From positions 62,001 through 126,000 of the forward strand of contig NZ_JAOYTH010000012.1 in assembly GCF_025847205.1 (NCBI RefSeq): a stretch of 64,000 nt of DNA, read 5' to 3'. A model generated the notes under the pieces. That model ran no database searches, was not told the origin of the DNA, and worked only from the letters and a program-made list of their open reading frames with translations. Origin of the DNA: Pararhizobium sp. YC-54. Lineage in GTDB: Bacteria > Pseudomonadota > Alphaproteobacteria > Rhizobiales > Rhizobiaceae. The position numbers and the translations under genes were made by a program. Shown here piece by piece: positions 1-64,000 of this stretch (its first letter is position 1; each line of letters opens with the position of its first letter).

Positions 1-234
1 TGCCTTCACATCCTGCCGCCCGACCTCCAGCACGATAATGTCGCGCTCACGCAGGCCATCTGCTTGTGCCAGCAGCATATCTGCCTGACGCGCGGCATCC
101 GCATGTTCCTTGTCGGGGAAAATCACCAGAACCCGGTAGCGCCATTCGAAGTCGGCAAGACTCATTCCACCCTGTTGCGGATCGACATCGATGCCGAAAA
201 CTTCGGCGGCCAATGACTTCAACATCGCCTTCAT
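1..234 (-). CDS. DUF4174-like protein, C-terminus cut by window edge
   Basis: The first 234 bases hold the N-terminal 78 codons of a minus-strand gene whose 3' end lies outside the window. The visible protein starts MKAMLKSLAAEVF and contains WRYRVLVIFPD, then RQADMLLAQADGLRERDIIV. This is the pattern of the DUF4174 family: a beta strand with R-x-L-(hydrophobic)-F-P, then Q...L......L.ERD. The function of that family is not established. A GAGG sequence lies just before the first ATG, which fits the second ATG (223-225) better as the true start. Family call is by eye only. Confidence 0.6.
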   Translation of the reverse strand, partial: MKAMLKSLAAEVFGIDVDPQQGGMSLADFEWRYRVLVIFPDKEHADAARQADMLLAQADGLRERDIIVLEVGRQDVKA

Positions 235-353
235 CCTCTGCCGTTAAACCCATAAGGATGCTAACTGGCGGACGGGCCTTTGGTTCCGGAATTCTTCGCG
301 GTGATAGCCGTATGAATGCCGCCGGTTGAAAGACAAGCTATCCCCCGCGTCCG

Positions 354-1622
354 TCATTGCACCAAAAGCGCCCGGAAATCGTTGACATTGGTGCCCGTTG
401 GCCCCGGCTTGAAAATATCGCCGACTGCATCAAAAGCGGTCCAGGCGTCGTTGCGATCCAAGAGAGCCGCGCCATCGATCCCAACCGCTGCAAGACGGGC
501 AACACTCGTCCCGTCGGCAAACGCGCCGGCATTGTCCTCGGACCCATCGATGCCATCGGTATCGGCGGCAAGCGCCGATATGCCGTCGGCGCCATCGATC
601 GCCAGCGCCAGTGACAAAAGGAATTCGCTGTTGCGGCCGCCCTTGCCCTTGCCCCGGATCGTTACCGTCGTCTCGCCTCCGGAAAGAATGACCACGGGCT
701 TGCGGAAAGGCCTGTTGCGGGCGGAAACCTCGCGGGCGATCGCCGCATGCACGCGCCCGACCTCCCGCGCCTCGCCTTCCATCGCATCGGACAGGATGAC
801 CGCCTCGACACCGGCCGAACGGGCAAGATCGGCCGCAGCCTCAAGAGAAACAGCAGCCGAGGCGACAAGCCGGACCTCGTTGCGGCGAAACTCCCGGTCG
901 GCCGGGTCCGGTGCGGCGGATGCATCGCTGCGGATGAACGCCATCACCTTTTCCGGCAATTCCAGCCGGTAGCGTTCGATAAGACGCAGGGCATCATCGC
1001 GAGTGCTTTTGTCCGGAATGGTCGGCCCCGAGGCCACCAGCGCCGGATCGTCGCCGGGAATGTCCGAGACCACCAGCGACACGACCCGGGCAGGCCAGGC
1101 CGCAGCCGCCAGCCGCCCGCCCTTGATGCCCGACACATGTTTGCGGATCGCATTCATCGCGCTGATCGGTGCGCCCGATGCCAGCAGCGCCCGGTTGACG
1201 GCAATCTCGTCGTCCAGCGTCAGGTCACCGGCCGGCAACGGCAACAGCGCCGAGCCGCCACCGCAGATCAGCGCCACCACCAGATCGTCCTCGCCAAGGC
1301 CGCTGACCTCCTGAAGCAACCGGCGTGACGCCTTAAGCCCATTGTCGTCCGGCAACGGATGCGATGCCTCCAGCACCTCGATCCGCTCGCAGCGTGCGCC
1401 GTATCCATAGCGCGTCACGACGGCGCCGGTCAGCGGGCCGTCCCACAGCCGCTCGAACACCTGCGCCATCTGGGCAGCGCCCTTGCCCGCGCCGATCACC
1501 ACCGTGCGGCCCTTCGGCTTTTCCGGCAGATTGGCAGCCAGCACCTTGGCCGGGTCGGCAGCGGCGACCGCCGCATGAAACAGTGTTTCCAGAAAGGCTT
1601 TGGGGTCGTCGATCACGGCCAT
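354..1622 (-). CDS. ttuD: Glycerate 2-kinase (MOFRL family)
   Basis: ATP-dependent phosphorylation of D-glycerate to 2-phosphoglycerate, the last step of the glyoxylate/tartronate-semialdehyde (glycerate) pathway. The 422-residue length is usual for the type-2 glycerate kinase/MOFRL family. Family stretches are visible: VVIGAGKGAAQMA near the N-terminus, ICGGGSALLPLP, NAIRKHVSGIKGGRLA, VSDIPGDDPALVASGPT and the C-terminal GGRNSEFLL...DTDGIDGSEDNAGA. The start MAVIDD is preferred over upstream ATGs because GAGG lies 8 nt before it and longer starts run towards glxR. It is the last gene of the gcl-hyi-glxR-kinase operon. In rhizobia the gene is often called ttuD or gckA; older databases label it hydroxypyruvate reductase. 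Confidence 0.9.
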   Translation of the reverse strand: MAVIDDPKAFLETLFHAAVAAADPAKVLAANLPEKPKGRTVVIGAGKGAAQMAQVFERLWDGPLTGAVVTRYGYGARCERIEVLEASHPLPDDNGLKASRRLLQEVSGLGEDDLVVALICGGGSALLPLPAGDLTLDDEIAVNRALLASGAPISAMNAIRKHVSGIKGGRLAAAAWPARVVSLVVSDIPGDDPALVASGPTIPDKSTRDDALRLIERYRLELPEKVMAFIRSDASAAPDPADREFRRNEVRLVASAAVSLEAAADLARSAGVEAVILSDAMEGEAREVGRVHAAIAREVSARNRPFRKPVVILSGGETTVTIRGKGKGGRNSEFLLSLALAIDGADGISALAADTDGIDGSEDNAGAFADGTSVARLAAVGIDGAALLDRNDAWTAFDAVGDIFKPGPTGTNVNDFRALLVQ

Positions 1623-1683
1623 GTCATTATCCTCATTCATGAAAAGACCGGGCAGCCCTCCTCCTGGCTGCCCGATCCTGTCG

Positions 1684-2568
1684 TCAGGCGACCGCGTGGT
1701 TGGCCATGCGTTCGAGCGCCTTGACGAGGCCTGAGTGATCGAGGCCGGCGTCGCCATTGGCAGCACAGCTGTTGAACAGTTCCTGCGTTGCCGCCGTGTT
1801 CGGCAGCGAGATGCCGAGTGCCTTAGCTCCCTGCAGCGCCAGATTGAGATCCTTCTGGTGCAGCGAGATGCGGAAGCCCGGCTCGAAGGTGCGCTTGATC
1901 ATCCGGTCGCCATGCACTTCCAGGATGCGCGACGAGGCAAAGCCGCCCATCAGGGCTTCGCGAACCCGCGCCGGATCGGCACCGGCCTTGGATGCAAACA
2001 CCAGCGCTTCGGAAACCGCCTCGATGGTCAGCGCGACGATGATCTGGTTGGCAACCTTGGTCACCTGCCCGTCGCCGCAATCGCCGACCAGCGTGATGTT
2101 CTTGCCCATCAGCTTGAACAGCGGCAGCGCCCGCTCGAAGCTCTCCTCTGTACCACCAGCCATGATCGACAGCGACGCGTTCTTGGCGCCGACTTCGCCG
2201 CCGGAAACCGGCGCGTCCATGTATTCGGCGCCCGTTTCGCGGACCTTTTTGGCAAATTCCTTGGTCTCGATCGGCGAGATCGAGCTCATGTCGATGACCA
2301 GCTTGCCCTTCGACAGGCCGGAGACAACGCCGTTTTCTCCGAACAGAACGTCCTTCACGTCCGGTGTATCGGGCAACATCAGGATGGTGATATCGACCTT
2401 TTCCGCCAGCGCCTTCGGGGTTTCGGCAAACTGCAGGCCGTTGTCGAGGAGCTCCTGCTTCGGCGGGATGTGGAATTTCGAGGTAATGACGGTGTGGCCG
2501 GCATCCTGCAGATGGCGCGCCATCGGCGTGCCCATGATGCCCAGTCCGATAAAACCGATTGTAGCCAT
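1684..2568 (-). CDS. glxR: 2-hydroxy-3-oxopropionate (tartronate semialdehyde) reductase
   Basis: NAD(P)H-dependent reduction of tartronate semialdehyde to D-glycerate. The 294-residue protein opens with the Rossmann motif GFIGLGIMGTPMARHL (residues about 4-19). It carries the beta-hydroxyacid dehydrogenase substrate motif DAPVSGGEVGAK (about 119-130) and the catalytic lysine region GQVTKVANQI. It lies 5 nt downstream of hyi and 61 nt upstream of the kinase start. Gene order and family signature together make GlxR/GarR-type tartronate semialdehyde reductase much more likely than 3-hydroxyisobutyrate dehydrogenase. Confidence 0.93.
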   Translation of the reverse strand: MATIGFIGLGIMGTPMARHLQDAGHTVITSKFHIPPKQELLDNGLQFAETPKALAEKVDITILMLPDTPDVKDVLFGENGVVSGLSKGKLVIDMSSISPIETKEFAKKVRETGAEYMDAPVSGGEVGAKNASLSIMAGGTEESFERALPLFKLMGKNITLVGDCGDGQVTKVANQIIVALTIEAVSEALVFASKAGADPARVREALMGGFASSRILEVHGDRMIKRTFEPGFRISLHQKDLNLALQGAKALGISLPNTAATQELFNSCAANGDAGLDHSGLVKALERMANHAVA

Positions 2569-2573
2569 GATGC

Positions 2574-3386
<813 letters not shown>

Positions 3387-3408
3387 CGGATGTTCTCCTT
3401 ATTCTAGC

Positions 3409-5193
3409 TTAATCGAGCAGCGCCATGATCGCCGTCGGGGCATCCTCACCGCGCTCGGCAAGATCCTCGAACTCGACCACCGCATTGATGTCGGCGCCCA
3501 TCGAAATATTCGTGATACGCTCGAGGATGAACTCGATGACCACGGGCACCTGGTGCTCGTCCATCAGGTCCTTGGCCTTCGAAAACGCCTCCTGGAACTC
3601 GTTCGGGCTCCTGACTCGGATCGCCTTGCAGCCGAGACCTTCGGCCACCGCAACGTGATCGACGCCATACCCCTTCTCGGCGTCACCGGATGCGTTGATG
3701 TTGTCGAAGGCGAGGCTCACCTCGAAATCCATGTTCAGCCCACGCTGCGCCTGGCGGATGAGGCCGAGATAGGAATTGTTCACGACCACATGCAGGTAAG
3801 GCAGCTTGTGCTGGGCGCCGACGGCCAGTTCCTCGATCATGAACTGGAAATCATAGTCGCCCGAAAGCGCCACGATCGGCCGGTCCGGATCGGCGGCACG
3901 TACGCCAAGCGCTGCGGGCAGCGTCCAGCCGAGCGGTCCGGCCTGGCCGCAATTGATCCAGTTGCGCGGCTTGTAGACATGCAGGAACTGCGCGCCGGCA
4001 ATCTGGCTGAGGCCGATGGTCGAGACATAGCAGGTGTCGCGGCCAAACGCCTTGTTCATCTCCTCGTAGACGCGCTGTGGCTTCAGCGGCGTCTGGTCGA
4101 AATGCGTCTTGCGCAGCATCGTGCGTTTGCGCGCGCGGCATTCTTCCGCCCAGCCCGACCAGTCCTTCAGCTTGCCCGCCGTCTTCCATTCGGTCGCGAC
4201 ATCGAGGAACAGCTTGAGTGCTGCGCCCGCATCCGAGACGATGCCGAAATCAGGTGCGAAGACGCGACCGATCTGGGTCGGCTCGATATCGACGTGGACG
4301 AACTTGCGGCCTTCCGTATACGTCGGGACGTTGCCGGTATGGCGGTTGGCCCAGCGGTTGCCGACGCCAAGCACGAAGTCGGAAGCGAGCAGGCTGGCGT
4401 TGCCGTAGCGGTGCGAGGTCTGCAGCCCGCACATGCCCGCCATCAGCGGATGATCGTCGGGGATCGTGCCCCAGCCCATCAGCGTCGGGATGACCGGAAT
4501 GCCGGTAATCTCGGCGAATTCGGTGAGCAGGTCGGACGCGTCGGCGTTGATGATGCCACCGCCGGCGACGATCAGCGGACGCTCCGCTTCGTTCAGCATG
4601 GCGATCGCCTTTTCGGCCTGCGCCCGCGTTGCGGATGGCTTGTAGGCCTCAAGCGGCGCATAGGTATCGATATCGAATTCGATTTCAGCCAGCTGTACAT
4701 CGACCGGCAGGTCGATCAGCACCGGACCGGGACGGCCCGAGCGCATCAGGTGGAACGCCTTCTGGAAGACGAACGGCACCAGCGCCGGCTCCATGACGGT
4801 GACCGCCCACTTGGTCAGCGGCCCGGCGATCTTGGCGATATCGACGGCCTGGAAATCTTCCTTGTCGAGCCGGGCGCGCGGCGCCTGGCCGGTGATGCAC
4901 AGGATCGGGATCGAGTCCGCGGATGCCGAATAAAGCCCGGTGATCATGTCGGTGCCGGCCGGGCCCGAGGTACCGATGCAGACGCCGATATTGCCATGCT
5001 TGGCGCGGGTATAGCCTTCCGCCATGTGCGAGGCACCCTCGACATGCCGCGCCAGGATATGGCGTACCGAGCCGCGCGCCTTCAGCGCCGAGTAAAAGGG
5101 ATTGATCGCCGCTCCCGGAACTCCGAAGGCGCAATCGACGCCTTCCTTCTCCAGAACCAGAACCGCCGCATCGACTGCGCGCATTTTCGCCAT
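3409..5193 (-). CDS. gcl: Glyoxylate carboligase (tartronate-semialdehyde synthase)
   Basis: Condenses two glyoxylate molecules to tartronate semialdehyde plus CO2. It is a ThDP- and FAD-binding acetolactate-synthase-family enzyme. The 594 residues match the usual Gcl length and can be followed end to end: [15 protein letters not shown] near residue 23, [56 protein letters not shown] substrate loop, and the ThDP/Mg region [15 protein letters not shown]...VVVNNSYLG. The segment that holds the usual ThDP-activating Glu in other family members reads [11 protein letters not shown], as in known Gcls. First gene of a four-gene operon; the glyoxylate it uses is a product of AllA encoded 15 kb away. 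Confidence 0.96.
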
Positions 5194-5231
5194 GACTATT
5201 CCTCCATCGTGTGAGGATCATAGTAATCCGA

Positions 5232-5282
5232 TTTTTCCACCGCGCAATCGCATAATGGAAATCAATCCCATCATATGGAAAT
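5232..5282. promoter_or_regulatory. Candidate IclR operator cluster between gcl and iclR
   Basis: The gcl/iclR divergent intergenic region holds TTTTTCCA (5232-5239) and two copies of TGGAAAT (5256-5262 and 5276-5282), so the first is an inverted partner of the other two. IclR-family proteins commonly bind TGGAAA/TTTCCA-type palindromes at the divergent promoter. The assignment rests on motif repetition and position only. Confidence 0.4.
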
Positions 5283-5413
5283 AAACATTTTCAACGAAAC
5301 CGGCATAAATGGCGTCGCCCGAACGCCCCCAAAACACCGAATGTATCCCAAGGCGGTTCCGCTGCGAGGAACTATGCAATATGTCATGGACCATGAGACA
5401 ACACGGAGCCGAT

Positions 5414-6277
5414 ATGCCCGACAAGCCGCAGCCATCAAGACAGGATCAATTGCGCGCCAAGCCCGGCCGCAAGGCCGCCGAAAACGCCGCCCCCTCCTCC
5501 GTGCAGGTGCTCGACCGCAGCCTGAAGCTGCTCGACCTCGTGGCATCGTCGGATGGCGCAGCGCTCACCGACCTGTCCGACCAGTCCGGCATGGCGCCAT
5601 CCACCGTCCACCGTCTGCTCACCTCGCTTGCCAATCACGGCATGGTCACCCACGATGCCGAGACCGGTGCCTGGATCATCGGACTGAAGGCCTTCGAGAT
5701 CGGCAATGCCTTCCTGCGCTTCCGCAAGCTCGGCACGATCAGCCGCCCTTTCCTGAAACAGCTGATGGAGCACTCGGGCGAAACCGCCAATATCGGCATC
5801 GAGGACGGGGGCGACGTCGTCTTCATCTCGCAGGTCGAAAGCCACGCCCCGATGCGCGCCTTCTTCCGCCCCGGCCGACGGGGTCCCATCCATGCTTCAG
5901 GCATCGGCAAGGCCATCCTCTCGACCTGGGACAACGCCGGGATCGAACGCCTGCTCTCGCCGCGCCCGCTGACCGGTTTCACGGAAAAGACCCGCGACAC
6001 CCTGTCCAAGCTTTTGGCCGATATCGAAACCATCCGCAGCCGTGGCTGGTCGATCGACGACGAGGAACACACGCTTGGCATGCGCTGCCTCGCCGCCCCG
6101 ATCTTCAACGAATATGGCGAAGCAATCGCCGGGATTTCAGTGTCAGGGCCGGCGGTCAGGCTGCCGGACGAGACGCTGGCGGCGCTGGGACCGGTGGTCA
6201 AGGCTGCGGCCGACGGGGTGACGCGGGCGATGGGCGGACGTGTGGCCGCCGAACTTCAGGGGAAAATTGGCTCATAG
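5414..6277 (+). CDS. IclR-family transcriptional regulator of the glyoxylate operon
   Basis: Predicted repressor or activator of the divergent gcl operon. The 287-residue protein has an N-terminal winged HTH (SVQVLDRSLKLLDLVASSDG... LTDLSDQSGMAPSTVHRLLTSL, about residues 28-75) and a C-terminal IclR effector domain with IHASGIGKAILS and the GMRCLAAPIFNEYGEAIAGISVSGP core. Start MPDKPQ is chosen because GGAG sits 5 nt upstream of that ATG; longer reading would add an unconserved 35 residues. E. coli AllR (glyoxylate/allantoin sensor) is in the same family, which makes glyoxylate or a related ligand a reasonable inference. Confidence 0.88.
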   Translation: MPDKPQPSRQDQLRAKPGRKAAENAAPSSVQVLDRSLKLLDLVASSDGAALTDLSDQSGMAPSTVHRLLTSLANHGMVTHDAETGAWIIGLKAFEIGNAFLRFRKLGTISRPFLKQLMEHSGETANIGIEDGGDVVFISQVESHAPMRAFFRPGRRGPIHASGIGKAILSTWDNAGIERLLSPRPLTGFTEKTRDTLSKLLADIETIRSRGWSIDDEEHTLGMRCLAAPIFNEYGEAIAGISVSGPAVRLPDETLAALGPVVKAAADGVTRAMGGRVAAELQGKIGS

Positions 6278-6359
6278 TCACGCTGTGGGTGCAGTCGGCG
6301 TAAGCGGATTTTTCGATCCCCTTGCGACCGGCAGGCCTGACACCGAAAGCTGAGGCCCT

Positions 6360-7379
6360 TTAACCCCGCGCCACCCACCGGTGCCAGTCCTCTTCGCTGC
6401 CATGGAACACGTTGAGGTCGATCCTGCCTTCGACACCGTGCGAAAGTCCCGAGCCCGAATATTGCCAGAACAGCCATTTGCGGCCCGGATAGACTTGTGA
6501 TGGGTGGGCGGCGACCGAGCGGAGCCAGAAGGGATGGTTGGGGAACTCGCCCCTCAGGTTGTCGCGATAGAAATCCGGGGCCGTGTAGATCACCGGGCGC
6601 TTGCCGTAGTGACGCTCCAGCTTGTCCATGAAAACCTGCATCTTCTCCAGCACGTTTTCGCGCGAAACGCGCCGCTTGCAGCTTGACTCGCCGTTATATT
6701 CGACGTCGATCACCGGCGGCAGCGCATCGGGGTCACGCGGCACGTTGCGGATGAACCAGTCGGCCTGTTCGCCGGCGGTGCGGCACCAGTAGAAGAAGTG
6801 ATAGGCGCCGCGCTTCAGCCCGGCATCCTTGGCCCGCTTCCAGTTCTTCTTGAACATCGGGTCGAGATGGTCGCCGCCGTCGGTCGCCTTGATATAGGCG
6901 AAGTTCGCCCCTTGCGTGCGCAGCTTCTCCCAATCGATATCGCCCTGCCAGCGTGAAATATCAACGCCGTGCACGGCCAGTTTGCGCGGCGAAGCCTTGC
7001 CGAAATTGATCGGATGCGCGTCGCGGAACTGGCGGCTGTAGATTTGCGCGCGCCGGGTCCGCGTTTCGCCGCCTGCCGGGTTTTCCGGCATGACCATCGC
7101 CACCGGCCGCTCCGCCGGAACCGCCATGCCTTCGGTCGTCACGGCCTCAAAAGCCTGCGGCTGCGGCACCTGCCCGGCCCAGGCCAGTTGCTCGGGATGA
7201 TTTTCAGCCTGCGCAATCACCGCGCCGACATCGGCGACCGGCACCGGGGCCTGCACCACGGAACTGGTCGTCTCCTTCGACGGTAGCCCGGTCACCAGGC
7301 TCTCCGGCCCGGAACTGGATGTGCAGCCCGCCACAAGAAGGCCGGCAAGAAGGATCGCTGGAACAGCCGGTAAACGCAT
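6360..7379 (-). CDS. GH25 lysozyme-like lipoprotein
   Basis: Predicted N-acetylmuramidase anchored in the cell envelope. MRLPAVPAILLAGLLVAGC is a lipoprotein signal with lipobox LVAGC (Cys19). A low-complexity linker runs to about residue 133, then a glycoside hydrolase 25 domain. Visible catalytic elements are VHGVDISRWQGDIDW (Asp140), AYIKATDGGD and PPVIDVEYNG (Asp225, Glu227), ending in LFWQYSGSGLSHGVEGRIDLNVF. The start is the ATG giving a clean signal peptide; a TTG 21 nt upstream is an alternative and neither has a strong Shine-Dalgarno. Convergent with iclR, no operon partner. Could remodel self peptidoglycan or act on competitors; the sequence does not decide. Confidence 0.87.
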   Translation of the reverse strand: MRLPAVPAILLAGLLVAGCTSSSGPESLVTGLPSKETTSSVVQAPVPVADVGAVIAQAENHPEQLAWAGQVPQPQAFEAVTTEGMAVPAERPVAMVMPENPAGGETRTRRAQIYSRQFRDAHPINFGKASPRKLAVHGVDISRWQGDIDWEKLRTQGANFAYIKATDGGDHLDPMFKKNWKRAKDAGLKRGAYHFFYWCRTAGEQADWFIRNVPRDPDALPPVIDVEYNGESSCKRRVSRENVLEKMQVFMDKLERHYGKRPVIYTAPDFYRDNLRGEFPNHPFWLRSVAAHPSQVYPGRKWLFWQYSGSGLSHGVEGRIDLNVFHGSEEDWHRWVARG

Positions 7380-7474
7380 AGGAACCCGCACGCAAAACAA
7401 AAAACAGGCGGCATCCGCCCCACTGGCATCAATTCCTAACGGAAAATTACCAACAAAGATTAAATTCGATCTTT

Positions 7475-7516
7475 CTTACATATGGAGAACGCGGACTTAC
7501 ATATGGAGAACGCGGA
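7475..7516. repeat. Perfect tandem duplication of a 21-nt unit
   Basis: Positions 7475-7495 and 7496-7516 are identical 21-nt units, beginning CTTACATATGGAG and ending AACGCGGA. They lie about 95 nt upstream of the lipoprotein start, on the opposite side from its coding region. No coding frame uses them convincingly. This could be a recent slippage duplication or a duplicated binding site. Confidence 0.8.
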
Positions 7517-7652
7517 AAGTACGGAAGAAGGCGGACAAAGCGGTCCTCATGCCACTGCACTCCCCCCGTGTCCTCCCCCGTCATGTCAGCCCTTGTGGCG
7601 GCAACGTGGCGGGGACCCAGCCACAAGGCAGGAGCCGCACGCCCCCTGCCCC

Positions 7653-7742
7653 GTCATCCTCGGGCTTGACCCGAGGATCCACGCCACAAGCGCGATCCTG
7701 TCTCTGGAACCGGGATCCTCGGGTCAGGGCCCGAGGATGACA
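7653..7742. repeat. REP/RIME-like paired palindromic element
   Basis: Two palindromes face each other. The first is ATCCTCGGG (7656-7664) with CCCGAGGAT (7670-7678). The second is ATCCTCGGG (7715-7723) with CCCGAGGAT (7730-7738). Both arms are perfect, and the outer GTCATCC/GGATGAC flanks make the whole about 90-bp unit roughly symmetrical. Paired short palindromes of this kind are typical of rhizobial intergenic mosaic (RIME/BIME-like) elements. Confidence 0.75.
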
Positions 7743-7827
7743 GAGGGCGATAGGTGCCTCCTCAATGCCGAGCCATTCATGTGATCAACTCCCGTACTGG
7801 CGAGCGAAACGGCTGCCCAGTAGCTCG

Positions 7828-7856
7828 TCATCCTCGGGCTTGACCCGAGGATGACG
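7828..7856. repeat. Third copy of the REP-like palindrome
   Basis: A single unit of the same palindrome: ATCCTCGGG (7831-7839), loop CTTGA, CCCGAGGAT (7845-7853), flanked by GTC/GAC. The core is identical to the unit at 7653-7680, so it is a dispersed member of the same family about 150 nt away. Confidence 0.75.
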
Positions 7857-8484
7857 GAGAATGTGGCTGGCCCGGCCACTCCTCGAAACCCTTCCACCCA
7901 AAAAGATCATCCCCGCAAATCCCCGCCGTCAAAACCTGTGCCATCATTCCCAGCGTTCCGTCATTGGATACGCTGCCAGGCGTGGCAGTGAGACGGAGCC
8001 GGTGCCGGGTGAAGGACAGACGTAAGCCTTTGCCCGGTGGATGGTCAGAAAATGGTTCCCCTCTCGTCTGCAAAATGGCGGGGCGTGCCTGTGAGGCACA
8101 CATGAGGACCGGCAACTGGGCTTGCGATCAGCAAATCCTTTCGTGGCGCGGCGGCGAAAACCGTCAGTGCCACCCCGTCTAAAAAGGGTGCCGCCATCCC
8201 CGCAGAGAAACCGGAGTTGCCCATCGACCAACACTGAACGGGGCGCTGGAAGGCGTCACATAAACTAACTTAGTCACGGCACTTTCCGGCGCCCCGGCCA
8301 AGTCAGTGAATGCAAGAAAACCCACGGCGGATTTTCCGGGCGTGGCCGAAAGAGTTGAGCGTACCGCGATCTCCCTCTTCTTCCCAGCGGGTGGCCCAAA
8401 GGGCCATATGAGGGAGTGGGCGAAACAATTGTTCTTTGACAGAGATTAACGAAAAATACCAACGGACACGTTAGTCTCCAAAAT
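7857..8484. other. Gene-poor stretch with one strong imperfect hairpin
   Basis: No frame here has a convincing start, ribosome site and protein-like composition; a 95-codon minus-strand frame (7828-8115) reads through the REP element and is discounted. The notable structure is 8240-8295: GGGGCGCTGGAA (8240-8251) faces TTCCGGCGCCCC (8284-8295). The single T-G mismatch becomes a wobble in plus-strand RNA. A perfect ACTAACTTAGT palindrome sits in the loop at 8264-8274. It could be a structured RNA, a recombination core or a relic; nothing here decides. Confidence 0.45.
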
Positions 8485-8502
8485 GTGATCGGAGAACCTG
8501 GG

Positions 8503-8940
8503 ATGAGAAGGCACGCACTATTTGCTACCGCTGGATTCGCCATCTGCGTCGTTTCTATCCTTGGCCTTTCAGGGCTTTCGGCGAAGCAATCGGTAGCCGC
8601 AATCTATATTCTTTTTCTTCTTAGTGTTGCCGTCATTCTGGCCAGCATACGCAGGTACAAGCCCAAATCCCTTATCGCCCTCATTATGGTCCCATTCGGT
8701 TCCGGCGACACGAGAGGGTTGCAGCGGCTTCTTTGGATCGCCAGTGCTGGCTCCCTATTGGCTGTTTTTCCTTCTTACTCGCGGGCAGAAAGCTTCTCCG
8801 ACGTCAGCCACTTTGCTCTTTTCCTGATCATATCCGCAGCTCTGGCTTACGATGTAATATCGTACCTGCGTGATCCACAACCGGATCCGACATCTGCAAG
8901 TCGTACCACTGCCCGCATAAATTCGGCGCGAGAAAAATAA
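8503..8940 (+). CDS. Hypothetical integral membrane protein
   Basis: A 145-residue protein that I do not recognise. Four hydrophobic segments can be seen: about residues 6-25 (FATAGFAICVVSILGLSGL), 31-48 (AAIYILFLLSVAVILASI), a weaker one around 79-92 (LLWIASAGSLLAVF), and about 105-122 (FALFLIISAALAYDVISYL). A polar tail rich in Ser, Thr and Arg follows. ATG 8503 has GGAG 8 nt upstream; a GTG at 8485 in the same frame lacks this. Base composition is visibly less GC-rich than the flanking operons, and the gene stands alone next to REP-like DNA, so acquisition by transfer is possible. Confidence 0.6.
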   Translation: MRRHALFATAGFAICVVSILGLSGLSAKQSVAAIYILFLLSVAVILASIRRYKPKSLIALIMVPFGSGDTRGLQRLLWIASAGSLLAVFPSYSRAESFSDVSHFALFLIISAALAYDVISYLRDPQPDPTSASRTTARINSAREK

Positions 8941-8962
8941 TCCGCCCGGGACTGCGCTCGGG

Positions 8963-8984
8963 CCCTCCCCTCTCAAGGGGAGGG
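8963..8984. terminator. Hairpin between convergent genes
   Basis: CCCTCCCC (8963-8970) and GGGGAGGG (8977-8984) form a perfect 8-bp stem with loop TCTCAA between the stops of the membrane protein and guaD. No U-tract follows on either strand, so it is terminator-like but not a canonical intrinsic terminator. Confidence 0.5.
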
Positions 8985-8992
8985 CGAAGTCA

Positions 8993-10327
8993 TCACGCCG
9001 TTTCCAGTGCCCGCGCGGCGCCTGTCGCCTTGCGCTTCTTCATCGCCTTCCCGGCCACGTACACCTCGGAAACGCAACGGTCGTCGCCCATCGTCTGCAG
9101 GATGAACAGCTCGTCGGTCAGCGATTTTGCCGTGCGCATCCGCAGCTCCATCGCCGATTTGCCGCTGGAATCGAGCACAACAATATCGGCATCGGCGCCC
9201 ACATGCAGCGAACCGATACGGTCCTGAAGACCCAGCGCTCGGGCATTGCCGAGCGTCATGCGGTAGAAGGAGTTGAGCGGCGACAGGCGCTGGCCCTGCA
9301 GGTGCAGCACCTTGTAGGCCTCGTCCATCGTCTCCAGCATCGAGAAGCTGGTGCCCGCCCCGACATCGGTCGCCACAGACCAGCGGGCGCCGAGCCTGTC
9401 GAACCGGTCGCGGTCGAACAGGCCCGAACCGAGGAAGAGATTGGAGGTCGGGCAGAACACGCCGACGGCACCGGTTTCCGCCAGCACCGAAATCTCCCGG
9501 TCGCTGAGATAAATGCAGTGCCCGAGCAGCGTCTTGTCGGTCAGAAGATCGTAGCGGGCATAGATGTCGGTATAGTCCTTGGCATCCGGATAGAGCGAGG
9601 TGGCAAAGGCGATCTCGTCCTTGTTTTCCGACAGATGCGTCTGAACGTAGCAATCGCGGTGCTCGGCGACCAGCGCTTGGGCCATCTCCATCTGCTCCGG
9701 TGTCGAGGTGATCGCGAAGCGCGGGCTGATCGCATACTGCGCCCGACCCCGGCCATGCCATTTGCCGATCAGCCGCTTGGTCTCGTCATAACCCTTTTGC
9801 GGCGTGTCGCGCAGCGCGTCCGGCGCATTGCGGTCCATCATCACCTTGCCGCCGACCATCAGCATGCCGCGCTGTTCGGCAGCGGTGAAATAGGCATCGA
9901 CGCTTTGCGGGTGCACCGAACAATAGGCAACAGCCGTCGTCGTGCCGTTCGCCAAAAGCTCGTCCATGAAACGCCCGGCGATGAAGGCCGCATGTTCCGG
10001 CTCGGCGAATTTCTGCTCCTCGACGAAAATATAGGTGTTCAGCCATTCGAGCAGCTGCGCGCCATAGGACGCGATCGCCTGGGTCTGCGGAAAATGCAGG
10101 TGCGTGTCAATCAGCCCGGGCAGGATCAGATGCGGCCGGTGGTCGGCCACCGCGACGCCGGCACCGGCGGTCTTGCTGATTTCGGCATAGTCGCCGACGG
10201 CAGCGATCTTGCCACCCCGCACCAGAACCGCCCCATCGTCCACGGTCAGATAGGATGCGGTATCATCGATACCCTTGGGCTCATCGATGAAGGTCAGCAC
10301 GCGTCCACGGATCAGGAGTTCGCTCAT
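8993..10327 (-). CDS. guaD: Guanine deaminase
   Basis: Zinc-dependent hydrolytic deamination of guanine to xanthine, the entry of guanine into purine catabolism. The 444-residue amidohydrolase carries the metal motif LPGLIDTHLHFPQ, followed by QLLEWLNTYIFVEEQKF, which is specific for guanine deaminases. Further elements are AISPRFAITSTPEQM, VQTHLSENKDEI, GHCIYLSDREI, FCPTSNLFLGSGLFD and VATDVGAGTSFSMLETMDEAY. Its start codon overlaps the puuD stop (ATGA), so it is translationally coupled to the urate oxidase gene. Confidence 0.94.
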   Translation of the reverse strand: MSELLIRGRVLTFIDEPKGIDDTASYLTVDDGAVLVRGGKIAAVGDYAEISKTAGAGVAVADHRPHLILPGLIDTHLHFPQTQAIASYGAQLLEWLNTYIFVEEQKFAEPEHAAFIAGRFMDELLANGTTTAVAYCSVHPQSVDAYFTAAEQRGMLMVGGKVMMDRNAPDALRDTPQKGYDETKRLIGKWHGRGRAQYAISPRFAITSTPEQMEMAQALVAEHRDCYVQTHLSENKDEIAFATSLYPDAKDYTDIYARYDLLTDKTLLGHCIYLSDREISVLAETGAVGVFCPTSNLFLGSGLFDRDRFDRLGARWSVATDVGAGTSFSMLETMDEAYKVLHLQGQRLSPLNSFYRMTLGNARALGLQDRIGSLHVGADADIVVLDSSGKSAMELRMRTAKSLTDELFILQTMGDDRCVSEVYVAGKAMKKRKATGAARALETA

Positions 10328-11559
10328 TGGGTTTTTCCTCCGTTCACAACGGTCTCGTACCAGGCGACCAGCAGCTTGCGTTCATCGTCGGTCACGGCCG
10401 TCACATTGGCTGGCGGCATCGCATGCGAGCGTCCGGCCTGCAGATAGATTTCCCGCGCATGGGCGGCGATCTCGGCATCGCTTTCCAGCACCACACCCTT
10501 CGGCGGCTTGATCATCCCTTCCCAGCCCGGCTCCTTGGCATGGCACATGGCACAGCGGCCAAGGATGGTGTCGCGCACCTTCGGAAAGGCTTCCGCCGTG
10601 ACGAAGGGCTGCTGGGCTGCCGAGACCTGTTCCGGCTCGCCGGTCAGGATTTTCGGCACGGTCGACAGCCACATGATGACGATGAACAGGAGCACGGTGG
10701 CGAGCCAGGTCCATGTCGGATTGCCGGCATTGGCGTGGCGGGTGTTGAAATAATGCCGGATGGTCACGCCCATCAGGAACACCAGCGAGGCGATGATCCA
10801 GTTGAACTGAGTGCCGAAGGCCAGCGGATAATGGTTCGACAGCATCAGGAACAGGACCGGAAGCGTCAGATAGTTGTTGTGCGTCGAGCGCTGCTTGGCG
10901 ATCTTGCCGTATTTCGCATCCGGCGTGCGGCCGGCGATCAGGTCGGCGACAACGATGCGCTGGTTCGGCATGATGATGGCGAACACGTTCGCCGACATGA
11001 TCGTCGCCGTGAAGGCGCCGAGATGCAGGAAGGCGGCCCGGCCTGTGAAAAGCTGCGTGTAACCCCAGGCAACCGCAACCAGGATGAAATAGAGGGCCAC
11101 CATCAGCCGCGTATTGTCGTTGCCGAATGGCGATTTGCAGATCAGGTCGTAAATGATCCAACCGAAAGCAAGCGATGCGAGCGAGATGCCGATGGCGACC
11201 GGTTTGGAGACATCGAGCACATTCGGATCGATCAGATAGAGATCGGCACCGGCATAATAGACCAGACACAGCATGCCGAAGCCGGAAAGCCAGGTGACAT
11301 AGCTTTCCCATTTGAACCAGATCAGATGTTCCGGCATGTTGGACGGCGCCACCAGGTATTTCTGGATGTGGTAGAAGCCGCCGCCATGCACCTGCCACTC
11401 CTCGCCATGGGCGCCGGCCGGAAGATCCGGGCGCTTGCGCAGGCCGAGATCGAGCGCAACGAAATAGAACGACGAGCCGATCCAGGCAATGGCGGTGATG
11501 ACGTGGAGCCAGCGGACGGCGAAGGTCAGCCAGTCCCAGGCAATGGCGTATTCATACAT
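10324..11559 (-). CDS. puuD: Membrane-bound cytochrome c urate oxidase
   Basis: Oxidises urate to 5-hydroxyisourate and passes electrons to a fused c-type cytochrome rather than to O2 with H2O2 release. This is the PuuD family known from Agrobacterium. The 411-residue protein begins MYEYAIAWDWLTFAVRWLHVITAIAWIGSSFYFVALD, has about eight membrane segments (urate oxidase N domain) and a C-terminal cytochrome domain with the haem motif CAMCH and a distal Met (SHAMPPANVT). A GGGGGAG ribosome site precedes ATG 11559; upstream in-frame codons lack one. It is first in a puuD-guaD operon, divergent from lysR. UraH and OHCU decarboxylase, needed to process its product, are encoded at 18-20 kb. Confidence 0.93.
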   Translation of the reverse strand: MYEYAIAWDWLTFAVRWLHVITAIAWIGSSFYFVALDLGLRKRPDLPAGAHGEEWQVHGGGFYHIQKYLVAPSNMPEHLIWFKWESYVTWLSGFGMLCLVYYAGADLYLIDPNVLDVSKPVAIGISLASLAFGWIIYDLICKSPFGNDNTRLMVALYFILVAVAWGYTQLFTGRAAFLHLGAFTATIMSANVFAIIMPNQRIVVADLIAGRTPDAKYGKIAKQRSTHNNYLTLPVLFLMLSNHYPLAFGTQFNWIIASLVFLMGVTIRHYFNTRHANAGNPTWTWLATVLLFIVIMWLSTVPKILTGEPEQVSAAQQPFVTAEAFPKVRDTILGRCAMCHAKEPGWEGMIKPPKGVVLESDAEIAAHAREIYLQAGRSHAMPPANVTAVTDDERKLLVAWYETVVNGGKTQ

Positions 11560-11605
11560 ATGGGCTCTCCCCCTGTTTGGGAGAGTTCTGCCACCGCGCG
11601 ATATC

Positions 11606-11621
11606 AACCGAAATGCCGGTT
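11606..11621. promoter_or_regulatory. Small palindrome in the puuD/lysR intergenic region
   Basis: AACCG (11606-11610) and CGGTT (11617-11621) form an interrupted palindrome midway between the divergent puuD and lysR starts. It is a plausible LysR contact site by position; the arms are short. Confidence 0.3.
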
Positions 11622-11697
11622 AATCCCCAACACTTTCAAAAAAATCTATAAGATCGCCCCCGATGCCGTTCGATTCGCAATATGATAGAAGAGCTTC

Positions 11698-12615
11698 ATG
11701 TCCTATCTCGATAATATCCGCGTCTTTGTCCGCGTCGTCGAACTCGGCACGCTCTCGTCGGCCGGCCGCGACCAGCGGGTGACGCCTGCCGTCGCCAGCA
11801 ACCGCATCAAGGAGCTGGAGCGGCATCTGGGCGTCCGCCTGTTCAACCGCACGACGCGCAAGCTGTCGCCGACCGAGCATGGCCGGGTGTTTTATCAGGG
11901 CGCCGTCAAGATCATCGAGGCGGTCAACGAGGCGGAAAGCGCCATCGCCGATCTCTCGCACAATCCGAAGGGGTCGCTCAGGATTACAGCCCCGCTCGGC
12001 ATCGGCCGGCGGCTGATCGCGTCGGGCATTCCTGAATTCCACGATAGGTATCCGGATATCGAGGTGCGGGTACGCCTTTCCGACCACAATGTCGACATCT
12101 TGAGCGAGGGCGTCGATGTCGCCTTCAAGCTCGGGGTGCTCGAGGATTCCAACCTGCGCATGCGCGGCATCCTCAACTGTGAGCGCGTTGTCTGTGCCGC
12201 CCCCGCCTACCTCGAAAAACGCGGCACGCCGGAAACGCCGGATGCCCTGATCGACGACAAGCACGACTGTCTGCTTTTGCGCTATCCCGGCTCGAAGGAA
12301 TATTACTGGACCCTGCAGACGCCTGATGGCACCACCCGCAAGCTGGAAATCGGCGGCCCCTACGATTCCGACGATGGTGACGTCCTGACCCAATGGGCGC
12401 TGGAAGGCCGGGGCATCATCAACAAGCCGTTGTTCGAGGTGAAAAGCTACCTGAACGAAGGCGCGCTGGTGGAAATCCTCAAGGACACCCCGCCCGCCAG
12501 CGTCCAGCTCGCCGCGATCTATCCGCACAAGCGCTTTCAGGATCCGAAGGTCCGGCTGATGATCGATTTCATGGCCGAACGCTGTCAGCGGATGATCGGC
12601 AAGATGCTGGAATGA
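11698..12615 (+). CDS. LysR-family transcriptional regulator
   Basis: Predicted regulator of the divergent puuD-guaD operon. The 305-residue protein has the LysR winged HTH at residues about 3-60 (YLDNIRVFVRVVELGTLSSAGRDQRVTPAVASNRIKELERHLGVRLFNRTTRKLSPTEHG, split over that span) and a type-2 periplasmic-binding-like effector domain from about residue 90. The CRP-like subgroup that contains LDNIRVFV and RLFNRTTR is common in rhizobia. Which purine or intermediate acts as ligand cannot be read from the sequence. Confidence 0.87.
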   Translation: MSYLDNIRVFVRVVELGTLSSAGRDQRVTPAVASNRIKELERHLGVRLFNRTTRKLSPTEHGRVFYQGAVKIIEAVNEAESAIADLSHNPKGSLRITAPLGIGRRLIASGIPEFHDRYPDIEVRVRLSDHNVDILSEGVDVAFKLGVLEDSNLRMRGILNCERVVCAAPAYLEKRGTPETPDALIDDKHDCLLLRYPGSKEYYWTLQTPDGTTRKLEIGGPYDSDDGDVLTQWALEGRGIINKPLFEVKSYLNEGALVEILKDTPPASVQLAAIYPHKRFQDPKVRLMIDFMAERCQRMIGKMLE

Positions 12616-12660
12616 CAAGCGGAAATTCTTGCGAGGGCGCATATTCTAGTTTATATTCCG

Positions 12661-12677
12661 CAAAATATCCTATTTTG
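12661..12677. promoter_or_regulatory. Palindromic operator of the toxin-antitoxin pair
   Basis: CAAAATA-TCC-TATTTTG is a perfect 7-bp inverted repeat ending 10 nt before the antitoxin ATG and overlapping the likely promoter/leader. Type II antitoxins usually bind such palindromes for autoregulation. Confidence 0.5.
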
Positions 12678-12687
12678 AGGATTGGCA

Positions 12688-12942
12688 ATGAAATTCTCTT
12701 CAATGACAAGTGCCGCCTTCAACCAGAACCCGAGCCGCGCGAAAAAAGAGGCGGATAAACAGCCATTGGTGATCACGGAACATGGCGAAGCGAGCTATGT
12801 CCTTGTCACCTATGCCGACTTCACCACCAACTGGAAGAAGCCAAAGACCCTGCTTGAGGCACTGGCCGATCGCTCACCGGATTCCGGCAAGGACTTTGAT
12901 CCGGAAAGAGTGGACTTTTCAGGCCGCGACGTCGCGTTCTGA
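12688..12942 (+). CDS. Phd/YefM-type antitoxin
   Basis: DNA-binding antitoxin, 84 residues. The N-terminal half has the Phd/YefM pattern: MKFSSMTSAAFNQNPSRAKKEADKQPLVITEHGEASYVLVTYADF, i.e. protein-specific beta-strand LVITEHG.P.YVL. The C-terminal half (LLEALADRSPDSGKDFDPERVDF) is the likely toxin-neutralising tail. ATG 12688 has TGAGG 7 nt upstream. The toxin ATG overlaps the antitoxin stop by 1 nt (TGATG), the classic coupled arrangement. Confidence 0.85.
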   Translation: MKFSSMTSAAFNQNPSRAKKEADKQPLVITEHGEASYVLVTYADFTTNWKKPKTLLEALADRSPDSGKDFDPERVDFSGRDVAF

Positions 12943-13355
12943 TGGCGCTTCTGCTCGATACAAACGTGGTTTCGGCAGCCCGCAGACCCGAGCGCCAGAC
13001 CACCGAATTCCGGACGTTCCTGGCCAGTTTCGATGCCGGCAGCGCTTACCTTTCCGCGGTAACGATCATGGAAATCGAATTCGGCATCATGCGTGAACGC
13101 AGCCGTGACGCCACTTTTGCCGATGAACTGGCGCGTTGGTTGTCGGACGTCGTTCTGCCGGGCTTCGAAGACCGCATCCTGCCCTTCGATCTTGAAGTAG
13201 CCTCGGTGACCGGCAGGCTGTCGACCGCGGACAAAAGGCCGTCGGCGGATGCAATGATCGCCGCGACGGCGCTGGTTCACAAGCTCGATATCGTTACACG
13301 CAATACAGCGCATTTCGAACCGCTTGGCCTCAGCTGCGTTGATCCCTGGCGCTAG
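12942..13355 (+). CDS. VapC/FitB-like PIN-domain toxin
   Basis: Probable Mg-dependent ribonuclease toxin of a type II system, 137 residues. PIN-domain acids are visible: Asp6 (LLDTNVV), Glu44 (TIMEIEFGI) and Asp103 (SADAMIAATA). The fourth position, usually Asp in TRNxxDF, reads TRNTAHF, with Asn121 and then His, so the acidic quartet appears incomplete. The stop TAG is shared as the palindrome CTAG with the convergent xdhC stop, giving a 4-bp gene overlap. The pair is wedged between purine genes and is probably a mobile or recently inserted cassette. Confidence 0.85.
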   Translation: MALLLDTNVVSAARRPERQTTEFRTFLASFDAGSAYLSAVTIMEIEFGIMRERSRDATFADELARWLSDVVLPGFEDRILPFDLEVASVTGRLSTADKRPSADAMIAATALVHKLDIVTRNTAHFEPLGLSCVDPWR

Positions 13356-14230
13356 CGTCGGGCAAGCGCAGTCTTGTGTCCGTCCACCCGGGAGCCACTT
13401 CCACGGTGAATGTCGCGCATGCTGTGATTGAGCGCCGCCGTCATGATCTCCGCAGCGGCCAGGGCGGCGATCACCGCCGGGCGTTTGTCCTTCACCGCCG
13501 CGCCGCCGATCGGGCAGATGAGCCGGTCGAAAATATCCGGTCGGCCGATCTCGCGGGAGAGCCAGTTCTTGAACGTGGCGCGCTTGGTCTTCGAGCCGAT
13601 CATGCCGACATAGGCCGCATCGTCGCGGCGCAGAGCCTCGGCCGCGATCAGGAAATCCAGCGCATGATCGTGGGTCAGGATGACGAAAGAGCTGCCCGGG
13701 GGTGCATCGCGCACCACCGCCTCCGGCATCGCCGTCAGGCAGGTTTCGACACCCTGCACGCTTGACGCCGACAATTCCTCTTCGCGGGTGTCAACGAGAA
13801 CGGTGCGCACCGGCACCAGCGACAGAGCCATGGCCAGCGCATCGCCGACGTGACCTGCCCCGAAGACGTAGACATGCGGACGCTCTGCCATTTCGCGGTC
13901 GCTCCGTGCAATCAGAAAGGCGGCGACATCGGGGGGTGCCCCGGTAAAGGACAGGCCGACACGACCGCCGCAGCATTGGCCGATTTCCGGCCCGAGGGGC
14001 ACGCTCATGGCCTCCGCCGGGACGCCCTGCCGCAAGGCTCTGCGGGCGTGGTCGATCGCCATATATTCGAGCTGGCCACCGCCGACGGTTCCAAACAGGC
14101 CGTCTTCAGCCACCAGCATCCACGCATCGGTATCGCGCGGCGTCGAACCGGCCGCACCCGTCACCTCGACGAGCACGCAGTCCGGCTCGCGGCGCAAAAA
14201 GTCCCTGATGTCTTCGCGTCTGGCAACCAT
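13352..14230 (-). CDS. xdhC: Xanthine dehydrogenase accessory protein XdhC
   Basis: Binds molybdenum cofactor and supports its sulfuration and insertion into the XdhAB enzyme. The 292-residue protein has the N-terminal XdhC/CoxI domain (VLVEVTGAAGSTPRDTDAWMLV..., GTVGGGQLEY) with QCCGGRVGLSF. Its C-terminal Rossmann domain reads HVYVFGAGHVGDALA, VRTVLVDTREEE, FVILTHDHALDF and YVGMIGSKTKRATF. ATG 14230 lies 5 nt after the xdhB stop; an overlapping GTG is an alternative. Last gene of the uraH-xdhA-xdhB-xdhC operon. Confidence 0.92.
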   Translation of the reverse strand: MVARREDIRDFLRREPDCVLVEVTGAAGSTPRDTDAWMLVAEDGLFGTVGGGQLEYMAIDHARRALRQGVPAEAMSVPLGPEIGQCCGGRVGLSFTGAPPDVAAFLIARSDREMAERPHVYVFGAGHVGDALAMALSLVPVRTVLVDTREEELSASSVQGVETCLTAMPEAVVRDAPPGSSFVILTHDHALDFLIAAEALRRDDAAYVGMIGSKTKRATFKNWLSREIGRPDIFDRLICPIGGAAVKDKRPAVIAALAAAEIMTAALNHSMRDIHRGSGSRVDGHKTALARR

Positions 14231-14235
14231 GCCAT

Positions 14236-16572
14236 TCACCCGTTGTTTGCCGCGCGGCGCAAGCGTTCGATTGCGAGCAACACGCGTTCCGGCGTTGCCG
14301 GTGCATCGATGCGCGGTGCGATACGATACTCCGCAACGCTCGCCGCCGCCATCGAGATCGCTTCCAACACCGAGATCGGCAACATGAAGGGCGGCTCGCC
14401 GACTGCCTTGGAACGGCGGATCGTCTCCTCGCGATTGACGGACCATTCGGCGAGCTTGACGTTGAAGATGCGCGGCCGGTCGGAGGCGAGCGGAATCTTG
14501 TAGGTCGATGGCGCATGGGTTCTGAGCCGCCCCTTGGCATCCCACCACAGCTCCTCCGTCGTCAGCCAGCCCATGCCCTGCACGAAGGCGCCCTCGACCT
14601 GGCCGATATCCAGCGCCGGATTGAGCGACTTGCCGACGTCATGCAGCACGTCGCTGCGATCCACCTGATATTCACCTGTCAGCGTATCGACGCTGACCTC
14701 GGAGCAGGAGGCGCCATAGGCGTAGTAGAAGAACGGACGGCCCCGGCCCTCGGAACGGTTCCAGTGGATCTTCGGCGTCTTGTAGAAACCCGCCGCCGAA
14801 AGCTGGATGCGGGAGCCGTAGGCAGTTCTGATGAAATCCGAAAAGGCGATGCGCTCGGCGCCGATGCGGATCGTGTTCGGCTCGAAGGCGACATCGCCTT
14901 CGCTGACGCCCCAGCGTTCGGCGGCGAACGTCACCAGCCGCGCCTTGATCTGCTGGGCGGCATTGGCGGCGGCCATGCCGTTGAGGTCGGAACCGGAAGA
15001 GGCAGCCGTCGCCGAGGTGTTCGGCACCTTGCCGGTGGTCGTCGCCGTCACCTTGATCCGGTCAAGATCGACCTGGAATTCGTCGGCCACCACCTGCGCC
15101 ACCTTGGTATAGAGCCCCTGGCCCATCTCGGTGCCGCCGTGGTTCAGATGGACCGAACCATCGGCATAGATATGCACCAGCGCGCCGGCCTGGTTGTATT
15201 CCGTCTTGGTGAAGGAAATGCCGAACTTGACCGGCGTCAGCGCGATACCGCGCTTGATGACGCTGCTCTTGCGGTTGAAGGCGAGAACTGCCTCGCGGCG
15301 CGCCGCATAATCGCAGGAGGTTTCCAGCTCCTCGATGATGCGGCCGATAATATTGTCTTCGACGGTCTGGTGATAGGGCGTCAGGTTGCGCCCCTCGCCG
15401 CCATAAAAATTCAGCTTGCGGATTTCGAGCGGATCCTTGCCGAGCGCATAGGCCACGTCCTCGATCATCCGCTCGCCGCCGACCATGCCCTGCGGACCGC
15501 CGAAACCGCGGAAGGCGGTGTTGGAAACGGTGTTGGTCTTGAGCGGCCGCGAGCGCAGCCGGACGTTCGGATAGAAATAGCAATTGTCGGCGTGAAACAG
15601 CGCGCGGTCGGTGACAGGGCCGGAGAGATCGGCCGAGAAGCCGCAGCGGGCCGAGAAGGTCGCGTCGACAGCCTCTATCCGGCCGTCATCGTCGAAGCCG
15701 ACCTTGTAGCCGACATGGAAGTCATGCCGCTTGCCGGTCGCGGTCATGTCGTCGTCGCGGTCCGGGCGAATTTTCACCGCACAGCGATATTTCTTCGCGG
15801 CCAGTGCTGCGACGGCGGCAAACAGGTTCGCCTGCGTTTCCTTGCCGCCGAAGGCTCCACCCATGCGGCGGACATTGATCGTCACGGCATTGGAGGCGAC
15901 CCCAAGCACCTGCCCGACCATGTGCTGGGTCTCGCTTGGATGCTGGGTCGAGGAATAGACCAGGATCTCGTCGTCTTCGCCGGGAATGGCAAAGGAGATA
16001 TGGCCTTCGAGATAGAAATGATCCTGCCCGCCGATGCGCATCTCGCCCTCGAGGACGTTTTTCGATTTGGCAAAACCGGCAGCGATGTCGCCGCGCTCCA
16101 GCTTCAGGGGATCGATGACCAGCGGATAGTTGGCGGCGGCGGCCTCCAGAACGTCGGTGACATGCGGCAGGTCGCGGTACTCGATCTGGACCTTGGCGGC
16201 GGCGCGGCGGGCCAAATCGCGGGTTTCGGCGATGACGGCGAAGATCGGCTGACCGTGAAACTCCACCTTGCTCGTGGCAAAAACCGGATCGTCGTGCTTG
16301 TGCGCCGGACTGACATCGTTCTCGCCGGGAATGTCATCGGCCGTCAGGACGCCAATGACGCCCGGCGCGGATTTCACCGCTTCGAAATCGATCGACAGGA
16401 TTTCGGCATGGGCGCGCTGCGACAGGCCGAGATAGGCGTGCAAAGTGCCGGCGGGTTCGGGAATATCGTCGATATATTCGGCGGTCCCCGTCACATGCTT
16501 GTGGCCGGATTCGTGGCGTTCGTTTTCGTGGACGCCGCCGCGGATGCGGTCGATGGGCTGCATGACGTTCAT
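14236..16572 (-). CDS. xdhB: Xanthine dehydrogenase molybdopterin-binding subunit
   Basis: Molybdenum hydroxylase subunit that oxidises hypoxanthine and xanthine to urate. The 778-residue protein follows the XdhB family from end to end: GTAEYIDDIPEP near the N-terminus, RRMGGAFGGKETQA, NTAFRGFGGPQGM with the substrate-binding Arg, LNHGGTEMGQGLYTKVAQV, and the catalytic Glu726 in VGEPPFMLP. The XdhB/XdhA split is the usual bacterial two-subunit form. It starts 10 nt after the xdhA stop. Confidence 0.95.
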   Translation of the reverse strand: MNVMQPIDRIRGGVHENERHESGHKHVTGTAEYIDDIPEPAGTLHAYLGLSQRAHAEILSIDFEAVKSAPGVIGVLTADDIPGENDVSPAHKHDDPVFATSKVEFHGQPIFAVIAETRDLARRAAAKVQIEYRDLPHVTDVLEAAAANYPLVIDPLKLERGDIAAGFAKSKNVLEGEMRIGGQDHFYLEGHISFAIPGEDDEILVYSSTQHPSETQHMVGQVLGVASNAVTINVRRMGGAFGGKETQANLFAAVAALAAKKYRCAVKIRPDRDDDMTATGKRHDFHVGYKVGFDDDGRIEAVDATFSARCGFSADLSGPVTDRALFHADNCYFYPNVRLRSRPLKTNTVSNTAFRGFGGPQGMVGGERMIEDVAYALGKDPLEIRKLNFYGGEGRNLTPYHQTVEDNIIGRIIEELETSCDYAARREAVLAFNRKSSVIKRGIALTPVKFGISFTKTEYNQAGALVHIYADGSVHLNHGGTEMGQGLYTKVAQVVADEFQVDLDRIKVTATTTGKVPNTSATAASSGSDLNGMAAANAAQQIKARLVTFAAERWGVSEGDVAFEPNTIRIGAERIAFSDFIRTAYGSRIQLSAAGFYKTPKIHWNRSEGRGRPFFYYAYGASCSEVSVDTLTGEYQVDRSDVLHDVGKSLNPALDIGQVEGAFVQGMGWLTTEELWWDAKGRLRTHAPSTYKIPLASDRPRIFNVKLAEWSVNREETIRRSKAVGEPPFMLPISVLEAISMAAASVAEYRIAPRIDAPATPERVLLAIERLRRAANNG

Positions 16573-16582
16573 GGTTTTCTCC

Positions 16583-18058
16583 TCACACAGCCTGCTTGCG
16601 ATCGAGCCGTACCGGCGCGTCGCCTTGCGTTTCCAGATAGAACCGGCGCAGAAGGTTTTTCGCGACCAGCAAGCGGTAGTCCGCCGATGCCCGCCAATCC
16701 GTCAGCGGCGTATAGTCGTTGCCGAGGGCGTCCATCGCGGTCTGGGTGGCCGCTTCGGTCCAATCGGCACCGATCAATGCTGCCTCTGCATGGTCCGCCC
16801 GCTTTGGTGTACCGGCCATACCGCCGTAAGCGATCACAGCGTCGGAGACCTTGCCGGTGTCATCGAAGGCCAGGCGGAAAGCGCCGCAGACGGCGGAGAT
16901 ATCCTCGTCCAGCCGCTTGGTGATCTTGTAGACCGCATAGCGCGCGTTCTCATTCAGGAACGGGATACGCACGGCCTCGACGAATTCGCCGGGCCGGCGG
17001 TCCTGCTTGCCGTACTCGATAAAGAAACTTTCGAGCGGCACGGTGCGCTGCACCTTGCCCTTGCGCAGCACGACGGATGCGCCGAGCGCGATCAAGGCCG
17101 GGGGCGTGTCGCCGATCGGCGAGCCGTTGGCGATATTGCCGCCGATCGTGCCCATGTTGCGCACCTGCTGGCCACCAATGCGGTTCCATAGTTCGACGAG
17201 CTGCGGAAAATGTTGTGATATCAGCGGAAAGGATTCGGTGTAGCTGACACCGGCGCCGAACGTGATGCCGGTGTCATCGACCGCGATGCGGCGCAATTCG
17301 TCGAGATGGCTCAAATGCACGACAGGCGAGATGTCGCGCATGAACTTCGTCACCCACAGGCCGACATCGGTGGAACCGGCAACGATACGGGCCTTCGGCT
17401 CCGCCTCATAGATTTCGGCGAGATCATCGACGGAGGCCGGCAGCAGGAAGCGCTCGGAACCTTCACCGATCTCAACGCGCTTGCCGTCCTTCAGCCCCTC
17501 CAGTTTCTCAGTGATGGTTGCACGCTCGGCGACCAGCGGGTCCCGGTCGAGATCGCCGATCACCGACACGGCCTCGGCAGCCCGGATGATGGCGGCGTAG
17601 CCGGTGCAGCGACAGAGATTGCCCTGCAGCGCCTTCTCGATCTCGGTCACCGAAGGTTTTGGATTTTCCATCCAGAGACCGTAGAGCGACATGACGAAGC
17701 CGGGCGTGCAGAAACCGCATTGCGAGGCATGCGTATCGACCATTGCCTGCTGCACCGGATGCAGCGGCCCGCCGGGGACGGCGAGCGAATCCACCGTGAC
17801 GATATGGCAGCCATCGAGCGAGCCGACGAAACGGATACAGGCGTTGACGCTCTCATACTTCAGGCGTCCATCCAGCAGGCGTCCGACCAGCACGGTGCAG
17901 GCGCCGCAATCGCCTTCGGCGCAGCCTTCCTTGGTGCCGCGCAGATTGCGGTCGAGCCTAAGGAAATCGAGCAATGTCTGGACCGCCGAAACAGCCGAGA
18001 GTTCGACCAGGCGATGATTGAGCAGGAAGCGGATGGAGCTGCGGATTTGCACGGTCAT
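16583..18058 (-). CDS. xdhA: Xanthine dehydrogenase small subunit (2x[2Fe-2S], FAD)
   Basis: Electron-transfer subunit passing electrons from the Mo site to NAD+. Two ferredoxin-type clusters are complete: Cys46, Cys51, Cys54 and Cys74 (GCAEGDCGACTVL, NACIRF) for the plant-type cluster, and Cys114, Cys117, Cys149 and Cys151 (QCGFCTPGF, LCRCTGY) for the second. The FAD domain follows, with IVAGSTDVGLWV and MGTIGGNIANGSPIGDTPP. 491 residues, normal for XdhA. It starts 3 nt downstream of the uraH stop. Confidence 0.95.
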   Translation of the reverse strand: MTVQIRSSIRFLLNHRLVELSAVSAVQTLLDFLRLDRNLRGTKEGCAEGDCGACTVLVGRLLDGRLKYESVNACIRFVGSLDGCHIVTVDSLAVPGGPLHPVQQAMVDTHASQCGFCTPGFVMSLYGLWMENPKPSVTEIEKALQGNLCRCTGYAAIIRAAEAVSVIGDLDRDPLVAERATITEKLEGLKDGKRVEIGEGSERFLLPASVDDLAEIYEAEPKARIVAGSTDVGLWVTKFMRDISPVVHLSHLDELRRIAVDDTGITFGAGVSYTESFPLISQHFPQLVELWNRIGGQQVRNMGTIGGNIANGSPIGDTPPALIALGASVVLRKGKVQRTVPLESFFIEYGKQDRRPGEFVEAVRIPFLNENARYAVYKITKRLDEDISAVCGAFRLAFDDTGKVSDAVIAYGGMAGTPKRADHAEAALIGADWTEAATQTAMDALGNDYTPLTDWRASADYRLLVAKNLLRRFYLETQGDAPVRLDRKQAV

Positions 18059-18061
18059 GGC

Positions 18062-18421
18062 TCAGCTCCCGCGATAGGTCGAATAGCTGTAGGGCGAAAG
18101 CAGCAGCGGCACATGGTAGTGCGCCGACACGTCTGCGATGCCGAAGCGGATGGGGATGATATCGAGGAACGCGACTTCGCCGGCCTTGTGGCCGAGATAA
18201 TTGCCGGCGTGGAAGCGCAGTTCGTAGGTTCCGGATTTCATCGCATCGCCGCTCAACAGCGGCGCATCGCAGCGGCCGTCGTCGTTGGTGCGGGCGGAGC
18301 CGATCTGTTCGGCGCGATCGCCTTCGATGCGAAAGAGATCGATGCGCAGATTTTCGGCGGGCTTGCCGAGCGCCGTGTCGAGCACGTGGGTCGTCAGCCG
18401 GCCGGCTGTTCCAGATTGCAT
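18062..18421 (-). CDS. uraH: 5-hydroxyisourate hydrolase
   Basis: Hydrolyses 5-hydroxyisourate, the unstable product of PuuD, to OHCU. It is a transthyretin-like periplasmic or cytosolic enzyme; no signal peptide is seen here. The 119-residue protein has the N-terminal [17 protein letters not shown] motif with the active-site His, the [23 protein letters not shown] core with the central [16 protein letters not shown], and ends in the diagnostic YRGS tetrapeptide. ATG 18421 has a GGAGGTG ribosome site 6-7 nt upstream, better than the GTG at 18430. First gene of the xdh operon, divergent from puuE. Confidence 0.95.
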
Positions 18422-18586
18422 GCGTTTCACCTCCCGAAGACTGCATTCATTCGGCCACTATCCGTCACTCCACTTCCCTGCGGTAGCGCGCTGATCGTTC
18501 GAGACTTTCAAAATTTTGAGGGGGAATGGCGCGCGCGTTTTGCGGTTAGAAATTGGCCGATCGAACGTTTTGGGAGGAATGATTTC

Positions 18587-20005
18587 ATGAGATATCCGCG
18601 CGATCTCCAGGGTTACGGCGCAACCGCGCCGAACGCCGCCTGGCCGGACGGCGCCCGCATCGCCGTGCAATTCGTCGTCAACTACGAGGAGGGCGGCGAA
18701 AACTGCGTGCTGCACGGCGACATCGCCTCGGAAGCCTTCCTGTCGGAGATCGTCGGCGCCCAGGCCTGGCCCGGCCAGCGCCACTGGAACATGGAATCGA
18801 TTTACGAATATGGCGCCCGCGCCGGCTTCTGGCGGCTGCACCGGCTGCTGACCGACCGGGATGTCCCGGTCACGGTTTATGGCGTCGCAACCGCCTTGAA
18901 ACGCTCCCCGGAACAAGTAGCGGCGATGCAGAGTGCCGGCTGGGAAATTGCCTCGCACGGGCTGAAATGGGTCGAGCACAAGGACATGGATCCGGCCGAG
19001 GAGCGCAAGCACATTGCAGAGGCGATCCGGCTGCATACGGTCGTCACCGGCGAGCGGCCGCGCGGCTGGTATACCGGCCGGTGTTCGGAAAACACCGTCG
19101 ATCTTATCGCCGAAGAAGGCGGCTTTGCCTATGTCTCCGACAGCTATGCCGACGACCTGCCCTATTGGCACGAGCACGGCGGCAAGCACCAGCTCGTCAT
19201 TCCCTATACGCTCGATACCAACGACATGCGCTTTGCCACGGCCCAAGGCTTCAACAGCGGCGACCAGTTCTTCAGCTACCTGAAGGACACGTTCGACGTG
19301 CTCTATGCCGAGGGGGCGCAAGGCGCGCCGAAAATGATGAATATCGGCCTGCATTGCCGGCTGGCCGGACGGCCGGGGCGCGCTGCCGCACTGGCGCGGT
19401 TCATCGATTATGTGAAGAGCCATGACAAGGTCTGGATCGCCCGCCGCATCGATATCGCCGATCATTGGGCAAAGGCTTTTCCGTTCAAGCCGAATGACAA
19501 CCGTCCCTCGCGACTGAACGCAGACGATTTCGTTGCCCGCTTCGGCGGCGTCTTCGAACATTCGGACTGGATCGCCAAGCGCGCCTTTGCGGGCGAACTG
19601 GGGGCAGCCAACGATACGGCCATCGGCCTGCATGCGGCGTTGACGGCGGTCTTTCGCGGGGCAAGCGAAACCGAGCGGCTGGCGGTGCTCAATGCCCACC
19701 CGGATCTTGCAGGTAAACTTGCGCAAGCCAGGCGCCTGACCGAAAGCTCGACCAGCGAGCAGGCGTCAGCCGGGCTCGACGCACTGACGGACGCAGAGCG
19801 CGAGCAGTTCAACATTCTCAATGGCCGCTATGTCAAAACGTTCGGTTTCCCCTTCATCATCGCCGTGCGCGGTCTTGGCAAAGCCGACATTCTGGCGGCC
19901 TTTCAGCGCCGCATCGGCAATGACTGGCAGACGGAGTTTCAAACGGCCTGCCGCCAGGTCGAGCGGATCGCACTGCTCCGCCTGACCGATATGCTGCCGA
20001 ACTGA
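18587..20005 (+). CDS. puuE: Allantoinase PuuE fused to OHCU decarboxylase
   Basis: Two consecutive purine steps on one 472-residue chain. Residues 1 to about 310 are a cofactor-independent PuuE allantoinase (polysaccharide-deacetylase fold): YPRDLQGYGATAPNAAWPDGARIAVQFV, NYEEGGENCVLHGD, GWEIASHGLKWVEH and GWYTGRCSENT. Residues about 315-472 are a URAD domain (OHCU decarboxylase giving S-allantoin): HPDLAGKLA, SSTSEQASAGLD and FGFPFIIAVRG. A long open frame extends upstream but crosses uraH. The GGGAGGAA site 6 nt before ATG 18587 fixes the start. AllA follows 12 nt downstream. The fused order is decarboxylation then ring opening. Confidence 0.94.
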   Translation: MRYPRDLQGYGATAPNAAWPDGARIAVQFVVNYEEGGENCVLHGDIASEAFLSEIVGAQAWPGQRHWNMESIYEYGARAGFWRLHRLLTDRDVPVTVYGVATALKRSPEQVAAMQSAGWEIASHGLKWVEHKDMDPAEERKHIAEAIRLHTVVTGERPRGWYTGRCSENTVDLIAEEGGFAYVSDSYADDLPYWHEHGGKHQLVIPYTLDTNDMRFATAQGFNSGDQFFSYLKDTFDVLYAEGAQGAPKMMNIGLHCRLAGRPGRAAALARFIDYVKSHDKVWIARRIDIADHWAKAFPFKPNDNRPSRLNADDFVARFGGVFEHSDWIAKRAFAGELGAANDTAIGLHAALTAVFRGASETERLAVLNAHPDLAGKLAQARRLTESSTSEQASAGLDALTDAEREQFNILNGRYVKTFGFPFIIAVRGLGKADILAAFQRRIGNDWQTEFQTACRQVERIALLRLTDMLPN

Positions 20006-20017
20006 GGAGGGAAGACG

Positions 20018-20503
20018 ATGAAAACGATCGACATCAAGCCGCTGACCCGCGAGGCTTTTGCGCCGTTTGGCGAGGTGCTGGAAACCGAAGGCGCACACAA
20101 CTTCCCGATCAACGCAGGCAAATGCGTGCGTTATCACGATCTTGCCAAGATCGAGACAACGGGCGAAAAAGCCCGTCCTATGATCAGCCTGCTACGCGGC
20201 GAGCCCTATCCGCTGCCGCTGGAACTTACCATGGTCGAACGGCACCCGTTCGGCAGCCAGGCGTTCATTCCCTTGAGCCAGCATCCGTTCCTCGTGGTTG
20301 TTGCCGAGGAAACGCCGAATGGCCCGGGCGAACCGATCGCCTTCAAGACGGCGCCCGGACAGGGCGTCAATATCGGCCGCAACGTCTGGCACGGCATCCT
20401 GACGCCGCTCGAGGGCATCTCGGATTTCGCCGTGGTCGATCGCGCCGGTGAAGGCGTCAATCTGGAAGAGCATTTTTATGAGACGCCGTTTTTGATCCGC
20501 TGA
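20018..20503 (+). CDS. allA: Ureidoglycolate lyase
   Basis: Cleaves ureidoglycolate to glyoxylate and urea, feeding Gcl. The 161-residue cupin-like protein shows the AllA pattern: IDIKPLTREAFAPFGEVLE, MISLLRGEPYPLPLELTMVERHPFGSQAFIPLSQHPFLVVVA (read across that span), KTAPGQGVNIGRNVWHGILTPL and FAVVDRAGEGVNLEEHF. AGGAGGG precedes the ATG. It forms a two-gene operon with puuE. No allantoicase or allantoate amidohydrolase is present in the window to supply its substrate. Confidence 0.93.
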   Translation: MKTIDIKPLTREAFAPFGEVLETEGAHNFPINAGKCVRYHDLAKIETTGEKARPMISLLRGEPYPLPLELTMVERHPFGSQAFIPLSQHPFLVVVAEETPNGPGEPIAFKTAPGQGVNIGRNVWHGILTPLEGISDFAVVDRAGEGVNLEEHFYETPFLIR

Positions 20504-20648
20504 ACCTTCCAGCCTGCTTAAGGTCGGGCCATCGCGCCCGCACCTCAACCGCCGGAAAAAGATCTGCTGAACGATGTCGATTTCCGAAAAGCCCGTTCGT
20601 CGTTAGGATGCCAGGCCGATAAGGCCGGCTCTAACAAGGAGACTGACG

Positions 20649-21017
20649 ATGCGTGTGATGGTGTTAGTGAAAGCGACCGAAGACAGCGAAAAGGGCTTTG
20701 TCCCGACGGCCGAGACGACCGCCATGATGGAGGCGATGGGCAAATTTAACGACGAACTGCGTGAAGCCGGAATCTTGCGCGACGCCGATGGCCTCAAGCC
20801 GTCCTCGGCGGGCAAGCGTGTTGCGTTCAATGGTCCCGGCCGCACGGTCATCGACGGGCCTTTCGCCGAGACCCGCGAGTTGGTCGCGGGCTTCTGGCTC
20901 TGGGACGTCAAGGACATGGACGAGGCGGTCGCCTGGGTGAAGCGCTGCCCCAATCCCATGCCGGGACCGAGCGAGATCGAAATCCGGCCGCTGTACGAAA
21001 TGGCTGACTGGCAATGA
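20649..21017 (+). CDS. YCII-related (DGPF) domain protein
   Basis: A 122-residue member of the YCII/DGPF family, small alpha-beta ferredoxin-like proteins of unclear function. Signature DGPFAETRELVAGFWLWDVKD (residues 69-89, read across) and the closing EIEIRPLYEMADW are typical. In many genomes the partner gene encodes an ECF sigma factor; none follows here, and the next 240 nt contain no gene that I can support. AAGGAGACTGACG precedes the ATG. Confidence 0.85.
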   Translation: MRVMVLVKATEDSEKGFVPTAETTAMMEAMGKFNDELREAGILRDADGLKPSSAGKRVAFNGPGRTVIDGPFAETRELVAGFWLWDVKDMDEAVAWVKRCPNPMPGPSEIEIRPLYEMADWQ

Positions 21018-21260
21018 GAGCCTGACGCTGGATATCACGGAAATCCGTGACCGGGCGCTCGCGAAACTGAATGGCAACGAAGGCTGCCGGCCGAAGCCTC
21101 CTTTAATTCCCTTAGGCTTTGGCCGACAACGCCGCATGACTGCCGGCGAGAAGCACCAGGCGATCAAAGCAAGGTCGCTTCCGACGTGAGCCAGAAGCGA
21201 ATATTGCTTGCATGTGGCCCGACGACATTCTCCACAATCGCGCCTGATCCGTCGCCGCCA

Positions 21261-21749
21261 CTATTCCAGAATGACCACTGCTTCGACCTCGAAGAGCATG
21301 GGGTCAATTGCAAGCTTGGGGACCGGAATGAGAGTCTGCGCCGGCAGTGCCTCGCCGAACATTTCCTTGACGTTCCTGGTCAAGACCTCAAGCTTGGACA
21401 TATCGTGATCGACCACGAAGACCGTCAGCTTGGCGACCTGATCCGGCCTTGCACCGAGCGCATCGAGGGCGGTGTGCAAATTCGCGTAGGCCTGCTTAAC
21501 CTGCACGGCGAAGTCGGCCGACAAGGCTCCAGTGCCGTCTTGGCCGCCCTGTCCGGAGATGTAGGCCACCCGGGCATTGCGGGGCACGATCACCGCCGTG
21601 CTGTAGCCATTCGGCGTCGGGTCGTAGAGGTTTCGTGGATTGACGACGGTCAGCTTGAGATCATTCTCATTCGCTGTCCTGGCCGTGGGAACTCCCATGG
21701 TCATGATGATTAGCCCTCCGATAAGCAGATGTTTGATTGCGCGTGACAT
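21261..21749 (-). CDS. Exported RidA-family protein, probably not a canonical deaminase
   Basis: RidA/YjgF/UK114-fold protein of 162 residues with an N-terminal signal-like segment (HLLIGGLIIMTMGVPTARTA), so probably periplasmic. Core stretches are VAYISGQGGQDGTGALSADFAVQVKQAYANLHTAL (across), VAKLTVFVVDHD and FEVEAVVILE. The arginine that binds the substrate carboxylate in classical RidA (PARxxV) is replaced: PAQTLIPV, Gln138. This makes 2-iminoacid deaminase activity unlikely and points to one of the non-deaminating Rid subgroups. Divergent from a TetR gene with a perfect palindrome between them. Confidence 0.82.
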   Translation of the reverse strand: MSRAIKHLLIGGLIIMTMGVPTARTANENDLKLTVVNPRNLYDPTPNGYSTAVIVPRNARVAYISGQGGQDGTGALSADFAVQVKQAYANLHTALDALGARPDQVAKLTVFVVDHDMSKLEVLTRNVKEMFGEALPAQTLIPVPKLAIDPMLFEVEAVVILE

Positions 21750-21832
21750 GATTTTCTCTTGGCTCTGAGGACCGCGAGCAGCTTCCCTCGGGGCCTGCAG
21801 GATTGAACTTTAACTCATCACCCATAGACTAT

Positions 21833-21874
21833 CTCGTACGATGTACTATTCATTCGCATCGTACATCGTACGAG
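21833..21874. promoter_or_regulatory. Perfect 14-bp inverted repeat, likely TetR operator
   Basis: CTCGTACGATGTAC (21833-21846) and GTACATCGTACGAG (21861-21874) are exact reverse complements with a 14-nt spacer. They lie in the divergent region between the exported RidA gene and tetR. Position, length and symmetry fit a TetR-dimer pair controlling both promoters. Confidence 0.7.
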
Positions 21875-21943
21875 TCAACCGTTCAGGATCGACATTCCTC
21901 GCATTGCGGCTTAAATCGACGTCCTGATCAGCAAGGAAGACGG

Positions 21944-22642
21944 ATGGTAGCCAAACGTAGCGGCGCTCAGAGCAAAAAGTCTCAACGGATAGGTGTGACA
22001 CTCCAGTCCGGGCAGGAGCCGCGCAGTGAACCGCCTCTCTCTCTGGACCGTATCGTGGCGACTGCGGTAGACCTGCTGGACGCCGAAGGAATCGACGGAT
22101 TGAAGATGCGTCGGCTGGCCGATCGCCTCGGCTCGGGCGCGATGAGCCTATATTGGCACGTCAACAACAAAGAGGAGGTCTTTGATCTGGCGCTCGACTC
22201 GGTGCTCGTATATCGCGGACCGCCGCAAACTGTTGAGTCTCTAGACTGGCGTGGGGAAGTCGTTCATATGCTCGAAGACTGGCGCGCCAGCATGCTGCGT
22301 CATCCTTGGTCGGCATCGCTGTTGCCGCGCCGGGCGCTTGGCCGGAACATCCTCAGTCGCCTAGAACTTTTGAGCAAGACCTTGTCCAGAGCCGGTGTAG
22401 CGGACGCAGATTTGAACGTCGCGATATGGTCGCTCTGGAATTATGTGATTGGGGCGACCGTCACCCGGGCGAGCTTCGACCTCTCGGACGACGACAGGGC
22501 CGCCGCGCAGCAGCGGCTTACACATCTCAGCGAACACTATCCGACAATCGAACACTCTCGTCTGCTGTTGGATAGCGATTGGGACGGCGTTTTCAGCAAG
22601 GGCCTCGATTTCCTGCTTGATGGCCTCGCCCCGAGTCAATGA
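21944..22642 (+). CDS. TetR/AcrR-family transcriptional regulator
   Basis: 232-residue repressor candidate. The N-terminal HTH reads LSLDRIVATAVDLLDAEGIDGLKMRRLADRLGSGAMSLYWHVNNKEEVFDLALD (about residues 31-84). The C-terminal region, with WRASMLRHPWSASLL and NYVIGATVTRASFDL, resembles the TetR_C class-D/TetR-like ligand domain. ATG 21944 is chosen for the AAGGAAG site directly upstream; the open frame further 5' overlaps the operator. Likely autoregulates and controls the divergent RidA-like gene. Confidence 0.87.
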   Translation: MVAKRSGAQSKKSQRIGVTLQSGQEPRSEPPLSLDRIVATAVDLLDAEGIDGLKMRRLADRLGSGAMSLYWHVNNKEEVFDLALDSVLVYRGPPQTVESLDWRGEVVHMLEDWRASMLRHPWSASLLPRRALGRNILSRLELLSKTLSRAGVADADLNVAIWSLWNYVIGATVTRASFDLSDDDRAAAQQRLTHLSEHYPTIEHSRLLLDSDWDGVFSKGLDFLLDGLAPSQ

Positions 22643-22664
22643 ATATTCGTCTGGACTTGTCGCG

Positions 22665-22695
22665 AAAAACCGGGCCGCAGTGGATGCGGCCCGGT
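22665..22695 (-). terminator. Intrinsic terminator of the purine permease gene
   Basis: ACCGGGCCGCA (22669-22679) and TGCGGCCCGGT (22685-22695) form a perfect 11-bp stem. Read on the minus strand the stem is followed by TTTTT, so it terminates the permease gene that ends at 22751. It lies between that gene and the convergent tetR. Confidence 0.8.
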
Positions 22696-22750
22696 CGCAG
22701 GTTTTGAAGTATTGACGAGCGGGATTATCGTTTACCCGCCATCCGATCCA

Positions 22751-24043
22751 TCACTCCGCGAAGAACGCGAAGCGGATGACGAACAGGACGGCGACGATCA
22801 GGGTTGCCGGGTGGACGGCGCGCCATTTGCCGGTGAACGTCTTCAAGACGACATAGCTGATGAAGCCGAAGGCAAGGCCGTTGGCGATCGAGTAGGTGAA
22901 GGGCATGGCAAGGGCGGTGAGCGCTGCCGGTGCGGCTTCGGTCAGGTCTTCCCAATCGACTTCCGTCAGTTCGCGCATCATCAGGCCGGCCACATAGAGC
23001 AGCGCCGGTGCCGTCGCATAGGTGGGCACGGAACCCGCCAGCGGCGAGATGAACAGCGAAGCAAGGAACAGGACGGCGATGACGAGAGCCGTCAGGCCCG
23101 TGCGGCCGCCGGCCTGAACGCCCGAGGCGCTTTCGACATAGGCGGTGGTGCTGCTGGTGCCCATCAGCGAGCCGGCGACGATGGCCGTGCTGTCGGCCAG
23201 AAGCGCGCGGCCAAGCCGGCTCCGCTTGCCTTCCTGGATCAGGTTGGCGCGCTTGGCAACGCCGATCAGCGTGCCCGTGGCGTCGAACACTTCGACCAGA
23301 ACGAAGACGAGGATGACGTGGATCAGGCCGCCATGCAGGGCACCGACAATGTCGAGCTGCAGGAAGGTCGGCGCCATGCTCGGCGGCATCGAGACGACGC
23401 CCTGGAACTGGCTGACGCCGGTTACCCACGAGAGCACGGTCACGGCCAGAATGCCGATCAGGATGGCACCCTTGACCCTGAGCGCATCGAGCACCGCGAT
23501 AACGAAGAAGCCGAAGATGGCGAGCAGCGGCCCGGTTTCCTTCAGGCTGCCGAGCCCAACCAGCGTTGCCGGATTGTCGACGACGACGCCGGCGTTCTTC
23601 AGGGCGATGATGCCGAGGAAGAGGCCGATACCGGTAGCAATGGCGCTGCGCAGCGAATGCGGAATGCCTTGGATCAGCCAGCTGCGGATCCCCGTCACCG
23701 TCAGGAAGACGAAGATCAGGCCCGAGATGAAGACCGCGCCCAGCGCCTGCTGCCAGGTAAAGCCGAGGGCCGCTACGACCGTGAAGGCGAAGAAGGCGTT
23801 CAGCCCCATGCCCGGCGCCATGCCGATCGGCCAGTTGGCGACCAGCGCCATGACGGCCGAGCCGAGGGCTGCGGCAATACAGGTGGCGACGAAGATCGAA
23901 TCGCGGTCCATGCCGGTGGTCGACAGAATGTCCGGATTGACGAAGATGATGTACGACATCGTGAGAAATGTCGTCAGACCCGCGACCAGTTCGGTGCGGA
24001 CCGTGGTATTGTGCTCACTCAGCTTGAAGAGCCGTTCAAACAT
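22751..24043 (-). CDS. AzgA-type NCS2 purine permease
   Basis: Proton-coupled uptake of a purine base (hypoxanthine/guanine/adenine type). 430 residues, about 12-14 membrane segments. Family stretches are MFERLFKLSEHNTTVRTELVAGLTTFLTMSYIIFVNP (across), GMAPGMGLNAFFAFTVV, ATGIGLFLGIIALKNAG, LVEVFDATGTLIGVAKRA and SSTTAYVESASGVQAGGRTGLTALV (across). This is the COG2252 (AzgA/PbuG/GhxP) branch rather than UraA or UacT. ATG 24043 has GGGAGGAA upstream. Placement next to the purine genes fits supply of GuaD/XdhAB substrates. Confidence 0.92.
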   Translation of the reverse strand: MFERLFKLSEHNTTVRTELVAGLTTFLTMSYIIFVNPDILSTTGMDRDSIFVATCIAAALGSAVMALVANWPIGMAPGMGLNAFFAFTVVAALGFTWQQALGAVFISGLIFVFLTVTGIRSWLIQGIPHSLRSAIATGIGLFLGIIALKNAGVVVDNPATLVGLGSLKETGPLLAIFGFFVIAVLDALRVKGAILIGILAVTVLSWVTGVSQFQGVVSMPPSMAPTFLQLDIVGALHGGLIHVILVFVLVEVFDATGTLIGVAKRANLIQEGKRSRLGRALLADSTAIVAGSLMGTSSTTAYVESASGVQAGGRTGLTALVIAVLFLASLFISPLAGSVPTYATAPALLYVAGLMMRELTEVDWEDLTEAAPAALTALAMPFTYSIANGLAFGFISYVVLKTFTGKWRAVHPATLIVAVLFVIRFAFFAE

Positions 24044-24359
24044 ATTTCCTCCCTTGGCCGGAAAAATCCATTCCCGGCGCATGCCACTGGCTGAACCGCC
24101 TTCTCCTCTGGCGAACCAACCACAACTGTACCGATTTTCAAGCCGTCACGGCTTGTCAGGGCCCCTGCCCGATCAGTATCCCGCCGCCCTGCGAGGGTGC
24201 CGGATGTCTCATTTACGGTTTTATGATTGTGCGTTTTCACGCGCCGGATCGCTAGCCGTCCATTTCGACGCGGCAAGCGAAAGACTTTCAAATTTTTCGG
24301 AGAACGGTATTGGGCCTCGACATCATTTCGTGAGCATCTGCTGCCAAGTCAAGCGCGGC
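24044..24359 (-). other. 316-nt non-coding stretch: permease leader and Lrp 3' flank
   Basis: No gene is supported here. It comprises the 5' region of the purine permease (minus) and the downstream flank of the Lrp-family gene. Short G/C-rich segments (for example the GCCGTGACGGC palindrome near 24145) could fold, so a purine-sensing leader is possible; I do not recognise a known riboswitch consensus. Confidence 0.35.
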
Positions 24360-24794
24360 TCAGCTTCGTTCGATGTCGCGGCGCAGAACGATCGAGGTGG
24401 TGAGATCATCGACATTCTCCATCGTCGCCACTTCGTTTCTCAGTTCGTTCAGCGCATTGATCGATCCGACCTCGACCTCGACGACGAGATCGAGCTGGCC
24501 GCTGACCGACGATACCTTGCGGACGGAGGAGAAACCCGCCAGCCGGTCGAGCACCCCGATGGAGGGCGTCTTCTTGAGGGTCAGCAACAGGAAAGCATGG
24601 ACCTGGCCTTCGTCCAGCTGGCCGATATCGGCCCGATAGCCGCGAATGATCCCGGCCTTTTCAAGCCGGTTGACGCGTTCTGTCGTTGCACTTCTGGACA
24701 GTCCGATGCGGCCCGCGAGCGACTTCATCGGGATGCGCGCTTCCCGCGACAGGATGCTCAGGATCGTCCGGTCGATCGCGTCTGTGTCCTGCAT
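24360..24794 (-). CDS. Lrp/AsnC-family transcriptional regulator
   Basis: 144-residue feast/famine regulator: N-terminal HTH (DAIDRTILSILSREARIPMKSLAGRIGLSRSATTERVNRLEKAGIIRGYRA across residues 5-55) and C-terminal RAM effector domain (HAFLLLTLKKTPS, SVSGQLDLVVEVEV). Divergent from the kinase/peptidase/aminotransferase fusion gene, with palindromes in the 126-nt spacer. An amino acid or amine substrate of that protein is the likely ligand (inference). Confidence 0.9.
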   Translation of the reverse strand: MQDTDAIDRTILSILSREARIPMKSLAGRIGLSRSATTERVNRLEKAGIIRGYRADIGQLDEGQVHAFLLLTLKKTPSIGVLDRLAGFSSVRKVSSVSGQLDLVVEVEVGSINALNELRNEVATMENVDDLTTSIVLRRDIERS

Positions 24795-24843
24795 GATTTC
24801 CACTTTCGAAAGGGCCGACAAGATGACGGTTATTATATACATA

Positions 24844-24862
24844 ATGCCGGTGCAACCGGCAT
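24844..24862. promoter_or_regulatory. Candidate Lrp operator in the divergent promoter
   Basis: ATGCCGGT-GCA-ACCGGCAT is a perfect 8-bp inverted repeat. Immediately upstream lies the AT-rich near-palindrome ATTATATACATAAT (24832-24845), which also resembles promoter -10 sequences. Both lie between lrp (start 24794) and the fusion gene (start 24921). Confidence 0.5.
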
Positions 24863-24920
24863 ATTGCCGGGTGCATGGTTTGGCCGCCCGTGTAAATCTG
24901 AAAGCAGACGAGGAACCATC

Positions 24921-27900
24921 ATGACCGATATGCTGAAGACCACACCGGATTTTTCCATTGAAGACGCAAAGCGCCTGCTTGCCGAGCACTATGGCCTCGA
25001 CGGTTCGCTGTCGCCGCTCGACAGCGAACGCGACCAGAATTTCAAGGTGACGGCCAGGACTGGCGGGATCTATATCCTCAAGATCGTCAACGCCGCCGAA
25101 CCACCCGTCGAGAGCGACTTCCAGACGGCGCTTTTGAGCCATGTCGGCGAGCACGCGCCTGACCTGCCTGTTCCGCATATCCGCCCGACCATTTCAGGCG
25201 CAAGCCTTGGCGAGACAACAAGCGCTCACGGCGTGCGCCATCTGCTGCGCCTTGTCGGCTGGGTGCCGGGCATGCCGCTTGCCCAGTCCGCCCGCAGCCA
25301 GGAAGCGCTGACGTCGCTCGGCCGACTGCTCGGCCGTTTCGACACCGCCTTGCAAGGGTTCATGCATCCCGGCGCCTTGCGCGATCTCGACTGGAACATC
25401 CGCCATGCCGGCCGCTCTGCCGACAGGCTGCAGCACATTGCCGGCGCCGACGACCGCGCACTGCTTGCGCGGTTCCTCGCCCGCTTCGACACGGTCGAGC
25501 CGAAGCTGGCGAAACTGCGCTCGACGGTTATTCACAACGATGCCAATGACTGGAACGTGCTGGTCGCCGATGACGATCACGATCGCATCGCCGGCCTGAT
25601 CGATCTCGGCGACGCGCTCTATGCGCCCGTCATTGCCGAGGTCGCCATCGCCGCCGCCTATGCCGGGCTCGACCATGCCGATCCGATTGGTGCTGCCGCT
25701 GATATCGCGCGGGGCTTTCATGCCGAATATCCGCTGCTCGAAGAGGAAGTCGATCTTCTCTTTGACCTCATCGCCATGCGGCTGGTCACCTCGGTGACGA
25801 TCTCGGCATCGCGCCACGCCCATACCGGCGGCAACCCCTATCTCGCCATCAGCGAAAAGCCTGCCTGGACGTTGTTGCGCAAGCTCGATGCGATGAACCC
25901 GCATTTCGCCACCGCGATCCTGCGCCATGCCTGCGGCTTCGAGGCAACGCCGGGCACACGCGCCGTCACCGCCTGGATCGATGCAAACCGCAAGACGCTT
26001 CATCCGTTGCTCGACCGCCCGGCCTCGACCTATCCGGCAGCACTTGTGCCCTATGCCGATCCGCAACATCCGATGACGGTCAAGTCCGCTGGCCAACAGC
26101 CGGATGATGCGCAGGCGATCTGGGAGGCCTATTGCGCCGAACGCGGCGTCGATCTCGGCATCGGCCCCTGGGGCGAGGCGCGCACGGTCTATTCCGGCGA
26201 TATGTTCGTGTCGCGGCTGATCGAGAACACCCGCCGTATCCGCCATCTCGGCCTCGACCTGTTCATGGCGGCGGGCACCAGGCTCTACACGCCGGTTGCT
26301 GCCACGGTCGTCAGCGTCGAGATCGAGCCGGATCCGCTCGGTTACGGCTGCCTGATTGCGCTGCGCCATCAGCCGGAAGGCTGCCCGGCCTTCGTCACAC
26401 TCTGGGGACATCTTGCCCATGAAGCGCTTGGCAGGCTGAAAGCGGGCGACCGCCTGGAGGCCGGGGCCCTGGTCGGCGAGATGGGAGCGTCCAAGGAAAA
26501 CGGCGGCTGGGCGCCGCATCTCCACCTGCAGATCTCCACCGACACCCGGCTTTCCGCCACCGAAATCCTTGGCGTCGGCGAAGAGCGTTACCTCGATGTC
26601 TGGGCGGAACTTTTCCCCAATGCCAACGCCTTTGCCGGCATCGCCCCCGAATTCTACGCAAAAACCGGCCGGTCGCACGAGGAGATCGTCAAGCTGCGCA
26701 AGGAGTTACTGGTTCCCAACCTGTCGATTTCCTATGACAAGCCGATCAAGTTCGTGCGCGGCGACGGCGTCTGGCTGATCGACGACAGCGGCCGGGCCTA
26801 TCTCGATTGCTTCAACAATGTCTGCCATATCGGCCATGCCCATCCGGCCGTGGTGGAAGCGATGGCGCGTCAGGCGGCGATGCTCAACACCAATACGCGC
26901 TACCTGCACGACAATATCGTTGCCTATGCCGAGCGGCTGACCGCGACGCTGCCGAAGGAGCTGACGGTTGCCGGCTTCGTCAACAGCGGCTCGGAGGCCA
27001 ACAGTCTGGCGCTCAGGATGATGCGCGCCCATACCGGCCGTGAAAACGCCATCGTGCTCGACTGGGCCTATCACGGCACGACACAGGAGCTGATCGAGAT
27101 CAGCCCCTACAAGTTCCGTCGCAAGGGCGGCAAGGAAAAGAAGCCGCATGTCCATGTGGCCCTCGTTCCCGACAGCTATCGCGCGCCTGCCGATTGGCCG
27201 GTGGAAGAACACGCGAAGCGTTACGCCGAAAGCGTCGCCGGGCTGATCGTCCGGATGCAGGCAAAGGGCGAAGGTCCGGGCTTCTTCATTGCCGAATCCA
27301 TCCCGAGCGTCGCCGGTCAGGTATTCCTGCCTGAGGGTTATCTCAAGGAGGTCTACCGGATGGTGCGCGCGGCGGGCGGCGTCTGCATCGCCGACGAGGT
27401 CCAGGTCGGCTTCGGCCGGGTGGGAAGCCACTGGTGGGCATTCGAAGAACAGGGCGTCGTTCCCGACATCGTCACCATGGGCAAGCCGATCGGCGACGGT
27501 CATCCGCTTGCGGCGGTCGTGACGACACGCGAGATCGCCGACAGCTTCAACAACGGCATGGAATATTTCAACACGTTCGGCGGTAACCCGGTTTCCTGCG
27601 CGGTCGGTCTCGCCGTGCTCGATGTCATCGAGGGCCAGGACCTTCGCGGCAATGCACTCAAGATCGGTAACTACCTGATGGCCGGCTTCCGGGCGATGCA
27701 AGAGCGGTACGAGGTGATCGGCGACGTGCGCGGTATGGGGCTTTTCCTCGGCATCGAACTCGTCACCGACCGCAAGACCAAGACACCAGCGACGGAATTC
27801 GCCCGCGCCGTGTCGAACGGCGCAAGACAGCGCGGCGTGCTGATGGGCACCGAGGGGCCGCATGACAACGTGCTGAAGATGCGGCCGCCGATGATCTTCT

Positions 27901-27971
27901 CGAAACGCGACGCTGATCACTTGCTTGCCGTGCTCGAGGAGACCTTCGAGGCGGTCACAGCCCGGGGCTGA
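24921..27971 (+). CDS. APH-family kinase / M23 peptidase / class III aminotransferase-like phospholyase fusion
   Basis: 1016 residues, three domains. About 1-345: aminoglycoside-phosphotransferase-like kinase with catalytic Asp207 ([11 protein letters not shown]) and metal Asp228 (LIDLGD), as in hydroxylysine kinase. About 420-560: M23 metallopeptidase-like domain retaining the whole site, His442 and Asp446 (HLGLD), His497 (WGHL), His533 and His535 (HLHLQI). About 590-1016: fold-type I class III aminotransferase-like domain with PLP lysine Lys855 (GKPIGDGHP) and [14 protein letters not shown]. Vertebrate homologues of the two outer domains phosphorylate 5-hydroxylysine and eliminate phosphate and ammonia from phosphohydroxylysine or phosphoethanolamine. 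Hence a phosphorylated amino alcohol is the likely intermediate. GAGGAA precedes ATG 24921; a longer open frame upstream is antisense to the permease. Confidence 0.88.
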
Positions 27972-28075
27972 CAACCTCGACGAATACGAAAGAACGAACA
28001 GGAAAGAGCTTGGCAGCGCTTGGCGCCGCCCGGACGGGATACGTGCGACTTATAAAACCGGAGGAGAACAACACC

Positions 28076-29086
28076 ATGAAATCAGCATTTTTTGCACTAT
28101 TGGCTGCGGCAACGCTGGCAGGCACGGCGGCACAGGCGGGCACGCTTGATATCGCCCGCGAACGCGGCACACTGCGCTGCGGCGTCAGCCAGGGCGTGCT
28201 CGGCTTTTCGAGCCCGAACGACAAGGGCGAATGGGCAGGCTTCGACGTCGATTTCTGCCGCGCGGTTGCAGCAGCGACACTCGGCGATTCCAGCAAGGTG
28301 CAATATGTGCCGCTGTCCACCAAGGAGCGTTTTGCCGCCCTGCAATCGGGCGAGGTCGACCTTCTGTCGCGCCAGACCACCTGGACATTGTCGCGCGATA
28401 CCGATCTCGGCATGAGCTTCGTCGGCGCCAGCTACTATGACGGCCAGGCCTTCATGATCCGCAAGGACATGGGCGTAAAGAGCGCCAAGGAACTGTCCGG
28501 CGCATCGGTCTGCACCGAAACGGGCACCACCACCGAACAGAACATGGCGGACTATTTCAGCGCCAACAACATCCAGTACAATGTCATCGCTTTCGAAAAG
28601 CCAGACCAAACCATTCAGGCCTTCGGGACGGGACGCTGCGATGTCTACTCGACGGACGCCTCTGCCCTCTATTCCCAGCGCCTGACGCTGACCGATCCCG
28701 ACAACTACGTCGTGCTTCCGGAAGTGATCTCCAAGGAGCCGCTCGGACCGGCTGTTCGCCAGGGCGACGAGCAGTGGTTCAAGATCGTCCGCTGGACCTT
28801 GTTCGCGATGATCGAGGCAGAAGAGCTCGGCATCACCAAGGAGAATGCAGCCTCGACTGCAGAAGACGGAACGGTCGCACAAAAACGCTTCCTCGGCAGC
28901 GATGGCGGTATTTCCAAGAACCTCGGCCTTGATCCCAAATGGGCTTTCCAGGCCATCTCCGCCGTCGGCAACTACGGCGAAGTGTTCGAACGCCATCTCG
29001 GCAAGGACAGCCCGCTGAAGATCGAGCGCGGCCTGAACAATTTGTGGAACAATGGCGGTCTGGTCTACGCGCCGCCGCTTCGTTAA
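28076..29086 (+). CDS. Amino-acid ABC transporter substrate-binding protein (AapJ-like), orphan
   Basis: Periplasmic binding protein of the polar/general amino acid family (SBP_bac_3), 336 residues. Signal peptide MKSAFFALLAAATLAGTAAQA is cut before GTLDIARERGTLRCGVSQGVLGFSSPNDKG (across), the start typical of AapJ/GltI proteins. Also seen are GFDVDFCRAVAAATLGD and the ligand loop VDLLSRQTTWTLSRDT. No permease or ATPase gene is adjacent; a strong terminator follows. GGAGGAGAAC precedes ATG 28076. It is probably co-transcribed with the fusion gene 104 nt upstream and may deliver that enzyme's substrate by docking on a general amino acid permease encoded elsewhere. Confidence 0.88.
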   Translation: MKSAFFALLAAATLAGTAAQAGTLDIARERGTLRCGVSQGVLGFSSPNDKGEWAGFDVDFCRAVAAATLGDSSKVQYVPLSTKERFAALQSGEVDLLSRQTTWTLSRDTDLGMSFVGASYYDGQAFMIRKDMGVKSAKELSGASVCTETGTTTEQNMADYFSANNIQYNVIAFEKPDQTIQAFGTGRCDVYSTDASALYSQRLTLTDPDNYVVLPEVISKEPLGPAVRQGDEQWFKIVRWTLFAMIEAEELGITKENAASTAEDGTVAQKRFLGSDGGISKNLGLDPKWAFQAISAVGNYGEVFERHLGKDSPLKIERGLNNLWNNGGLVYAPPLR

Positions 29087-29109
29087 GCGAAACGCATGAA
29101 CTGTCTAAG

Positions 29110-29143
29110 CCGTCGCGGGGCATGCTTCGCGGCGGTTTTTTCT
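29110..29143 (+). terminator. Intrinsic terminator after the binding-protein gene
   Basis: CCGTCGCG (29110-29117) pairs with CGCGGCGG (29128-29135), eight pairs with one G-U in RNA, and is followed directly by TTTTTTCT (29136-29143). Confidence 0.8.
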
Positions 29144-29177
29144 GTTGGGATAAGCGATGAAAAAGGGAGCCCAGAAT

Positions 29178-29336
29178 CGAAAAAGCCTGCCGCGGGAGGA
29201 GGTGCGGCAGGCTTTCGAAGAGAACCGAACGGCAACTGGGAGGAGGAGTGTTGCCATTCCGCAAGTGCCCTCTGGGAGGAGGAGTGAGGACACTTACATA
29301 TCGAAGCTCTGCGGGAGGAGGTGCATCACTTCGATG
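29178..29336 (-). ncRNA. Alpha-r14 (NfeR1-like) small RNA with four anti-Shine-Dalgarno loops
   Basis: On the minus strand CCTCCTCCC occurs four times (complement at 29194-29202, 29238-29246, 29274-29282 and 29313-29321), each time in a hairpin loop. Stems: 29300-29306/29329-29335; 29263-29272/29286-29295; 29231-29236/29250-29255; and a terminal perfect 12-bp stem 29182-29193/29204-29215 that runs into a U-tract. The second stem has a G-U pair only if transcribed from the minus strand (C-A mismatch on plus), which supports the strand. A -10-like TATATT lies at 29347-29342. This is the layout of rhizobial alpha-r14 trans-acting sRNAs, which block ribosome binding sites of transport mRNAs; three motifs are described for S. 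meliloti NfeR1. Ends are estimates. Confidence 0.85.
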
Positions 29337-29517
29337 AGTTCAATATACATTGATTGAGCTTAAATCGTAGGCAGAACTTTGCAGGGCAGCCATGCGCTAT
29401 GCGCGCAGCAGATAGCTCGTCCTGCCATAAATCGTTTAAATCCGGCTGCCCCCCGGCTCGGCTTGCATTGCCGGACGGCGCACCCGCAGCCTCTGCGGCG
29501 CCTTGCAGACAGGGCGT

Positions 29518-32500
29518 TTATTCCGCGGCGATTGCGGCCGGATAAAGTATGTCCGCTTCAGCCTCGTCGCTTGCCGGCTCCGGCTCGGCAACCCGGCTCT
29601 TCGGCTGCTTGCCGAAGAACAGCGCATAGCCAGCCGGAAGCACGAGAATGGTCAGCACTGTCGCAACGAGAATGCCGCCCATCATTGCGTAGGCAAGCGG
29701 TCCCCAGAAGACGCCGCGCGAGATTGGGATCAGCGCCAGAACCGCCGTCATTGCCGTCAGGACGATCGGCCGGAAACGGCGGACGGCCGCACCGACGATG
29801 GCCTCCGTCCGCTCCATGCCGGCGGCGATATCCTGGTCGATCTGGTCGACGAGGATGATCGAGTTGCGCATGATGATGCCGAGCAGCGCGATGACGCCGA
29901 GGATGGCGACGAACCCAAACGGGGCACCGCTGATCAGGAGCGCGGCGGCTGCACCGATGATGCCGAGCGGGCCGGTCGCCAGCACCAGCATCGCCTTGCC
30001 GAAATGCTGCAGCTGGATCATCAGGAGCACGACGATGACGGCGAGCATGACCGGCGCCTTGTCGGCGATCGACTGCTGGCTTTCGGCCGCATCTTCCGCG
30101 CCGCCCTGGATCTCGATCGAGTAACCGGGTGCGAGGCTGTCGCGCAGCGGCTTCATGTCGGCATACATCTTCATCGCCACGTCGTTGGGCTGCACGCCAT
30201 CGGGAAGCGTGCCGCGCACCGTGATCGCCGGCAGGCGGTTGCGGCGCCATTCGACGCCCTGTTCGAGAACCGGGACGACCTTGGCAACCTGCGACAGCGG
30301 CACGTAGCTGCCGAAATCGGTCGGAATGTAGATCGAATGCACAGCCGACAGCAGATGACGGCTTGTCTCCGGTTCACGGGCAACGATCGCAACCGTTTCC
30401 TCGCCGTCGCGGAAATCGTCAAGCGGTGCGCCGGACATGGTGGCCTGCAGCATCTGGCGGATGCGCTGCGATGAGACGCCGAGCGCGCGGGCGCGGTCCT
30501 GGTCGATCACCAGTTTCATCGCCGGCACCGGCTCGAGCCAATCGTCGTGGATGGCGCCAAGCTCAGGGTTTTCGGCGAACTTCGCCTTCACCTGATCGGC
30601 GATGCGGCGCACTTCCGCGCGGTCCTGTCCGGTCACCCGCATCTGCACCGGCCAGCCGGTCGGGGGCCCGAGGAACAGGCGGTCGACCTTGCTGCGAATG
30701 GACGGGAAGTCTTCCGCAAGGATGGTCCGCAGCTTGACGATCAGTCGTTCGCGGGCCGGTTCGTCATTGGCCATGACGAGCAGCTGGGCGAAATTCGGAT
30801 TGCGCAGTTGCTGGTCGAGCGGCAGGAAGAAGCGCGGCGCGCCCTCGCCGATATAGGTGGCGATGAACTTCTTGTCCTGGTCGTCCAGTATCTTCGCTTC
30901 GAGTGCCTTGGCCTGGGTCTCCACTTCCTTGATGCTGGTGCCTTCCGGCAGCCAGAGATCGACGAGGATTTCAGGCCGCGAGGACTGCGGGAAGAAATTC
31001 TTCGGAATGAACTGGAACGCCCACAGGCTGGTGGCGAAAGTGACGAGCGTCAGGGAAAGAACGATGACGCGGTGGCGCACCGCCCAGCCGACGGTGGCGC
31101 GCAGGCGGCGATAGAAGCGCGTGTCGAAGACGTCGTGATGCTCACCGGCATGCGCACGCTGCTTGAGGATCATATAGCCGAGCCATGGCGTGAAATAGAC
31201 CGCCACGAACCAGGAGACGACGAGCGCGATACCGACGACATAAAACAGCGAGCGCACATATTCACCGGCCGTCGAGGCTGCGAAACCCACCGGAATAAAG
31301 CCAGCCGTGGTGATCAACGTTCCGGTCAGCATCGGAAAGGCCGTCGAGGAATAGGCGAAGCTGGCGGCATCGAGCTTGCCCAGTCCCTCCTCCAGCTTTC
31401 GCTCCATCATCTCGACGACGATCATGGCGTCATCGACCAAAAGGCCGAGCGCGATGATCAGGGCTCCCAGCGAGATGCGCTGCAGATCGATGCCCAGTTC
31501 GTACATGATGGCAAAGGTGGCGGCGAGAACGAGCGGGATGGCAATGGCGATGACGAGGCCCGAGCGCCAGCCGATCGACAGGAACGAGACGACCAGCACG
31601 ATCACCAGTGCCTCGCCGAGCGCCTTCATGAATTCGCCGACGGCCTCTGTGACCACGTCCGGCTGATCGGCGATCTGATCGACCGAGACGCCATAGGGCA
31701 ATGCGGTTTTGAAACGCTTGTAGGTTTCCTCGACTGCAGCGCCGACATCCGTCACCTTGTAGCCCTTGGCCATGACCACACCGATCTGGACGCTGTCCTG
31801 CCCATTGAAGCGGTACTTGCGCTGATAAGGATCTTCAAGACCGGAGGACACGGTGGCGATATCGCCGAGGCGGGTGACCTCATTGCCGGATCGCAGCCGC
31901 AGCTCGCGGATATCGGACGCGCTGGTCAGCCCGCCTTCGACGGAAACGCGCACCGACCGGTTGCCGGTATCGACGGAACCGGCCGGATCGACATTGTTCT
32001 GCCCCTTGATGGCATTCTGCACGTCGGTAAGAGTCAACCCGCGGGAGGCGAGCACCGCAGAGGAAATGTCGATATAGATCTTTTCCGGCTGGTCACCGAT
32101 GATGACGGCCTTTTCGACGCCCGGCGTCGTCAGCAGCATGTCGCGCGCCTGGATGGCAAACGTCTTCAGTTCCGGATAGCTGTAGCCCGCGCCGCTCAGC
32201 GAATGCAGGGTGATGAACGTGTCGCCGAACTCGTCGTTGAAATAGGGACCGAGCAGGCCCTGCGGCAATTCATTGGTGATATCGCCGATCTTCTTGCGCA
32301 CCTGATAGAAGGCATCAGCAACCTGCGCGGCGTTGGTATCGCCCTTGACCTGCAGGGTGATGATGGCGCTGCCGGCGCGAGTGTAGGAGCGGACGAAATC
32401 CAGATGCGGGGTTTCCTGCAGCTTGCGCTCGATCTTGTTGACGACCTGATCTTCCATGTCCTGGATCGATGCCCCCGGCCAGATCGCCTGGACGACCATG

Positions 32501-32661
32501 ACGCGGAAGGTGAAATCCGGATCTTCCTTCTGCCCCATACGCATCAGGCCGAGCACGCCGGTGATGAGGATCAGCCCGAACAGGAACCGCGCGATGCTCG
32601 GATGCCCGATCGCCCAGCGCGACAGGTTGAAGGACTGTTTCTGGTCGGTGGAGGAGGTCAT
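29518..32661 (-). CDS. RND efflux transporter, inner-membrane pump
   Basis: Proton-driven AcrB/MexB-superfamily exporter, 1047 residues, 12 membrane segments with two large periplasmic loops. Visible landmarks: first TM after LSRWAIGHPSIARFLFGLI, GASIQDMEDQVVNKIERKLQETP (across), TM4 acidic pair in LGLLVDDAMIVVEMMERKLEEG (across), RPILTA-like FRPIVLTAMTAVLALIP. The substrate spectrum cannot be read; the sequence belongs to the MdtB/AcrB-like hydrophobe/amphiphile group. Follows the membrane-fusion gene by 31 nt in a tetR-MFP-RND operon. No outer membrane channel gene is present. Confidence 0.92.
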   Translation of the reverse strand: MTSSTDQKQSFNLSRWAIGHPSIARFLFGLILITGVLGLMRMGQKEDPDFTFRVMVVQAIWPGASIQDMEDQVVNKIERKLQETPHLDFVRSYTRAGSAIITLQVKGDTNAAQVADAFYQVRKKIGDITNELPQGLLGPYFNDEFGDTFITLHSLSGAGYSYPELKTFAIQARDMLLTTPGVEKAVIIGDQPEKIYIDISSAVLASRGLTLTDVQNAIKGQNNVDPAGSVDTGNRSVRVSVEGGLTSASDIRELRLRSGNEVTRLGDIATVSSGLEDPYQRKYRFNGQDSVQIGVVMAKGYKVTDVGAAVEETYKRFKTALPYGVSVDQIADQPDVVTEAVGEFMKALGEALVIVLVVSFLSIGWRSGLVIAIAIPLVLAATFAIMYELGIDLQRISLGALIIALGLLVDDAMIVVEMMERKLEEGLGKLDAASFAYSSTAFPMLTGTLITTAGFIPVGFAASTAGEYVRSLFYVVGIALVVSWFVAVYFTPWLGYMILKQRAHAGEHHDVFDTRFYRRLRATVGWAVRHRVIVLSLTLVTFATSLWAFQFIPKNFFPQSSRPEILVDLWLPEGTSIKEVETQAKALEAKILDDQDKKFIATYIGEGAPRFFLPLDQQLRNPNFAQLLVMANDEPARERLIVKLRTILAEDFPSIRSKVDRLFLGPPTGWPVQMRVTGQDRAEVRRIADQVKAKFAENPELGAIHDDWLEPVPAMKLVIDQDRARALGVSSQRIRQMLQATMSGAPLDDFRDGEETVAIVAREPETSRHLLSAVHSIYIPTDFGSYVPLSQVAKVVPVLEQGVEWRRNRLPAITVRGTLPDGVQPNDVAMKMYADMKPLRDSLAPGYSIEIQGGAEDAAESQQSIADKAPVMLAVIVVLLMIQLQHFGKAMLVLATGPLGIIGAAAALLISGAPFGFVAILGVIALLGIIMRNSIILVDQIDQDIAAGMERTEAIVGAAVRRFRPIVLTAMTAVLALIPISRGVFWGPLAYAMMGGILVATVLTILVLPAGYALFFGKQPKSRVAEPEPASDEAEADILYPAAIAAE

Positions 32662-32692
32662 CGGCTTATCCCGCTTTCGATGGATCTGGGGG

Positions 32693-33844
32693 TCAACGCA
32701 CGAGCTGGGTGTTGTCGCCAGTCGCCGCGGCTGCGGCGGATTGCTGCACTGTTTCGCTGCCGAGCTTCACCTTCAGGCCCTCCGTCATGAACTGGGTGCC
32801 GGCGGCAACCACCACATCGCCGGGCTTCAATCCTTCGGCGATCCGCACGCCGTCACCGGTAAAATCGGCGACCTTGACTGCGCGGGCGTGCACGGTCCCG
32901 GCGGCGCGATCGACGGTCCAGACGATCGGCTGGCCGTCCTTCCTGGCAAGCGCGCCCAAGGGGATGGAAACCAGTTGCTGCGTATCCGCAGCAACCGCGA
33001 CGATGCCGGCGGTCATGCCGAGAAGCACGTCGGGATCATTCGGCAGGCTGATGCGCACCGCAAACGTCCGCGATTGCGGCTCGGCGCTGCCGGCCACTTC
33101 ACGCACCTTGCCTTGCAGCATCAGCGCCGCATTCGACCAGAACCCCACCGTGACGGTCTTGCCGGGCTTGAACTGCGCGATATCCGTTTCGGGTATGGCA
33201 ACCAGCACTTCCTTTTCGCCATCGACGGCAACGCTGACAACAGGCGTTCCCGAGCCGACGACCTGGCCGATATCGGCACTGATCGCGGTGACGATGCCGT
33301 TCTGATCGGACTTCAGATCGGTATAGTTGACCTGGTTCGTCGCCTGATCGAGCGCCGACCTTGCCGAGTCACGTGTGGCAACGGCTTGATTGTAGCTGAG
33401 CGTCGCCTGCTCGAGCTGCGATTTTGGCGAAACGTTCTTGGCAAACAGCTGCTCGGCGCGCAGGCGCGCCAGTTCCGTGGTCTCCACCTGCCGTTCGGCT
33501 GCATCGAGATTTGCCTTGGCGCTGGTCAGTGCAAGCGCGTAGTCGGCTTGATCGATGCGGGCGAGCAGATCGCCCGATTTCACCCTTTGGCCGATATCGA
33601 CAAGGCGCCCGGTGATCTTGCCGTTGACGCGGAACCCGAGGTTCATCTCGGTGCGGGCGCGCACCGTGCCGGAATAGCTAAGTGTGCGCGACGTATCGAT
33701 GGCAGCAATCTCGACTACTTTTACCGGCCGAACGATCTCCTTCGTTTCGGCCTTTTCCTCAGAACACCCGGACAGGGTGAGCGCCGCGGCGGAGGCGCAG
33801 GCAATCAACACAATGCGAAAGGCGGAATGGCTTGGCGAAAACAT
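32693..33844 (-). CDS. RND periplasmic adaptor (membrane fusion lipoprotein)
   Basis: 383-residue HlyD/AcrA-type adaptor linking the RND pump to an outer-membrane channel. MFSPSHSAFRIVLIACASAAALTLSGC is a lipoprotein signal with lipobox LSGC. Then come the beta-barrel/lipoyl part (YSGTVRARTEMNLGFRVNGKI, across, and VDIGQRVKSGDLLARID), an alpha-hairpin (about 95-170) and RPVKVVEI-type membrane-proximal strands. Start ATG 33844 has AGGAG 7 nt upstream; the longer frame overlaps the tetR/MFP spacer. Transcribed after tetR. Confidence 0.9.
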   Translation of the reverse strand: MFSPSHSAFRIVLIACASAAALTLSGCSEEKAETKEIVRPVKVVEIAAIDTSRTLSYSGTVRARTEMNLGFRVNGKITGRLVDIGQRVKSGDLLARIDQADYALALTSAKANLDAAERQVETTELARLRAEQLFAKNVSPKSQLEQATLSYNQAVATRDSARSALDQATNQVNYTDLKSDQNGIVTAISADIGQVVGSGTPVVSVAVDGEKEVLVAIPETDIAQFKPGKTVTVGFWSNAALMLQGKVREVAGSAEPQSRTFAVRISLPNDPDVLLGMTAGIVAVAADTQQLVSIPLGALARKDGQPIVWTVDRAAGTVHARAVKVADFTGDGVRIAEGLKPGDVVVAAGTQFMTEGLKVKLGSETVQQSAAAAATGDNTQLVR

Positions 33845-33902
33845 GTTCGCGCTCCTGATCTTTAAATCAATGTTCGAAAGCGGACCGCCCATGCGGCGGC
33901 GT

Positions 33903-34505
33903 TCATCTCAAGGCTTTGATGGCAAATTCGATCAGCTCTTCAGCTGTTGCCCGGTTCGGCTTGGCAAGGCATTGCGCCACCAGTTGCGGATGGCACATGT
34001 TCACCGTTGCCGCTCCAAAGCACCGGGCCGCAGCGGCGGGGTCCTGCTCGGCGAATTCACCTGCGGCGATGCCCTGGCGGATGATCTCCTGCAGCAGTTC
34101 GTGCATCCGGTCGATGTGCTTTTCGATCACATGCCAGTCGCGCTCGATGGCGACGATGACCATCTCGTGGACCTTTTCATGATCGAGCATGGCGGTGACG
34201 ATCAGCTGATGCTCGGCATGCAGATAGCGGCGCAGGCGGTCGGCGGCGCTGATCGGCAGGCGCGAGATTTCAGAGGCCTGCTGATAGCTGCCGGCGAGCA
34301 TGCGGCCGCAGATCGCCTGGTGGATCTCGGTCTTGGAGGCAAAGAAGCGGTAGATATTGGCCGGCGACATGCCGAGATCCCGTGCAATGTCGGCGACATT
34401 GGTCTTGGCGTAGCCATAGTGCCGGAACAGCCGTTCCGCCGCATCGAGAATGCGAGCGATGTTTTCCTGCCGCGCGCTGTCGAGGATATCCGTGCTGTCG
34501 TCCAT
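33903..34505 (-). CDS. TetR-family regulator of the efflux operon
   Basis: 200-residue TetR repressor candidate. HTH: ENIARILDAAERLFRHYGYAKTNVADIARDLGMSPANIYRFFASKTEIHQAI (about residues 15-65). The C-terminal all-helical domain carries several His residues (HAEHQL, MLDHEKVHE). Start MDDSTDIL lies just downstream of a 21-bp perfect palindrome, so the protein very probably represses its own operon (tetR-MFP-RND). Confidence 0.9.
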   Translation of the reverse strand: MDDSTDILDSARQENIARILDAAERLFRHYGYAKTNVADIARDLGMSPANIYRFFASKTEIHQAICGRMLAGSYQQASEISRLPISAADRLRRYLHAEHQLIVTAMLDHEKVHEMVIVAIERDWHVIEKHIDRMHELLQEIIRQGIAAGEFAEQDPAAAARCFGAATVNMCHPQLVAQCLAKPNRATAEELIEFAIKALR

Positions 34506-34515
34506 ATTGATACAC

Positions 34516-34565
34516 TTTCGATTTACGACTGACGAATTTTGAATTTCGTCAGTCGTAAATCGAAA
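34516..34565. promoter_or_regulatory. 21-bp perfect inverted repeat at the efflux promoter
   Basis: Arms 34516-34536 and 34545-34565 are exact reverse complements, with core TACGACTGACGAA and TTCGTCAGTCGTA, and an 8-nt spacer. It ends 10 nt before the tetR start codon, where a promoter would be expected. The arm length is enough for two TetR dimers. Confidence 0.75.
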
Positions 34566-34589
34566 GCCAATCCCTGTCAAGTGCGGTGT

Positions 34590-35510
34590 TTAACTCGTGA
34601 CGAGTGAGGTAGCGGCCTGCACATGCTGGTTGGCGCGCAATTCCGCCACCAGAAAATCGACGAATGCCCGTGTCTTGGCTGAGATATACCGGCCTTCGGC
34701 ATGCATCACATGGATGGGAACGGGCGCCTCTTCATAATCGGCCAGAACGATGTCCAGCTTTCCTTCACTCACCGCCGATGCCACCTGATAGGACAGCGCA
34801 CGGGCCAGGCCCCAACCCCTCGAAGCTGCGGAGATTGCAGCATCCATCGTGTTGCAGAACAACCGGGGACGGAGCGTGACGCTGTTGTTTCCCTCGCCCG
34901 AGAAGCGCCAGTCCTGCGGCGCGGACGAGCCGGTATTGGCAATAATGGTGTGCCCGGCCAGATCAGCAGGAACCTGTGGCACCGGATGTTCCTTGAAATA
35001 GGCCGGGGCACCGCAGATCACCCGCCGCACGCTGCCGACCTTGATCGCGCGGTATCCGGAATCGGGCAGTTGCCCGATGCGCAACGCGACGTCGATGCCT
35101 TCCTCCGTCAGGTTGACGACGCGATCAAGCAAAAGGGCGCGTCCGTTGACGGCCGGATGCCGCGTCAGAAACGACGTCAGCACCGGCATCACATAAATCT
35201 GGCCGAAGAGGACCGGCGCCGTCACCGTCAGCAGGCCGGAGGGCGTTGCATGCGAGCCGCCAACAGAAGCTTCCGCCTCGTTGATATCGGCAAGGATGCG
35301 GCGGCAATCCTCGACATAGCGGCTTCCGGGCGCCGTCAGTTTCACCGATCGCGTCGATCGCAGGAAAAGCCGGGCGCCAGTCAAGTCTTCGAGATAGGCA
35401 ATGGCACGTGTGACGGTCGGAGGGCTCATGTTGAGTGCGCGCGCCGCCTGCGCGAAACTGCCGGTATCGGCAACCTTCACCAGAACCCGCATGGATTGAA
35501 GCCTGTCCAC
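34590..35510 (-). CDS. LysR-family transcriptional regulator
   Basis: 306 residues. HTH at about 1-60 (MDRLQSMRVLVKVADTGSFAQAARALNMSPPTVTRAIAYLEDLTGARLFLRSTRSVKLT across) and an effector domain with the LLTVTAPVLFGQIYVMP and LLDRVVNLTEEGIDVALRIGQL signatures of the large CrgA-like group. Divergent from the GST gene, which it probably controls. Confidence 0.88.
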   Translation of the reverse strand: MDRLQSMRVLVKVADTGSFAQAARALNMSPPTVTRAIAYLEDLTGARLFLRSTRSVKLTAPGSRYVEDCRRILADINEAEASVGGSHATPSGLLTVTAPVLFGQIYVMPVLTSFLTRHPAVNGRALLLDRVVNLTEEGIDVALRIGQLPDSGYRAIKVGSVRRVICGAPAYFKEHPVPQVPADLAGHTIIANTGSSAPQDWRFSGEGNNSVTLRPRLFCNTMDAAISAASRGWGLARALSYQVASAVSEGKLDIVLADYEEAPVPIHVMHAEGRYISAKTRAFVDFLVAELRANQHVQAATSLVTS

Positions 35511-35529
35511 TCTCTCGCCTCACTTTATT

Positions 35530-35546
35530 ATTCCGTTGAATGGAAT
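35530..35546. promoter_or_regulatory. Short palindrome in the lysR/GST spacer
   Basis: ATTCC-GTTGAAT-GGAAT, 5-bp arms in an AT-rich 123-nt divergent spacer. Compatible with a LysR recognition site by position; too short to be conclusive. Confidence 0.3.
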
Positions 35547-35633
35547 TATCTCTTGTCGTTTATCGTGCTTCCTTTTACAGCAAGAAAGAAACATCTTCTC
35601 CCGAGATGATCAACACCCCTTGGGAGACCGCAG

Positions 35634-36251
35634 ATGAAACTTTACTATCACCCTTTGTCCGGCCACGCGCACCGGGCCCGGCTGCTCCTCTCGCTGCTCG
35701 GGATCGACGCTGAGTTGATCGAAGTCGATCTTGCTGCTCGCGCCCACAAGTCTGCGGACTTCCTGAAGCTCAATCCGTTCGGGCAGGTTCCGGTGCTGGA
35801 CGATGACGGCACGATCATCGCCGATTCCAACGCCATCCTCGTCTATCTTGCCAAGAAAAGTGCTGCGAAGACCTGGTTGCCTGAAGACCCAAAGGGGGCC
35901 GCTGCCGTGCAGCGCTGGCTTTCCGCCGCCGCCGGCGAAATCGCCTATGGCCCCGCTGCTGCAAGGCTTGTCACCGTCTTCGGTGCGCGCTTCGATGCGG
36001 CGGAAGTCATCGCCCGGGCCCACGTCGTTCTGCAGCGCATCGAGGCGGCACTTGACGGCGGCCAGTGGATCGCCGCCAGTCATCCGACCATCGCCGATGT
36101 CGCCCTCTACAGCTACATCGCCCGCGCGCCGGAAGGCAATGTCGACCGAAGCGCATATGCCAACGTCAATGCCTGGCTGAAGCGCGTGGAAGCTCTTCCC
36201 GGTTTCGTTGCCTTCCAGAAGACGGCCGTCGGCATCCCCGAACTTGCCTGA
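35634..36251 (+). CDS. Glutathione S-transferase family protein
   Basis: 205-residue cytosolic GST. Thioredoxin-like N-domain: [52 protein letters not shown] (across) with the cis-Pro (QVPVL) and the GSH-gamma-Glu contact (DSNAIL). All-helical C-domain from about 85 with [20 protein letters not shown], the N-capping box. Substrate unknown. Likely co-transcribed with the PNPOx-like gene 44 nt downstream. Confidence 0.9.
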
Positions 36252-36295
36252 GCGAGCTTGAGCACTGCGCCAACCCGTCATGAAAGGATCGCCCA

Positions 36296-37297
36296 ATGAT
36301 GACCATCAACACAACCGAAGAGGCATCCCCCTGGCATGCGGGCGAACGGGCACTCCAGAGTGAGGCCGGGGTCGCCGAACGGATGGAGGAGCTCGGCCGC
36401 CGCGTGCTGCGCGATCACCTGATCGACCAGCACCGCGCCTTCTATCCGCAACTGCCGTTCATCGTGCTTGGCACGGTGGATGGCGAAGGAGACGCGTGGG
36501 CAACGCTGCGGGCGGGCGGCCCGGGTTTCCTGCAAAGCCCTGATCCGCACACCTTGAGCGTTGGCCTTGGCCGCGAGCCCGGCGACCCGGCAGATGCCGG
36601 GATGGGTGATGGTGAACCCATCGGTATGCTCGGGATCGAGCTGCATACGCGGCGGCGCAACCGGCTGAACGGAACGATCCGCCGGTCGGGGCCGACCGCC
36701 TTTGATGTGGAGGTCGGCCAGTCCTACGGCAACTGTCCGAAATATATCCAGCTGCGCGATTTCAGCTTCGTCCGCGACCCCACGGCCGGCCCTTCAAGCG
36801 AGCCCGCGATACTGGAGACGCTCGACGACGGCGCACGGCGGATGATCGGAGCGGCCGACGCACTCTTCGTTGCGTCCTACGCGGAGCCGGAGACCGGACG
36901 GCGGCAGGTGGATGTCTCGCACCGGGGTGGCAGGCCAGGCTTTGTCCGGGTTGGCAGTGACGGCGTGCTGACCATTCCGGACTTCGCCGGCAACATGTTT
37001 TTCAACACGCTCGGCAATATCCTGGCCAATGGCAAGGCCGGTCTCGTCTTTGCCGATTTCGAAACGGGCGGCCTGCTGCAGCTGTCCGGCGATGCCCGCG
37101 TCGTTCTGGACTCGCCCGAAATCGAGGCTTTCGAAGGAGCCGAACGTCTCTTGTATTTCACGCCGCGCCGCATCATCCGGCGGCCCGATGCCCTGCCGCT
37201 GCGCTGGGCCTTTCAAGACGACGGCCAATCGCCGAACTTGCGCACGACCGGCAGCTGGGCAGAGGCCGAACGCCGATTGAGCGTGTTAACGGCCTGA
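36296..37297 (+). CDS. Pyridoxamine 5'-phosphate oxidase-like FMN-binding protein
   Basis: 333 residues with a split-barrel flavin-binding region: FIVLGTVDGEGDAWATLRAGGPGFLQSPDP (across), NGTIRRSG and, further on, SHRGGRPGFVRV...IPDFAGNMFFNTLGNILANGKAGLVFADFETGGLLQLSGDA (across). In relatives this module is fused to a ferredoxin/FNR reductase; here it stands alone and ends after the barrel. Role unknown, perhaps a flavin-dependent reductase acting with the upstream GST. Confidence 0.8.
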   Translation: MMTINTTEEASPWHAGERALQSEAGVAERMEELGRRVLRDHLIDQHRAFYPQLPFIVLGTVDGEGDAWATLRAGGPGFLQSPDPHTLSVGLGREPGDPADAGMGDGEPIGMLGIELHTRRRNRLNGTIRRSGPTAFDVEVGQSYGNCPKYIQLRDFSFVRDPTAGPSSEPAILETLDDGARRMIGAADALFVASYAEPETGRRQVDVSHRGGRPGFVRVGSDGVLTIPDFAGNMFFNTLGNILANGKAGLVFADFETGGLLQLSGDARVVLDSPEIEAFEGAERLLYFTPRRIIRRPDALPLRWAFQDDGQSPNLRTTGSWAEAERRLSVLTA

Positions 37298-37355
37298 GGC
37301 CGGGCATCAATCGGCGGATCAGGCTCCGTATCGCGGATATTTCCATGCGCACCGG

Positions 37356-37390
37356 TCCCGGCAGGAACTTTCGCTGCTGCCGGGATTTTA
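37356..37390 (+). terminator. Intrinsic terminator after the PNPOx-like gene
   Basis: TCCCGGCAG (37356-37364) and CTGCCGGGA (37377-37385) form a perfect 9-bp stem with a 12-nt loop, followed by TTTTA. Confidence 0.7.
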
Positions 37391-37419
37391 AGACGTGGCC
37401 GACCCAATGGAGGAACACC

Positions 37420-37857
37420 GTGTCATCCGAAAAACCCAGCCTCTTTTCCCGATTTTCCGGCGGGATAGCGCAGTTGACCGGCAAACCGGCGACGTTCGCG
37501 GTCGCCGTTGCGGGCATCGTCCTGTGGGCAATCACCGGTCCGCTCTTCGGATTTTCCGAAACCTGGCAGCTCGTCGTCAACACCGGGACGACGATCATCA
37601 CGTTTCTCATGGTCTTCGTGCTGCAGAACTCCCAGAACCGCGACGGCAAGGCCCTTCAGGCGAAGCTTGACGAGCTGATTCTGACCAGCGATGCCGAAAA
37701 CCGTTTCATGGGCATCGAGCATCTCGACGAGAAGGAGCTCAGGCGACTGACCGCACTTTTGAGGGAGGCGGCCGAAGGCGAGCCGGACCACGCGCTTGCC
37801 GGAAAGGTCGATCACATCATGCGGGATCGGCGCACCAAGCTGAAAAAGAAGGTGTAG
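37420..37857 (+). CDS. Low-affinity iron permease family membrane protein
   Basis: 145-residue protein of the low-affinity iron permease family (PF04120-type). Two membrane segments, FAVAVAGIVLWAITGPLFGF and LVVNTGTTIITFLMVFVLQ, then the signature QNSQNRDGKALQAKLDELI and a helical acidic/basic tail. Despite the family name, iron transport is not proven for bacterial members. GTG 37420 is taken as start: GGAGG lies 6 nt upstream, and upstream frame positions lie in the terminator. Confidence 0.85.
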   Translation: MSSEKPSLFSRFSGGIAQLTGKPATFAVAVAGIVLWAITGPLFGFSETWQLVVNTGTTIITFLMVFVLQNSQNRDGKALQAKLDELILTSDAENRFMGIEHLDEKELRRLTALLREAAEGEPDHALAGKVDHIMRDRRTKLKKKV

Positions 37858-37942
37858 GCGGCCACACTCACCGCGTCCGGGCTGAGACGGGGCACAAATG
37901 AGCCCGAAAATGTGATATGCGTTTGCATGGAAGGAGAAAACG

Positions 37943-38416
37943 ATGAGCCGCGCATTCACCAAGGAAATCGACGACGCCCCTGCTCCGCCGGTGCCCGAAC
38001 ACCCGATCAGTGCGGCCCGCAATCTCGTTACCGCCAACGGTGCCCGTCAGATCGAACAGATGGTCGCCGTGCTCACCGAGCAGGTTACATCCACCAGCGA
38101 CAGTGACGTGTTGGCCGGGCTCAAGCGTGATCTGCGTTATTGGGAAGCACGGCGTGCCAGCATGGAGATCCTGGAGCCCGGCCCGGAGCCAGCCTCGGTG
38201 AGGTTCGGAACACGGGTCTCTATCCGGCGTAGCGGCCAGGTGCGGGATATCCGCATCGTCGGCGAGGACGAGGCTGATCCGTCGGCCGGGACAATCGCCT
38301 GGACATCGCCGCTTGCCCGCGCACTCGAAGGTGCAGCTCCAGGCGACATGGTCGAATTCGAGGTGGCGGGCCGTGAAGAGGAAATAGCCGTCTTGTCCAT
38401 AAATGGCGCGGGCTGA
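37943..38416 (+). CDS. GreA/GreB-family protein with divergent N-terminal region
   Basis: 157 residues. The C-terminal part (about 85-155) has the Gre FKBP-like domain: VRFGTRVSIRRSG...RIVGEDEADPSAGTIAWTSPLARALEGAAPGDMVEFEV (across). The N-terminal part forms a charged helix pair, but the GDLxEN tip motif with the catalytic acids of GreA is not visible. It may bind RNA polymerase without stimulating cleavage, like Rnk-type or other Gre paralogues. GAAGGAG precedes the ATG. Stand-alone gene. Confidence 0.78.
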   Translation: MSRAFTKEIDDAPAPPVPEHPISAARNLVTANGARQIEQMVAVLTEQVTSTSDSDVLAGLKRDLRYWEARRASMEILEPGPEPASVRFGTRVSIRRSGQVRDIRIVGEDEADPSAGTIAWTSPLARALEGAAPGDMVEFEVAGREEEIAVLSINGAG

Positions 38417-38513
38417 GTGCTGTGGGTAGCAGCCCTGCCAAACGATCACCATTTCGTTGATCTTCCCGGCAAAACACGGCAAGACCGTGACGATGCTGAT
38501 GTGAGGATATGAT

Positions 38514-39197
38514 TTGGAGACCACGCTCTACCTGCCGATCAAGGGCTTTCTCGAAGCGGCTGGCTACAGCGTCAAGGGCGAGATCGCCGGTTGCGATCTT
38601 GTCGGTCTGACACCCGGCGAGCCGCCGGTCGTGGTGATCTGCGAACTCAAGCTCAGCTTCAATCTCGAACTCATCCTGCAAGCCGTCGACAGGGCGGCGG
38701 CGAGCGACGAGGTCTGGATTGCCGCCCGCGTCTCGGCCAAGGGAAAGGGCCGCGAAAGCGATCGCCGCTATCGCGATCTCTGCCGAAGGCTCGGCTTTGG
38801 CATGCTGAGTGTTTCCGATAACGGTACCGTCGATGTCGTCGTCAGCCCCGTGGCGCCGATGCCGCGCAAGAACGCCCGCAAGCGATCGCGCCTGGTCAAC
38901 GAGCACAAGAAGCGCAAGGGCGATCCGGCCGTCGGCGGCAGCACGAGAGCACCAATCATGACGGCCTATCGGCAGCAGGCACTGGCCTGCGCCGCCGCCT
39001 TGCAGGACGGGCCGCTGCGCCCAAGGGACCTGAAGACAATCACGCCAACGGCAGCGGCCATCCTGCGCGGCAATGTCTACGGCTGGTTCGAACGCATCGA
39101 CCATGGAATTTATGGTCTGACTGCGCTGGGTGCAGAAGCCCTCGTTCGATGGCCCGCCGCCACGGACGCCGAAGACGCCGCTGCCGCAGCCATTTAG
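38514..39197 (+). CDS. DUF2161-family protein
   Basis: 227 residues, recognised as DUF2161 by the opening ETTLYLPIKGFLEAAGYSVKGEIAGCDLVGL (across) and VVVICELKLSFNLELILQAVDRAAASDEVWIA (across). The E-x-K within a beta-strand (CELKL) after GCD resembles a PD-(D/E)XK nuclease-like core, but no function is known. The C-terminal third looks like a winged-helix (LRPRDLKTITPTAAAILRGNVYGWFERIDHGIYGLT across). Start is TTG with GAGG 7 nt upstream. Ends 2 bp from the convergent hydrolase gene. Confidence 0.82.
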   Translation: METTLYLPIKGFLEAAGYSVKGEIAGCDLVGLTPGEPPVVVICELKLSFNLELILQAVDRAAASDEVWIAARVSAKGKGRESDRRYRDLCRRLGFGMLSVSDNGTVDVVVSPVAPMPRKNARKRSRLVNEHKKRKGDPAVGGSTRAPIMTAYRQQALACAAALQDGPLRPRDLKTITPTAAAILRGNVYGWFERIDHGIYGLTALGAEALVRWPAATDAEDAAAAAI

Positions 39198-39199
39198 TT

Positions 39200-40345
39200 T
39201 CAGCCAGCGGCTTTGGAGACCTGGCGCAGCATGCGGACGATCGCCTGATCGAGAACAGCGTCAACCGGCAGGGTCTGCGACGACAGCTTGACGATCACCG
39301 TTTCTCTAGCCGGGTCGACCCAGATCCACTGGCCATGAATGCCGATGGCGGCAAGTTCGCCGGCACCCGTTTCATACCAGTAGTTGCGGTAGCTTCCATC
39401 CGGAAACAGCGTCGTCTGGTCGCCGTTTTTCCATGCGCCACGGCTTCCACCGGTCCACAGGTCTTCGACGAAGGACTGCGGGATCAGCCCGGCGCCCTGC
39501 CTGCGGACGAGTTCGCCGGCCAGCGCAAGGTCGCGCGCCGTCGCCGACATGCCGCCTGCGGCGCGGGCCGTGCCAATGCGATCGACGGTGACCATGGCAT
39601 CGGAGCGGGCACCCATCGGCCGCCAGAGGTAATCGCTGAGCAAGGCGGCCAGCCGTCCGCCAGCCGCGCGTTCCAGAACGATGCCGGCAAGGTCGGTGTT
39701 CGGGGAACGGTAAGCGTGCTTCTCGCCGTGCACCCAGTCACCTTTTCCGATGCTGCAGATGAAGCCTTTCAAATCCGGTGCAGGACTGTCCGGCCTGTCG
39801 GGGTTCCAGCCGGTCGCCCGGCGGTAGCGATCAAAACCGCCGGACGTATCGAGATAGTCCTCGACGAAATCGACGCTGATCTCCATGTCGAACAACTGCT
39901 GCACCGTCGCATCCGCATAGGCCGAACCGGCGACCTCCGGCACATAGTCGGCCACACGCTTGCCAAAGGACAACAAGCCCTTGCCCGCCAGAATTCCGGC
40001 AAGCAGCGCAGTCAGGGATTTCGAGACGGAAAAGATGATATGCGGCCGGGCAGGATTGGAATGACCAGCCGACCATTCGGCAACAACGCGGCCCTCGCGC
40101 ATCACCACGAACTCGTCGGTTTCGCTTGCAGTCAGAAAATCTCTGAGCGGTTGGGGCCCGTCATCTATGCCCGTCACCTGCAGGTCTTTGAGACCACCGA
40201 GACCAAGACAAGGGCCTTCGTCTTCCCTTTTGGCCGGAATGACGGCCGAGGGCACGACCTCGCTGACATTCTGGAAGGCCCATTGCGAAAAGGGTGCCGT
40301 CCGCCAGTTGGCGAGCGTTACCTGCGAGCGCTCGAAATCCGTCAT
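39200..40345 (-). CDS. Serine beta-lactamase-like hydrolase (NylB/EstB type)
   Basis: 381 residues, penicillin-binding/class C beta-lactamase fold. Nucleophile motif S-x-x-K is Ser106-Val-Ser-Lys109 (IIFSVSKSLTALLAG); the second motif is YRSPNTD, typical of 6-aminohexanoate-dimer hydrolase (NylB) relatives; IHGQWIWVDP occupies the third-motif region. No signal peptide, so cytosolic: amide or ester hydrolysis is more likely than antibiotic resistance. Its ATG overlaps the stop of the upstream amidase (ATGA), so it is the last gene of the polyamine operon. Confidence 0.85.
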   Translation of the reverse strand: MTDFERSQVTLANWRTAPFSQWAFQNVSEVVPSAVIPAKREDEGPCLGLGGLKDLQVTGIDDGPQPLRDFLTASETDEFVVMREGRVVAEWSAGHSNPARPHIIFSVSKSLTALLAGILAGKGLLSFGKRVADYVPEVAGSAYADATVQQLFDMEISVDFVEDYLDTSGGFDRYRRATGWNPDRPDSPAPDLKGFICSIGKGDWVHGEKHAYRSPNTDLAGIVLERAAGGRLAALLSDYLWRPMGARSDAMVTVDRIGTARAAGGMSATARDLALAGELVRRQGAGLIPQSFVEDLWTGGSRGAWKNGDQTTLFPDGSYRNYWYETGAGELAAIGIHGQWIWVDPARETVIVKLSSQTLPVDAVLDQAIVRMLRQVSKAAG

Positions 40346-41226
40346 GTCCTGTCTCCTCCATCTGCCGTCGCCAGGACCCCATAAAGTTCCGGGCGGCGAT
40401 CGCGGAACATGCCCCAGGCGGCGCGGTTATCGGCAAGCCTTTGCCGGTCGAAACTGGCAATCAGCACGTCTTCACCCGAGCGTCCGGCGCTCGCGGCAAG
40501 CTGTCCGTCCGGTCCGGCGATGAAGGACGAGCCGTAATAGGATTGCGACTGGCCGCCGATGGTTTCCGAGCCGATCCGGTTGGCGGCGGCAACCGGCATC
40601 ATGTTGGCGGCGGCATGGCCGCGCATCACCATGCGCCAGTGCTCCATCGTATCGAGCTCGGGCCGCGCAGGCTCCGAGCCGATGGCGGTCGGGTACAGGA
40701 TCAGTTCGGCCCCCATCAGCGCCATGGCGCGGGCAGCTTCGGGAAACCATTGATCCCAGCAAATGCCAACACCGATCGTGCCGAAGCGCGTCGGCCAGAC
40801 CTTGAAACCGGTATCACCTGGACGGAAATAGAATTTTTCGCTGTAGCCCGGACCATCCGGAATGTGGGATTTGCGGTAGACGCCGAGAATATCTCCCGTG
40901 GCGTCGATCATCGCGAGGCTGTTGTAGAAGGCCTGGTTCTTTTTCTCGAAGAAAGACACCGGCAGGACGACGCCGAGTTCCCCGGCAAGGTCCTGCATCG
41001 GTGCGATGACCGGATGATCGGCAAGCGCATGCGCCCGCGCGAAATGGACGGGATCCTGCGTCTGGCAGAAATACAGCCCTTCGAACAGCTCCTGCACCAG
41101 CACAATGTTGGCGCCCTCGCCTGCGGCCCGCCGGATCAGCCGGGAGGCGGTGGCGAGATTTTCGGAGAGATCGTCCGTGCAGGCGAACTGGACGACGCCC
41201 ACGGTCATGGCGGAGCCGGACGCCAC
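40342..41226 (-). CDS. Nitrilase-superfamily amidase, N-carbamoylputrescine amidase-like
   Basis: 294 residues with the Glu-Lys-Cys triad Glu46 (VLVQELFEG), Lys119 (YRKSHIPDGPGY) and Cys156 (GICWDQWFPEAARAMAL). KSHIPDGPGYSEKFYFRPGDTGF (across) and ICWDQWFPE are characteristic of AguB (N-carbamoylputrescine to putrescine, CO2 and NH3). The GTG at 41226 has GAGGG about 10 nt upstream; ATG 41208 (MTVGVVQ) is the alternative and lacks a ribosome site. It begins 2 nt after the deacetylase stop. No agmatine deiminase gene is adjacent, so the true substrate could be another N-acyl or N-carbamoyl amine. Confidence 0.85.
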   Translation of the reverse strand: MASGSAMTVGVVQFACTDDLSENLATASRLIRRAAGEGANIVLVQELFEGLYFCQTQDPVHFARAHALADHPVIAPMQDLAGELGVVLPVSFFEKKNQAFYNSLAMIDATGDILGVYRKSHIPDGPGYSEKFYFRPGDTGFKVWPTRFGTIGVGICWDQWFPEAARAMALMGAELILYPTAIGSEPARPELDTMEHWRMVMRGHAAANMMPVAAANRIGSETIGGQSQSYYGSSFIAGPDGQLAASAGRSGEDVLIASFDRQRLADNRAAWGMFRDRRPELYGVLATADGGDRT

Positions 41227-41228
41227 GG

Positions 41229-42260
41229 TCAGTTGCCCTCGAAACCGGTCAGCACGCTGACGGCGTTGACGCCGATCTCGGCGACGGCATAGCCGCCTTC
41301 CATGACGAACAGGGTCGGCAGGTTCAGCTGCGCGATGCGCTCGCCGATCTTCGGGAAATCCTCAGTCTTCAGCTTGAACTTGCTGATCGGATCCTTCTCG
41401 AACGTATCGACGCCGAGCGAGATCACCACCACATCAGGGTTATAGGCCACCAGCTTGCCGCAGGCATCGTCCAGCGACCGGCTCCAGCGCTCCCAATCCG
41501 TGCCGAAGCGCATCGGGTAGTTGAGATTGTGGCCCTCGCCCTCGCCCGTTCCGCGCTCATCGGCATGGCCAAGGAAATAGGGATATTCCTGCATCGGATC
41601 GGCATGCAGGTTGATCACCTGCACGTCGGCGCGGGAATAGAAGATTTCCTGCGTGCCGTTGCCATGGTGATAGTCGACATCGAGGATCGAGACGCGCTTG
41701 GCGCCGTTGTCGCGGAACCACTGTGCCGCCACCGCAGCGTTGTTGATATAGCAATAACCGCCCATGAATCCGGCGCCGGCATGGTGGCCGGGCGGGCGGC
41801 AAAGCGCGAAGGCGGAGCGTTCACCAGCCTGGACGAGACCGGCCGCCGTCAGCGCCACGTCATGCGAGGATTTGATCGCGTCCCAGGAGCCTTCGACGAT
41901 GCCGCAGCCGGCATCGAAGGAATAGTATCCAAGCAGCCCGTCGATGAATTCCGGCGGTACGTCGCCGCGCAGGCCCCGTGTTGGCCAGGTGAATGGCAGC
42001 GCCGTGCCTGTACGGCCCTCGGCCGTCCAGCGATCCCAGATCGTCGGCAGGAAATCGAGATAATCCTTGCGGTGGATGCGCGCCGCCGTCGTCAGATCGT
42101 GCTGTTCCGGCGCAAGGATCGGCCCCAGACCCACTGTCTTGATCCGCGCGGACACATATTCGGCGCGCGAGGTCAGTTCAAAACCGGGAACGATGGCGCC
42201 GGCAACCAGTTCAACCTGGTTGGCATGGCCGAGGTGACGGGGCGAAAAGACAGTTTTCAT
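41229..42260 (-). CDS. aphA: Acetylpolyamine amidohydrolase (HDAC-like)
   Basis: Zn-dependent deacetylation of N-acetylputrescine, -cadaverine or -spermidine. The 343-residue arginase/deacetylase-fold protein aligns position for position (offset about 1) with Mycoplana AphA: tandem His159-His160 (CRPPGHHAG), zinc ligands Asp196 and His198 (DVDYHHGNGT), SLGVDTFEKDPIS and the catalytic Tyr in MEGGYAV. Start MKTVFSPRHLGHANQVEL is family-typical; the frame extends upstream into the potF spacer. Sits between the transporter genes and the amidase in the same operon. Confidence 0.9.
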   Translation of the reverse strand: MKTVFSPRHLGHANQVELVAGAIVPGFELTSRAEYVSARIKTVGLGPILAPEQHDLTTAARIHRKDYLDFLPTIWDRWTAEGRTGTALPFTWPTRGLRGDVPPEFIDGLLGYYSFDAGCGIVEGSWDAIKSSHDVALTAAGLVQAGERSAFALCRPPGHHAGAGFMGGYCYINNAAVAAQWFRDNGAKRVSILDVDYHHGNGTQEIFYSRADVQVINLHADPMQEYPYFLGHADERGTGEGEGHNLNYPMRFGTDWERWSRSLDDACGKLVAYNPDVVVISLGVDTFEKDPISKFKLKTEDFPKIGERIAQLNLPTLFVMEGGYAVAEIGVNAVSVLTGFEGN

Positions 42261-42328
42261 GGGAACATCCAGCGGCGTGAAATGAAAACGCACCCCGCCT
42301 GGATCGACGGGATGCGATTGGGGCAGGG

Positions 42329-43363
42329 TTATTTCTGAAGTTCGGTCCAGATCTTGGTATAGAGCTCCTGGACCTCCGGCGGGCAGGTCTGCGAGGGAAC
42401 GCCCAGTGCTGCAAATTCGGCCGGCACCTCGATTTCAGGCGCCCCCTTCATATCGGCAGGCATGAATTCATCGGACCCGGCGATGCCGTTGGCATAGCGA
42501 TGAAAGCCGGAATTCATGCCGGCATTTTGCGGGTCCATCATGAAATTCTGGAAGAGCTTGGCGTTCTCGACGTTCTTGGCATCCTTCAGAACAGCGAGGT
42601 TGTCGCTCCAGTTAACGAAGCCTTCCTTCGGATAGCCATACTTGATCGCCGGGTTCTTCAGACGCTGGCGAAACGCGGAGCCGTTCCAGTCGCTGGAGGC
42701 GGAAAAATCGCCTGAGCCCATCTTCTCGATGGTACCGTATTCCATCGCAACCCAGTTCGGCTTGGCGGCCACAAGCGTGTCGCGAACCTTTTTCAGGATG
42801 GCAAGGTCACCCGTGCATTTCGTGCCGCCACTGTAGAGTACCGCGGCATCGATCACGTCGGTCATTTCCGGAACGACGTTGACCTTGCCCTTCAGCTCGT
42901 CGGGGGTCTTGAAGATGATATCCCAGGTATTGATGTCGCCCTTGTAGACGTCGGTATTGACGACGGTTCCAACCGTACCCATCGCCCATGGAACCGTATA
43001 TTTGCGGCCGGGGTCAAACTCCGGATTGACCCATTCCTTGGCGACGTTCTTGAAGTTTTCCATCTTGCCCGGATCGGTTTCGAGCAAAAGGCCTTCCGAG
43101 ATCCAGATCGGGAGATAGTTCTGCGACGGCACGACCATGTCGAAACCGGAGCCGCCCTGGCGGACCTTGGCCAGCGCCGTATCGTTGGAATCATAGTCGG
43201 TGATCGTCACCTTGACCTTGTAGGCGTCCTCGAACTTCTTGATCATTTCGGGGCTGGTATAGTTGCCCCAGTTGTAGATGTTGAGCTCTCCCTCCGCCCG
43301 GGCAAGGCCCGTCGATGCGAGAAGCGCGGCCGTTGCGGCCATGATCGCGGTGGTCCGTTTCAT
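42329..43363 (-). CDS. potF: Polyamine ABC transporter substrate-binding protein (PotF/PotD-like)
   Basis: Periplasmic spermidine/putrescine-type binding protein, 344 residues. Signal peptide MKRTTAIMAATAALLASTGLARA precedes EGELNIYNWGNYTSPEMIKKFE (across). Family features: VTITDYDSNDTALAKVRQGGSGFDMVVPSQNYL (across), VPWAMGTVGTVVNT and PEEG-type loop KYGYPKEGFVNW. AGGAAGGGA precedes the ATG. Transporter gene order in this operon is ATPase, permease, permease, binding protein. Confidence 0.9.
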   Translation of the reverse strand: MKRTTAIMAATAALLASTGLARAEGELNIYNWGNYTSPEMIKKFEDAYKVKVTITDYDSNDTALAKVRQGGSGFDMVVPSQNYLPIWISEGLLLETDPGKMENFKNVAKEWVNPEFDPGRKYTVPWAMGTVGTVVNTDVYKGDINTWDIIFKTPDELKGKVNVVPEMTDVIDAAVLYSGGTKCTGDLAILKKVRDTLVAAKPNWVAMEYGTIEKMGSGDFSASSDWNGSAFRQRLKNPAIKYGYPKEGFVNWSDNLAVLKDAKNVENAKLFQNFMMDPQNAGMNSGFHRYANGIAGSDEFMPADMKGAPEIEVPAEFAALGVPSQTCPPEVQELYTKIWTELQK

Positions 43364-43389
43364 GATGCTGTTCCCTTCCTTCTTTCTTG

Positions 43390-44190
43390 TTAGACACGTT
43401 TTCTGTTGACGATGAAGAAGACGGTAACGACACAGACCGACAGAAGCAGGAACAGCGTCGAGATCGCGTTCATTTCCGGCGTAATGGTGCGGCGGATCTG
43501 GCCGAGCATGTAGGTCGGCAACGTGTCCTGACCCGCCGATTTGACGAATTCGGTGATGACGACATCGTCCAGCGAAATCACGAAGGCCAGCATGAAACCG
43601 GCGAGAATGCCCGGCCAGAGCAGCGGCAAGGTGACGTAGCGGAAAGCGTTCCACGGCGTCGCATAGAGATCGGCGGCAGCCTTCTCCAGCGTCAGGTCCA
43701 TGTTCTCCAGCCGCGCCCGGATCGGCAGATAGGCAAACGGGATGCAGAAGGCGGTATGGGCGGCGATCAGGTAACCGAGGCCGGAATAACCGGTCCAGAT
43801 CTTGATGCGGGCAAAGAAGATCAAAAGGGCGACGGCCGTGACGATTTCCGGGATCATCAAGGGCTGATTGATGAAGGCATATTTCAGCGTCAGGCCGCGA
43901 TAGGGCTCCGTCCGGGTCGTCGCCAGCGCCGCCATGGTGGCCGCGATGGTCGCAACGATGGCGGCAACGGATGCGATCTGCAGGGACCGGATGGACGCAT
44001 CGATCACCTGCTGGTTTTCAAACGCCTGGGCGAACCACCGCAGCGAAATCCCCTCGAAGGCGGCAAGGGATTCGCCTGCATTGAACGAATAGAAGACCAG
44101 CACCGCGATCGGCAGATAGAGCGCAAAGAAACAGGTCATCGCAATCGCGGTAAACCCGCGCTGACGGCGGATGGAGAATGCCCTAGCCAT
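43390..44190 (-). CDS. potI: Polyamine ABC transporter permease (PotI/PotC-like)
   Basis: 266 residues, six membrane segments, with the EAA coupling loop EKAAADLYATPWNAFRYVTLPLLWPGILAG (across). ATG 44190 overlaps the potH stop by 8 nt and has GGGAG upstream, so it is coupled to potH. SLDDVVITEFVKSAGQDTLPTYML (across) is typical of PotC/PotI. Confidence 0.9.
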   Translation of the reverse strand: MARAFSIRRQRGFTAIAMTCFFALYLPIAVLVFYSFNAGESLAAFEGISLRWFAQAFENQQVIDASIRSLQIASVAAIVATIAATMAALATTRTEPYRGLTLKYAFINQPLMIPEIVTAVALLIFFARIKIWTGYSGLGYLIAAHTAFCIPFAYLPIRARLENMDLTLEKAAADLYATPWNAFRYVTLPLLWPGILAGFMLAFVISLDDVVITEFVKSAGQDTLPTYMLGQIRRTITPEMNAISTLFLLLSVCVVTVFFIVNRKRV

Positions 44191-45103
44191 GCCGGCTCCC
44201 TTGAGATCCCGCATTGCGGACATAGACCAGCAGCGCCACCATGACGATCAGCATCAGGGTGATCGACAGGGCCGACCCAAGCGGCCAGTTTCGGCCCTGG
44301 CCGAACTGCAGCTCGATCAGGTTGCCGAGCATCAGGTTCTTGCCGCCGCCGAGAATACTTGGCGTTACATAGGCGCCGAGCGCCGGAATGAAGACGAGGA
44401 TCGAGCCGGCGACCACACCGGGCTTGACCAGCGGAATGATGATTTTACGCAGCACCTTGAAGGGCGTTGCATAGAGATCATAGCCCGCTTCGACCAGCCG
44501 GAAGTCCAGCTTTTCCATGCTGGCATAGAGCGGCAGCACCATCAGCGGCAGATAGACATAGGCCATGCCGGTCAGGATTGCACCGTCGGTGAACAGCATC
44601 TGGACGGGCTTTGAAATCAGACCGAACTTCAACATCAAGCCATTGATCAGGCCTTCGTTGCGGATGATTTCGAGGATGGCGAAGGTGCGGATGAGAAGAT
44701 TGGTCCAGAACGGAATGGTAATCAGGAACAGCCAGAGTTCCCGGGTCTTCTCAGGTCGGGTGGCAATGAAATAGGCTGTGGGGAAACCGACCAGCAGGGT
44801 CAGAACCGTCGTTGCCAGCGACAGCACGACAGAGCGTATGAAGATCGACACATGCGCATCGGCAAGCGAGAAGGTGCCGTCGAAAATATCCTTCTCCATA
44901 ACGACGCTGATCCAGCCGTCAGGCGAAGGCAGCCATTGCACGTCGCCATAGGGACCGGGCGTCAGGAAGGAATAGACAAGCACGATCAGCAAAGGGCCGG
45001 TCGCCGCGATGAGGATGATCAGCAGGGCGGGAAGCGAAAGCAGCCACCGTTTCCGGATATCCCTGCTCTTTTCCGCCTCGATCGTCCCCGCAACACCTGT
45101 CAT
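44183..45103 (-). CDS. potH: Polyamine ABC transporter permease (PotH/PotB-like)
   Basis: 306 residues, six membrane segments; the first follows a charged N-terminus (RKRWLLSLPALLIILIAATGPLLIVLVYSFLTPG across). EAA loop: LVEAGYDLYATPFKVLRKIIIPLVKPGVVAG (across). FIPALGAYVTPSILGGGKNLMLGNLIELQFGQGRNWPLGSAL (across) is characteristic of PotB/PotH. Starts 1 nt after the potG stop. Confidence 0.9.
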   Translation of the reverse strand: MTGVAGTIEAEKSRDIRKRWLLSLPALLIILIAATGPLLIVLVYSFLTPGPYGDVQWLPSPDGWISVVMEKDIFDGTFSLADAHVSIFIRSVVLSLATTVLTLLVGFPTAYFIATRPEKTRELWLFLITIPFWTNLLIRTFAILEIIRNEGLINGLMLKFGLISKPVQMLFTDGAILTGMAYVYLPLMVLPLYASMEKLDFRLVEAGYDLYATPFKVLRKIIIPLVKPGVVAGSILVFIPALGAYVTPSILGGGKNLMLGNLIELQFGQGRNWPLGSALSITLMLIVMVALLVYVRNAGSQGSRHG

Positions 45104-45104
45104 T

Positions 45105-46205
45105 TCAGTTCCTCAACACCCGCGCCGCATTGGCCTCGAGCGCTATGCCAACCGTATCGCCTTGGCCGAACCGCGCACTCTGCAGGGGCTTGTTCTGTTC
45201 TCGCAGTGTAAACAGCGTCTCCCCGTCGGAAAGGCGGACGTGATAGTGCGTATCCGTGCCGAAATAGACGACGTTTTCGAGGGTACCGGTCATCTGGCAG
45301 GCGGCCGGCTGGTTCGGCGGGCAGAGCGTCGCATGCTCCGGCCTCAGAACCACCGTCACCTCACCCGAGGCCTGGAAATCCAGGGGCACCGTTGCCGAGA
45401 TACGGCCGGCGACCGCGGTATCGACATCGGCAATGCCGCCATTCATCGCGCTGATCCGGCCTTTCAGAAAATTGGTCTCGCCGATGAAATCGGCGACAAA
45501 GCGATCCGCCGGCGCATCATAGATCTCTCTGGGGTTGCCGACCTGCAGGATCTTGCCCGACGACATGACGGCGATGCGATCCGACATGGTCAGCGCCTCC
45601 TCCTGGTCATGGGTGACGAAGATGAAGGTGATGCCGGTTTCCGCCTGCAGACGCTTCAATTCGATCTGCATGTCCTTGCGCAGCTTGTAGTCCAAAGCCG
45701 ACAGCGGCTCGTCGAGAAGCAAAACCTTCGGCTGGGGTGCAAGCGCGCGGGCAAGTGCTACACGCTGCTGCTGGCCGCCGGAAATCTGGCTTGTGCGCCG
45801 GCCGGCGAGCGCTTCCATGCGCACCAGCTTCAGCATGGCATCGACGCGGTCCCTGATCTCCTGCTTCGGCTTGCCGAGCATGGTGAGGCCGAAACCGATA
45901 TTTTCCGCCACCGTCATGTGCGGAAACAGGGCGTAGCTCTGGAAAACCGTATTGATCGGCCGCTTGAAGGGCGGCATGGCGGCGATGTCTTCGCCGTTCA
46001 GCATGATCTCGCCGGATGTCGGGTATTCGAAACCGGCGATCAGCCGCAACAGGGTGGTCTTGCCACAACCGGAAGGCCCGAGAAGCGTAAAGAACTCGTT
46101 CTGCCGGATCGATACCGATGTGTCGTCGACGGCGGCGAACGCAAACTCGCCAAAGCCGAATATTTTAGAAACATGGCGGATTTCGACCGCGTTCAATTCC
46201 GCCAT
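45105..46205 (-). CDS. potG: Polyamine ABC transporter ATPase (PotG/PotA-like)
   Basis: 366-residue ATP-binding subunit. Walker [11 protein letters not shown]-loop [15 protein letters not shown], signature [14 protein letters not shown], Walker [14 protein letters not shown]-loop VTHDQEEAL, then a C-terminal TOBE/MOP-like domain ([10 protein letters not shown]..., [13 protein letters not shown]). ATG 46205 is preferred to a GTG 9 nt upstream; neither has a clear ribosome site. Together with PotH, PotI and PotF it forms a complete importer. Confidence 0.92.
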
Positions 46206-46316
46206 TTGCGGCACACTACCCGTTGCATGAAGCTGTTCCCGCCTTTTCGGCTTTGCGCTAGGTGACCACAGTGCCTGACCGTTGACAACACCCTTCTTAA
46301 TATTTTGATCAAAAAA

Positions 46317-47990
46317 TTATCGGGAGGAAAAAGTGACGCGTCCGCCGCAAATCGTGGTAACGGGCCGGATCATCTGCAAATCTTCGGGAGCCAGCTTTTC
46401 GATATCGCCGCTGAGCACGACGATATCGGCAAGGTAACCTTTCCGGATCTTTCCTTTGCGGTCCTCCTTGAATTCCGCATAGGCCCCTTCAACACAGTAG
46501 GCGCTGAGCGCTTCCATCAGGGAAAAGGATTGGTCCGGATCGCTCTGTGCCCAGCGTTTGCGCGTCACGGCCGCTTCTATGCCGATAATCGGATCGATCG
46601 GCGACACCGGCCAGTCGGAGGCAAAGCAGATATGGGCACCGGCATCCTTGAGCGTGCGCCAGGCATAGCTGACCGGCCAGCGGTCCCGGCCGATGCGCGA
46701 CACGGTCGGTTCCAGCGGCAGACCGGCACAGCCCGGCGGATGCGGCGGCTGCATCGAGGCGATGACACCGAGTTCGGCAAACCGGGCGATGTCATCGGGA
46801 TGCACGACCTCGATGTGCTCGATGCGATGTCGGCTGTCACGGATACCGTTTTGGGCGCGCGCGGCCTCATACCCGTCGAGCACTGCCCGCACCGCGCCAT
46901 CGCCGATCGCATGAACCGCGATCTGCAGTCCGCGCCGGTCCGCTTCCACCGCGACCTCGCGAAACGTTTCAGGCGTGAACAGACCCTCGCCGCAATCGCC
47001 GGGCTTGTCGGCGTAGGGTTCCACCATCACCGCCGTCCAGCTGTCGAGCACGCCATCGTAAAATATCTTGACGAGGCCGGATGACAGCCAGTCGCTATCG
47101 AAACGGCGGGCTAGATCGGACGCCTTTTCGAGCATATCGAGCGACATGAAATTCTTGAAGTGAAAGGGAATGATCACCCGGCACGGCAGGCTGCCATCCT
47201 CTTTCTCGATCGCTGCAAGCAACTCCAGCTGGTAGAGATTGCCATCCATGTTCTGGACGGTGGTGATGCCGTGGCGGGAACAATACGCAAGGCCGCGCCG
47301 CATCACGGCGATGTCCTGTGCCCATTCCGCTTCGTTCGGATAGGGATCGGGCTCGCCGCCGGTCGATAGGCCGAGCCGGTAGCGATCGAATCCTCCGGCA
47401 GCCTGCAACGGACTGAACGCCTCCATTTCGCGCAGCTCCCCGGTCGCCAGGCCATCGGTGCCCATTACCACCTCGTTACCGGGGCCAAGCTCTGCGCCAT
47501 GCAGCATACCGACGAGTTCCAACGCCTTTGTATTGGCCCAGGCGGTATGATGATCCGGGGCGAAGAGAACCAGTGGCTGGTGGGCGAGAATTGCATCGAG
47601 ATGATGACGCGTCAGCCGTTCGGTCCCGCCGAGGATCGTGTAGTCGGCACCTTGGCCAAACAGCACCTTCTCTGCGGCGCGCGTCCCCGCATAGGACCGC
47701 ACGGCCTCAGTCAGGGCCGCCAGTCCGCTCACCCCGGCAAGCTGGAGATGGTCGAGTTCGGCGGCGCCCGAAAACAGATGCATGTGATTTTCAGAAAAAC
47801 CCGGAAGCACCGTGCGTCCGGCCGCGTCGATCACCTGCGTGCCTGCACCGCGAAATGGCTCAAGCTGCGCCGCCTTGCCAACCGCGAGGATGCGGCCGGC
47901 GGCCATCGCGACGGCCTCGGCTCGGGGCTGATCCTCATCCAGTGTCAGAACACGTGCATTGAGAATGAGGATATCGGCGGTCTGCGTCAT
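46317..47990 (-). CDS. Metal-dependent amidohydrolase, YtcJ-like
   Basis: 557 residues of the amidohydrolase 3 / YtcJ group. Metal motif in FSENHMHLFSG, later HAIGDGAVRAVLDGYE, HRIEHIEVVHPDD, ASMQPPHPPG and CFASDWPVSPIDP. No signal peptide. Relatives act on N-acyl amines, imidates or cyclic amides; exact substrates are mostly unknown. It sits between the fusion gene and potG in the polyamine gene array, 111 nt upstream of potG. Confidence 0.83.
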   Translation of the reverse strand: MTQTADILILNARVLTLDEDQPRAEAVAMAAGRILAVGKAAQLEPFRGAGTQVIDAAGRTVLPGFSENHMHLFSGAAELDHLQLAGVSGLAALTEAVRSYAGTRAAEKVLFGQGADYTILGGTERLTRHHLDAILAHQPLVLFAPDHHTAWANTKALELVGMLHGAELGPGNEVVMGTDGLATGELREMEAFSPLQAAGGFDRYRLGLSTGGEPDPYPNEAEWAQDIAVMRRGLAYCSRHGITTVQNMDGNLYQLELLAAIEKEDGSLPCRVIIPFHFKNFMSLDMLEKASDLARRFDSDWLSSGLVKIFYDGVLDSWTAVMVEPYADKPGDCGEGLFTPETFREVAVEADRRGLQIAVHAIGDGAVRAVLDGYEAARAQNGIRDSRHRIEHIEVVHPDDIARFAELGVIASMQPPHPPGCAGLPLEPTVSRIGRDRWPVSYAWRTLKDAGAHICFASDWPVSPIDPIIGIEAAVTRKRWAQSDPDQSFSLMEALSAYCVEGAYAEFKEDRKGKIRKGYLADIVVLSGDIEKLAPEDLQMIRPVTTICGGRVTFSSR

Positions 47991-48072
47991 GATGTTACTC
48001 GCTGCTTGCCATGAATGTGGCGCGAGCTAAGCCGATCCGGCCGCGCAATTCAACGGGGGCCTCTGTGTTTTC

Positions 48073-50997
48073 CTACCATCCATCGGAAAGCACACGCTCC
48101 AGCATATCGGCAAAGAAATCGGCACTTTCCCGCGACAGGCAAAGCGGCGGCTTGATCTTCAGGACATTGAGGTGATCGCCGGTCGGCTGCATGATGACGC
48201 CGAGCTGCAGCAACCGGTCGCAGATCGCCGCCGTTTCGCCGGTTGCCGGCGCCAGCGTCTCGCGGTCACGCACGAATTCCAGCCCGAGATAAAGCCCCAT
48301 GCCGTGCACGGCGCCGACAAGCGGAAACCGCTGCCCGAGCGCCTGCAGGCGGCGTCTCAGGTGGTCGCCGACGACACGGGCATTCTCCTGCAGGCCGTCG
48401 TCGCGCATGATATCGAGCACCGTCATGCCGACGACGGAGCTCACCGGGCTGCCGCCGGCGGAGGAGAAGAAATAGCCTTCCTTTTCCAGCGAATCGGCAA
48501 TCGCCTTGGTGGTGATGACGGCGCCGAGCGGATGGCCGTTGCCCATGCCCTTGGCGACGGTGATGATATCAGGGACGACGCCCTGCTCTTCAAAACCCCA
48601 GAAGTGATGGCCGAGACGGCCGTAGCCGACCTGCACCTCATCAGCGATGCAGACACCACCGCGCGTCCTTACCCTCGCGTAGATGTCCTTGAGATAACCC
48701 GGCGGCAGCGGAATGCCGCCGGCATTGCCATAGACGCACTCGCAGATGAAACCGGCCAGTCCCTTGGCCTCCCGGTCCAGTTTTTCCAGCGTGGGCGTGA
48801 CGGCGTCAACATAGGCGGCAGTCGAGGTGGGCCCGCGAAACGGGCCGCGATAGGTGTTGGGCGACATCACCGGATGCACCCAATCCGGCCGCGTCGTCAG
48901 CGCCTGCGGATTATCGGCGATCGAGGTGGAAACTGCGTCGCTGGCAACCGACCAGCCGTGATAGCCTTCCAGCAGGCACAGCATGTTGCGCGCGCCGGTC
49001 GCCGCCCAGGCGAGCCTGAGCGCCAGGTCATTGGCTTCCGAGCCGCTGTTGACCAGGAAAACCGTATCCAGCCCCGCAGGGGCAAGCTCAGCCAGCCTTT
49101 CGGAGAAAGCAACGACGGAGGCATAATGAAACCGGGAATTGGTATTCAGCCGCTGCCATTGGCGGTGCACGGCATCGGCAAGACGCGGATGGCCATGGCC
49201 AAGGATGGTGACATTGTTGACCATGTCGAGATAGGCACGCCCCTCGACATCGACCATATGCTCGCGCAAACCACGCTCGATCTGCGGCGGGGTCTCGTAG
49301 TAATTCTTCTGAGGTTTCGCAAAATGGCTTTGGCGACGGGCCAGAACGACTTCACTTTGCGGCATCGGTGCATCGCAGTCGAAACCGAGAAGCCGGGCCG
49401 GCGATGGGCATAGCGCCAACCACGCCGCGGCGTGGTCCGGAGAGACGAACGGCGGTGGTACGATATCCTTGTCGCGGCAGAGCTGGACGCGCAGCGCACC
49501 CCTGTCACCCGCCGTGCCGGCGACGAGACCGAGCGGCTGGCCGGGGTGGATGAAATCGTCAGGACCCGGCAAGGCATCGATGCCGGCCAGATGCAGTGCC
49601 GCATCCCGCCCCAGCAATATCAGGCCGCCATCGGTGAATTTCAGGATGCCGCCGAAAGGCGCGGACACGCTGGTGCCCGCCGGTAAAAGCAGGTCGACAT
49701 GAACAGCGCATGTTTCCGCCGGTTCCGGTGAAAGCAACACTGTCCGGGTCAGCCGGTATTCGCCGTAGCGCGTCGCGACAACCGCATTTTCCCGGGATGC
49801 CGCCAAAAGCAGCCGGTCTTCGAGACCGGGCTGCGGCCACGCAACGCCGTCGAACACATCACTTTGCGTATCCAGTGCGATCACTGCGATCCTGGATACC
49901 TCGATTTCCGGCAGCAGACGATCGCCGGTGATCGCGGGTCCCTGATCGGTCAACTGGCCGACAGCCTGAAGAATCGCCGTCTCCATCAATGCCGCGGGCA
50001 CCGAAACTGCAACGTCGAAAATCATCCGTTCGTGATCGATATTGCCGCTGACATAGCTGTTGTCCGGTTCGAGCGCGAGTTGCTGCTCGCTGCTTGCCAC
50101 CAGCACGGCCGCGCGGGCCACGATCAGGGGCCAAAGTGCGCGCAATTCCGCATCGTTGAGCGGGAAAACGGCGTGAAACGCCTTGATCGCGGGCAGGACG
50201 ATGCAGGGATCGCCATCGGCATGATGCAGCAGCGAGGCGCAGGTGACGGCGAGATCGGCGACAAGCCAGCCGTTGACGATATCGCCGAAATCGATCACCC
50301 CGTCCGGTATCAGCTGGCCGCTGCCATTCACCGAGCTGACGACATTGTCGTCGGTGATGTCGTGGTGGATTGCCTGTTGCCTGAGCTCCGGCTTCAACCC
50401 GTCGAGCCGGCGCATGGCTCTATCCATCTCCCGCTTGATGCGCTGCTTGTGGTCCGCATCCTTTACCGCTGACAGGAGGTGGCTGACGACCTGTTCGGCG
50501 TTTCGCAGGTCCCATTGCAGGTCCCGCGACAGGCCGGGATGGGTAAAATCAGCCAGCGCCAGTGCCAGCCGGCCGCCCAGCGCACCGAGTGCGGCGACGG
50601 TTACCGCCGGCAGATGCTTGCGCCGCGTCAGCGGCTGGCCCTCGATATAGTCGAGCAGGCGGATCTGATAATCCTCACCGCGCACGGTGACAAACAGGAT
50701 GTCCGCGCCATTGCCGGCAGCGACGACCCTCGGCACGCGCGGTGTTGCCGCTTTGCCGGCAATATGGCGCAGCGCAGCGTTCTGCGCTTCAAGCTCGACG
50801 GTCGCATAGTCGGCACGGCAGATCTTCAGGACGAAACGGCCGCTTGCCGCGTCGATGCGATAATTGCGGTCCTGCTGGCTGCCGAGTTCGGCGATCGGCC
50901 CCGACAGGCCGTAGTGAGCGGCAAAAAGGCTCGCGGCATCTTCGGCACTCACATCGGGCCGCGACAATGCTGCCCGCCGCAAAAAAACATGTTCCAA
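48073..50997 (-). CDS. Kinase / degenerate M23 / class III aminotransferase-like fusion (second paralogue)
   Basis: About 974 residues, same three-domain order as the protein at 24921-27971. The kinase keeps its catalytic motifs (AIHHDITDDNVV, VIDFGD). The phospholyase-like domain keeps [14 protein letters not shown] and the PLP lysine in AKGMGNGHP. The middle M23-like domain has lost its zinc ligands: HLGLD in the paralogue is AVHVD here, and HLHLQI is ALRVQL, so it cannot be an active peptidase. Start is uncertain: no in-frame ATG gives a sensible N-terminus, and the chosen TTG has GGGGGA 7 nt upstream. First gene of a nine-gene minus-strand array with polyamine transport and amide hydrolases. 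Substrate unknown; a phosphorylated amino alcohol intermediate is inferred. Confidence 0.85.
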   Translation of the reverse strand: MEHVFLRRAALSRPDVSAEDAASLFAAHYGLSGPIAELGSQQDRNYRIDAASGRFVLKICRADYATVELEAQNAALRHIAGKAATPRVPRVVAAGNGADILFVTVRGEDYQIRLLDYIEGQPLTRRKHLPAVTVAALGALGGRLALALADFTHPGLSRDLQWDLRNAEQVVSHLLSAVKDADHKQRIKREMDRAMRRLDGLKPELRQQAIHHDITDDNVVSSVNGSGQLIPDGVIDFGDIVNGWLVADLAVTCASLLHHADGDPCIVLPAIKAFHAVFPLNDAELRALWPLIVARAAVLVASSEQQLALEPDNSYVSGNIDHERMIFDVAVSVPAALMETAILQAVGQLTDQGPAITGDRLLPEIEVSRIAVIALDTQSDVFDGVAWPQPGLEDRLLLAASRENAVVATRYGEYRLTRTVLLSPEPAETCAVHVDLLLPAGTSVSAPFGGILKFTDGGLILLGRDAALHLAGIDALPGPDDFIHPGQPLGLVAGTAGDRGALRVQLCRDKDIVPPPFVSPDHAAAWLALCPSPARLLGFDCDAPMPQSEVVLARRQSHFAKPQKNYYETPPQIERGLREHMVDVEGRAYLDMVNNVTILGHGHPRLADAVHRQWQRLNTNSRFHYASVVAFSERLAELAPAGLDTVFLVNSGSEANDLALRLAWAATGARNMLCLLEGYHGWSVASDAVSTSIADNPQALTTRPDWVHPVMSPNTYRGPFRGPTSTAAYVDAVTPTLEKLDREAKGLAGFICECVYGNAGGIPLPPGYLKDIYARVRTRGGVCIADEVQVGYGRLGHHFWGFEEQGVVPDIITVAKGMGNGHPLGAVITTKAIADSLEKEGYFFSSAGGSPVSSVVGMTVLDIMRDDGLQENARVVGDHLRRRLQALGQRFPLVGAVHGMGLYLGLEFVRDRETLAPATGETAAICDRLLQLGVIMQPTGDHLNVLKIKPPLCLSRESADFFADMLERVLSDGW

Positions 50998-51136
50998 TCT
51001 CTCGTCCCCCGGAATCAGATCGCGGGCAGATTGGCACAACCATGTGTGAACGCGAATGACAAATCCGGGCGTGCCGACCCGGAAATTTCAAGACGAGCGG
51101 TGCCACCGCATCATCCATCCATGCCGCACAACGCAG

Positions 51137-51165
51137 AAACGCCCGCTGTGAGACAACGGGCGTTT
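51137..51165 (-). terminator. Terminator-like hairpin after the DUF1127 gene
   Basis: AAACGCCCG (51137-51145) and CGGGCGTTT (51157-51165) form a perfect 9-bp stem with an 11-nt loop, 35 nt downstream of the DUF1127 stop. The U-run is contained in the stem end. Confidence 0.65.
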
Positions 51166-51199
51166 CAGAAAACTTCGCTGGAGGCGCTGTTTGGTGTGA

Positions 51200-51346
51200 T
51201 TAGCGAGCGACCGAGGCGCGGGCAATGCTCTGGATGTCGGCACGGTCGATGCCGAGGTCGCGCAGTTCGCGAGTGGTCATACGGCCAAGTTCGGCAATCG
51301 TCTGACGGTACTTGCGCCAATTGTTGAAAGAGCGTGCTACGTTCAT
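51200..51346 (-). CDS. DUF1127 small arginine-rich protein
   Basis: 48 residues, starting MNVARSFNNWRKYRQTIAEL and ending IQSIARASVAR. The middle TTRELRDLGIDRADI is the DUF1127 signature. Such mini-proteins are abundant in Rhizobiales; members influence RNA turnover, phosphate physiology or stress responses. AAGGGGA lies upstream of the ATG. It has its own terminator-like hairpin and no operon partner. Confidence 0.9.
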   Translation of the reverse strand: MNVARSFNNWRKYRQTIAELGRMTTRELRDLGIDRADIQSIARASVAR

Positions 51347-51643
51347 GATGATCCCCTTTCTAGGGCTTTCCAGGCCCGGCAGCCATTCAGTGGCGCCGTT
51401 GCCGTTGTGATGAGCTGTTTATAAGCTTCCCGATTATGGAGGAATAGCGCCAATATCTCAGGCCACCCATGCGCTGGATGCATGGTCAACGTTCAGCGCT
51501 CGACGGCAAGCCGGTTACGAAAAATTGCGCACGCCTACTTCGAAGAGCGAGGCAAAAGGCGTAAGATGGTTTCTTTCAAAATTGGATGAAACTTTTCTCC
51601 TCATGCCGCGTTGCAGTCGCTGAGCAAAACAGGAGTTTCTAAT

Positions 51644-51823
51644 ATGCTCACAAAATTTTCTTATCTCGCATTCGGCTTCGTTCTGGGCGCTGCTCTCTTG
51701 CTGACGCTGACAATGGTGAACAACAACAGCACGGTGCTATCGAAAACGAGCCGCCTGAACGGTACTGCCGCGCCTGCCTACAACGTCGCGCCCGCGGATT
51801 TTGCCATGGAACGGTTTGGGTAG
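51644..51823 (+). CDS. Small single-pass membrane protein
   Basis: 59 residues: short N-terminus, a hydrophobic segment (FSYLAFGFVLGAALLLTLTMV, across residues 5-25), then a polar tail with NNNS and ending ADFAMERFG. Family not recognised. AGGAG 8 nt before ATG 51644 supports it being translated. The segment could also be an uncleaved or cleaved export signal. It lies alone between DUF1127 and NUDIX genes. Confidence 0.6.
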   Translation: MLTKFSYLAFGFVLGAALLLTLTMVNNNSTVLSKTSRLNGTAAPAYNVAPADFAMERFG

Positions 51824-51921
51824 GTAGGCCGTCGCAGGGAGTTTTGCTTGAAGCTCGCGCTCATGCGTGGTCGCGATGGTGAACCCCATGTTTTTGGATC
51901 AGGAGCGCTCCCGTCCACCCT

Positions 51922-52431
51922 TTACGGCAACAGAGGCGGCTGCATCGACAGGAAAATACTCTTCAGCTCTGGCTCACGAACACGCCGGGCCGCCTCGGCG
52001 CAGGAGACCCACTCGCTGAGCCGCTGGCCCTTCTCCCGAAAGTCGTCGCAACTCTCCTTGACCTCCAGCAAATGGACCTGGACGCAGCAAGGCGCCCGCT
52101 GGCCGTTGTCGAACACCTTCAGATAGGTGAAATATCCGAACGGCTTTTTCTTTGTCTTGCCGCGCACGCCGGCCTCTTCGAAGGCTTCTATCGCGGCGAC
52201 CTCATGCGGCTTCTTGCCCGCCATTGGCCAACCCTTGGGAATGACCCAGCGGCGGCTGTCGCGGCTGGTCACCAACAGCACTTCGAACATGCCGCCGTCT
52301 GCGCGGATGCGATAGCAAAGCGCTGCGAACTGCTCGTACATTCGCTCCTTGAACAGCCTGGCGGCAAAAGGCGCGAGTTCGGATAGAAACGTGCCGGACT
52401 TCTTCGACGATTTTCTCAGCCCGCCGCCCAT
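51922..52431 (-). CDS. NUDIX hydrolase
   Basis: 169 residues. Domain begins FAALCYRIRADGGMFEVLLVTSRDSRRWVIPKGWPM (across). The Nudix box reads GKKPHEVAAIEAFEEAGV, with EA where canonical boxes have RE, but EExG metal residues kept. Similar alphaproteobacterial proteins are related to diphosphoinositol/diadenosine polyphosphate phosphohydrolases; the substrate is unproven. The ATG at 52431 lies 5 nt downstream of the lacI stop (GTGAG upstream), suggesting co-transcription with lacI; an earlier ATG (52464) overlaps lacI. Confidence 0.85.
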   Translation of the reverse strand: MGGGLRKSSKKSGTFLSELAPFAARLFKERMYEQFAALCYRIRADGGMFEVLLVTSRDSRRWVIPKGWPMAGKKPHEVAAIEAFEEAGVRGKTKKKPFGYFTYLKVFDNGQRAPCCVQVHLLEVKESCDDFREKGQRLSEWVSCAEAARRVREPELKSIFLSMQPPLLP

Positions 52432-52436
52432 AAGGC

Positions 52437-53441
52437 TCACCCGCCCCTGATCGAGGTCCGCCATACCAGATCGGCATGCAGGCGCACCGTATGGTTCTCG
52501 GGCTGCGCCGTCTCCGCCACCAGCCAGGACACGGCCTCGCGGGCGATCATATCGACCGGTTGCGCGAATGTGGTCAGCCCGTAGGATGACCAGGATGCCT
52601 GTTCGATATCGTCGAAACCGGCCACACAGATCTGATCCGGCACCGATATCGAAAACTGATGCCGGGCTGCATCCATGAAGCCGCAGGCCAGGAGATCGGT
52701 AGCACAGAACACCGCATCGGGGCGCTCCTTGCGGGTCAGAAGCTGCTGGGCGACGGCGCGGCCGCTTTCATACCCCGTATGGCCGAACCGTTCGACGACC
52801 ACATCCAGGCCCAGCGCCCTGGCAGCTGCAACGAAGCCGCGCTCGCGCGCCATCAGGCTCGGCGTGCCCGCCTGCGAATTGGCAAAGGCAAGCTTGCGGC
52901 AGCCGGCGCGCACGAAAGCCGTGGCGATGCGCGCCGCCGCATCCGCGTCATCAATGTTGATCTTCAGCGGCCCTTCCCTGTCGTCATCGCGGTTGATCAG
53001 CACCAGCCGCTGACCGTTTTTCAGACAGAGATCGGTGATGGACTTGTCCGGCAGACCGGACAGGATGATCGAGGCATCGGCCCGGTAGCGGATCGCCTGC
53101 CTGAGGGCCAGATCGACGCTGCCGTCCGACCGGTCGGTGTTGATCAGCATCGATATCTTGCCGGAATTCTGCAACTGCTGTGTCAATGCGCCCAGCAACG
53201 CCGAGCGATAGGGCGTACCGATCTCCGACACGATCAGACAGACGATGCCGCTTTCGTTGCGCATCAACCCACGGGCGAGATGATTGACGTGGTAGCCGAG
53301 TGCTTCCGCAGCATCGAGCACCTTCTGCCGCGTTTTCGGAGAAACGCTGGCACCTGACGTAAACGTACGGGAAACCGCAGAGCGTGAAACGCCCGCTTTT
53401 TCCGCCACTTCCTGCGCACTGACGAAGAGTTTTTGTGACAC
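52437..53441 (-). CDS. LacI-family transcriptional regulator
   Basis: 334 residues. HTH and hinge: VSAQEVAEKAGVSRSAVSRTFTSGASVSPKTRQKVLDAAEALGYHVN (across 7-53), followed by a periplasmic-binding-like effector domain ending CVAGFDDIEQASWSSYGLTTF. GTG 53441 is preferred (AGGGTGG 8 nt upstream); a GTG at 53498 would extend into the operator region. Three TTGCA-N6-TGCAA sites lie in the divergent spacer towards the ABC transporter, so it very likely represses that operon and itself in response to the imported solute. Confidence 0.88.
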   Translation of the reverse strand: MSQKLFVSAQEVAEKAGVSRSAVSRTFTSGASVSPKTRQKVLDAAEALGYHVNHLARGLMRNESGIVCLIVSEIGTPYRSALLGALTQQLQNSGKISMLINTDRSDGSVDLALRQAIRYRADASIILSGLPDKSITDLCLKNGQRLVLINRDDDREGPLKINIDDADAAARIATAFVRAGCRKLAFANSQAGTPSLMARERGFVAAARALGLDVVVERFGHTGYESGRAVAQQLLTRKERPDAVFCATDLLACGFMDAARHQFSISVPDQICVAGFDDIEQASWSSYGLTTFAQPVDMIAREAVSWLVAETAQPENHTVRLHADLVWRTSIRGG

Positions 53442-53468
53442 GCTGCAATCCACCCTTGAATGCACAAT

Positions 53469-53494
53469 TTGCACAATTTTGCAATTGCGTGCAA
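53469..53494. promoter_or_regulatory. Two overlapping LacI-type operators
   Basis: TTGCA-CAATTT-TGCAA (53469-53484) overlaps TTGCA-ATTGCG-TGCAA (53479-53494). Same half-site and 6-nt spacing as the site at 53566-53583; located directly upstream of lacI. Confidence 0.65.
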
Positions 53495-53565
53495 GCACTC
53501 GGTCGAGCGAAATGTGACAGTTTTGTGACGATTTTGTTTGACAGCCGTTTTCATCTCATGCAGCA

Positions 53566-53583
53566 TTTGCACACGCTTGCAAA
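53566..53583. promoter_or_regulatory. LacI-type operator upstream of the binding-protein gene
   Basis: TTTGCA-CACGCT-TGCAAA, 6-bp arms with a 6-nt spacer, 43 nt upstream of the transporter start codon. Roughly nine helical turns from the lacI-proximal sites, so looping is conceivable. Confidence 0.65.
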
Positions 53584-53626
53584 AAGCGAGTGGCGTGGAG
53601 GCGTCGCTTCAACAGGAGGAAATTTC

Positions 53627-54658
53627 ATGGGTTCAAGATATATTGCCGCAGCCGCAGTTGCCGCCGGAACGACACTTGCAGCTTTTTCGGCCCAGGCCGC
53701 CGGCGACCTCAACCTGATCTGCTCGGCCGACGTGGTCATCTGCGAGCAGATGAAGGGTGATTTCGAAAAGGCGCACAGCGACATCAAGGTCAACATGGTG
53801 CGCCTGTCATCGGGCGAGACCTATGCCAAGATTCGTGCCGAGGCGCGCAACCCGAAGACTGACATCTGGTGGGCGGGAACCGGTGATCCGCATCTGCAGG
53901 CGGCGTCTGAAAACCTGACGCAGGAATACCAGTCGCCCCTACTCGACCAGTTGCAGGATTGGGCCAGGAAGCAGGCGGAAAGCTCCGGCTACAAGACGGT
54001 CGGCGTCTATGCGGGCGCTCTCGGCTGGGGCTACAACACCGAGATTTTCAAGGCCAAGGGCTTCAAGGAGCCGAAATGCTGGGCCGACCTCCTGGACCCG
54101 GCTTTCAAGGGCGAAATCCAGATCGCCAATCCGAACTCGTCGGGCACCGCCTATACGGCGCTCGCCTCGCTCGTCCAGATCATGGGCGAGGACCAGGCCT
54201 ACGACTATCTGAAAAAGCTGAACGCCAACGTCTCGCAATACACCAAGTCCGGCTCTGCACCGGTCAAGGCGGCAGCGCGCGGCGAAACGGCGCTCGGCAT
54301 CGTCTTCATGCATGATGCCGTTGCCCAGACCGCCGAAGGCTTCCCGGTCAAGTCGGTCGCCCCGTGCGAAGGCACCGGCTACGAGATCGGCTCGATGTCG
54401 ATCGTCAAGGGCGCGAAGAACCTCGACAATGCCAAGGCCTGGTACGACTGGGCGCTAAAGCCGGACGTGCAGTCGCGGATGAAGGATGCGAAATCCTTCC
54501 AGCTTCCCTCCAACAAGACGGCCGAAATCCCCAAGGAAGCGCCGCGCTTCGAGGACATCAAGCTGATCGACTACGACTTCAAGACCTATGGCGATCCGGC
54601 CAAGCGCAAGGAACTGCTTGAGCGCTGGGACCGCGAGATCAGCGCCAACGCCAACTAA
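53627..54658 (+). CDS. AfuA/FbpA-like ABC transporter substrate-binding protein
   Basis: 343 residues, cluster of ferric-iron-like binding proteins. Signal peptide GSRYIAAAAVAAGTTLAAFSAQA, mature start GDLNLICSADVVICEQMKGDFEK (across). RAEARNPKTDIWWAGTGDPHLQAASE (across) and PNSSGTAYTALASLVQIMGEDQAYDYLKKL (across) are family features. Four Cys (in LICS, VICE, EPKCW and APCEG) could form two disulfides. Iron-binding Tyr pairs of true FbpA are not obvious. In AfuA such proteins bind sugar phosphates. GGAGGAAA precedes ATG 53627. A hairpin follows the stop. Confidence 0.85.
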   Translation: MGSRYIAAAAVAAGTTLAAFSAQAAGDLNLICSADVVICEQMKGDFEKAHSDIKVNMVRLSSGETYAKIRAEARNPKTDIWWAGTGDPHLQAASENLTQEYQSPLLDQLQDWARKQAESSGYKTVGVYAGALGWGYNTEIFKAKGFKEPKCWADLLDPAFKGEIQIANPNSSGTAYTALASLVQIMGEDQAYDYLKKLNANVSQYTKSGSAPVKAAARGETALGIVFMHDAVAQTAEGFPVKSVAPCEGTGYEIGSMSIVKGAKNLDNAKAWYDWALKPDVQSRMKDAKSFQLPSNKTAEIPKEAPRFEDIKLIDYDFKTYGDPAKRKELLERWDREISANAN

Positions 54659-54671
54659 GCCAGACAAAATA

Positions 54672-54695
54672 GGGGCAGGCCGCCGCGCCTGCCCC
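54672..54695 (+). terminator. Intercistronic hairpin
   Basis: GGGGCAGGC (54672-54680), loop CGCCGC, GCCTGCCCC (54687-54695): perfect 9-bp stem, no U-tract. Such hairpins after binding-protein genes commonly stabilise the upstream mRNA and lower expression of the permease. Confidence 0.6.
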
Positions 54696-54818
54696 AAGGT
54701 CTCTCAATAGGACTTCTCAGTCCGCAGACCGCATCCGCAACTCTTGACACACGCGGATGTGGTCTCCGGACACGCATAACTCCATAGTTAGACGTCATGA
54801 AAAGGCGCGGGGATCGTC

Positions 54819-57050
54819 ATGGACCATCGCAACCGCAGGCTGGATATTGTCCTCGGATTGGGCATTGCCGCCTTCCTTCTTGTTCCCTGGTACCGGATCG
54901 AAGGCGGGTTTCTCGGGCTCGGCTGGTTTTCCGGCTTTCCGGCCGAGGCTTCCGTCGCACCGGGCATCGTGCAGATCCTCAGTCACGGCCGCTGGTGGCT
55001 AGCCTTTGCGGGCCTGATCATGGCCGCCGCGGTCACAGCCCGCTTCGTTCGCGATCCGATGCGGCGAGGCACATTGCTTGCCGTGGCAGGCAGCCTCGGC
55101 GTCCTGTTCCTCACGCTTCAGGGATTGGCCATCGGCTTTTCCGGCTGGACATGGACGATCAGCGAAACGCTGTTCGGCGCGCTTCCCGACGGGCAACCGT
55201 CGATGGGCGCCGGCGCCGTGCTCGCGGCCCTCGTTTTCGTTCTCATCTTCTCCTTCGGCCTTGCCGAACGCGGCGTCATGAAAGGCGATGCCTTTGTCGT
55301 CGCCTCCATCGCCATCTTGGTTTTCCTCGTCGCGATCTTCGTCTTCTATCCGGTCGGCAGCATGCTGGTCGGCGCCTTCCAGGATTTCGACGGCTCGTTC
55401 AATCCCGACGGCTTTACCCGCAACATCCAGGACAACTCGATCTGGAGCCTTGGCTGCGTTGCCGGCGGCGAGCGATGCGGCGTTGCCTGGCGCACGCTCT
55501 GGCTTGCTTTGATGACGGCCGGCGGCTCGACGATCATGGGGCTTGCCTTCGCGCTGGTCGCCACCCGCACGCGCTTTCCCTTCAAGAAGGGCCTGCGGCT
55601 TTTGACGGTCCTGCCGATCATCACCCCGCCGTTCGTCATCGGCCTTGCGCTGACGCTGCTGTTCGGCCGGGCAGGCGTCGTCACCGAGTGGCTTTCCAGC
55701 CTGTTCGGCATCGAGCCCGGCCGCTGGCTCTATGGCCTGACCGGCATCTGGATCGCCCAGGTCCTGTCGTTCACGCCGATCTCCTTCCTCGTCCTCATCG
55801 GCGTCGTCGAAGGCGTCAGCCCTTCGATGGAAGAGGCATCCCAGACACTCAGGGCCGACCGCTGGCGCACCTTCTGGCGCGTCTCACTGCCGTTGATGAA
55901 ACCGGGCATCGCCAATGCCTTCCTGATCGGCTTCATCGAAAGCATGGCCGATTTCGGCAACCCGCTGGTGCTCGGCGGCAGCCACGGCGTTCTCTCGACG
56001 GAAATCTTTTTTGCCGTCGTTGGTTCGCAGAACGACCCCTCGCGCGCCGCCGTGCTGGCCATCATCCTGCTCTGCTTCACCCTGACGGCGTTCCTTGCCC
56101 AGCGCTACTGGCTGTCTGGCAAGAATTTCGCCACCGTCACCGGCAAGGGTGACAGCGGCTCGCATGTCGCCCTGCCCCGTTCGATTTCCATCGCCGTGCA
56201 TGCCATGGTCATCCCGTGGATGATCTTCACGATCGTCATCTACGGCATGATCCTGTTCGGCGGCTTCGTGAAGACCTGGGGGCTCGACCATTCTCTGACG
56301 CTTGACCACTACGCCCGCGCCTTCTCCGTCGAAGTCCGCGATGGGGCGCTGGCCTGGACCGGCGTCGCCTGGAATTCCTTCTGGACGACGATGGAGATCG
56401 CCTTGATCTCGGCACCGCTGACGGCCGCCGTCGGGCTGCTCACGGCCTATCTCATCGTTCGCCAGAAATTCGCCGGCCGCAACGTTTTCGAATTCGCCCT
56501 GATGATGAGCTTTGCCATTCCCGGCACGGTCATCGGCATCAGCTACATCATGGCCTTCAACCTGCCGCCGCTGGAAATGACCGGCACGGCGCTGATCCTG
56601 ATTGCCTGCTTCGTCTTCCGCAACATGCCGGTCGGCGTGCGCGGCGGCGTGGCGGCGATGAGCCAGCTCGACAAGAGCCTGGATGAAGCCTCGCTGACGC
56701 TGCGCGCCACCAGCTTTAGGACGATCCGCAAGGTCATCCTGCCGCTGTTGCGGCCGGCGATCACCGCAGCATTGGTCTATTCCTTCGTGCGGGCCATCAC
56801 CTCGATCAGCGCCGTCATCTTCCTCGTCAGCGCCGAATACAACATGGCGACCTCCTATATCGTCGGCCTCGTCGAAAACGGCGAATACGGCGTGGCGATC
56901 GCCTATTCCTCGATGCTGATCATCGTGATGATCGTCATCATTGCCGGCTTCCAGCTTCTCGTCGGTGAACGCAGGCTGCGGCGCGAAAATCGTGTCGCCG
57001 GCGTCACCACAGCCCCTTCCCTTTCCCTCGGTCAGGAGAAAACCGCATGA
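54819..57050 (+). CDS. Fused two-domain ABC permease (AfuB/FbpB-like)
   Basis: 743 residues; two complete permease modules in one chain. N-terminal half has extra membrane segments (about 10-180) then a first BPD domain with EAA loop EGVSPSMEEASQTLRADRWRTFWRVSLPLMKPGIANAF (across). The second module has EAA loop SQLDKSLDEASLTLRATSFRTIRKVILPLLRPAITAAL (across). The stop overlaps the ATPase start by 4 nt. FbpB and AfuB share this fused layout. Confidence 0.9.
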   Translation: MDHRNRRLDIVLGLGIAAFLLVPWYRIEGGFLGLGWFSGFPAEASVAPGIVQILSHGRWWLAFAGLIMAAAVTARFVRDPMRRGTLLAVAGSLGVLFLTLQGLAIGFSGWTWTISETLFGALPDGQPSMGAGAVLAALVFVLIFSFGLAERGVMKGDAFVVASIAILVFLVAIFVFYPVGSMLVGAFQDFDGSFNPDGFTRNIQDNSIWSLGCVAGGERCGVAWRTLWLALMTAGGSTIMGLAFALVATRTRFPFKKGLRLLTVLPIITPPFVIGLALTLLFGRAGVVTEWLSSLFGIEPGRWLYGLTGIWIAQVLSFTPISFLVLIGVVEGVSPSMEEASQTLRADRWRTFWRVSLPLMKPGIANAFLIGFIESMADFGNPLVLGGSHGVLSTEIFFAVVGSQNDPSRAAVLAIILLCFTLTAFLAQRYWLSGKNFATVTGKGDSGSHVALPRSISIAVHAMVIPWMIFTIVIYGMILFGGFVKTWGLDHSLTLDHYARAFSVEVRDGALAWTGVAWNSFWTTMEIALISAPLTAAVGLLTAYLIVRQKFAGRNVFEFALMMSFAIPGTVIGISYIMAFNLPPLEMTGTALILIACFVFRNMPVGVRGGVAAMSQLDKSLDEASLTLRATSFRTIRKVILPLLRPAITAALVYSFVRAITSISAVIFLVSAEYNMATSYIVGLVENGEYGVAIAYSSMLIIVMIVIIAGFQLLVGERRLRRENRVAGVTTAPSLSLGQEKTA

Positions 57051-58108
57051 TCACGCCCCGCTCCGGCTCCGTCGTCTTTCAGAACATCAGGAAGCAGTTC
57101 GGCGCCTTTACCGCCATTCACGATCTGTCGCTGACCATCGAGCCCGGCCAGCTCGTCACCCTGCTCGGCCCGTCGGGCTGCGGCAAGACCACGACGCTGC
57201 GGATGCTGGCCGGCCTGGAACATCCGACATCGGGCAAGATCCTGATCGGCGGCAAGGACGTGACCATGCTGCCGGCCAATGAGCGCGACGTCTCGATGGT
57301 GTTCCAGTCCTATGCGCTGTTTCCGCATATGAGCTCGCTCGACAACGTCGCCTACGGCCTGGAATCCTCCGGGCTGAAGAAGAAGGAGGCCCGCGAACGG
57401 GCGGAGGAAGGACTGAAGCTCGTGGGTCTCGGCGGCATGGGCGGGCGGCTTCCCGCAGAGCTTTCCGGCGGCCAGCAGCAGCGCGTCGCCGTTGCCCGCG
57501 CCCTCGTGCTCGAGCCGCAGGTTCTGCTGCTTGATGAACCGCTGTCCAACCTCGACGCCCGCCTGCGCCGTCAGGTGCGCACGGAAATCCGCGACCTGCA
57601 GCAGCGGCTCGGCTTCACCGCCGTCTACGTCACCCACGACCAGGACGAGGCCCTCGCCGTCTCCGACCGCATCGTCATCATGAAGGACGGGGCGATTGCG
57701 CAGGAAGGTTCGCCTCGCGATCTCTACGAGGCTCCCGCCTCGGCGTTCATCGCCGACTTCATGGGCGAGGCCAATGTCGTTGCCTGCGACGTCATCAGCG
57801 TCGATGGCGCCGACGCGACGATCCGCATTGGCGGGCTCGAACATCGCGTACCCAGCCGCAACGCAAAACCCGGACCGGCAAAGCTTGCTGTCCGGCCGAA
57901 TTCGATCACGCTCGAACCAGCATCGAATGCTGCCTTTCCCGGCCAGATCAGCCATGCCGCCTATCTTGGCGACCATGTCGAATACGAGGTAGAGACCAGT
58001 ACAGGCAGGCTTTTCGTCGTCGATCCGGCCGTCGAACGCGCGCTTGCACCGGCAACCGAGGTCGCCATAGGTTTCAAGGGGCGCGGCATCGCCATCATCA
58101 ACGGCTGA
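57047..58108 (+). CDS. ABC transporter ATPase (AfuC/FbpC-like)
   Basis: 353 residues. Walker [11 protein letters not shown]-loop [14 protein letters not shown], signature [16 protein letters not shown], Walker [14 protein letters not shown]-loop VTHDQDEALAVSD, and a C-terminal TOBE domain (LAVRPNSITLEP, AAYLGDHVEYEVET). ATGA overlap with the permease gene indicates coupling. Completes a three-gene importer. Confidence 0.92.
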   Translation: MITPRSGSVVFQNIRKQFGAFTAIHDLSLTIEPGQLVTLLGPSGCGKTTTLRMLAGLEHPTSGKILIGGKDVTMLPANERDVSMVFQSYALFPHMSSLDNVAYGLESSGLKKKEARERAEEGLKLVGLGGMGGRLPAELSGGQQQRVAVARALVLEPQVLLLDEPLSNLDARLRRQVRTEIRDLQQRLGFTAVYVTHDQDEALAVSDRIVIMKDGAIAQEGSPRDLYEAPASAFIADFMGEANVVACDVISVDGADATIRIGGLEHRVPSRNAKPGPAKLAVRPNSITLEPASNAAFPGQISHAAYLGDHVEYEVETSTGRLFVVDPAVERALAPATEVAIGFKGRGIAIING

Positions 58109-58138
58109 GCCGTACAAGACGAGAGAAGGACCATTTTC

Positions 58139-58936
58139 ATGACATCGCAGATATCCGGGCTCGACACGCGCTTCGCCCTGGCACAGGCCATCGCCAGGGA
58201 AGCCGGCGCTGTTGCGCTCGACTATTTCAACAGACGCGAGACGCTGGTGATCGAAACCAAACGCGACCTGCAGGACGTCGTCTCCATCGCCGACCGGGAG
58301 GTCGAGAACCTCATTCGCGCCCGCGTGGCCGAGGTCCATCCGGGCGACGGTTTCCTCGGTGAGGAATACGGTCTTGCCCGGGGCGATTCCGGCTATACCT
58401 GGGTAGTCGATCCGATCGACGGCACCAGCCCCTTCGTCAACGGCATGCCGAACTGGTGCGTCTCCATCGCGGTGCTGCGTAACAACGAACCGGTGATCGG
58501 CGTCATCTGCGCCCCCTGCCATGACGAACTCTATGCCAGCGCTTCAGGCAAGGGCGCGACGCTCAACGGCCGGGTACTTAGCCTCGACCCCTCCCGCACC
58601 ATCCGCAACGCCGTCACCGGCATCGGCGCCAACAACTACGTGACGCCGGCCTTCGTTGGAAAAATGGTCGAGAACCTTCTGGAAGCGGGCGGCAATTTCA
58701 TCCGCAACGGCTCAGGCGCGCTGATGCTTGCCTATGTCGCCGCTGGCCGTCTGGTCGGTTATTATGAGCCCTACATGCATGCCTGGGATTGCCTTGCCGG
58801 CTATTGCCTCGTCAAGGAAGCGGGCGGCTGGTATCACCCCTTCCCTGTCGAGGGAGAACAGCTGACCAAGGGCTCGCCGGTACTGGCGACGGCTCCCGGC
58901 GCTCGGGATGACTTGATGAAAATCGCCGGTCTCTGA
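58139..58936 (+). CDS. Inositol-monophosphatase-family phosphatase
   Basis: 265 residues of the FIG superfamily: metal residues in DVVSIADREVEN, GEEYG (Glu), VVDPIDGTSPFVNGMPNWCVSIA (across) with the DPIDGT motif, and AWDCLAGYCLVKEAGG with WD. Members hydrolyse inositol phosphates, histidinol phosphate, or sugar bisphosphates. It starts 30 nt after the ATPase, so the operon couples import with phosphate removal, which suggests the imported solute is a phosphoester or becomes one. Confidence 0.9.
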   Translation: MTSQISGLDTRFALAQAIAREAGAVALDYFNRRETLVIETKRDLQDVVSIADREVENLIRARVAEVHPGDGFLGEEYGLARGDSGYTWVVDPIDGTSPFVNGMPNWCVSIAVLRNNEPVIGVICAPCHDELYASASGKGATLNGRVLSLDPSRTIRNAVTGIGANNYVTPAFVGKMVENLLEAGGNFIRNGSGALMLAYVAAGRLVGYYEPYMHAWDCLAGYCLVKEAGGWYHPFPVEGEQLTKGSPVLATAPGARDDLMKIAGL

Positions 58937-58996
58937 AAAACGGCAAAGGGGGGCGGAGGCAAACAGGCGCTACCCCATTCAGACCCGATCAGCGCC

Positions 58997-60103
58997 TCAC
59001 AATGCGGCGCGGCTGGTTGGCAAGGCGCGTGCCGCCGCACTCAATAGATCGGTCTGGGATATCAGGCCAAGAATTTGATGCTCGTTGTCGACCACGATGA
59101 CGGCATGGGCGTGGCCGTCGGTGAGGACCGGCAACAGCGAAAATGCGGGATCGTTGTCGGCGGCGGTCGCAGCCTTCGACAGGATATCGCCGACGCGATG
59201 GGCGGCCCTGGAGAGTTCCCGCAAGCCGATCGTCCCGACGAGCCGGCCATTCTCGTCCTTGACCGGCAGCGTGCGGATATTGTGCTTCAAAAGCAGCTCG
59301 CGCGCGTCGGCGGGATCGGCATCCGCGTCAATCGAGACGACGTCGCGGGACATGATGTCGGCGCAGCTGATATCGCCATGGGCACGGATGGTTGCCTGCA
59401 GCTCGACCTGTTGCAGCAAACGGCCAAGATCACCCCGGTCGATGTCAAACGTTTCGTCGAACGCCGCAAGCGCTGCATCGACATCCTCTTCACGAAAACC
59501 AACCCGCAGCGATGCCGGCAGGTCTGCGGTCTGGTGCGTGTTGACCGTCACCTTGGCAGCGAAATGGGGATAGTTGCGCCGCGCCAATTTGTGAAACAGC
59601 AATCCGAGCCCGACCAGAATGCAGGAATTCAGGCCGACCGGGACAAAGGGAAACAGCAGGCCCCAGCCGGCAACGGCAGGCCCGCCGAGCACGGCCGTCA
59701 ACGCCGCAGCGCCGCCGGGCGGATGCAGGCAGCGTGTAAACGACATCGCCCCGATCGCGAGCGATACGCCGACACCGATGGCAATGATCGGGTCATGGAT
59801 CAGATAGGCGGCGATGATGCCCATCAGCGCCGAAATCGTATTGCCGCCGATGATCGACCAGGGCTGCGCCAGCGGGCTGGCGGGAACGGCGAACAACAGC
59901 ACGGCGGACGCGCCCATCGGCGCCACGATCAGCGGCAGATGCGGACCCTGCCCGAACAGATAACCGCTGATCAGGCCCGTCAGGCCGATGGCGATCAGGG
60001 CACCGAAACAGGCTATCAGCCGCTCGCGCAATGTCGCACCGGCCAGAATAGGCGAAAACATTCGAAAACGGCCGTCCGGGTTTGGCTTTTGAGGATGGGA
60101 CAT
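58997..60103 (-). CDS. HPP-family membrane protein with tandem CBS domains
   Basis: About 368 residues. HPP domain (about 20-185): four hydrophobic segments and the signature SFTRCLHPPGGAAALTAVLGGPAVAG (across). C-terminal part (about 225-365): two CBS motifs, ADIMSRDVVSIDADADPADARELLLKHNIRTLPVKDENGRLVGTI (across) and SLLPVLTDGHAHAVIVVDNEHQILGLISQTDLL (across), likely binding adenine nucleotides. HPP proteins have been linked to nitrite transport in chloroplasts; bacterial role uncertain. Start chosen at ATG 60103 (MSHPQKP); no clear ribosome site. Convergent with the phosphatase gene. Confidence 0.85.
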   Translation of the reverse strand: MSHPQKPNPDGRFRMFSPILAGATLRERLIACFGALIAIGLTGLISGYLFGQGPHLPLIVAPMGASAVLLFAVPASPLAQPWSIIGGNTISALMGIIAAYLIHDPIIAIGVGVSLAIGAMSFTRCLHPPGGAAALTAVLGGPAVAGWGLLFPFVPVGLNSCILVGLGLLFHKLARRNYPHFAAKVTVNTHQTADLPASLRVGFREEDVDAALAAFDETFDIDRGDLGRLLQQVELQATIRAHGDISCADIMSRDVVSIDADADPADARELLLKHNIRTLPVKDENGRLVGTIGLRELSRAAHRVGDILSKAATAADNDPAFSLLPVLTDGHAHAVIVVDNEHQILGLISQTDLLSAAARALPTSRAAL

Positions 60104-60241
60104 CGGGAAACCGGACACGCGGAAAGATACGGTCAGGATACCGGCGCGCACGTTTATCCCGTTCCCCGGCTATAGGAAAATCACACGCAAAGCGCAACGG
60201 TCAAAACCGCCGCACCCCTGGGGCATGGGAAGGGCGGCATC

Positions 60242-60269
60242 GGATGGACGGCCGGCTTGCCGGCCATCC
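60242..60269 (-). terminator. Hairpin at the 3' end of the ABC-F gene
   Basis: GGATGG (60242-60247) with CCATCC (60264-60269) and GCCGGC (60251-60256) with GCCGGC (60259-60264 region) form a bulged stem 9-36 nt downstream of the ABC-F stop. No U-tract. Confidence 0.4.
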
Positions 60270-60277
60270 ATGGCCGC

Positions 60278-61804
60278 CTAGTTCTGTCTGGCTGCTTCGG
60301 CAAAGAAACCTTCCGGACTGTCGACCTCGACAAGCTTCTTCCGGTCGATCAACCAGAAGCGATTGCCGACCGAGCGAACGAAACTGCGATCGTGCGAGAC
60401 GAACAGGCAACTGGCCTGATGCGCCATCAATTCACCCTCCAGCGCCTCCTGGCCATCGATGTCCAGATGGTTCGTCGGCTCGTCGAGCAGATAGACGTTG
60501 GGATTGGTCAGCCGCAGGATCAGCATGCCGAGCCGCGCCTTCTGCCCGCCGGACAGCTGGCCGACCGGGCGGGCCTGAAGCTCGATCGTCATGCCGGCGC
60601 CGGCCAGCAACGCCCGTGCCCGCTGATCGCCGATATCGAACCGGCGAATGATCGTGCCCATCGGCGTCTCATCGTCACGCAGATCGGCCAAGGCCTGATC
60701 GCCATAACCCAGAACCAGCGAGGGCGTCGCCTTGATGCCCTCTTGCACAGTTTCCGGCTGTTCGATCGCCTTGCGCAGCATGGAGACAAGGCGGGTCTTT
60801 CCGGCGCCGTTGGCACCGAGCAGCACGATCCGGTCGCCCTGGCAGACGAACTGCTTGCCGGTCTTGAACAGCAGCGTGCCATCCGGTGTCTGCACCGTGG
60901 CGTCCTCGAGCGTGATCAGCACCTTGGCATGGGTGCCGCGATTGGCGAGCCTGATCGCCCCGGCGGAACGTTCCAGATGCGCCGGCTTGGCGGCAACTTC
61001 GAGCTTGTCCGCCCGCTGCTTCAACTGCTTGGTCTTGACCACCAGCAGGTCGCTGCCGGAATTGATGCCGATATTGTTGAGCTTGGCCGCCTGCTTGCGC
61101 AATTGTTCGGCGACCCTGATGTCGCGCTGATAGCGGCGCTCGTCGGCAGCGTCAGCCTCGTCCAGCGCCGCCCGCGCCTGCGTGTAGGGCAACGGAAAAA
61201 TCTGCGATTGTTCGGCGCGCAGGAAGAGCGTGCGGTTGGTGACCGCGTCGAGGAAGGCCCTGTCATGACTGGAAATGATCACGGGTACATCGCGCGGCAG
61301 CGCATTCAGCCACGCCTCGAGCATGGCGATCTTGCCGAGATCGAGATGGTTGGTCGGCTCGTCGAGCATCAGCACATCAGGCTCGGTCACCCAGACGCGG
61401 GCAAGCATCGCAATGCGCTGCCAGCCACCGCTCAGCTGTTTCAACGGCCGCTGCCGCAAGACCTCCGGCACGTCGAGCGATTCCAGCACGACATCGACAC
61501 GCCAGCTCTCGCTCTCCTGCTGATCGGCAGACAGCGCCTCCAGCACGGCCGCATAGAAGGGCAGATCGAACAGGCGCGCAGGCACGTTCTGCTCGACATA
61601 ACCGACGGTCAGCCCGCGCGCTTTGGTGATCTCGCCCTCGCTCGCCTCAAGGACGCCGGCAAGGCAGCGAAACAGCGTCGATTTTCCGCGGCCGTTGGCG
61701 GCGACGAGGCCAATGCGGTCGCCTGCATTGACGACAAGGTTGAGCTTGGAGAAAAGCGGACTGCCCAGCACGATGCCGAGATTGCGGATATTGATAAGGG
61801 TCAT
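60278..61804 (-). CDS. ABC-F family ATPase
   Basis: 508 residues, two ABC cassettes without membrane segments. First: Walker A AANGRGKST, signature QLSGGWQRIAML, Walker B VLMLDEPTNHLDL. Interdomain linker rich in Arg/Lys/Gln (about 240-300, with RYQRDIRVAEQLRKQAAKLNN across). Second: GANGAGKT, QLSGGQKARLGML, YLLDEPTNHLDIDGQEAL. ABC-F proteins act on the ribosomal E site in translation control or ribosome-targeting antibiotic resistance. Start at ATG 61804 (MTLINIRNLG); an ATG 30 nt upstream is possible. A short leader ORF with a promoter lies 177 nt upstream. Confidence 0.9.
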   Translation of the reverse strand: MTLINIRNLGIVLGSPLFSKLNLVVNAGDRIGLVAANGRGKSTLFRCLAGVLEASEGEITKARGLTVGYVEQNVPARLFDLPFYAAVLEALSADQQESESWRVDVVLESLDVPEVLRQRPLKQLSGGWQRIAMLARVWVTEPDVLMLDEPTNHLDLGKIAMLEAWLNALPRDVPVIISSHDRAFLDAVTNRTLFLRAEQSQIFPLPYTQARAALDEADAADERRYQRDIRVAEQLRKQAAKLNNIGINSGSDLLVVKTKQLKQRADKLEVAAKPAHLERSAGAIRLANRGTHAKVLITLEDATVQTPDGTLLFKTGKQFVCQGDRIVLLGANGAGKTRLVSMLRKAIEQPETVQEGIKATPSLVLGYGDQALADLRDDETPMGTIIRRFDIGDQRARALLAGAGMTIELQARPVGQLSGGQKARLGMLILRLTNPNVYLLDEPTNHLDIDGQEALEGELMAHQASCLFVSHDRSFVRSVGNRFWLIDRKKLVEVDSPEGFFAEAARQN

Positions 61805-61980
61805 GATCGGTCTCTGGTCTTGCCGCACGGTCATCCATCGAGGGCTCTCAAGCCATCATCGATGCGATGCGTCGCGCGCGGCGGATTGGAAAACGCAGCA
61901 GTCTAAGCCAAGAGGCTATGCGCTGCAGTGCCACGAAGGGCAGACCAGAAGGCGATTTTCTGAAGAGAAACGGACTTTGG

Positions 61981-62052
61981 TCAGCCCTGCAAACGCATTT
62001 GCAGGGCGTTGACGGGGCCAGGCTGGCGATGGTGCCGGAAATACGTCTTCAT
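61981..62052 (-). CDS. Possible 23-residue leader peptide of the ABC-F gene
   Basis: A 23-codon ORF starting MKTYFRHHRQPG and ending QMRLQG, with AAAGGAGGG just upstream of its ATG, a stronger ribosome site than those of many genes in the window. A promoter-like pair (62083-62111) lies a short distance upstream. The terminal codons form the hairpin at 61984-62007. ABC-F resistance genes in other bacteria are induced through ribosome stalling on such leaders. It could also be an independent microprotein or chance. The rest of 61805-62140 shows no other gene. Confidence 0.45.
   Translation of the reverse strand: MKTYFRHHRQPGPVNALQMRLQG
61984..62007. promoter_or_regulatory. Perfect 10-bp hairpin at the end of the leader ORF
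   Basis: GCCCTGCAAA (61984-61993), loop CGCA, TTTGCAGGGC (61998-62007). It overlaps the last codons of the short ORF at 61981-62052, so translation of that ORF would melt it. No U-tract follows. Confidence 0.6.
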
Positions 62053-62082
62053 TGCGCAGCCCTCCTTTCTCAATAGGCGTTT

Positions 62083-62111
62083 CTCATACCATTCCATTCC
62101 GGAATTCGCAA
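62083..62111 (-). promoter_or_regulatory. Promoter-like sequence upstream of the leader ORF
   Basis: On the minus strand TTGCGA (62111-62106) and TATGAG (62088-62083) are separated by 17 nt, a reasonable sigma-70-type -35/-10 pair. It lies between the stop of the siderophore ATPase gene and the leader ORF. Confidence 0.45.
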
Positions 62112-62140
62112 CCATCCCGGGCGTTGAAAATAGGCCTCCC

Positions 62141-62896
62141 TCAGAGGATGGAGTGATCGACAATGACCACGGGCTTGCCATGCGAGCACATTTCGACCCG
62201 CGCCTCGACCCGATAGATATCGCGCAGCATCGAATCGGTGATGACATCGTCGGTCGGGCCGCTGGCCACCATCGCGCCCCTGGCGATGACGATCGTGTTG
62301 CTGCAATAGCGCAGTGCATGGTTGAGATCGTGCAGGGCGATCAGCACCGACATGCCGGACTTTGCCGCCAGCGACCGCATGAAACCCAGCACCTCGATCT
62401 GGCGAAACAGGTCGAGCGCCGAAGTGGGCTCGTCCATCAAGAGGATTTCGGGCTTGCGGACCAGTGCCTGGGCAATCGAGACCAGCTGGCGCTGCCCGCC
62501 GGAAAGCTCGCCGAGACCGCGAAAGGCCAGGTCGTCGATCCGTAGCGCCTGCAGGATGCGGTCGATTTCCAGAAGCTCGCTGTCGCGCACCTTCCAGCTT
62601 GATCCCTGCTTGCTGGCCAGCAGTACGGATTCGTAGACTGTCAGGACGGCATTGGCGCCGGTATCCTGCGGCATATAGCAGATGGTTTCCGGCCCCTTCA
62701 GCGTATCGGATAGGACAACTGTCCCTGGCCCCGGGGCGAGCCCGGCGATACGCTTGAACAGGGTGGATTTGCCCGCCGCATTCGGACCGATCACGGCGGT
62801 CATGACCCCGCCGTTGAGGACATCGGTATCGACGTCCGACAGGACCGTGTGCTTGCCGTATTTGGCGCCGACGCCCTTGAGTGCCAGACCTACCAT
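62141..62896 (-). CDS. Iron-siderophore ABC transporter ATPase (FecE-like)
   Basis: 251 residues. Walker A GPNAAGKST, signature ELSGGQRQLVSIAQAL, Walker B ILLMDEPTSALD, H-loop ALHDLNHALRYC. FecE/FhuC-type features include TVYESVLLASKQG and the C-terminal VEMCSHGKPVVIV. ATG 62896 overlaps the end of the permease gene by 7 nt. A longer frame upstream is out of phase with the permease. Confidence 0.9.
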   Translation of the reverse strand: MVGLALKGVGAKYGKHTVLSDVDTDVLNGGVMTAVIGPNAAGKSTLFKRIAGLAPGPGTVVLSDTLKGPETICYMPQDTGANAVLTVYESVLLASKQGSSWKVRDSELLEIDRILQALRIDDLAFRGLGELSGGQRQLVSIAQALVRKPEILLMDEPTSALDLFRQIEVLGFMRSLAAKSGMSVLIALHDLNHALRYCSNTIVIARGAMVASGPTDDVITDSMLRDIYRVEARVEMCSHGKPVVIVDHSIL

Positions 62897-63957
62897 GCCC
62901 GCCTCCGATTGGTGAAGATCAGGATGAAGAAGAACGGCACCCCGACCAGCGCGGTAATGACCCCGATCGGCAGGATGGCGCCGGGGATGATCGTCTTCGA
63001 CACAACCGATGTTGCCGACAGAAGCAGCGCGCCGCAGAGGACCGACGCCGGCAGGAAGAACCGCTGGTCCTCGCCGACCAGCATGCGGGCGATATGCGGG
63101 CCAACCAGGCCGACGAACCCGATGGTGCCGACGAAGGAGACCGGGATCGCGGCCAGCAGGCTGACGGTCATCATCGTATGCAACCGCAACCGGCGCACGT
63201 TGATGCCAAGGCTCGCCGCCTTGTCTTCGCCCAGCCGCAAGGCCGTCAACGCCCATGCCTGCCGTGCAAACAACGGAACGGCAAATATCAGCACCGCGCC
63301 GGTGATCCACACTTTTGGCCACGTTGCCTTGGTGAGGCTGCCCATCGTCCAGAAGACCACCGCTGCCAGCGCCTGTTCGGAGGCCAGATATTCGAGCAGG
63401 GACAAGAGCGCATTGAAAGTGAAGACCAGTGCGATGCCGAGCAGCACGATGGTTTCGACCGTGACACCGCGCATGGTGGAGGCGAAGTGGATGAACAATG
63501 CCGCCGCCATCGCCATCAGAAAGGCGTTGATCGGGATCATGAACTGAACCGCGGCAGGAAAGAGCGCCACCCCGCCGACGAGACCGAGCGCTGCGCCAAA
63601 TCCGGCGGCGGCGGAAATGCCGAGGGTAAAGGGACTGGCCAGCGGATTGGCGAGAATGGTCTGCATCTGCGCGCCCGCCACCGAAAGCGATGCACCGACG
63701 GTGATCGCCATCAGCGCGATCGGCATGCGGATATCCCAGATGACGACACGTAGCTGATCGCTGACGGTGCCGGACGAGAACAGCGAGGTCAGCACCTCCG
63801 ACAGCGTGTAGTTGGCCGGCCCCAGCGCCATGTCGATCGACACGCTGAGAAAGAGGGCAACCACCATGCCGCAGATCAGCACGATCCTGCGAAAGGCCAG
63901 GGCGCGGTATTGGACGCGCCCTGTTGTCGTTTCGAGCTGTTCGGCAGCGAGAGCCAT
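62890..63957 (-). CDS. Iron-siderophore ABC transporter permease (FecCD family)
   Basis: 355 residues with about 9-10 membrane segments. Signatures: LRVVIWDIRMPIALMAITVGASLSVAGAQMQTILANPLASPFTLGISAAAGFGAALGL (across), LGEDKAASLGINVRRLR coupling loop and VGTIGFVGLVGPHIARMLVGEDQR (across). A single permease gene is visible, so a homodimer, or a partner elsewhere, is likely. Confidence 0.92.
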   Translation of the reverse strand: MALAAEQLETTTGRVQYRALAFRRIVLICGMVVALFLSVSIDMALGPANYTLSEVLTSLFSSGTVSDQLRVVIWDIRMPIALMAITVGASLSVAGAQMQTILANPLASPFTLGISAAAGFGAALGLVGGVALFPAAVQFMIPINAFLMAMAAALFIHFASTMRGVTVETIVLLGIALVFTFNALLSLLEYLASEQALAAVVFWTMGSLTKATWPKVWITGAVLIFAVPLFARQAWALTALRLGEDKAASLGINVRRLRLHTMMTVSLLAAIPVSFVGTIGFVGLVGPHIARMLVGEDQRFFLPASVLCGALLLSATSVVSKTIIPGAILPIGVITALVGVPFFFILIFTNRRRAW

Positions 63958-63960
63958 GGG

Positions 63961-64000
63961 TTACTTGTCCTGCAGGGAGACGAAATAGCCGGGTTTGTAG
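63961..64000 (-). CDS. C-terminal tail of a gene, probably siderophore-binding protein
   Basis: The last 13 codons, including the stop, of a minus-strand gene cut by the window edge: YKPGYFVSLQDK then TAA. It ends 3 nt before the permease start, which is the usual place for the periplasmic binding protein in FecBCD-type operons. Identity inferred from context only. Confidence 0.5.
   Translation of the reverse strand, partial: YKPGYFVSLQDK

Follow-up and report, generated by a model that had tools for sequence, protein, structure and literature searches.

A nine-gene array in Pararhizobium sp. YC-54 that may salvage putrescines capped at one end

Nine genes in a 64,000-nucleotide stretch of DNA from Pararhizobium sp. 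YC-54 (the window, meaning the whole stretch analysed here) appear to form an operon that salvages mono-N-acylated diamines, chiefly capped putrescines, and takes off their caps in parallel; we give this reading a probability of a little under 60%. In the mechanism that we propose, PotFGHI would import diamines that bear a free ammonium group at one end and a neutral cap at the other, cytoplasmic AguB would then cut a carbamoyl cap and cytoplasmic AphA an acetyl cap, and the NylB- and YtcJ-type enzymes would cut further caps in parallel with both. Each decapping would yield putrescine or a close diamine for degradation by ordinary pathways (PuuABCD-like genes are absent from the window's array), and a kinase-phospholyase fusion (KPL) would handle an amino alcohol from the same supply in an optional side branch. 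The proposal builds on the directly observed gene content, conservation and conserved residues of the array and on a genome with no detectable agmatine deiminase.

The array spans positions 39200..50997 of the window. All nine genes lie on the minus strand, and their order and coordinates agree with those given in the earlier note:

48073..50997, minus strand: KPL fusion, with an APH-fold kinase domain, a middle region and a class III PLP domain of phospho-lyase type
46317..47990, minus strand: YtcJ-type amidohydrolase (Amidohydro_3; Pfam, 361 bits), probably a metal-dependent decapping enzyme
45105..46214, minus strand: PotG-like ABC transporter ATPase (TIGR01187, 394 against a cut-off of 356)
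44183..45103, minus strand: PotH/PotB-like permease (BPD_transp_1; scores below the cut-offs of specific NCBI families)
43390..44223, minus strand: PotI/PotC-like permease (BPD_transp_1; scores likewise below specific NCBI family cut-offs)
42329..43363, minus strand: PotF-like substrate-binding protein with an altered proximal amine site (SBP_bac and alignment to E. coli PotF)
42289..42316, minus strand: intercistronic stem-loop of 11 pairs directly 3' of potF, terminator-like or mRNA-stabilising
41229..42260, minus strand: AphA/ApaH acetylpolyamine amidohydrolase (Pfam Hist_deacetyl, 217 bits)
40342..41226, minus strand: AguB N-carbamoylputrescine amidohydrolase of nitrilase fold (CN_hydrolase; TIGR03381 above cut-off)
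39200..40345, minus strand: NylB-like serine hydrolase of beta-lactamase fold (Pfam Beta-lactamase), a probable amidase

In array order, the Pfam domains are APH and Aminotran_3; Amidohydro_3; ABC_tran and TOBE_2; BPD_transp_1 in both permeases; SBP_bac; Hist_deacetyl; CN_hydrolase; and Beta-lactamase, and the four hydrolases, which had been described as unlike one another, each belong to a different family. Two starts merit comment: the Pararhizobium qamdonense annotation implies a PotI start near 44190, and the mechanical AphA reading frame opens at GTG 42293, whereas homologues align from ATG 42260, the start also annotated in P. qamdonense. The tight packing claimed for the array holds within PotGHI (a 1-nt gap between PotG and PotH, with PotH overlapping PotI) and within AphA-AguB-NylB (a 2-nt gap, then a 4-nt overlap), but the gaps are looser elsewhere: 82 nt between KPL and YtcJ, 102 nt between YtcJ and PotG, 26 nt between PotI and PotF and, given the AphA start at 42260, 68 nt between PotF and AphA. 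A hairpin with a stem of at least 9 pairs follows potF in 65 of 79 relatives, against 117 of 2000 random 75-nt windows, and could separate the transporter genes from the hydrolase genes. We infer that the nine genes are co-transcribed.

Conservation was assessed in 79 named loci taken from the best 80 of 130 PotF matches, with neighbouring open reading frames chosen using a codon-usage score; all locus and genome tallies are raw counts that ignore kinship between genomes. The comparison of related genomes revealed conserved clustering: 12 of the 79 loci, and also a P. qamdonense plasmid, carry the complete nine-gene set in identical order, so the array order goes beyond chance. YtcJ is present in 76 of these loci, AphA in 75 and NylB in 69, a linkage with PotF that bears out the suggested tie between the importer and amide hydrolases. 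KPL was found in 16 and AguB in 14; within about 10 kb, 63 loci lack the former and 65 the latter. Among 81 genomes of the family, 21 of 23 YtcJ matches and 8 of 9 AguB matches have a cluster-type PotF no more than 12 kb away, as do 13 of 31 AphA and 10 of 26 NylB matches. The other 18 AphA and 16 NylB matches lie away from such a PotF, which counts against our reading.

The importer belongs to the same four-part family as PotFGHI and SpuDEFGH, its ATPase exceeding the TIGR01187 cut-off, and its binding protein shares about 27 percent identity with E. coli PotF. In the excerpted text of PMC8666671, the proximal residues S38, D39 and D247 of E. coli PotF hold N1 of putrescine, and an S38T/D39E/D247S variant loses putrescine binding. 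Alignment places G, N and Ser or a gap at these positions of the array protein, whereas the distal D278 is retained in 116 of 116 cluster PotF rows; W37 and W244 are also retained, F276 is replaced by W, as in PotD, and E185 and A182 by D and E. Unlike E. coli PotF, the array protein, judged from this alignment, lacks the acidic site for one putrescine amine and keeps the site for the other, and its ligand would be a diamine with one free and one capped end. Several observations qualify this picture. Going by the design described in excerpts of PMC8666671, position 247 of E. coli PotD is Ser, which counts against the pocket argument; D39 is retained in 7 of the 116 cluster rows, and S38 in two rows that are more distant (L037 and L038). 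In addition, nine other PotF-related proteins are encoded in the same genome, two of which keep all three proximal residues and seven of which do not, so loss of the proximal site is not unique to the array.

AguB scores 445.2 against the TIGR03381 cut-off of 410.25 and matches Medicago MtCPA with 394 bits, and 23 of 23 rows share its residues E46, K119, C156, E185 and W271. As described in excerpts of PMC4812014, MtCPA has a Glu-Lys-Cys triad, holds the free amine through Glu187, and has a narrow active site suited to an unbranched four-carbon chain. The triad, Glu187 and, by eye, the residues of the chain channel are retained in AguB; Cys276 and Asp190, again by eye, are replaced by Ala and Arg, which counts against the main reading. 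In passing TIGR03381 and keeping the main N-carbamoylputrescine residues, the array enzyme resembles the AguB of the agmatine route, but its linkage is to an importer and to AphA, and AguA (PF04371) has no match in the genome or within the window. Because no AguA was found, we rejected arginine-agmatine metabolism as the setting of this AguB. AguA is present in only one of the nine AguB genomes of the 81-genome family sample, and among 30 AguB loci of the order it lies alongside AguB in 14, AphA, YtcJ or PotF do so in 7, and both in none. Excerpts of PMC12283126 report that in Shewanella canadensis the gene for a binding protein separates aguA from aguB, which that paper interprets as agmatine catabolism, and describe AguY as a GatA-like N-carbamoylputrescine amidohydrolase. 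Amidase-family (PF01425) genes, like AguY by family match alone, adjoin some related clusters (L128, L130, L131, L134 and L139); the window's array, by contrast, has none.

AphA aligns closely with solved relatives (9gkz, 421 bits; 6phr, 405 bits), and its His, His, Asp, His, Asp and Tyr positions, presumably the Asp-His-Asp zinc ligands, tandem His and Tyr of the HDAC family, are invariant in 87 of 87 rows. It is near solved ApaH and keeps the active-site positions, as do AphA/ApaH of Mycoplana ramosa and PA1409 and PA0321 of P. aeruginosa, and differs from them in its operon partners AguB, NylB and YtcJ. The array might instead encode an ordinary putrescine/spermidine importer beside hydrolases for internal acetylpolyamine turnover, with AguB a leftover of the agmatine route. 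PotGHIF does belong to the polyamine family, and PA0321 and PA1409, both AphA-type, deacetylate acetylputrescine according to excerpts of PMC11532494 and PMC4784309. The seven altered PotF relatives and the two differing AguB pocket residues also make this explanation slightly stronger and ours slightly weaker. We nevertheless consider it unlikely: the array PotF appears to lack the N1 site, AguB without AguA is linked to the array importer in 8 of 9 AguB genomes, and the five AguB active-site residues are invariant throughout.

The earlier note proposed that the hydrolases trim one complex N-acylated polyamine or amino alcohol stepwise, after which KPL would phosphorylate and deaminate the product. 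A likely role with N-acylated polyamines is supported by our results. Stepwise trimming is improbable and was rejected, although all nine genes occur together here, in 12 of the 79 loci and on the P. qamdonense plasmid, and the 17 of 26 genus genomes that carry KPL all have it next to YtcJ (the YC-54 genome represented by the window). If the steps followed a set order, every hydrolase would be required, yet the mix differs from locus to locus: around a constant importer there is variation, also of orientation, in AguB, AphA, NylB, a further NylB-like gene and genes of the amidase family, some loci lack NylB or carry another hydrolase instead, and AguB and KPL are missing from most of the loci drawn from the best 80 of 130 PotF matches. 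The narrow MtCPA site (PMC4812014, excerpts), most of whose residues AguB keeps, also speaks against a complex substrate. Parallel decapping fits this variation around one importer better. One relative, L138, reads PotGHIF-YtcJ-ALDH-GS-like-DAO oxidase-AguB-GATase, an order obtained partly from an ORF caller prone to antisense frames; this set seems to resemble the gamma-glutamylputrescine route, its GS-like, oxidase and GATase genes scoring far below NCBI specific cut-offs (for example, 211 against 650).

KPL contains APH (residues 39-263) and Aminotran_3 (571-970) domains and passes NF004800 (PRK06149; 1537 against a cut-off of 973, residues 3-974), a curated NCBI family, so the fusion itself is already known; nothing useful on such fusions was found in the open PubMed Central literature. 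The M23-like middle domain suggested earlier was not recovered, as residues 264-560 match no Pfam family at E<=1. Against solved structures, the PLP domain is nearest to human ETNPPL (6tor, 329 bits), followed by the phospholyase 5g4i (263) and other class III enzymes (at most 212), and the kinase domain has a single PDB match (E 0.99). Six residues that we assign to the kinase or to PLP binding are the same in 24 of 24 rows. KPL belongs to the array only optionally: we rejected it as a core gene on its presence in 16 of the 79 loci and its position beside the cluster in only 2 of 6 family carriers, and phosphorylation and deamination of the same substrate are therefore unproven. In the four unlinked carriers, hut-type genes lie nearby in L123, L124 and L125 (L123 proteins were scanned; L124 and L125 were assigned by shared gene clusters), and L126 shares none of those neighbour clusters. 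A class-wide search found KPL in 1 of 190, the genome studied here. Hydroxylysine kinase/phospholyase pairs are known systems that combine the kinase and lyase-type domains fused in KPL; KPL differs from them and from ETNPPL in its genomic setting. The most interesting candidate substrate is 2-hydroxyputrescine, whose hydroxyl adjacent to the terminal amine KPL would phosphorylate before eliminating phosphate and ammonia to give 4-aminobutanal, the same intermediate as in ordinary putrescine breakdown. Such a route, of which we know no example, would copy hydroxylysine chemistry on a polyamine; no paper title that we found names bacterial 2-hydroxyputrescine breakdown. A still broader version, in which the array salvages capped diamines in general, has the first importer dedicated to N-carbamoyl- and N-acetylputrescine, and is extended to 2-hydroxyputrescine by KPL, is a long shot.

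The NylB-like protein matches 6-aminohexanoate-dimer hydrolase (3vwl, 220 bits), and S106, K109 and Y212, the Ser-x-x-Lys and Tyr of the NylB site, are invariant in 87 of 87 rows, although no nylon-oligomer context was seen around the gene. In YtcJ, H69, H71, K308, H360, H392 and D459, to which we ascribe a metal role, are invariant in 98 of 98 rows; YtcJ-family enzymes have been linked to N-formamide deformylase. Uptake of phenolamides (hydroxycinnamoyl-putrescine) or other plant amides, with NylB, YtcJ and amidase-family enzymes cutting large plant acyl caps, would suit one importer accompanied by several hydrolases of unassigned specificity and the plant- or soil-associated records of several carriers, but is very improbable, as AguB and AphA serve small caps and no hydroxycinnamate gene turned up in a scan of 20 neighbour proteins, which make up a small fraction of all neighbours.

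The component parts of the array are known, and their combination was not found described: in agreement with the earlier claim, none of the titles listed in our searches of the open PubMed Central literature describes such a nine-gene set. To our knowledge, most YtcJ- and NylB-type enzymes have no known substrate, and the array offers candidates for both. If the capped-putrescine reading is true, the binding protein should be adapted to half-capped diamines, and AguB gains a second role, the salvage of external N-carbamoylputrescine without agmatine deiminase. Cells and plants commonly produce capped polyamines; the array would then show how bacteria of soil and roots make use of these compounds, and a soil rhizobium could probably feed on putrescines capped at one end.

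Family scans backed each name in the nine-gene array described in the earlier note, which lies on the minus strand of this 6.2-Mb genome in the order KPL-YtcJ-PotG-PotH-PotI-PotF-AphA-AguB-NylB, whereas the M23 label placed inside the kinase-phospholyase fusion (KPL) was unsupported by any Pfam family at E ≤ 1. The clustering that the same note proposed to check was borne out, as array genes were kept together across 79 PotF loci. These distinct loci came from the best 80 of 130 relatives in a named-genome search with PotF, the importer's binding protein, and the nine proteins were counted by tblastn with identity thresholds in flanks of up to 10 kb; contig ends truncate some of the loci, and many come from close relatives. 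The transporter genes PotI, PotH and PotG were present in 79, 78 and 78 loci, the hydrolases YtcJ, AphA, NylB and AguB in 76, 75, 69 and 14, a second NylB-like gene (nyl2) in 42 and KPL in 16. All nine genes occurred in the window order in 12 of the 79, and 41, mainly from Mesorhizobium and Aminobacter, had a divergent AphA beside YtcJ-PotGHIF-nyl2-NylB. Pararhizobium qamdonense carries the array on a 900-kb plasmid in the window's gene order, with flanking DUF1127, NUDIX and DUF2161 genes common to both. Three features lie within or beside the array:

42289-42316: GC-rich stem-loop directly 3' of potF
about 51200-51346 (minus strand): short DUF1127-type ORF rich in arginine, upstream of KPL
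52437-53498 and 53435-54658: divergent LacI-type regulator and binding-protein gene (named by eye), adjoining the array

By eye, a hairpin follows the DUF1127-type ORF. At the corresponding place in P. qamdonense the gene is annotated DUF1127, and an iron ABC transporter comes after the corresponding binding-protein gene. An uninterrupted stem of at least 9 pairs followed potF in 65 of the 79 relatives (L172-L250), compared with 117 of 2,000 random windows, and its sequence varied by clade; terminator-like sites in the scan as a whole showed no excess (10, against 10.7 in shuffles). We predict that the hairpin after potF may set importer expression above enzyme expression.

Linkage was scored in an even sample of 81 genomes across the family, with presence called at set thresholds (PotF 24, YtcJ 22, AphA 29, AguB 9, NylB 24, KPL 6). 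Within 12 kb of a cluster-type PotF lay 21 of 23 YtcJ matches, 8 of 9 AguB, 13 of 31 AphA, 10 of 26 NylB and 2 of 6 KPL, and genome-level Fisher tests against PotF, which treat the genomes as independent and ignore kinship, gave 3e-15 for YtcJ, 5e-6 for AguB and 0.06 for KPL. On the basis of these figures, the importer and YtcJ form the core, AguB is almost restricted to the PotF cluster in this family, AphA and NylB occur outside it too, and KPL is an optional member. In the genus, KPL was found in 17 of 26 genomes and adjoined YtcJ in all 17, the own genome being scored by way of the window. One of these carriers has a broken copy (G429:C2:288177-291103; three matches with an internal stop).

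The KPL fusion is already known, being curated by NCBI as NF004800; 1,382 of 8,000 scored candidates reached E ≤ 1e-60, and the closest named proteins among the 120 matches listed came from Pararhizobium and Rhizobium. Because its PLP domain scored highest with human ETNPPL (329 bits) and then a bacterial phospholyase (263 bits), with other class III enzymes at 212 bits or less, KPL is likely a lyase acting on O-phosphorylated amino alcohols. Known substrates of such phospho-lyases are vicinal amino alcohols: ethanolamine, aminopropanol and hydroxylysine. The matching diamine, 2-hydroxyputrescine, is a candidate substrate, and its product would be 4-aminobutanal. Two points count against it: KPL lies away from the cluster in four of six family carriers, and the narrow AguB site fits unbranched putrescine (passages of PMC4812014). 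Three of the four unlinked carriers (L123, L124 and L125) have the KPL homologue near hutF-, hutH- and hutD-like genes (hutF and hutH scanned in L123, hutD called by eye, L124 and L125 assigned via shared gene clusters).

Agmatine deiminase is the partner of AguB in the known route (passages of PMC12283126). Its family, PF04371 (AguA), had no matches in the window's own genome; the same search gave matches in 5 of 14 control genomes and in 8 of the 81 from the family. Only G031, among the nine AguB genomes of the family sample, had both, on separate contigs. Across the order, 34 of 150 genomes searched had AguB, and 30 AguB loci were fetched. Within flanks of about 1.5 kb, 14 of the 30 had AguA (one a partial match), seven had AphA, YtcJ or PotF (L050-L054, L063 and L071) and none had both; the probability of 0 of 7 falling among 14 of 30 is 0.006 (by hand, relatedness ignored). 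AguB adjoined PotG or a weak NylB alone in L066, L068 and L078, and six loci had neither AguA nor cluster genes. Two AguA queries gave no matches in the window or in 119 fetched stretches (120 in all), some of which lack the cluster. Aligned by eye with the Medicago N-carbamoylputrescine amidohydrolase (MtCPA), window AguB keeps Glu48, Lys121, Cys158, Glu132 and Glu187, as well as Tyr54, Pro125, Tyr130, Trp159, Trp162, Ala183, Ile184 and Trp277 of the channel, and differs at Asp190 (Arg) and Cys276 (Ala). Five of the retained residues were invariant in 23 of 23 AguB rows (window counted twice). One caution applies: because passages of PMC6222131 discuss aphA as a possible replacement enzyme for N-carbamoylputrescine in one Pseudomonas without aguB, AphA and AguB could overlap.

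Hydrolase subsets differ between loci around the same importer, as would suit different caps being removed in parallel. Amidase-family (PF01425) genes lie near it in L128, L130, L131, L134 and L139; these may encode N-carbamoylputrescine amidohydrolases of the AguY type. PA0321 and PA1409 of P. aeruginosa remove the acetyl group from acetylputrescine (excerpts of PMC11532494), and N-carbamoylputrescine was suggested to mediate their induction by acetylputrescine and agmatine (excerpts of PMC4784309). Another relative, L138, has the order PotGHIF-YtcJ-ALDH-GS-like-DAO-AguB-GATase, a set that resembles the gamma-glutamylated putrescine route, yet scores below NCBI specific cut-offs. A second, divergent PotGHIF-YtcJ unit of the window's own genome (L253, G000:C35:191-5733; 37 to 49 percent identity) is followed by ORFs named by eye as flavin monooxygenase, RidA, DUF1028, aldehyde dehydrogenase and LysR regulator.

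In E. coli PotF, according to passages of PMC8666671, S38, D39 and D247 form the proximal site for one primary amine, and the distal amine is held by residues that include E185 and D278; D39, D247, D278 and E185 are at least 96 percent conserved among 250 transporter matches, and the variant S38T/D39E/D247S shows no putrescine binding. By alignment, window PotF has G at 38, N at 39 and Ser or a gap at 247 on the proximal side; D278 is retained, position 185 is D and position 182 is E. Since PotD-type proteins carry Ser at 247, per the design in those passages, it is the residues lost at positions 38 and 39 that carry the argument. Among 116 cluster PotF rows (identity of 48 percent or more; the window enters twice and the two sets share some genomes), G38, D278 and a gap at 247 occurred in all 116, with N39 in 108, D39 in seven and L39 in one; the more distant L037 and L038 have S38 and N39. 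Two of the nine other PotF relatives in the window's own genome, those with the highest identity to E. coli PotF (55 and 49 percent), retain S38, D39 and D247, and the remaining seven do not retain all three. We read these residues as predicting a PotF ligand with one free amine bound and the other end neutral.
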